The notes under the pieces: model-generated | What the model was told of the DNA's origin: nothing | Seen by the model: the letters and a program-made list of their open reading frames with translations, nothing else | Databases searched by the model: none | Source of the DNA: a virus | Virus record (IMG/VR): IMGVR_UViG_3300009790_000059 | Location: 1 to 25,432 of that record | DNA: 25,432 nt | Strand: one strand, 5' to 3' | Made by a program: the position numbers and the translations under genes | Shown: positions 1 to 25,432 of the stretch, piece by piece | Layout: each line of letters starts with the position of its first letter | Numbering within the stretch: the stretch's first letter is position 1

Positions 1-308
1 GCACCCTTAAGAGTTATACCTCCCCCAGAGGCAGCAGCATCAGTTGTAGATCCCTTAGCAATAACAATGTTCTTGTCCTCCACCTCAAGTGTGGCAGTGT
101 TCAAAATCGTCTGAGTGCCGTTGACTGTTAGCGTCCCACTCAGTGTGAGGTCAGCACCAGTTGCACCTGCTGCAAGAGCACTAGCAGTGGTTGCAGTACC
201 AACATTGGTTGCTCCTGTTTCTATGTTATTGACATCTCCAGCAAGAGCATTAATCTCTAATCTCTGCTGTTCTATTGTGAATGATGTTGCTACGTTTCTT
301 AATGGCAT
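1..308 (-). CDS. Tail-fibre-like virion structural protein, N-terminal part (runs off the left edge)
   Basis: The reading frame opens with ATG at 308 and stays open to the window edge (about 102 codons), so only the N-terminus is seen. The protein starts MPLRNVATSF, followed by a short helical stretch (TIEQQRLEINALAGDV), an Ala/Thr/Gly-rich segment and then a beta-rich stretch with LTLSGTLTVNG and NTATLEVEDKNIVIAKG. That last pattern is typical of tail-fibre and fibre-like virion proteins of T4-like marine phages; this rests on memory of the family, not a search. It lies 13 bases downstream of the DUF4815-like gene, with a purine-rich ribosome binding site (AGAGGA) just after that gene's stop, so it is probably the next gene of the same late transcript. 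The C-terminus, where a receptor-binding or chaperone domain might sit, is outside the window. Confidence 0.75.
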   Translation of the reverse strand, partial: MPLRNVATSFTIEQQRLEINALAGDVNNIETGATNVGTATTASALAAGATGADLTLSGTLTVNGTQTILNTATLEVEDKNIVIAKGSTTDAAASGGGITLKG

Positions 309-321
309 TATGGGGATCCTC

Positions 322-3300
322 TTAGTATGATGCTACAGCCCGTAGATCTTGGATCTTCGGTACAAATGCAGGGTTTGATGACTTCATTACGACCTTGATT
401 GCAAATGATGAGAACTCAGGAAGATCTTCAACACTATAACTCAACTCTTGATATGAAGATTGCTTCTCAGTAATTCCACTAATAGAATTCTCAGCAGTTG
501 CAATCACATCAACATCTGGTAATCCATTACCATTAAAACTTATCCATTCAATATCATCAAAGTTTTCCTGAGAGGAAGATTTCTTGATCCTATATAGAAC
601 TTCAATATTTTTAATTTCTGTTGTATTAGCAGTCAATTTAACATCAATGGATGTTCCAGGATTATCAATTGATACTTCTTTAGTTACATATTTAGCAAGA
701 CTTGAACTATTCTTAGATTGATTATCAGAAGTAAATTCAACTCCATCTGTATATGATATTTTAGAAATTTCTAACCATCCATATTCATCAGCAGGTTGAT
801 TTGTATATGATATAATATCGTTCACACGGAAAACATCATTTGCCATATCAGAAACACTTTGTGTTCTAGCAAGTGCTCCTGCTTGCCAAGGACTTGTATA
901 ATCATCATTAATTGGATTCTTATCATTAACTAATTCTAATACCTTAGTAATAGGATTCCATAATATTACTCTGCCAGATATTTTACCAGTGTATAATTCT
1001 GCTAATTTGTTATTAGTTTCATTTCTAAATGGATTCCTCGCAGTAATATATGTTGCTGGTGAAGTAGTCCAAGGAATGTCTATGTCCTTTTTATCTACTG
1101 GTGTTGATCCACTAGTACTAATACTAACATCTCCAGCAAATGTTTTTTCAAATGTTAATTTCTCACCTGCTGTAAATACAGAAACTGTTTTTAATTTAAC
1201 CCATACAGTTGCATCATTTACTTTAACAATTTCACCTGAAGCACTGCTTGTTTGACCTGTTACTGTTGTGTAAGGATCAATTGATTCTCCACCAGCAATA
1301 TCAATACCACTAGTTGAGAATTGGTATATATCATAGAATTCAATTAACTGATTCCTACGTCCAAAACGATTCTCCTGTCCTTTAGCATTTTCAATTCTAT
1401 TTGATACAAGTTTAAGAGAAGATCTAGAAAGATCAATAAATGGAGATAGGTGAGAAACATCACTTTTCAATGTTAACTTATACTCTAAGGATCTATCAAT
1501 ATTATTAACTGTTTGATTTATCTTTGATGCAATAATCTTTTGATTAATAAAGAAGAAATCTTCATTTAAGAAAGTTTTTTCATAATTATTTGTTTGATCA
1601 TATGAAGTAAACGTTCCTATATTATCATCTATAGGAGCAATTGGTGTTGTCTTAATTTCAGTTTCAATACTAGTATCACTGAATGAAAGGTTAGGAACAA
1701 CTGCATGTAACTTCTCAAACTTTTTATTATATGATGCTAGTACATTTGTACCACCACCAATAGCATTTGATGTTGCTCTTGAAGTTGTTGTTATGTTGTA
1801 ATGATCAGTACCAACATTTGATACCTTATATAATTCAGTGTTTAATTTAGATGATGTTAATCCACCAACATCTACTATTCCTTTAAAGAATACATGTGAA
1901 TTAATATCTTCAAATCCATTATTAGGATGATTTACTTTAACTATTATATTATTATTTCTGAATAGTGCTGATGTAGAACCTGCATCAGAACTTGAATCAG
2001 TTTCAATTGGATCTACGTCAAGTAATTCATATCCAAGATCTTCATTTGTAAGGAGAAGTTCTGCTGATCTGCTAATATTAAATTCAGCACGATGTAGACT
2101 AAACTTAACATCTTCAAATAAATCTTCTGTCCAAGCATTAGTATTCTGAGACTTGAATAGAGAACCTAAAGAAGGTTGTGTAGTTACTATAGTACTTGTG
2201 GCAATTTCAGTCTCACCTAATTTAGATGCCCATATATCATATTCAACAGAATCTGTTTCTATAGCAAGTGCATATTCAGTATCATTCTGTAGATATACAG
2301 GATAATTAAATTTAAACTGAGTTGGAGTTGTTGATGCAGTTGTTCCTGCTTCATCAATTGCAATACCCATACGAACTGCTGGAGAATCAATAGTAATAAA
2401 TGATTCAATTTCAGCACCAGCATTACCAGTACCTGTTCCACGTATAACAACAGCAGGTGGTTCTGTATATTCTGAACCAGAAAGAACTAACTCAGAATGA
2501 TAAACTTTTTTACCAGAAACTCTTACTGTAGCAGTAGCATTACCACCACCAGGTAGTTGTGGACTCTCAATAGTTACAACTGCTGAATCGTAATCATATC
2601 CAGTATTTTTAATATTAAGATTTGTTACTCTACCAGAATCCTTAACAATCTTGAGTGATTGTGTAGTGTTATTTGTATTATTATATTGTGTTATTGATGC
2701 AATAGAAAGTATTTCATCTTGAATAAAACTAGTTCCATTATGATTGTTTAATACTAAAGTATAAACCTGATCATTATTTAATGTTATCTGTCCTGTTGAA
2801 GTTGAAGCAACTTCAATTCCATTTCTATCAATAACACGTGATATAGGACCAGAAGCATTTGAATTTGTTCCAGTTGCCTTTTCTGTCTTAGTAATAACAA
2901 GTGTATCACTAGCAACTACTCGTAAATAAGTATCAGGAGAAACAACAGTTTGGGTTCCTGGAATAATGTTCTTGCCAGGTTTACTATTTTGTACATCAGT
3001 AAGATATACTCTAATAGGGATAGTATTACTCTTTTGTGCAAAGAATAAGTCAATACCTGTTGTAAATACTCCTCCATCAAATCCCTCAACAGTAAATGTT
3101 TGAGCAAGTGGATTTGGTCTAATTGGATTTGCTGTATTACTATCTGTTAACTGAGTACCTTCATTTGCTTTGAAGTATGCTGGAGTTGTAGATATAATAG
3201 AAGATGGATTTTCTGGTAATGTACCAGTAGCATAATACTGAACTTCAGCATATGTATCTACAGTGTCTTTATTAGCATCAGTAGAACTTGATGTAAACCT

Positions 3301-6300
3301 AATTGTTTTAACACCAGAAGTAAACTTAACTTCATCTGCATCATTATCATAAAGTACAGTATCAACATTACCAGTCCATGTACTATTTTCTCTTGGTGGT
3401 TTTCCACAAGGTATTAATATTATTCCACTAGCACTACCATTTGAATCTGTAACAATAGAACTGTTAAATGTTGACAATGAATTGGCAGCAACACCAGTAT
3501 ACCTAAAGTCAGGATTGACCCAACGAGAAATATCCTGTCCTTCCATAAAGACACTGATATTTGTATTAGGTTTCAAACGATTTATTACAAATTTAACTGG
3601 AATACTTCTAGCAAAGAATGATAGTGAAGTAGCAACAACACTAGAACCAATACCTTTAGTTACTAATCCTTTACCAATCTCGTTATTTTCAGGACTGATA
3701 TTTGATGAACTACCAACAGATGCTTCTGTAACAGAAGAATCTGATACATCACTATTAACATCTGCAAATGATCCTATATTAAAGAATGCTCTATTAGCAC
3801 CAAGCCAATTTATCTTATAAGAATTATATAAACTTGAGAATGCATCTCTCACTTTATTCTTAGCAATAAAGATAGAATATAAATTTGTATTATTATCTTT
3901 TATTAATGGAGTAGTTGATCTGTCATACCAAGAATCTGCAACTGGACCAATAAATGAATCACCAACATATTGAAGAACAACAAATGGGTTTGGATTAATA
4001 GTCTTAGTAGCAAATGAATTGCCAAGTAATTCTAATTCTGAATATGGTAAAGTAACACGATCTCCATTATTAACATAACCAGAAGTAACTCTTTGATCTT
4101 CTCTTGTATTTACTTCTTTCAATCCTAAAGATTCCTCATTAGATTGAGGTCTCATAACAGACTGCTGTGTATCAATAGAACAATTATAATCAAGTGAACT
4201 AAGAGATCCAATCTTATGAGTCTCAAAATTGTCCACAATGAAACCACTCTTGAATCTATTGATGCCATTACTATTAGTAATGTGCATATTCAATGCTTGT
4301 TGTTCAAGAATGCTTAACGTTGTGTAATATTCTAGTCTCTCAATACGTTTCTCCAACTTACCAATGTCACGCATTGTATAACGCTTATTGTCAACTGGAA
4401 CAATTCTTACATCCTTACTACTATATGTGTACGCAGGAACGTACATATAGTATAATGTGATTGCATCACTAATAGGATCAGGTTTTGATGGGTTAAGAGA
4501 AGAATTGCCTTTTTTGACAATAAATTTCCCTTTCTTGTTTAAAGATAAAGAATCAATTCTGTTAAGGAATTGTGTCTGTGTAAAGGAGAATGTATATTCT
4601 AAATTTGAATCTGGAGCTGGTGTACTAGTAACTACACCACCTGCACCTGTAAATGATCTAGTGTTTGATGAAGATAAAAGAGCATTATTATTGAAACCAG
4701 AAGTAATACAATCATTATCAACCTTTGGTCTAAAATCAAGAACATCAGACAATGATACTTTACCTAAAGCTGGCGAGTTGAATGATGGGACATCTTCAGA
4801 TCCAACACCTGCTTCGTGTAAATATGAATCAACAGTACAGAAATCACCTTGAGTATGTTCAAAGTAATCAAATGCTACAAGAAGTTGACCTACTGGAGAT
4901 TCAGCTCCTGGTTTTAAAATAATTCTAGAAATATCATATACTGTATCTCGTTGACCATCATCAAAAGTAAACTTATCAGTAACATCTGTTCCATTGATAA
5001 TATTACCGTTTATATCAACACTAGGTGCTGCTGAAATAGTACCTTCATAAACATATCTCAATTTATATGCATCAGCATAACTGAATACATCAGTAGTATC
5101 TTGATCATAATCCTTTCCACGGAAAGGAGTAACCTTATCTCCAACAGAATCAATAACAATTCTTTTATTCGTAACAGCAGTCTTAAGTCTTGGTTTTGCT
5201 TTAGTAACTTCTAAAGTAGCAGTTACTTTAAGAGTTGGGAACTTAGTATAAGTATTTGGTTCTGCTCCAAAGAAATTACTTGGTAAATTTAAAGTAACAC
5301 TACCTGCTTGCAATCCACTAGCAGAATCAACAGAAGAAGCAATAGATACTTGATCCTGTCTTATATACAGAACATCTCCATCTTCAACTAAAGATGTTCC
5401 TGATGTAATTCCTTTGTTAAGAACTGTTACAAGGAAGTTACTTTCACTAAATGAAACAAATCTCTGTGTTCCATATGGTAAGTCTGCAACAAAAGTAATA
5501 CCTCCACCAGTACCAGCAGCACCAGCAGCAGTAAAGTCTTTTCTCAAGTAATAAGTTATCTTAGAATCTTCACTACCTGCAACAACTGAACTTACTTGCT
5601 TAGTACCTGTTTTGTATAGGAGAGTTCCTTTATTAAAGTTTTTAATTGAAGGACGTATTCTAACAACACTAGCATTAGTTAAACCAGATGGTAATGATCT
5701 ATCAAGATAAATTCTTGATTTGAATATACCCTGTGGTTTTGTTGCTTGTTGAACTACTGCACGAAGGGTTCTATCTTCAGTATCAGTAAATTGTATAAGA
5801 TCTCCTTGTTGTAAAAATTTAGTAGCATCTCCACCAAATCCATTACATTCAATATACTTTCTTCCTTGATCACCACTAAAGGTAGAGCTAGTAATAGAAG
5901 TAACTTCTGAATATACTTCCTTATTTACTTCAATATCTGAAGTGAATAGATTTTCATTACCAGAACTATACTTACAGAAGAATGACTTAACATTTTGAGG
6001 TGTATATGTTGTTACTGAATTTCTAACAAGGATAGGATTAATAATAGCAGCAGTTGGAGTACCACCTGAAGATACACCAAGAACTAGTGGTGGTTTTGAA
6101 TATTCTACCTTGAAAGATTCTCTATCTTCAATATTAACTTTATAAATTCCACCACCACTAATACCAACACTAACTTTATCCGAACCGTAATCTATACCAT
6201 CTATACTAATAGTACTTCCAGTAGCATAATTACCACCACGGTTAGTAACAATAAAATGAGAGATAGTATTGTCTTTAGCAATTCTCTTAGTATTATTTTT

Positions 6301-8772
6301 TTCGTCTCTAATTGCTTCACCAGATTTGAAATTGCCAAATATGGTTTTAACCATCAAAACATTACTAGTACTATATTTACCAGCTGGATATGCTTCTCCC
6401 TCTACAACACCATAAGCACCACTCTCAAGACCATAAACGTACATACCAGGTGTGAATGTAGTTTGATCTGTATTTGGTTCTTCTAAAAGAATTTTAGTAA
6501 AAAATTGAGGGTCAAAATATGATAGTCCAAATGTACTATTATAACTTGCTTTACCATCAGAAGATCTTCCACGTGAAACTATAATATCAGTATCAACATT
6601 AAAACCAACTCCTCTATCAACTAAGGCAATGTTACTTGGTTTTGCTGTTCCTATAACTGGTGTTATAACTTCATTATAATCAACTACACTTCCAAAAAAT
6701 GTTGGATTATCTTTTACTCTAGCATCCGCTTCAGTTAAATATAATTTTCTATATTTGGAACTCTCTCCATCATCATAATCAAGAAACTTTTCTAAAAGAA
6801 CATCTTTAGGTCCAGAAATAGTTAATTCTAAGTAAGTATCTGAAGTAGAAGTACTTACTTCTTTTCTATTAACTTTTGAAAATGCTAATGCAGTTATTTT
6901 CTGAACATCATTTGGAGTATCATTATCATCTCTTGCAAAAACATACCACAATTCTCCTATAGTATTCTGCCAATTTATATCACTTACTGATGATAAGGTT
7001 ACTGTTAATGATGTTGAAGCACCTGTACCTAATTGAGCAGCAGGACATGTGACAGTTTCATTATCGGCATATCCAATACCACCGTTACTAATTGCTACTC
7101 CTGTAACAGAACCACTAGCAGCGATAGTAACAGTAAGTATTAAACCATTACCTGAACCACCTTCAGGAGTTACTGTATGTGTACCTTCTTGACTTGCAAG
7201 TCCTGTGTAAGAACCAGGTGTTACTGAAAGAACAACACCAGCAGCAAGACCTAGATTATTATAAAGTTGAGTATTATTTGAATCAACATCAACATATATT
7301 GTTTTAGTTGCAGCATTTATATCAAGAAACTTTCCTCTACGATCTAAAGTTTGTTTGATATCTGTATCTGCCTCACTATTATTCAGTCCAATTGATCCAT
7401 CATTAAATGTACTACAAAGAAATACATTTGGATATGCAGTAAGATCGGTTCCAGTAGAATTGATTATACCAGCTTGAGCATTTAGTGGTACAGTTCCATA
7501 TACATTAGTAACATTATAAGTAGGGAGTCCCTGTGTTTTTAAACGAATATCTGCTCTATCAAGAGTCTCTCTTGCTTTATCAATTGGATAATATTTTGTT
7601 TCTTTATTAACAATTTCATATCCTTTAATGTATGCTTTACCTGGTCCTACACTGGCTACTAACTTATCATTTGCTTCAGTAGTAGTCAATCCATTAATTT
7701 TACCAAAAGAATCAGTAGAGTATACACCTAAATTTCCACCTTGCTTATGATATTCTCTTATATCAAGAGAGAAATTATCAACAATATAATCTCCAGACTC
7801 ATCATAAGTCCTTCTTGCTAAAGTTTGCTCAAGAAGATTGTAATCTGTTTGTACTATTTGTGATTGTACATTACCCTTTCTTACAGTCAATAACTGTATA
7901 AAATTCTTATCAGTTACTTGAGATAAAGAATATTGTATAAGAGTAAGAGATATCTTTAATCTATTAGAACCTGGTGCAGTATAATTGCTAGATCCAATTG
8001 AATTATCATATAAAGATTCTTCTTCCTCTGCTGTTATAATACTTTCTTCAATCTTGAAACCAACCTTTGATGAAGGTTTGTCATAATACTTGTCAATAAC
8101 TAGTAACTGAGAACTATTCCTTACAAAATATCCATTAACAAAGTAAATACCTTCTTCTACCTTAACAGCAGAAGCATATCCCATTGCAGGACTCTCTAAC
8201 GCTGTTGATGCACCTGTGTCAGGATCAGTAATAGAAATACTAGTAGGAAGTACGCTTCCATCGGTTCCAACCACTAGGAGTGGTGTATTAACGCCATCTA
8301 CGACCTCTAGGGTCTCACCTTGTCGGAATGTATCCTCATTACCTGCATCACCACTATTAGTATAGTTTACATAAATTACATCTGATGTAGTTTCTGTTGC
8401 TACCTCAGTTTCAACTACATTACCAATAACACCAGAAGTTAATCCTTTAAGTTCTTGTCCTTTTAACTGTGATATATCATATTTTTTATAAACAACCTGC
8501 CCATCTTGGTTTACAGGTATCTCTGATACAGAAGATAACTTAACATAGTTAAGTTTGGTATTAAGTCCTACTTCTCCAGGTATGACAAGTTCACCTTGTT
8601 TAAAGGCATACTTACCAAAACTTTCAATTTGATTTTGCAGGATAGACTGTAACTGGGTTAACTCCCTCGCTTGGATTGAGTATCCAGGGCGAAAGAGCAC
8701 CTTGTAGAAGTTCTTATCCTGTGAAAAATCATCGTAGTATGGAGCTACATTTAGGTTAGTCTTCTGAGGCAT
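322..8772 (-). CDS. Giant virion structural protein with DUF4815-like N-terminus (baseplate or fibre-associated), 2816 aa
   Basis: This very long intact frame starts at ATG 8772, 32 bases after the gp8 stop. The first 80 or so residues (YYDDFSQDKNFYKVLFRPGY, then ARELTQLQSILQNQIE) match my memory of the DUF4815 start found in large marine T4-like phage proteins. Further along are glycine-tyrosine beta repeats near residues 540-590, 845-900 and 2045-2100, and a coiled-coil-like helix near 1465-1500 (MRDIGKLEKRIERLEYYTTL). A conserved-looking core near 1724-1750 contains FVINRLKPNTNISVFMEGQD, and a segment near 1887 contains PLAQTFTVEGF. It sits where T4 has genes 9 and 10, so a baseplate-periphery or fibre-attachment role is inferred from position. 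No enzyme motif was seen. The SD is weak (AAAGTGAG just before ATG), which fits translation following gp8 on the same message. Confidence 0.85.
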   Translation of the reverse strand: MPQKTNLNVAPYYDDFSQDKNFYKVLFRPGYSIQARELTQLQSILQNQIESFGKYAFKQGELVIPGEVGLNTKLNYVKLSSVSEIPVNQDGQVVYKKYDISQLKGQELKGLTSGVIGNVVETEVATETTSDVIYVNYTNSGDAGNEDTFRQGETLEVVDGVNTPLLVVGTDGSVLPTSISITDPDTGASTALESPAMGYASAVKVEEGIYFVNGYFVRNSSQLLVIDKYYDKPSSKVGFKIEESIITAEEEESLYDNSIGSSNYTAPGSNRLKISLTLIQYSLSQVTDKNFIQLLTVRKGNVQSQIVQTDYNLLEQTLARRTYDESGDYIVDNFSLDIREYHKQGGNLGVYSTDSFGKINGLTTTEANDKLVASVGPGKAYIKGYEIVNKETKYYPIDKARETLDRADIRLKTQGLPTYNVTNVYGTVPLNAQAGIINSTGTDLTAYPNVFLCSTFNDGSIGLNNSEADTDIKQTLDRRGKFLDINAATKTIYVDVDSNNTQLYNNLGLAAGVVLSVTPGSYTGLASQEGTHTVTPEGGSGNGLILTVTIAASGSVTGVAISNGGIGYADNETVTCPAAQLGTGASTSLTVTLSSVSDINWQNTIGELWYVFARDDNDTPNDVQKITALAFSKVNRKEVSTSTSDTYLELTISGPKDVLLEKFLDYDDGESSKYRKLYLTEADARVKDNPTFFGSVVDYNEVITPVIGTAKPSNIALVDRGVGFNVDTDIIVSRGRSSDGKASYNSTFGLSYFDPQFFTKILLEEPNTDQTTFTPGMYVYGLESGAYGVVEGEAYPAGKYSTSNVLMVKTIFGNFKSGEAIRDEKNNTKRIAKDNTISHFIVTNRGGNYATGSTISIDGIDYGSDKVSVGISGGGIYKVNIEDRESFKVEYSKPPLVLGVSSGGTPTAAIINPILVRNSVTTYTPQNVKSFFCKYSSGNENLFTSDIEVNKEVYSEVTSITSSTFSGDQGRKYIECNGFGGDATKFLQQGDLIQFTDTEDRTLRAVVQQATKPQGIFKSRIYLDRSLPSGLTNASVVRIRPSIKNFNKGTLLYKTGTKQVSSVVAGSEDSKITYYLRKDFTAAGAAGTGGGITFVADLPYGTQRFVSFSESNFLVTVLNKGITSGTSLVEDGDVLYIRQDQVSIASSVDSASGLQAGSVTLNLPSNFFGAEPNTYTKFPTLKVTATLEVTKAKPRLKTAVTNKRIVIDSVGDKVTPFRGKDYDQDTTDVFSYADAYKLRYVYEGTISAAPSVDINGNIINGTDVTDKFTFDDGQRDTVYDISRIILKPGAESPVGQLLVAFDYFEHTQGDFCTVDSYLHEAGVGSEDVPSFNSPALGKVSLSDVLDFRPKVDNDCITSGFNNNALLSSSNTRSFTGAGGVVTSTPAPDSNLEYTFSFTQTQFLNRIDSLSLNKKGKFIVKKGNSSLNPSKPDPISDAITLYYMYVPAYTYSSKDVRIVPVDNKRYTMRDIGKLEKRIERLEYYTTLSILEQQALNMHITNSNGINRFKSGFIVDNFETHKIGSLSSLDYNCSIDTQQSVMRPQSNEESLGLKEVNTREDQRVTSGYVNNGDRVTLPYSELELLGNSFATKTINPNPFVVLQYVGDSFIGPVADSWYDRSTTPLIKDNNTNLYSIFIAKNKVRDAFSSLYNSYKINWLGANRAFFNIGSFADVNSDVSDSSVTEASVGSSSNISPENNEIGKGLVTKGIGSSVVATSLSFFARSIPVKFVINRLKPNTNISVFMEGQDISRWVNPDFRYTGVAANSLSTFNSSIVTDSNGSASGIILIPCGKPPRENSTWTGNVDTVLYDNDADEVKFTSGVKTIRFTSSSTDANKDTVDTYAEVQYYATGTLPENPSSIISTTPAYFKANEGTQLTDSNTANPIRPNPLAQTFTVEGFDGGVFTTGIDLFFAQKSNTIPIRVYLTDVQNSKPGKNIIPGTQTVVSPDTYLRVVASDTLVITKTEKATGTNSNASGPISRVIDRNGIEVASTSTGQITLNNDQVYTLVLNNHNGTSFIQDEILSIASITQYNNTNNTTQSLKIVKDSGRVTNLNIKNTGYDYDSAVVTIESPQLPGGGNATATVRVSGKKVYHSELVLSGSEYTEPPAVVIRGTGTGNAGAEIESFITIDSPAVRMGIAIDEAGTTASTTPTQFKFNYPVYLQNDTEYALAIETDSVEYDIWASKLGETEIATSTIVTTQPSLGSLFKSQNTNAWTEDLFEDVKFSLHRAEFNISRSAELLLTNEDLGYELLDVDPIETDSSSDAGSTSALFRNNNIIVKVNHPNNGFEDINSHVFFKGIVDVGGLTSSKLNTELYKVSNVGTDHYNITTTSRATSNAIGGGTNVLASYNKKFEKLHAVVPNLSFSDTSIETEIKTTPIAPIDDNIGTFTSYDQTNNYEKTFLNEDFFFINQKIIASKINQTVNNIDRSLEYKLTLKSDVSHLSPFIDLSRSSLKLVSNRIENAKGQENRFGRRNQLIEFYDIYQFSTSGIDIAGGESIDPYTTVTGQTSSASGEIVKVNDATVWVKLKTVSVFTAGEKLTFEKTFAGDVSISTSGSTPVDKKDIDIPWTTSPATYITARNPFRNETNNKLAELYTGKISGRVILWNPITKVLELVNDKNPINDDYTSPWQAGALARTQSVSDMANDVFRVNDIISYTNQPADEYGWLEISKISYTDGVEFTSDNQSKNSSSLAKYVTKEVSIDNPGTSIDVKLTANTTEIKNIEVLYRIKKSSSQENFDDIEWISFNGNGLPDVDVIATAENSISGITEKQSSYQELSYSVEDLPEFSSFAIKVVMKSSNPAFVPKIQDLRAVASY

Positions 8773-8804
8773 CTCACTTTATCTCTAGTTTTTGGGGATA
8801 AGAA

Positions 8805-10571
8805 TCAGAATTCAATTACAAGTTTAATGTCCTCAATCTGATCAGGAGCACGTGTAATCTGTCTTCTATTCTCTATGTATACGATATCCCCAGAGTTAGC
8901 AGCGATTTCAGGAGATGCTAAACCTCCAGTAAATCCAATATCAGAAAGAACTGTATTCTGTGCAGTATCAACAGTTCCTGAAGCAGTTGAAGTACCACCA
9001 ACAACTGCATTAGCAGCATCAGAAGCAAATGCTAACACAACACCAGCATCGGTATGTGTTGTAGGAGATTGGAAATACTTCAAGATACCATTAGTAGAAT
9101 CCCAAGAAACTACAGTACCTTTAGCAGTACCACCTGTAACTGTCTGTGTAATCGTTTCATCAGCAACATAATCAGCAGTAGCACCATTGATCTTCAATAC
9201 AGAAGTTCCACGTAATGTACTGTTCGTAGCAAAGTTTGTAGTACCAAAATCAAATGGATCTTGAATAATACCTATTCTACGGAAATCATTATCTACAGGG
9301 AAGTCTCCAGAACCTTCAGCATAAGTTAGACGAATATTCGTCATAACTCTCTTAGCAAATAATTCTGCTTCTGCACTAGAACCATGACCACCTTCAGGTG
9401 ATATAACAACTTCAATTCCACCAACAGCAGTAAATGCAGCAGGGTTAGTTGTTAATCCAGTATCAGTAAATACTGTAGTTGTAGATAGAATAACATTACC
9501 ATAAGTATATCCACTACCTACAGATTCCATTCCAATAGTAGAAACAGCACCACCAGCAGTTGTTTCAATCTTAACAACAGCACCATTTCCATCACCCTTA
9601 ACAGGTGTATATAAAGTTGCTGATGCAGGTAATCCAGTAGTTCCTACATTGTTATCTAATGCTATATGAATAGCACCATCAACAGCAGCACCCTCAACAG
9701 CAACTCTAGATGCTTCTCCAGCAGCAGCGATGGGGATAAAGTCTGTAGATAAGAAGGAAAGCACGTCACCTGTTGTCAAGGTGTACATATGCTTCCAAAC
9801 ATAGTTACCTGTTGATTCGGTATAAACTCCACCAGCAAATGTACCTGCTCCAGCACTAGGAGAAGAAGTTGGTTCACCGTTGGCAGCAACGTTTACACCA
9901 GTTGGGTTAGCAGAACTTTGTCCATTATAAAGACACTTGAAGACTTCATAATTGGAATTCATAACATAGAACTTAGATCCAGGAAGAGTACTTGACCCAC
10001 CAGTAGAAGGTTGTATACCAATTGCACCACCACCAGCAGGAGTTGCTGAATAGTTTGGACGGTACATATCAAACTTTGGATTAATAGTTGTGTTCCAGTT
10101 GTAACGGGGAACAACTAAACGAGCAAAAGTATCAGTAATACGCTTGGCAGCAATCAATTCCTCATAGACATCTTGTTTTTCAGCCTGGTTGTCTATAGGA
10201 GTAGGGGGAACTTCCTCAGTAGCGTATCTATACGCTCCAGAAGCAGCAGTAGCACCTGAAGTACCACCAGTGATGGTAGTTCCAAATGCGGGTGTTGTAG
10301 TCGCTGTAGGAAGGATTGTAGTAAGTAGTAGACTGTTCGCTTGAACTTCAGATACTACTCCACTCCATCCACCACCACTAACGGTTTCTCCAACAGAAAA
10401 TGCGGTTGCACTCTGATTGAAGATGTCAAGGTGAGCGTCCCATTTAGTTGAACGTCCCACGAAGAAATACATTCTTGTACGATCAGCAGTTCCTGCGGTT
10501 CCTTCACTGAGGGACTCTAGGAATTGCTTCGCATTGAAGATTCTAAATTTTTCTGAAATAATAGCTGCCAT
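8805..10571 (-). CDS. gp8: Baseplate wedge subunit gp8
   Basis: This 588-aa protein aligns by eye with T4 gp8 at several points in the same order. The N-terminus has SEKFRIFNAKQFLESL then FFVGRSTKWD, like T4 FRTEKMLNFYNS and FITFGRSEPW. LVVPRYNWNTTINPKFDMYR resembles VIPRRDWGDTRYPDPYTFR. GNYVWKHMYTL resembles GYVWEYLFEI, FRRIGIIQDPF resembles FRQISIITNPL, and the C-terminal GDIVYIENRRQITRAPDQIE resembles GEMIYMENRPPIIMAMDQTE. T4 gp8 is 334 aa; the extra length here is two low-complexity inserts (residues about 50-115 and 280-530) rich in Gly, Ala and Thr, with one glycine-tyrosine beta repeat (VGSGYTYGNV). gp8 is a structural part of the T4 baseplate wedge. A consensus late promoter box lies 38 bases upstream, so it has its own late transcript, which probably continues into the 2816-aa gene. 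Confidence 0.95.
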   Translation of the reverse strand: MAAIISEKFRIFNAKQFLESLSEGTAGTADRTRMYFFVGRSTKWDAHLDIFNQSATAFSVGETVSGGGWSGVVSEVQANSLLLTTILPTATTTPAFGTTITGGTSGATAASGAYRYATEEVPPTPIDNQAEKQDVYEELIAAKRITDTFARLVVPRYNWNTTINPKFDMYRPNYSATPAGGGAIGIQPSTGGSSTLPGSKFYVMNSNYEVFKCLYNGQSSANPTGVNVAANGEPTSSPSAGAGTFAGGVYTESTGNYVWKHMYTLTTGDVLSFLSTDFIPIAAAGEASRVAVEGAAVDGAIHIALDNNVGTTGLPASATLYTPVKGDGNGAVVKIETTAGGAVSTIGMESVGSGYTYGNVILSTTTVFTDTGLTTNPAAFTAVGGIEVVISPEGGHGSSAEAELFAKRVMTNIRLTYAEGSGDFPVDNDFRRIGIIQDPFDFGTTNFATNSTLRGTSVLKINGATADYVADETITQTVTGGTAKGTVVSWDSTNGILKYFQSPTTHTDAGVVLAFASDAANAVVGGTSTASGTVDTAQNTVLSDIGFTGGLASPEIAANSGDIVYIENRRQITRAPDQIEDIKLVIEF

Positions 10572-10608
10572 TTGCCAAAGCTCGTGATTGTATAGACTGA
10601 ATCTGGTT

Positions 10609-10616
10609 TATTTATA
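10609..10616 (-). promoter_or_regulatory. T4-type late promoter box for gp8
   Basis: The minus strand reads TATAAATA exactly, the T4 late promoter consensus recognised by the gp55-type sigma factor with gp33/gp45. It lies in the short gap between the stop of the 2867-aa gene and the gp8 start, about 38 bases upstream of the gp8 ATG, a normal leader length. It would allow gp8 and the genes downstream to be made at high level without reading through the 8.6-kb gene before them. Confidence 0.75.
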
Positions 10617-10621
10617 ATAAT

Positions 10622-10790
10622 TTATAAAGCGTTTCTGAGGTACTCACCTATAGTGTGTGACTCAATAGGAGTATTGTTTACTCCACGAGTGCAACCCAAG
10701 AAACGATCATTCATTTTACTTGTGTAAGAAATTTGTTCTCTACCCAATAAAATTGTCCCTGAAGCAGGGAAGTTTGTAGTGTTTGCATAC
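10622..10790 (-). repeat. GxExIxY...RG module, copy 4 (C-terminus of the gp7-position protein)
   Basis: The last residues of the giant protein read SGTILLGREQISYTSKMNDR and then FLGCTRGVNNTPIESHTIGE. Copies of the same pattern lie at about 18800-18955 (GGYIQIDDEICFYTS, then VSRGVSGNST), 18120-18240 (GEFNIGGETITYENK) and 15345-15490 (GDYLNVGDEIVLVQS, then VQRGQKNTVAVNH). The shared pattern is a beta hairpin carrying G-x-E-x-I-x-Y, a gap of about 10 residues, then RG-x-x-x-T and H-x-x-G. It is a protein-level repeat and is not visible as a DNA repeat. Confidence 0.6.
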
Positions 10791-13700
10791 ACTGTCTCGT
10801 TGGTGGCAAGATAACCACCACCACTTTCATTTGGTAGGTCAGCAGTATCTAGCTGACTAACATAATGATTTATGGAAGGATAACCAATATTAAAGATATA
10901 ATCATTGGTTGCAACCATACTCTGTGCTTGATCTTCAAAAGTACGTAACTCTAGATCAAACCCCTCAAACTCCTGAATAGTATATGCGGAAACTGATATA
11001 CCACCAGTAGATAATATATCACCAGTAGTCATGAACTTAGCACCTTCCCACTGAAGGAACCTTGGTCCCAATGTTCCCTGTTCATATACTGTCTGATAGT
11101 TGATTCTACGTAAATCAACAAATCCCATATTATATAATGCTTTTTTCTCCATAGGTAGTTGTATACCTCCACCTCCAATAGGATTACCATCACCAGGACT
11201 ACCATCTGGACGTACTCTTCTGTTACCATACTGATCAATCTCAATAACAGGTAATCTTACTTGAACAATAGTTTCAGTTTCAAGTTCTAAAGTTATTTGT
11301 TTCTCAACAACACTTGGAGCAGGTATAGATGCTATTACTGGTGGATAATAAGTATGTATTTGTTGAGTAATAGGTTTAATATCTACACCAGATGAAGTTT
11401 GTATAATAGCAGTAATCTTCTGCTTAAATCCTTCTGGAGTAGTAATTGCCATATTAAGGTTACCCAACCCAGGACCAACCTCAACACCCTTGAATCTAGT
11501 AACTTCTGAATAAACAGCAACAGGAGATGGATATACAATACTAGGATTGAATTTTAAAGTAAATGTACTCGCAATTTTCCTACCACGCTGTTTAATGATC
11601 TTATATTGCCTTGCTGTAACAATCTTTGGTTCTTGTGTATAACCACTACCAGCATTAGTTAATACAATATCAATAATATGACCATCAGAAACTATTACTT
11701 CTGCTGTTGCCCCACCACCATTTTGATCAACAGGTATAAAATGTAGTACAGGTGTACTATCGTAACCATAAGCAGTTGATCCTTTAGTAACCTTCCATTC
11801 AGATTCTATAAGTTCTATGGTTGCTCTATTCCATGAAATAGAAGAAACCTTACCACCATCAATTTCACATGTTGCACTAAGTCCAACACCCCTTGTGTCA
11901 CCTGCATAATTGGTTGTGATAATTGTCCCAAAGAAATTAGTGGACACTTCATCTTGTGGCACATAGGTCTTAGGATTTACATACCTAGGTAATCCATTAA
12001 TTGTTCTGTAGTCATCTTCACCATCAATCTTAACTATATCACCATCATTTACATTTGATAATAGTCTATTCCTTACATAGAAAGCTTCATCTGCTCTTGG
12101 AGTACCATATAACCACCTAGCAGAATTTCTCTGCATTCTATAGTTCTGATCACTGTCTCTAACAACTGCTATGGTAGTAGTTACACCAGTAAGTTCGTAC
12201 TCATCAGCAAAATCAGAAGATCTAGCAAAGAAAATACTAGAACCATCTAAATCTGGATTATTACCAACCAAAGTAATAATTAACTTCTGATCTGTAGTTG
12301 TATAAGTCTTAACATTACCAAGCATACGCTTAGTTCCACCAATCTTTTGGTATGCTACTTGGAAATAATCATATGATAAACCATACCAATCTCTCCAAGC
12401 ACCAAAAGTATTAGGAGAACCTGCATCACAAGTAAGAATAATTTCATTAAAGTATTGTCCTGCTTCAAAATCATATAAAGTCATAGCAGGATCAATATCT
12501 CTACCATAAAGAATGATAATCTCTACATTGTTTCCTTTCTTTATCTTCTTATTAAATGTAATAGCAGGTCCAACAATATTGTAAGAATCCTCTTCTCTTT
12601 GTAAGACACCATCAATAAAGACCATTGCAAGTCTTGTATCATTTATTATTTTTACTTTTTTATCTGGATCCAATATCAAGTAAGGTCCAGCAGAATCTGC
12701 TTCTGTAATAGAACATCTAAGATAACTACCAATACCATGACCAAAGAACTTCTCAACTGCTAATGGTTCCTGAAGAGTCTTTGTATTCTCTGTTTGATTC
12801 CATATAGGTGCTGTATCAAATATAATTTTATTGGGAACCGCAGTTCTATCAATTGTATATGCAGGATTGTGTTGCAATACTCCACTTAATGCAATAAACA
12901 AATCTTCGTTAACCTGTGTGTCAACACCAGTTCCATCTTCATAATAAAGATCAAATATTTTATTTTCTCCATCAAAATAATCAGGATTAGTTAATGTAGC
13001 AGAGTTTTCTCCATTAGTTAATATTAATGCTAGGACATTAGATAATGTATCTAAAGCGGAAAGAACATCAGCACACTTATTTACAGGATTATCCTGTAAG
13101 ATATGAGTATTCTCATATCCATCTTCTAATTCATTATTAACTGCTTTCTTAGCAAGACCGACAGCATATTGATATGCTTCTACTGCTGCTTCTAATTCGG
13201 AAGTCTTATCACCTGTTGCTGCATCAGTAAGAATTCCAGTTCCAGTTAAAGAAGAAAGAACACCACCAGTATAATACTTCTTACCAGCAGATACTGTCTT
13301 CCAGTTTCCACCAAATCTTATATCATGTGACCATGCATCTAAAATTTGACCTATATCCCTAGAACATTTACCTTCTGTAACATTCCAAGGTAACTCAGGA
13401 TATTTAGATTTTATATGAGCAATAGTCTTATCTACTATAGTACTCCTATTACGTTCAATCTGATTAGCAGAGTCAATCCATCTACCACTTCTTTGGAATA
13501 TGTTCTTAATCTTTTTAAGATGCTTTTGATTTAAAGTATTATCCTTAAATTGGAAATATCTTCCATAGAAAGCAACACTAGGAATAGATTGACCACCCTT
13601 AACTCTTGATCCAAGAGGAGGTTGTGCAAAGGTTATCTTATCTTCATTAACAGTATAAGATATACCTGGTTCTTGTAATATACCATCAAGAGTAATTACA

Positions 13701-16700
13701 AGAGCTTGTTCATTATATGGTCTAATAGAGTTTCCATTAGCATCAACCATATTGAATAATGTTCTTCCTTCTAGATTTCCTTTGTTTGTCAATCCACCAT
13801 CAAAAGGAAGATTTAGGAATACATTACCAGCAGTAATCTCAGCAGTATTGATAGCATCTATAGAAATAGATCCAACACCCTTTTCCACTATAGTTGGTTG
13901 AACAGTTACAATACTTTGAGTTAACTGTCTTCTAGTACTTTCTACAGTAATCTTATTAACTGATGGATCCCATAGTTGTATAACACTAGTCTTAGAAGAG
14001 ACAGTATCACTACTCATCTTAACTTCAGCAGAACTATTAATAAGCACTTCTCCAAATAATTGGAATCCTGCTGGATGAGTAGTTTCCTTAATTAATTTTC
14101 TCCATACATCAATGGAGGTTTCTGATTTAATTGTGTATGAGTAATCTTGATAATAATAAGAATCTGTGATCCTTTGATTGGAATCACCAATCTTACCACT
14201 ATCAGATTTGTAATACCCCATATTATCAAAATATGTTTTAATAACAGGAGAATACTCTGTATATGAAATACTTAAGACATTAGCAGTATTATTCTTAGCA
14301 AGTCCTTTAATTTCTTTATCTTTTCTTAAGATTCCTTGTATTCTATCAACAACTAGAATATTAGATCCACTTATCCAAGAAGTTACTCTTGCCCTTGCAA
14401 CCTCAACAGAACCAGATTTTTGAACTATCGTCTCACCAATACTAAAAGCATCTTTATTAAAATTGGATAAAATAAGAATGTAATTGGAAGTGAAAGTTGA
14501 ACTTAATGTATTATCATTATGATAAGATCCACCATTATTGATTATCTTTATATTCCTAGGTGTACCAATATCAGTACTTGATAAGAAACATTCTACATTT
14601 TTATCAAGTACTCCATCTACATCAAATATTCCTGTTACAATAGGAATCCTTTTATAATCAACTCCAATACTAGTAATTTTAACAGAATTTATTTCACCAA
14701 CAGATGTTAATGATTTAGAAACATATTTGATTGATCCACTGCCATCATTAGTAGCTACTATACCAGTTGAATAAAGAATTTTTGTTGGTGTAACATATAT
14801 TACACTTTTTGTTCCCTGTAAAGGATCGTTGATAACATTTAAATAAGAATTTTCAGAATCAACTACACCATCTCTATCATAGTAATAGTATTTGATATAT
14901 GGTGATGGTTTTCTCTCATCATAAACATTTGTTGTTGTTCTAGATCCATAACCCAATTTTAATTCAACAATATTATTTTGCTCTGTTTTTTCTGGTGTAA
15001 CTAAATTGAAATTAATACTAGGTGATATATCAAACCCAACACCTGCCATTGATGTATGACTTATATCAAATTTATATTTGTAATACTTTTTAATATCAAT
15101 CTGTTTATTTCTTTCGCCATCAATTTCAAAATAATAATTTGCATTAGTAATACTTGAAATTTCTACAAGTCTCTTATCTCCATTAGCGTCTGGTTTATCA
15201 AAGAAAGTAGAACTCAAAGAAAGTTCATTTATAGTAGATAACGTTTCGTTAGTATCCCAAGATATAACCAATTTATGAGTATCTGAATCATAAGAAACTA
15301 CAGAACCATCTTCAACTCCAAATCCTACAGGCAATCCATATCCACCACCATATAAAGTAACAGAAGCACCATTAAAATGATTTACTGCTACTGTGTTCTT
15401 TTGACCTCTTTGAACGGTAAAAACATTTGATGCTCTAGACTGAACTAATACAATCTCATCACCAACATTTAAATAATCTCCTTGTTTTATAGCATTACCA
15501 TTATCAATAACCAATTTTGTGTTATCTGATGCAAATCCAACATGATCAACACGAACTAGTAATTCAGCAGTATTTACATTAGATTTAAATACAACATTAG
15601 TGCCTATACTAAGTTCATCTCCTATTAAATAACCAGTTCCTTTATCAGTTATCTGTATATCATAAACTATATTATCTGATGAAACTTTAATTGTACCTTT
15701 TGCACCTGATCCTTTTCCACCAATCAAGTTTACATTGGTATATTCACCTTGTGTATAATCAGCACCTCCATTTAATATAGATATTTTACCTATTCCATCA
15801 TCAGTGAGAACCCTTGCTATGACAGGGTTTTTAAGGACTACATCTTGATATATTTTTTTCTTTACAATATATGTTGTAGTAGTGTTTGCATCATCAGGAT
15901 CAATATCAATATCAATTGATTCTCCAACACCAACACCATGAGAATTATCTGTAGTTAATAATGCTACATTATCTGTTATATTAAAGATCGGCAAATTTTC
16001 ACTTAAATTTGCAATAGATACAATTTTTGCTCCAGGAGTGTTTAACAAATTGGAACTGGTTAAGAAATAAGTCCCATCAACAACAAAACCAGTATCTGTA
16101 ACCTTTACCTTTACTGTATTTTGTGCAGATGTTGATTCTAATATCTCTCCAGCAGCAATAGGAGCATTTACCCCATCACTTAAAGAAAGAATAGCACCCT
16201 TTGTATAAGTAACATTTATATCAAGTATCAATGATAAGACTTTAGTACTTGATGATAGTACATCAGTACTATTAATAGTACCTGAGACATTTTCTATAGC
16301 AAAGTTCCTTCCTGAAAATACATTACCAACTATCTTACCATTAGCACCAGTTACACCCTGAGTAATAGTATCACCATCAAATAGGTAAGCAGTACTAGAA
16401 AGGTCTACATACAAGACCTTAGATTGCTGAGAATCTATTGATGTTACAGTCTTACCCTTCACAGAGTCTACTTCACCAGAAGCACCATACCCTCCAGTAT
16501 TACTATCATCTATTGATAATTTACAACCAACAGAAAAATTATTACCACTATTTGTTATTAAAGCTGAAGATACACTTCCTCTATTTGTATCTTCAATCTT
16601 AGCTATAGTTAAATCACCATTATTATCAATATCCGATGTTCTTAATCTCTTTGCTTTCTTTGGAATATCTGTCTGTGATATTGAAGAATTGCAATTAGAG

Positions 16701-19225
16701 TCTAAAGGAAGTGAATAATAATTAACTCCTATAATATAAGGAAATACTGGTTTATCTAAACCATCAACGGTAACAAAATATGCATATGTACCATTAGGAT
16801 ATTCTGGTGTTACACAATACCTTCCATTATTAGCATCTAGATGACCACTTTCATCCTCATAAACATAATCATTAATATAGGTTCCAATAGGATCACTAGG
16901 ACCACCATCTCTAGAAGTAAGAGCAGTATAACTAGAATGCATTCTAACAATATCAGAACCTACATCTAGTGGGTTTTCATAACCATAAGCACCATATATG
17001 GGATTGCCATCATAAGCAAACCCTAAGATAGGTGAGTGAGTAGACCCAGTATCATTTGCTCTTAATGTAGTAGGAGAAGCATAATAGGCATATCCAGTTC
17101 CCATTTCAGGTGAGAAGTTTTTAAAGAAATAACCATTATCAGAATCAAGGTTGTTTACATTCTTGAAATACCTATCCTTTCTCCATTCCTTAATTGTGGC
17201 AATAGCGGTTGCACTAGATCCAACAGGAATTACTTGTAATGATATATTATTCTGTGTGTAAAGACTTCCTCCATTGTTTTTAACAAACCCAGTGATTTCT
17301 CCTATATTTGATACTTCAGCAGTAAAATCTGCAAACCTTCCTTTTCCTGCACCATCAATTATTCTAATAATGGGTGGTGATGAATAATACTCACCAGGAT
17401 GATTAATTGTAATACTTGTTACTTCACCTGCTGTAACAACTGGTGTTAGAAGAGCACCTCTACCAGATAAAATTTCAACAGTAGGATTCTCCGTATAATT
17501 ACCAACATCTTCAATACGTATAGATTCAACAACTTGTCCAGCAAGTTTAGCAGTTGCTTTGTTTGGAAGACCATTAACTAATACAAATGGTGCTTTACTA
17601 TAACCATTTCCTCTATTACCTACAGTAATTTTTTGTAGGGGACCATTATAAACTACATCTTCATCCTTATAACCTACAAAAGGTACGCCATTAATTGCAA
17701 TACCAATATCCCTATACTTAGTCTCATATGTCTCAGTAATTGAGATAGCATCTTTTCGTATTATCTTTAATAATTTTTGATCTTGTAAATCTGTAGGTGG
17801 TGTTCCTGTTCCAATATCATGTGATGGAAATCCTGAAGAAGCAATGTAATATCCTTCACCATCTTGATATATTGCTGAAACATTAGAAGGTAAATCTGCA
17901 ACACTAGCAATTTGGGGATCTGTACTGCTGAATATCCATCTTGTGTTATTTTGTGCATCAACGATCTTTACATCATTTGTAATAAAACCAGGTTTTGATA
18001 TTTCAATAACATCATTTGGATTTGAATATGGTACTTTTACAGTAGGTTCTACATTATAGAGAACACCATAAACTAATAGATCAACATCATCAGTACCAAC
18101 ATTAGCTCCATATGTTACAGAAGTACCAATTGGGTAAGTTCCAGTGCCTGACCTAGTTTTTATTACGAATTGATTTATATTTTTATTTTCATATGTTATG
18201 GTTTCCCCACCTATATTGAATTCTCCTTTAGAATCCCATGCAATTGTGGAAAAAACATTAACTCTACCACCAATACCAAGAGAATTATTAAGTTCTTTAG
18301 TTATTTTTGTCCTTGAAGCAATCTTAAACTCACCATTTACAGTTGCTTCATTAAGAATAATCTCATATAACTCTTCACCATCAAATTTACCAGAATATCT
18401 AACATTATCAACTACAGCAGATGCATAAGAACCTTCAATATCCTGTACTATCTTCTTACCAATTAAATTTGTTGGTGTTCCCGAAACAACTTTTACCTTA
18501 AGTGAATATGACTGTATCCAATTAGATTCTGAAGGTTTTAAAGTAAACTCTCTTGGGTATGCAACTTCAGGATCTGTTCCACCAAGATCAACTAAACACT
18601 TAAATATAAATTTAATTGAATTGTCTGTTCCCTTTGATTGGTAAAAAGAACTAATATTTTTAATAAGAGTTCTCTTGTCTACATTACCTTTTAAATACTC
18701 TTCTGGAAAATCAGACAGATACTGCTTTTCAAAACTTTTTATAAATGCATATAAGAATAGATTACTGATATTACTTACTGTAGATCCATCTACATGACTT
18801 GCAGATTGTGTAGTAATAAAAGTACTTTTCTCGTAAAGATCACCTAAAGTACTATTACCACTTACTCCACGACTAACTTCTAAAAATTCTGTATTTGTCC
18901 TACTAGTATAGAAACATATTTCATCATCTATTTGAATATATCCACCTTGCTCTGGAAATGAAGTAGCATCATCTACAACAATAGTAGTATCTGAATCAAG
19001 AACCAATCCATTTAATGTAGTACTTTGTACTAATAGATTTTTTTCATAAAAATCAATATCACGATATGTTGCAAGATTGTTGACAATATCTAATGGTTGT
19101 CCTTGAATCTCTAACTGCTCATAATACTTTTGTACAAACTTACTAAAAAGTTCATACTCTTCGTTAATAAAATCAGGTAATTGAGACTCAATTAAAGTTG
19201 AGACTTTATTCGCAGATTTAGGCAC
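10622..19225 (-). CDS. Giant baseplate wedge protein in the gp7 position, 2867 aa, modular
   Basis: The gene lies between gp6 and gp8, the place of gene 7 in T4, but is nearly three times as long as T4 gp7 (1032 aa); the gp7 assignment rests on position. The start is GTG: its G is the last base of the gp6 stop (TAGTG), a one-base overlap that suggests coupled translation. The N-terminal 75 residues (SANKVSTLIESQLPDFINEE, then FSKFVQKYYEQLEIQGQP) look like the conserved head of marine T4-like structural proteins. Then come four 'GxExIxY...RG' modules (residues about 92-140, 330-370, 1250-1295 and the C-terminus), glycine-tyrosine beta repeats (530-690), a degenerate YHYH-like domain (about 680-850) and three 'DGxLQ' modules (about 1830-2245), the first two separated by a helical segment (about 1893-2085). 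There is no enzyme motif. The frame is intact, with no frameshift. Confidence 0.9.
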   Translation of the reverse strand: MPKSANKVSTLIESQLPDFINEEYELFSKFVQKYYEQLEIQGQPLDIVNNLATYRDIDFYEKNLLVQSTTLNGLVLDSDTTIVVDDATSFPEQGGYIQIDDEICFYTSRTNTEFLEVSRGVSGNSTLGDLYEKSTFITTQSASHVDGSTVSNISNLFLYAFIKSFEKQYLSDFPEEYLKGNVDKRTLIKNISSFYQSKGTDNSIKFIFKCLVDLGGTDPEVAYPREFTLKPSESNWIQSYSLKVKVVSGTPTNLIGKKIVQDIEGSYASAVVDNVRYSGKFDGEELYEIILNEATVNGEFKIASRTKITKELNNSLGIGGRVNVFSTIAWDSKGEFNIGGETITYENKNINQFVIKTRSGTGTYPIGTSVTYGANVGTDDVDLLVYGVLYNVEPTVKVPYSNPNDVIEISKPGFITNDVKIVDAQNNTRWIFSSTDPQIASVADLPSNVSAIYQDGEGYYIASSGFPSHDIGTGTPPTDLQDQKLLKIIRKDAISITETYETKYRDIGIAINGVPFVGYKDEDVVYNGPLQKITVGNRGNGYSKAPFVLVNGLPNKATAKLAGQVVESIRIEDVGNYTENPTVEILSGRGALLTPVVTAGEVTSITINHPGEYYSSPPIIRIIDGAGKGRFADFTAEVSNIGEITGFVKNNGGSLYTQNNISLQVIPVGSSATAIATIKEWRKDRYFKNVNNLDSDNGYFFKNFSPEMGTGYAYYASPTTLRANDTGSTHSPILGFAYDGNPIYGAYGYENPLDVGSDIVRMHSSYTALTSRDGGPSDPIGTYINDYVYEDESGHLDANNGRYCVTPEYPNGTYAYFVTVDGLDKPVFPYIIGVNYYSLPLDSNCNSSISQTDIPKKAKRLRTSDIDNNGDLTIAKIEDTNRGSVSSALITNSGNNFSVGCKLSIDDSNTGGYGASGEVDSVKGKTVTSIDSQQSKVLYVDLSSTAYLFDGDTITQGVTGANGKIVGNVFSGRNFAIENVSGTINSTDVLSSSTKVLSLILDINVTYTKGAILSLSDGVNAPIAAGEILESTSAQNTVKVKVTDTGFVVDGTYFLTSSNLLNTPGAKIVSIANLSENLPIFNITDNVALLTTDNSHGVGVGESIDIDIDPDDANTTTTYIVKKKIYQDVVLKNPVIARVLTDDGIGKISILNGGADYTQGEYTNVNLIGGKGSGAKGTIKVSSDNIVYDIQITDKGTGYLIGDELSIGTNVVFKSNVNTAELLVRVDHVGFASDNTKLVIDNGNAIKQGDYLNVGDEIVLVQSRASNVFTVQRGQKNTVAVNHFNGASVTLYGGGYGLPVGFGVEDGSVVSYDSDTHKLVISWDTNETLSTINELSLSSTFFDKPDANGDKRLVEISSITNANYYFEIDGERNKQIDIKKYYKYKFDISHTSMAGVGFDISPSINFNLVTPEKTEQNNIVELKLGYGSRTTTNVYDERKPSPYIKYYYYDRDGVVDSENSYLNVINDPLQGTKSVIYVTPTKILYSTGIVATNDGSGSIKYVSKSLTSVGEINSVKITSIGVDYKRIPIVTGIFDVDGVLDKNVECFLSSTDIGTPRNIKIINNGGSYHNDNTLSSTFTSNYILILSNFNKDAFSIGETIVQKSGSVEVARARVTSWISGSNILVVDRIQGILRKDKEIKGLAKNNTANVLSISYTEYSPVIKTYFDNMGYYKSDSGKIGDSNQRITDSYYYQDYSYTIKSETSIDVWRKLIKETTHPAGFQLFGEVLINSSAEVKMSSDTVSSKTSVIQLWDPSVNKITVESTRRQLTQSIVTVQPTIVEKGVGSISIDAINTAEITAGNVFLNLPFDGGLTNKGNLEGRTLFNMVDANGNSIRPYNEQALVITLDGILQEPGISYTVNEDKITFAQPPLGSRVKGGQSIPSVAFYGRYFQFKDNTLNQKHLKKIKNIFQRSGRWIDSANQIERNRSTIVDKTIAHIKSKYPELPWNVTEGKCSRDIGQILDAWSHDIRFGGNWKTVSAGKKYYTGGVLSSLTGTGILTDAATGDKTSELEAAVEAYQYAVGLAKKAVNNELEDGYENTHILQDNPVNKCADVLSALDTLSNVLALILTNGENSATLTNPDYFDGENKIFDLYYEDGTGVDTQVNEDLFIALSGVLQHNPAYTIDRTAVPNKIIFDTAPIWNQTENTKTLQEPLAVEKFFGHGIGSYLRCSITEADSAGPYLILDPDKKVKIINDTRLAMVFIDGVLQREEDSYNIVGPAITFNKKIKKGNNVEIIILYGRDIDPAMTLYDFEAGQYFNEIILTCDAGSPNTFGAWRDWYGLSYDYFQVAYQKIGGTKRMLGNVKTYTTTDQKLIITLVGNNPDLDGSSIFFARSSDFADEYELTGVTTTIAVVRDSDQNYRMQRNSARWLYGTPRADEAFYVRNRLLSNVNDGDIVKIDGEDDYRTINGLPRYVNPKTYVPQDEVSTNFFGTIITTNYAGDTRGVGLSATCEIDGGKVSSISWNRATIELIESEWKVTKGSTAYGYDSTPVLHFIPVDQNGGGATAEVIVSDGHIIDIVLTNAGSGYTQEPKIVTARQYKIIKQRGRKIASTFTLKFNPSIVYPSPVAVYSEVTRFKGVEVGPGLGNLNMAITTPEGFKQKITAIIQTSSGVDIKPITQQIHTYYPPVIASIPAPSVVEKQITLELETETIVQVRLPVIEIDQYGNRRVRPDGSPGDGNPIGGGGIQLPMEKKALYNMGFVDLRRINYQTVYEQGTLGPRFLQWEGAKFMTTGDILSTGGISVSAYTIQEFEGFDLELRTFEDQAQSMVATNDYIFNIGYPSINHYVSQLDTADLPNESGGGYLATNETVYANTTNFPASGTILLGREQISYTSKMNDRFLGCTRGVNNTPIESHTIGEYLRNAL
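12495..13744 (-). repeat. Three DGxLQ beta modules, first two separated by a helical segment
   Basis: Within the gp7-position protein, three stretches share a pattern: VITLDGILQEPGISYTVNED (about 13690), FIALSGVLQHNPAYTIDRT (about 12890) and MVFIDGVLQREEDSYNIVG (about 12610). Each is followed by an I-x-F strand and then, in copies one and three, by F/LYGR. Related 'NGILQ' wording occurs in T4 gp10. Between copies one and two (about 12970-13550) lies a helical region of some 190 residues (IGQILDAWSHDIRFGGNW, then LEAAVEAYQYAVGLAKKAV) quite unlike the beta modules on either side. Confidence 0.6.
16680..17190 (-). other. YHYH-like domain inside the gp7-position protein (degenerate signature)
   Basis: Residues about 680-850 contain HSPILGFAYDGNPIYGAYGY, then about 60 residues later LDANNGRYCVTPEYPNGTYA followed by YFVT and FPYIIG. 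This is the order of blocks I recall for the YHYH domain family (a G-[FY]-A-x-D-G-x-P-I-Y-G block, a C/N-G-R block, the YHYH tetrad, then FPY). Here the tetrad reads YAYF, so both histidines of the name-giving motif are gone. Family assignment is by memory of the pattern. Confidence 0.6.
17170..17640 (-). repeat. Glycine-tyrosine beta repeats
   Basis: Four units of about 35-45 residues follow one another: NRGNGYSKAPFVLVNG, DVGNYTENPTVEILSG, HPGEYYSSPPIIRIIDG and NNGGSLYTQNNISLQVI. Each is linked by a strand of the type 'G-x-V-x-x-I-x-I'. Single units occur in gp8 and several in the 2816-aa protein, so this is a shared building block of the three large proteins. Confidence 0.65.
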
Positions 19226-21027
19226 TACTCTTTATACGCAACGAATTTACTATTTGACACATCTACATCCAAATATGCCTCACGTTTTACTTCAATATCT
19301 TTATTAGCAGGTTTGACTCGCAATTCAACACGATTATCAGAAAAACTACTTTTTAGAATAGTGAAATCATAAAGTTGTATTTCACCTTTAGTATAATCAA
19401 CAGTTCCTATTGAATCATTCAATAGAACCTTTTCACCACTCAAGGAATCTAATCTATATAGGACTATTTTCCCATTTCTATCTTCTAGGTATGATGTATA
19501 ATTAGGATACTCAAAGACTGTCATACCAGTAGATGAAACTACAGGATTATCACAATCTATAAAGAAAGGATTTTGATAACACACTTCATAATATGAGGAT
19601 GAATTTATTTGTGCTATAAAATCTTTCCTTATAGTAATGTTAGTATCATTTGAATTGATAGAACGATCTGCATTATCAATAACACTAATAAATTTACTAT
19701 ATCTAAATTTACCATTAAATTTTTCTGTGCCAGAAGATAATAGATATTGCTGAACTCCAGTAGCAGCCTTTGCTGCCATCTCAGCAGGAAGTAACTTACT
19801 CTTTGTGGAATTGTAGTATATCTTACTATTCAACTCAACATATAAAATAGATGGATCAACAAATTCTGGTTTAATTGAAGCAACAGTATACTTCTTCAGT
19901 TCATTTGTTAATTCATTCTTAGTAAAAGATGATATTGATGGTGCATCTGTTGGTTTAATTGAAAGGAATACCTTACCATATGCAGGTGGTACTTGGTCTT
20001 CACCACCAAATACAATAATATCACTCACTGATGGATATATGTTTCTAACAATAGAAGCAAAGTCATTTGAAGTCACTGCTCTATTTTGAGATCCGTAGAA
20101 CTTAGGAGCATTATATTTGATATTATCAATACTCTCAATGTCTGCTCCACCAAGTGCATTCTGTATGACTGTCAATTCTGTTACATTATATGGTATTTGT
20201 ATCAATGAATTGCTTTCATTGACAATAGTTCCATTAAATCTAAAAGTTGATGCTCCATTGGTAACGTTACCATTTGTTACAACTGCACTTAATTCAACAA
20301 CTTGATTATCCTCAAGTTTTTTCCCTAATACACCATCACCAAAGAAGATTTCGTATTTCTCATCTTCTATTTCATTTACAAAATATACCTTATCATCTGA
20401 AGTGACATCTAATATATTATTTGCTTTGATGTACAGTTCAGATTCTGTTGAATTAATAGATTCATAAACCCTTACCTTAAGTGTACTAATATCAGTAGAA
20501 GGGTTATCAATAATAAATCTTTGATTGCTTGCACTAGAATCAACAGTTGTCAATGAGGTTATAAGAGATCCTTCGTAAATAGGTAAATTAGCAAACGATA
20601 CAGTACCATTAGTAACAATCTCTTTATAATCTTCTGTTACAATAAAACGATATAAACTACCATCATAGTTAGTAAGAAATCCACTACCTGCTTTTATAGT
20701 GACAGATACAGGAGAACTATTACTAAATGTAAGACTTAAGTTAACTGCTGCCTTAGGTGCAGTCTTTGATTTGGGAGAATACCCCAGTTGCTTTGCTAGA
20801 GAGACTACGTTATCCCTTAGAGACGCTGAATCAAGGAATAGTTCATTCACTACCATATTGGTATTGAACGCTGTGTAGTACGTATTATACGCCAATACAT
20901 CTAACAGTTGACTTATAGCAGATCCTTCAAAATCATAGTCAGTGAAGTCTGTTTGTGCTCTCATATAGTCTTTGAGAGCTGTCTTGATATCAATAAAGTC
21001 TAAGTTGTTTAACTGGGTGTATGGCAT
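19225..21027 (-). CDS. gp6: Baseplate wedge subunit gp6 (Baseplate_J / gp6 family)
   Basis: The 600-aa protein is close to the 660 aa of T4 gp6. The N-terminal part (LNNLDFIDIKTALKDYMRAQ, then YDFEGSAISQLLDVLAYNTY and LRDNVVSLAKQLGYSP) carries the features of gp6/gpJ-type wedge proteins: a helical start, the 'E/DGSAIxQLLDVLAYNTYY' stretch and the 'R-x-N-V-V-x-L-A-K-x-x-G-Y' stretch. The C-terminal third has the usual GEDQVPPAYGKVFLSIKP strand. gp6 dimers form the ring that joins wedges in the T4 baseplate, together with gp25 and gp53. The gene follows gp25 with a one-base overlap (TAATG) and is followed by the giant gene with another one-base overlap (TAGTG), so the three are almost certainly translated from one message. 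Confidence 0.95.
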   Translation of the reverse strand: MPYTQLNNLDFIDIKTALKDYMRAQTDFTDYDFEGSAISQLLDVLAYNTYYTAFNTNMVVNELFLDSASLRDNVVSLAKQLGYSPKSKTAPKAAVNLSLTFSNSSPVSVTIKAGSGFLTNYDGSLYRFIVTEDYKEIVTNGTVSFANLPIYEGSLITSLTTVDSSASNQRFIIDNPSTDISTLKVRVYESINSTESELYIKANNILDVTSDDKVYFVNEIEDEKYEIFFGDGVLGKKLEDNQVVELSAVVTNGNVTNGASTFRFNGTIVNESNSLIQIPYNVTELTVIQNALGGADIESIDNIKYNAPKFYGSQNRAVTSNDFASIVRNIYPSVSDIIVFGGEDQVPPAYGKVFLSIKPTDAPSISSFTKNELTNELKKYTVASIKPEFVDPSILYVELNSKIYYNSTKSKLLPAEMAAKAATGVQQYLLSSGTEKFNGKFRYSKFISVIDNADRSINSNDTNITIRKDFIAQINSSSYYEVCYQNPFFIDCDNPVVSSTGMTVFEYPNYTSYLEDRNGKIVLYRLDSLSGEKVLLNDSIGTVDYTKGEIQLYDFTILKSSFSDNRVELRVKPANKDIEVKREAYLDVDVSNSKFVAYKE

Positions 21028-21419
21028 TATCTCGTCCTAGCTAGGAAGAACTGTATATTGGATGGTGGTGTGTCTACACCCTTTAATGTATATGTCATCT
21101 CAACATCAAAACCATTATCATTGAAATTTGGTATACATCTCAAATCTTCAATAATAACTCTAGGTTCGTAAGTTGATATTGTTGATTCTATATTTCTTTT
21201 GACTTGTGCAGCAGTAGCATAATCCAATGGTTCAAATAAGAATTTCCTTATATTTGAACCGTATTCAGGATTAAATACTTTTTCTCCTTTATTTGTCAAT
21301 AGCAAATTTACTATTGCCTGTTTAACAGCAGAAGCATCCCTACTAACAACTAAGTCATTAGTAACGGGATGCTTTTTAAAAGTAATATTGATGTCCTTAA
21401 AGGACAGTGCTTCCACCAT
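21027..21419 (-). CDS. gp25: Baseplate wedge subunit gp25 (lysozyme-like fold)
   Basis: The 130-aa product matches the size of T4 gp25 (132 aa). It has the family's core: VKQAIVNLLLTNKGEKVFNP, then YGSNIRKFLFEPLD and RNIESTISTYEPRVIIEDL. The glutamate in the 'F-E-P' block is the conserved one of the gp25/GpW family. gp25 joins gp6 and gp53 in the inner wedge of contractile-tail baseplates and is also conserved in type VI secretion (TssE). The ATG has no strong SD. A near-consensus late promoter box lies about 28 bases upstream, and the stop overlaps the gp6 start by one base. Confidence 0.95.
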   Translation of the reverse strand: MVEALSFKDINITFKKHPVTNDLVVSRDASAVKQAIVNLLLTNKGEKVFNPEYGSNIRKFLFEPLDYATAAQVKRNIESTISTYEPRVIIEDLRCIPNFNDNGFDVEMTYTLKGVDTPPSNIQFFLARTR

Positions 21420-21446
21420 TTACTGACAATATACAAAGTCAGTAGT

Positions 21447-21454
21447 TATTTAGA
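21447..21454 (-). promoter_or_regulatory. Probable late promoter box upstream of gp25 (one mismatch)
   Basis: The minus strand reads TCTAAATA, one change from TATAAATA, in the 39-base gap between the oxygenase stop and the gp25 start. Position and gap suit a promoter that starts the wedge-gene transcript, but a single near-match could be chance in AT-rich DNA. Confidence 0.45.
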
Positions 21455-21458
21455 CAGT

Positions 21459-22055
21459 TTATACAGCGTATTGATATCCGTTCTTACTCACTACCTCAGT
21501 CTCTGCAATATTAAATGCCAAAGTTATTCTTTCCTTATCTTCTTGAAATGGCATTACACAGTGTACTATATCACTAGGGAACATAATCATAGTTCCATTC
21601 TTGCCTTCATACTCACAACCAAGATCAAAGAATTTAGTTGGGTGATTATGATTCTTGTAATAGATCACACCTGATACAAACCCTGAATGATTATGCGGAG
21701 GATTGTCATCTCCTTTATATGCAAAGTTAGTCCATAGGTCATATTTGTCAAAATAACCAGGCCAATTCTTCAATTTGAACTCACGGAGATTTCTTCCTTT
21801 CCCCCAATGCTCATGCGTTAATCTTAATACCCATGCCAACCAAAAAGAATCTTCAATCAAACGTGCAGGTACACCACATTGATATGAATTATGCTTTCTT
21901 CCATCACTAGAAAGATATCCAACATTCTCATGTGCTCGTATATCTGCTAATGGGTGGTTCTTCACATTGATACTACAATCAACCCAATAATCAATTTCTT
22001 CTTGTATAGATTCAGGAATATCAAATATTAATATATTATCCCTTAATTTTTTCAT
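21459..22055 (-). CDS. 2OG-Fe(II) oxygenase superfamily protein
   Basis: This 198-aa protein has a C-terminal half typical of the putative 2OG-Fe(II) oxygenases of marine T4-like phages. NPPHNHSGFVSGVIYYKN (H121, H123) supplies candidate metal ligands. MIMFPSDIVHCVMPF (H165) gives the distal histidine, and ERITLAFNI (R176) the arginine expected to hold 2-oxoglutarate. The first site reads H-N-H where the classic triad has H-x-D/E, so the exact acidic ligand is unclear; D145 is another candidate. Such enzymes hydroxylate proteins or small molecules, and the substrate here is unknown. Its ATG overlaps the stop of the SET-domain gene (ATGA), suggesting coupled translation and possibly joint action. 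It lies just before gp25, inside the late structural cluster. Confidence 0.85.
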   Translation of the reverse strand: MKKLRDNILIFDIPESIQEEIDYWVDCSINVKNHPLADIRAHENVGYLSSDGRKHNSYQCGVPARLIEDSFWLAWVLRLTHEHWGKGRNLREFKLKNWPGYFDKYDLWTNFAYKGDDNPPHNHSGFVSGVIYYKNHNHPTKFFDLGCEYEGKNGTMIMFPSDIVHCVMPFQEDKERITLAFNIAETEVVSKNGYQYAV

Positions 22056-22348
22056 ACTTTATAAAAGGTATATTTTAAAAACAATTCTTCACCCTTCTTG
22101 ATATCCTTAATCGTCTTCATATAGTAAATTTTACCCCATCCTTGATCATCCGACCATTTAACACAATTGGGGTCTTCAGAGTGATTTACGAACCCTCCTA
22201 GAGGTGTTCTCATTATCTCGTCATCCACTACCACGTGGGATACGCCAAGATACATCATAGCAGGTATGTCTTCTTTCGCAAAAAGACCTTGACCTGCTAT
22301 GGAACTATCCTTTACATGTAATTCATTGGGTAAAGCTTGATACATCAT
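22052..22348 (-). CDS. Compact SET-domain protein (putative protein lysine methyltransferase)
   Basis: This 98-aa protein contains the ordered SET motifs: GQGLFAKEDIP near residues 19-29 (the GxGxxA start of the fold), GGFVNHSEDPNCVKW at 51-65 (the N-H-S-x-D-P-N-C block that forms the pseudoknot and binds S-adenosylmethionine) and KKGEELFLKYTFY at 84-96 (GEEL plus the catalytic tyrosine, probably Y93). The layout matches the small viral SET protein vSET of chlorella virus PBCV-1 (119 aa), though this one is shorter because the central insert is nearly absent. SET proteins transfer methyl groups to lysine side chains. A phage has no histones, so the target may be a host protein (for example ribosomal) or a virion protein; this is inference. 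The next gene overlaps its stop by ATGA. There is no clear SD; ATG codons 1 and 2 are both possible starts. Confidence 0.85.
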   Translation of the reverse strand: MMYQALPNELHVKDSSIAGQGLFAKEDIPAMMYLGVSHVVVDDEIMRTPLGGFVNHSEDPNCVKWSDDQGWGKIYYMKTIKDIKKGEELFLKYTFYKV

Positions 22349-22384
22349 ATTTTTTCGGAGATTTGGTCGGAGTCCACGCCATTT

Positions 22385-22522
22385 TTAATTACCCTGTCCT
22401 CTGTACCTCTTTTTACGCCCATTTCGTGCTGTCGCACTAAGCTTCGTATTCTGCGAATTACCTTGACGTGTCTTTTTAGGTTTTGGTGGTGTGTGATCAC
22501 CATTACTGGAATATAATGCCAT
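22385..22522 (-). CDS. Small very basic protein, 45 aa
   Basis: The ATG at 22522 opens a 45-codon frame ending with TAA. The product starts MALYSSNGDHTPPKPKKTRQ and ends NGRKKRYRGQGN. It has about 11 Lys/Arg and only one acidic residue, and no predicted membrane segment or coil. It fills nearly all the space between the PAAR and SET genes, and its upstream spacer has a GAGAG element. I recall similar tiny basic proteins among marine T4-like phages, but no function is known to me. The charge suggests nucleic-acid or acidic-protein binding, which is inference only. Confidence 0.75.
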   Translation of the reverse strand: MALYSSNGDHTPPKPKKTRQGNSQNTKLSATARNGRKKRYRGQGN

Positions 22523-22548
22523 AAGATTAAATAACTCTCTATATTATA

Positions 22549-22878
22549 TCACACTCCACCAGTTCCTGCAAGTACTGTGAGGGATGATGAAGCAATTACT
22601 CCAACACCTGATCCAGGAGCAATAGTGTCACCAAGTACTGAGATAGGTTTCTTACCTACAAGAACACTCGGAACACCTGGTCCAATTATGGGTTTGGTAA
22701 GGGAAACACAAACAGGGGGTATACCTGATAGGTAGGGTGCTGTTAGATCACCCAATCTTGCACAAGGTTTACCTTCTACCAATACAGTCAACTCACCAGG
22801 TGGAGCAATTGCTGTTGCTGGTTGACATAGATCATTCGTAGTTACTACATCACCTACTCGTGTTACTCCGCCTGGCAT
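22549..22878 (-). CDS. PAAR-repeat protein, tail spike tip (gp5.4-like)
   Basis: The 109-aa product is made of Gly/Pro/Val-rich beta repeats: VLVEGKPCARLGDLTAPY near residues 32-49 and VLVGKKPISVLGDTIAPG near 72-89, with the closing VLAGTGGV. This 'V-x-V-x-G-K-P-x-x-x-x-G-D' repeat is the PAAR pattern. PAAR proteins cap the central spike of contractile tails (T4 gp5.4) and type VI systems, where they sharpen the tip that pierces the outer membrane; His/Cys residues often bind a metal. A strong SD (AGAGGAG, 8 bases before ATG) supports the start. The 71-aa frame upstream ends inside the first codons of this gene. Confidence 0.9.
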   Translation of the reverse strand: MPGGVTRVGDVVTTNDLCQPATAIAPPGELTVLVEGKPCARLGDLTAPYLSGIPPVCVSLTKPIIGPGVPSVLVGKKPISVLGDTIAPGSGVGVIASSSLTVLAGTGGV

Positions 22879-23078
22879 TGCTTTAACTCCTCTACTGTAT
22901 TATGTAGATAGTCAAGTGTCTCAACTATACTCTGATGGTTCTGTGATGCTGGTGGACGGTACATCAATCGGGGTTTCTCCAATGAGGAGATCTTCTGTTC
23001 CATTACCGCCAACCTCTCGGACAACTGTTGGAGTAACTCGTTGCACTTCTGCATTGTCAATTGGTTGTCTACTGTCAT
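22863..23078 (-). CDS. Small coiled-coil protein, 71 aa, overlapping neighbours on both sides
   Basis: The product has a helical N-terminus with heptad-like leucines (KCNELLQQLSERLAVMEQKI) and a second helix at the C-terminus (SIVETLDYLHNTVEELKQ), separated by a Pro-rich linker. AGGA lies 7 bases upstream of the ATG, a good SD. Its last codons overlap the start of the PAAR gene by 16 bases. The first 158 bases overlap the end of the 85-aa frame in another frame, and there its third codon positions are less AT-rich than the neighbour's. An inner ATG at 23003 is an alternative start that would shorten the overlap. Function unknown; the genes around it suggest a virion assembly role, which is inference. 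Confidence 0.55.
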   Translation of the reverse strand: MTVDNQLTMQKCNELLQQLSERLAVMEQKISSLEKPRLMYRPPASQNHQSIVETLDYLHNTVEELKQCQAE

Positions 23079-23178
23079 TATCTTGTCCTGAAAATCGCTT
23101 TGCTGCTCCTAGTTCAAACTGATCACAAAATTGCTCAAAGTTTGCAAGGATCTCGTTGTAATTATTATTAGGATCCAT
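22921..23178 (-). CDS. Hypothetical acidic protein, 85 aa, in the late operon
   Basis: I chose the inner ATG at 23178 because it gives an 11-base overlap with the upstream gene's stop and has AGG 8 bases before it; the upstream ATG at 23211 lies inside the previous gene and would give 96 aa. The product begins MDPNNNYNEILANFEQFCDQ and is rich in Glu, Asp and Thr, with a Ser/Thr/Pro-rich tail. Third codon positions are AT-rich, like the rest of the phage, even in the part shared with the 71-aa frame. This makes it the more strongly supported of the two. I do not recognise a domain. Confidence 0.6.
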   Translation of the reverse strand: MDPNNNYNEILANFEQFCDQFELGAAKRFSGQDNDSRQPIDNAEVQRVTPTVVREVGGNGTEDLLIGETPIDVPSTSITEPSEYS

Positions 23179-23470
23179 ATTTAATACCTGATGGGGATTC
23201 GGGCGGACCATCGTGTGTAAACTTCGGAAACCTTGTCTGTGTTTCCAATTCGTTTAACCGATTCTCTAATTCACTTAGTTTAATCGCCACGTTCTCTAAG
23301 GCATCCACAATTCTTCCGATTTGCTTGTCGTGTACCACTACTGCGTACTTTGGATTCTCTAAGAGTTGTTGGTGGGCAATTTCGTCAGGACTTTCTGCTT
23401 TCACGTCCACTATGTCGGTATTTGGAGCCATAATTTTAAATGCTTTATTGGGTTCGTCTTTTTTGACCAT
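23168..23470 (-). CDS. Hypothetical protein with C-terminal coiled coil, 100 aa
   Basis: The protein has a polar N-terminal half (PNTDIVDVKAESPDEIAHQQ), a short beta stretch (KYAVVVHDKQIG) and a helix with leucine/isoleucine heptads (IVDALENVAIKLSELENRLN) near residues 52-75, then a Pro/Gly-rich tail. It is the first gene after the consensus late promoter box, about 58 bases downstream of it, so it is probably made late. There is no clear SD at the chosen ATG; the Met at residue 14 (position 23431) is an alternative start. Its stop overlaps the next gene's start. Function is not recognised; a minor structural or assembly role is inferred from the operon. Confidence 0.7.
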   Translation of the reverse strand: MVKKDEPNKAFKIMAPNTDIVDVKAESPDEIAHQQLLENPKYAVVVHDKQIGRIVDALENVAIKLSELENRLNELETQTRFPKFTHDGPPESPSGIKYGS

Positions 23471-23528
23471 TTTTTTGCTGGAAAAATTTTTTCAAAATCA
23501 AGGTTTTGAATTTTCAATTTGGTAGAAA

Positions 23529-23536
23529 TATTTATA
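23529..23536 (-). promoter_or_regulatory. T4-type late promoter box (start of the late operon)
   Basis: The minus strand reads TATAAATA, an exact T4 late consensus, in an intergenic stretch about 58 bases before the 100-aa gene. Upstream of it lies the terminator of the accessory module, so this box marks the border between that module and the late structural block. The PAAR, SET, oxygenase and wedge genes lie downstream on the same strand. Confidence 0.75.
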
Positions 23537-23611
23537 TGTCGTTGGGATACTTTTGTAGACTTGGATATCGTTAGGAGTCCCACTCGGCATCACCCCACGC
23601 ACCGCACCCAA

Positions 23612-23639
23612 CAAAAAACCCTGTCATTTCGGACAGGGT
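23612..23639 (-). terminator. Rho-independent terminator after the 64-aa gene
   Basis: On the minus strand an 8-bp stem (ACCCTGTC with GACAGGGT, 6-base loop) is followed directly by a run of T residues. It begins 11 bases after the stop codon of the 64-aa gene. It separates the accessory module from the late promoter downstream. Confidence 0.85.
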
Positions 23640-23650
23640 GTGTTAGACTG

Positions 23651-23845
23651 TTAGAAGCGAGGGTCGCCCAAGTCATCCATCACGTCTTGAAGGAAATTGA
23701 CTGGACTGACCTCACGGGTTTCAGGTTGAATACCTGATACATGACGCTCATGCTCCTCAGTCATTTGTCTGAGGATGGATGCCATTGCTGCGATGACGGC
23801 AGGGTCACGGCGAGCAGCAGCGTTAGTCAAGAAAATGTTTTTCAT
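23651..23845 (-). CDS. Hypothetical protein, 64 aa, own promoter and terminator
   Basis: The product (start MKNIFLTNAAARRDPAVIAA, end NFLQDVMDDLGDPRF) looks mostly helical, with a basic patch near residues 12-14 and an acidic C-terminus. I do not recognise a family. The gene is a single transcription unit: TTGATT-N17-TATAAT ends six bases before the ATG and a terminator follows the stop. It sits 31 bases downstream of the HicA-like gene, where a HicB antitoxin would be expected, but it shows no HicB features. Met 21 is an alternative start that would leave room for a leader. Confidence 0.6.
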   Translation of the reverse strand: MKNIFLTNAAARRDPAVIAAMASILRQMTEEHERHVSGIQPETREVSPVNFLQDVMDDLGDPRF

Positions 23846-23851
23846 ACTCTT

Positions 23852-23880
23852 ATTATAGAGGATGTGGGTGAGTGAATCAA
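23852..23880 (-). promoter_or_regulatory. Sigma70-like promoter for the 64-aa gene
   Basis: On the minus strand a -35 element TTGATT (23875-23880) and a perfect -10 TATAAT (23852-23857) are separated by 17 bases, the optimal spacing. The -35 overlaps the stop codon of the HicA-like gene. Transcription would start near the ATG at 23845, so the message may have almost no leader. The host-type promoter suggests early expression by unmodified host polymerase. Confidence 0.65.
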
Positions 23881-24059
23881 GTGAGCGTTACACTTTGTAA
23901 CTGTCTCTTGATTAGGACGCTTGCCCAGTCACGGGTGCTATATGGAATTGTGACTTGCTTGCTTGTATTCTCATGAGAATAAATGTGGTGCTTGCCGCCA
24001 TGACGTGTAAGCACCCAACCCAAAGACTTAGCAAGTTTTGCAAGTTGTTTACTAGTCAT
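23877..24059 (-). CDS. HicA-like RNA interferase-type protein, 60 aa
   Basis: The 60-aa product has the order of features of the HicA/YcfA family: a short N-terminal helix (MTSKQLAKLAKSLGW), then GWVLTRHGGKHHIYSH, with H24 in the place of the catalytic histidine of the G-S-H-H block. A strand follows (KQVTIPYSTRDW), then a C-terminal helix (VLIKRQLQS). HicA toxins are small double-stranded-RNA-binding-fold RNases that cut mRNA and are held in check by HicB. No HicB-like frame is seen on either side. The start overlaps the stop of the 42-aa gene (ATGA), so the two are probably co-translated. In a phage the protein may act on host mRNA or have lost toxicity; this is inference. Confidence 0.75.
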   Translation of the reverse strand: MTSKQLAKLAKSLGWVLTRHGGKHHIYSHENTSKQVTIPYSTRDWASVLIKRQLQSVTLT

Positions 24060-24184
24060 GCTAGTTCACATCTAATACCAGCACCTTGATAGAATGCCAG
24101 CATGTCCAACGCTTTAGACTTAGAGGAGAATGTGATAATTCTCCCGTGGCGTTGGTCGTTGGGTGTCCAGTAGCGAATGCTCAT
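24056..24184 (-). CDS. Small protein, 42 aa, coupled to the HicA-like gene
   Basis: The ATG at 24184 starts directly after the TAA of the gene upstream, and the TGA overlaps the ATG of the HicA-like gene. The product starts MSIRYWTPNDQRHGRIITFS and ends YQGAGIRCELA; it is basic, with a beta-then-helix look. Tight packing on both sides supports it as a real gene. I do not recognise the family. Its coupling to the HicA-like gene raises the possibility of a functional partner, but nothing in the sequence proves this. Confidence 0.65.
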   Translation of the reverse strand: MSIRYWTPNDQRHGRIITFSSKSKALDMLAFYQGAGIRCELA

Positions 24185-24490
24185 TTAAATAAATGCGTTG
24201 TGGGTTTGTACTTGAGAGATTAGAACACTGTCTTGCCTGAACTGTTTCTTATACGCCGCAGCGATACAGTTCAAACTCAGCATGTGCTCATCCACTTCTG
24301 AATCTGCACACTCAAGATAAAATATCTTGGTTTGCTCCAGTTCGCCTTTCCAGAGACCTTCGCCATCTATGAAAGTGCCATACTCAAAATGTGGCATGAT
24401 CTCACGCTTAATAAACGTGTTCATCATGTGGTCGGTAACAGTGCCATTGTCGGGGATGTTCCTGCCCATGATTAGTTCAAGTCGTTTCAT
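24185..24490 (-). CDS. Hypothetical protein, about 101 aa
   Basis: The product starts MKRLELIMGRNIPDNGTVTD and contains several Met, Phe and acidic residues (IMPHFEYGTFIDGEGLWKGE, then CADSEVDEHMLSLNCIAAAY). It looks like a compact mixed alpha/beta protein. A longer frame starts at 24544 and adds 18 residues (MLFFLAFLLYCVCTQEIL). I prefer the inner start because that stretch contains an extended -10-like element (TGCTATACT) and would otherwise be an oddly hydrophobic leader; a short membrane anchor is the alternative. The stop is followed immediately by the 42-aa gene. I do not recognise the function. Confidence 0.6.
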   Translation of the reverse strand: MKRLELIMGRNIPDNGTVTDHMMNTFIKREIMPHFEYGTFIDGEGLWKGELEQTKIFYLECADSEVDEHMLSLNCIAAAYKKQFRQDSVLISQVQTHNAFI

Positions 24491-24678
24491 AAGAATTTCT
24501 TGAGTACATACACAGTATAGCAAGAAGGCAAGGAAAAAAAGCATGATGTGGTCCAGTTTGTAAATTGGTTGTGGTCTTACAGTTCTTTAGCAGATGTCTT
24601 GAGTACGATCACCACGTTCAATACACGGTCATTTAAGATCCTTCTCATCAGGGATGCCAAAGAGATCATGCCACGGGA
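24491..24678 (-). other. Stretch without a confident gene
   Basis: Part of this stretch may be the N-terminal extension of the 101-aa protein (24491-24544). A 30-codon frame lies at 24577-24669 (start MISLASLMRRILNDRVLNVV) but has no SD. In the -1 frame relative to the 46-aa gene, a short protein-like stretch (PWHDLFGIPDEKDLK) ends at 24629 and has no start codon of its own. A 7-bp stem-loop (24673-24689) lies at its right edge. No other feature is seen. Confidence 0.4.
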
Positions 24679-24689
24679 TTACATCCCGT
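24673..24689 (-). repeat. Perfect 7-bp stem-loop at the stop codon of the 46-aa gene
   Basis: The arms ACGGGAT and ATCCCGT surround three bases that include part of the TAA stop of the 46-aa gene. No T-run follows on the minus strand, so it is not a typical terminator. It could slow ribosomes or mark an mRNA end. Confidence 0.5.
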
Positions 24690-24819
24690 TTAGAAATTCA
24701 TGCAAGTCATCAACGTATTCCTGGTAGGTTGCGTTGGGATACCTGTTAAGGTAAAATTGAGGCACTTGCTTTTTTGGTTTGAGATCATGGACCTCTTGAA
24801 GTGTGTATGTTTTTTGCAT
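24679..24819 (-). CDS. Small hypothetical protein, 46 aa
   Basis: The frame starts at ATG 24819, 13 bases after the terminator T-run, and ends in a stem-loop. The product starts MQKTYTLQEVHDLKPKKQVP and ends YVDDLHEFLNGM; it is polar with two likely helices. There is no clear SD. The -1 frame continues in protein-like fashion after the stop, so the gene may be a shortened form of a longer one. I do not recognise the family. Confidence 0.55.
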   Translation of the reverse strand: MQKTYTLQEVHDLKPKKQVPQFYLNRYPNATYQEYVDDLHEFLNGM

Positions 24820-24832
24820 ACATGTATAATAA

Positions 24833-24859
24833 CAAAAAATAGCACCCCGTAGGGTGCTA
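24833..24859 (-). terminator. Rho-independent terminator after the 100-aa gene
   Basis: On the minus strand an 8-bp stem (TAGCACCC with GGGTGCTA, 4-base loop) is followed by TTTTTTGTT. It lies about 65 bases after the stop of the 100-aa gene. Just upstream is a perfect 6-bp palindrome (CAGTTC-AA-GAACTG, 24866-24879), which could add to the structure. Confidence 0.85.
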
Positions 24860-24923
24860 GTGTGTCAGTTCAAGAACTGGTTGCGTTTAAAAAAAATCAG
24901 GCTGCCGATAGTACAAAAATACT

Positions 24924-25226
24924 CTATGATGAAGAGCAGGGAAATGTGATGGACTCGTTAACATTTAGTGAGTAAGTATGAGTTGAATTGTTATCATCAA
25001 CTGGTGTAGCATCTAAGTTATCAATTAACTCTTGTAATACTACATCACACATTGTACATTCAATCTCTTCAAATATCTCGTGTTGATTATACTTTTCATA
25101 ATCTTGTAGAAGAGTTTGATGTACAAATTGCTCCATAGATTTCCAATCCATACTATCACAAATTAACTCAACATATGCATCCTTAAGTTCATCTAACTGT
25201 TCATTGGTTAAGTTATACTTAGGCAT
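24924..25226 (-). CDS. Hypothetical acidic protein, 100 aa
   Basis: The product starts MPKYNLTNEQLDELKDAYVE and is strongly acidic and helical through residue 70 (IFEEIECTMCDVVLQELIDN), followed by an Asp/Asn/Ser-rich tail. A strong SD (AAAGGAGG, about 9 bases before the ATG) supports the start. It overlaps the upstream gene by 8 bases and ends 65 bases before a terminator, so the two form the end of an operon. Three cysteines are present but no metal-binding pattern is clear. Function not recognised. Confidence 0.75.
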   Translation of the reverse strand: MPKYNLTNEQLDELKDAYVELICDSMDWKSMEQFVHQTLLQDYEKYNQHEIFEEIECTMCDVVLQELIDNLDATPVDDNNSTHTYSLNVNESITFPCSSS

Positions 25227-25428
25227 GTAATCTTGCCTCCTTTTGTGTTACTAACTCAGCGACAATATCAAAGAGTTCGTAGTAACTAACTCCCTCCCAT
25301 TCTGTCCAGTCTGATACATAATCAGTCATGGAAATATCCACACTATTATCAACAAATGTTGGTGCAGATTTCAATTGATTGTTCTTACCGAACCAGAAAG
25401 TTCGTCCAAAGTGTTCTGATTGTACCAT
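25219..25428 (-). CDS. Hypothetical protein, 69 aa, at the right edge
   Basis: The frame starts with ATG at 25428, four bases from the window edge, so its upstream region is not visible and an earlier start outside the window cannot be excluded. The product (start MVQSEHFGRTFWFGKNNQLK, later WTEWEGVSYYELFDIVAELV) is rich in aromatics and acidic residues, with a C-terminal helix. It overlaps the 100-aa gene by 8 bases, and that gene's strong SD lies inside its last codons. I do not recognise it. Confidence 0.65.
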   Translation of the reverse strand: MVQSEHFGRTFWFGKNNQLKSAPTFVDNSVDISMTDYVSDWTEWEGVSYYELFDIVAELVTQKEARLHA

Positions 25429-25432
25429 GTTA

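Follow-up and report, generated by a model that had tools for sequence, protein, structure and literature searches.

A 98-residue stand-alone SET-domain protein carried by marine phages in a variable cargo slot, with a sister family in bacteria

The window, meaning the whole 25,432-nucleotide stretch of DNA that was analyzed, belongs to a T4-like marine phage and is catalogued as a virus fragment in IMG/VR; the nearest annotated records for the region under study are cyanomyoviruses. The gene of interest (22052–22348, minus strand, ATG start) encodes a 98-residue protein of the phrog_28741 family, hereafter mini-SET, and was called from PF00856, phrog_28741, an AlphaFold2 (AF2) model and dN/dS. 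Upstream of it lie a PAAR spike-tip protein (22549–22878, minus; PF05488, 1.1e-08) and a 45-residue Lys/Arg-rich open reading frame (22385–22522, minus). The latter (MALYSSNGDHTPPKPKKTRQG...KKRYRGQGN) has no Pfam match and is often unannotated. Downstream are a 198-residue 2OG-Fe(II) oxygenase (21459–22055, minus; PF13759, 1.4e-12), whose gene overlaps the mini-SET stop codon by four bases, and the baseplate wedge proteins gp25 (21027–21419, minus; PF04965, 1.3e-15; phrog_261) and gp6 (19225–21027, minus; PF21379, 9.9e-18; phrog_219). A preliminary description of this DNA had placed the gene between the spike tip and the wedge genes. The flanks are as described, with PAAR upstream and gp25 downstream, and the 45-residue frame and the oxygenase gene also intervene. 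The small basic frame and gp25 form the left and right borders, respectively, of the cargo slot discussed below. Elsewhere in the window, the late region encodes a 60-residue HicA toxin-like protein (23877–24059, minus; PF07927, 40.4 bits against a cutoff of 27). The 2867-residue protein at the gp7 position (10622–19225, minus) contains a YHYH domain (7.7e-29) and a weak yet above-cutoff phycobilisome-protein match at residues 1897–1962.

The PAAR, basic, mini-SET and oxygenase genes form a unit headed by a T4-type late promoter motif, TATAAATA (23529–23536, minus), which lies 59 bases ahead of the first gene. Just upstream of this motif is a terminator-like hairpin (23618–23639, minus) with an eight-pair stem followed by a T run. 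The cyanophage late promoter has been described as NATAAATA (PMC2984593). A CTAAATA motif 28 bases ahead of gp25 (21447–21453, minus) may serve the wedge genes as a late promoter of their own. The window contains five ATAAATA/CTAAATA motifs, every one of them on the minus (coding) strand, and within 1.2 kb upstream of SET genes such motifs are found on the gene's strand at 44 of 112 loci versus 4 of 112 on the opposite strand. Judged from such motifs, late expression of the copies residing in the gp25 slot is plausible, and copies at a second site, next to nrdB, may differ in timing. The late control earlier ascribed to the gene is likewise a plausible reading of the motif at the head of its unit, with a scope confined to the window copy.

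The identification of the SET domain is secure at the profile level. The 98-residue protein matches PF00856 at 9.9e-12 in the Pfam profile search (45.6 bits; gathering cutoff, 22.4), as do all 27 relatives in the first alignment, and phrog_28741, whose function is given as "unknown" in PHROGs, covers it over its full length (4e-57). A lack of any SET hit is what the preliminary description would have counted against a SET protein, and the search came out the other way. The three core blocks pointed out in the preliminary description could each be located. GQGLFA (residues 19–24; 22277–22294, minus) is the SAM-binding GxG block, and NHSEDPNC (residues 55–62; 22163–22186, minus) supplies the SAM-binding Asn-His and aligns with FINHSCEPNC of MLL1. 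GEELFLKY (residues 86–93; 22070–22093, minus) ends in Tyr93 at the catalytic position and aligns with GEELTYDY of MLL1. The protein consists of a small SET domain on its own and lacks pre-SET and post-SET regions. Its gene is under purifying selection: when the window gene was compared with its relatives in 65 pairings, the median dN/dS was 0.085.

The AF2 model, computed from 44 aligned relatives, has a mean pLDDT of 92.7 and a pTM of 0.82. Foldseek identifies 263 matches in the PDB at E ≤ 0.001, and the best ones are SET domains. TMq values of the model are 0.70 for MLL1, 0.75 for PFL0690c and 0.72 for vSET, so that the comparison with vSET proposed in the preliminary description returns a SET fold for the predicted structure. 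The fold match spans the whole length of the protein, and mean pLDDT is 66 in the C-terminal block, which includes Tyr93, at the end of the protein where the SET pseudoknot would close around the active site; the active-site end is therefore the least certain part of the model. The closest predicted viral fold is BFVD A0A218ML49, a 971-residue SET protein of an uncultured virus (TMq 0.79, 32% identity). This entry suggests that the mini-SET domain may exist in fused form, too, as part of a long protein, and the fusion partner could name a target.

None of the 171 distinct relatives departs from S15, G21, G35, H38, R47, N55, H56, N61, or E88, and G19 is found in 170 of them. The Asn/His/Tyr core, whose loss in homologues the preliminary description had raised as an argument against a SET enzyme, is retained: Tyr93 is present in 170 of the 171 relatives, the remaining row having a gap there, and N55 and H56 are present in all, although their invariance, like that of the residue 48–55 block, is partly by construction because the search patterns required part of this stretch. 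The invariance of S15, G21, G35 and H38 is unaffected by these patterns. A family signature, LGx[ST]H...R[TL]PLGGF[IV]NH, sets the mini-SET proteins apart from generic SET domains.

Relatives are encoded by the cultured phages P-SSM7 and P-RSM6, both with Prochlorococcus NATL hosts, and by the pelagiphage Kolga, in all of which they are annotated as hypothetical; another is found in the single-cell-derived marine virus AG-345-P14. In IMG/VR, searching with a single sequence recovers 288 relatives, and searching with an alignment recovers at least 570 stretches that encode them. A further 54 loci occur in bacterial and archaeal species genomes, and many of these are located on long Flavobacteriaceae, Porticoccaceae or SAR86 contigs; bacterial genomes usually hold one clear SET copy (seven genomes checked). 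In a tree of 68 sequences, which is limited by the small number of alignment columns, a supported branch (96/82) separates most phage members from most bacterial ones, and the labels change four times. The members on the unexpected side may come from viral contigs that were binned into MAGs. The bacterial chromosomal members are a sister clade to the phage members, and the mini-SET is widespread and strongly conserved in marine phages and bacteria rather than a one-off.

SET domains are already known from viruses, bacteria and tailed phages. The closest parallel in size is vSET (PBCV-1 A612L, PDB 1n3j/3kma), likewise a stand-alone minimal viral SET domain. It comprises 119 residues versus 98, shares 26% identity with mini-SET in the Foldseek alignment, and matches the family profile at 7e-10, with 87 profile positions set against 101 vSET residues (5–105). 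The central insert of mini-SET is the shorter one, in keeping with the earlier remark that the protein has almost no insert and falls below vSET in length. His38 and Arg47 are specific to the mini-SET family, unlike vSET. The viral enzyme methylates histone H3 K27 of its host (PMC4023394). That host is a eukaryotic alga, whereas the hosts of mini-SET are bacterial and offer no such histone target. SET domains of the MLL/KMT2 type provide the best sequence and fold matches and have the FxNHSxxPNC and GEEL..Y blocks in common with mini-SET, which, unlike them, has no post-SET, little SET-I and no known partner subunits. Legionella LegAS4/RomA and Chlamydia NUE are SET proteins of bacteria, as are some of those described here. 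These proteins are secreted and, as effectors, target eukaryotic chromatin. In contrast, mini-SET is a single small domain of free-living marine bacteria and their phages, and its match to the NCBIfam AnkI/LegAS4 family is weak (23 bits against a family cutoff of 550). Other SET proteins of tailed phages include ORF62 of Stenotrophomonas phage Ps15 and proteins of uncultured Caudovirales; the latter are longer (128–263 residues), and the sources consulted give a function for none of these phage proteins. We found no description of cyanophage or pelagiphage SET proteins in the open literature, where one phage paper merely lists a SET open reading frame, nor any description of the mini-SET family there.

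The 134 distinct viral copies are distributed over the gp25 slot (101 copies), the nrdB site (15) and other positions (18). The P-SSM7 relative follows nrdB, and that of Kolga adjoins an AAA gene. Further copies are found in a UDP-sugar dehydrogenase operon, at a primase-polymerase gene, at a UvrD helicase/DNA polymerase A pair, in a halogenase neighborhood and in a DNA methylase region. Conversely, most phages that have the slot do not carry a SET gene in it. Between the 45-residue gene and gp25, Syn9 and Bellamy have unrelated genes of unknown function and P-SSM4 has a putative oxygenase. The 45-residue gene itself is present in 449 phage records, which come almost exclusively from cyanophages and include genomes both with and without SET; SET is present in six records. 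Because the contents of the slot differ between phages and SET is found elsewhere too, the site is best described as a variable cargo slot bordered by late genes. A conserved baseplate linkage fails at the 33 of 134 distinct viral loci that lie elsewhere, and we have discarded this linkage as a functional clue. One marine phage contig (L145:5505-7572) carries an AIR synthase (purM-like) and a SAICAR synthetase (purC-like), then SET, with overlapping gene ends, and then gp25; this is a purine cassette in the gp25 slot.

The bacterial members have unrelated neighbors of the housekeeping type, as in the arrangements argG-argC-SET-proC, fabA-fabB-SET and sodium symporter/GDSL lipase-SET-glycosyltransferase. 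A constant neighbor that would name the target was sought in these bacterial contexts, and no common partner emerged. In a Flavobacteriaceae locus (L099:3830-8212), SET is located inside an operon, argG-argC-SET-proC-aminotransferase, whose genes overlap or nearly abut. The preliminary description took the position in a baseplate cluster under late control as making a virion or late host target plausible. As evidence for a virion target, the position does not hold up, given the variability of the slot and the presence of relatives at other sites, including bacterial chromosomes that have no baseplate.

On balance, we lean with modest confidence toward a catalytically competent, stand-alone minimal SET methyltransferase that is carried as late phage cargo and acts on a conserved host protein rather than on a part of the baseplate. 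SAM would be bound through the GxG block and the Asn-His pair, and Tyr93 would line the active site. In the window phage, the enzyme would be made late, from the unit that starts at TATAAATA, and its substrate would be a conserved protein in the infected cell. That mini-SET is catalytically active, is expressed late and acts on a host protein is what we infer from the evidence above. A target of the host type is favored because a sister family with the same invariants is retained in cells, which have no baseplate, and because the phage copies move between sites. The invariants common to phage and bacterial proteins (S15, G35, H38, and R47) suggest, as far as sequence comparison goes, a substrate class that is common to cells and phages. 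Being separate clades, the phage and bacterial members could also differ in target.

The best surviving alternative, which we nonetheless consider unlikely, is that mini-SET methylates a late phage protein during assembly, either a baseplate or spike component or the 45-residue Lys/Arg-rich protein. The preference of the phage copies for the gp25 slot, which accounts for 75% of the distinct viral copies, would fit a late virion target, too. The late motif at the head of the SET unit is in line with it, as is the neighboring 45-residue protein, which is very basic and conserved at the slot. However, the SET genes of P-SSM7 and Kolga are away from baseplate genes, the bacterial relatives have no such targets, and unrelated cargo fills the slot in other phages. 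The excess of 45-residue genes over SET genes among phage records likewise counts against it. As a dedicated SET substrate, the 45-residue protein was rejected, since it is widespread in cyanophages without SET; it is retained only within this alternative.

Somewhat less probable still is that mini-SET is not a lysine methyltransferase and instead modifies another residue or a small molecule, or serves as a SAM-binding regulator. The label of lysine methyltransferase given in the preliminary description is an assumption. In canonical SET enzymes, the Tyr of the GVYMF-type motif lines the lysine channel. The profile alignment places GVYMF of MLL3 opposite GISHV of the family, so that the channel position, Tyr in MLL/KMT2-type domains, would be Ser/Thr in mini-SET (S37), followed by the invariant His38 and later by the invariant Arg47. 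The near absence of SET-I and the absence of a post-SET domain point the same way. Yet position 37 is assigned from sequence and profile alignment, in a region where the domain is least conserved, and the GxG, NH and Tyr93 elements are all kept, as they are in active SET enzymes.

Finally, the overlap of the mini-SET and oxygenase genes recurs among the relatives. A 2OG oxygenase gene lies within 200 bases of SET at 35 of the 134 distinct viral loci; the two genes share a strand in every case, and most of the pairs have overlapping stop and start codons. These SET-adjacent oxygenases fall into four 2OG clusters, on either side of SET and at several sites. That the two form a pair, a protein writer and a hydroxylase/demethylase working on the same target, is nevertheless the least probable of the three alternatives and in our view improbable: an oxygenase within 1.5 kb upstream in the gp25 slot is at least as common at loci without SET (15 of 33) as at SET-bearing loci (23 of 85; Fisher p = 0.08, with the trend running against a partnership), cyanophages normally carry numerous 2OG oxygenases (PMC3037559), and an adjacent oxygenase is found at 1 of 53 bacterial-genome loci, on a contig that may itself be viral. 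With no positive association in this gp25-slot control, we rejected the partnership that recurrent overlap had suggested, and the two genes look like co-cargo. As an aside on annotation, P-SSM4 PSSM4_077 (L249:5608-6162) is annotated as denV/DNA endonuclease V, yet it matches 2OG-FeII_Oxy_3 above cutoff, and PHROG 274, which carries the name DNA endonuclease V, likewise matches the oxygenase of the window. The endonuclease V label on proteins of this type is likely a propagated misannotation, judging from these matches.

Returning to methylation of a host protein, we tentatively advance a more specific version, which we consider possible but less likely than not: the mini-SET proteins of marine phages and bacteria may constitute a distinct subfamily with a reorganized active site, in which the invariant His/Arg pair replaces the channel tyrosine. 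Their substrate would be a conserved bacterial protein, to which phages direct methylation anew late in infection. If true, free-living bacteria and the viruses that infect them would have a SET-based system of protein methylation unconnected with chromatin. To our knowledge, work on SET enzymes has dealt almost exclusively with writers of chromatin marks and with effectors directed against eukaryotic hosts. The analysis further allows phrog_28741, of unknown function in PHROGs, to be annotated concretely, along with the hypothetical proteins of the cultured phages P-SSM7, P-RSM6 and Kolga. Mini-SET is one of the smallest known versions of this enzyme type, and a strongly selected 98-residue SET protein among marine cyanophages, with a sister family in bacteria, represents a small, testable system without chromatin.
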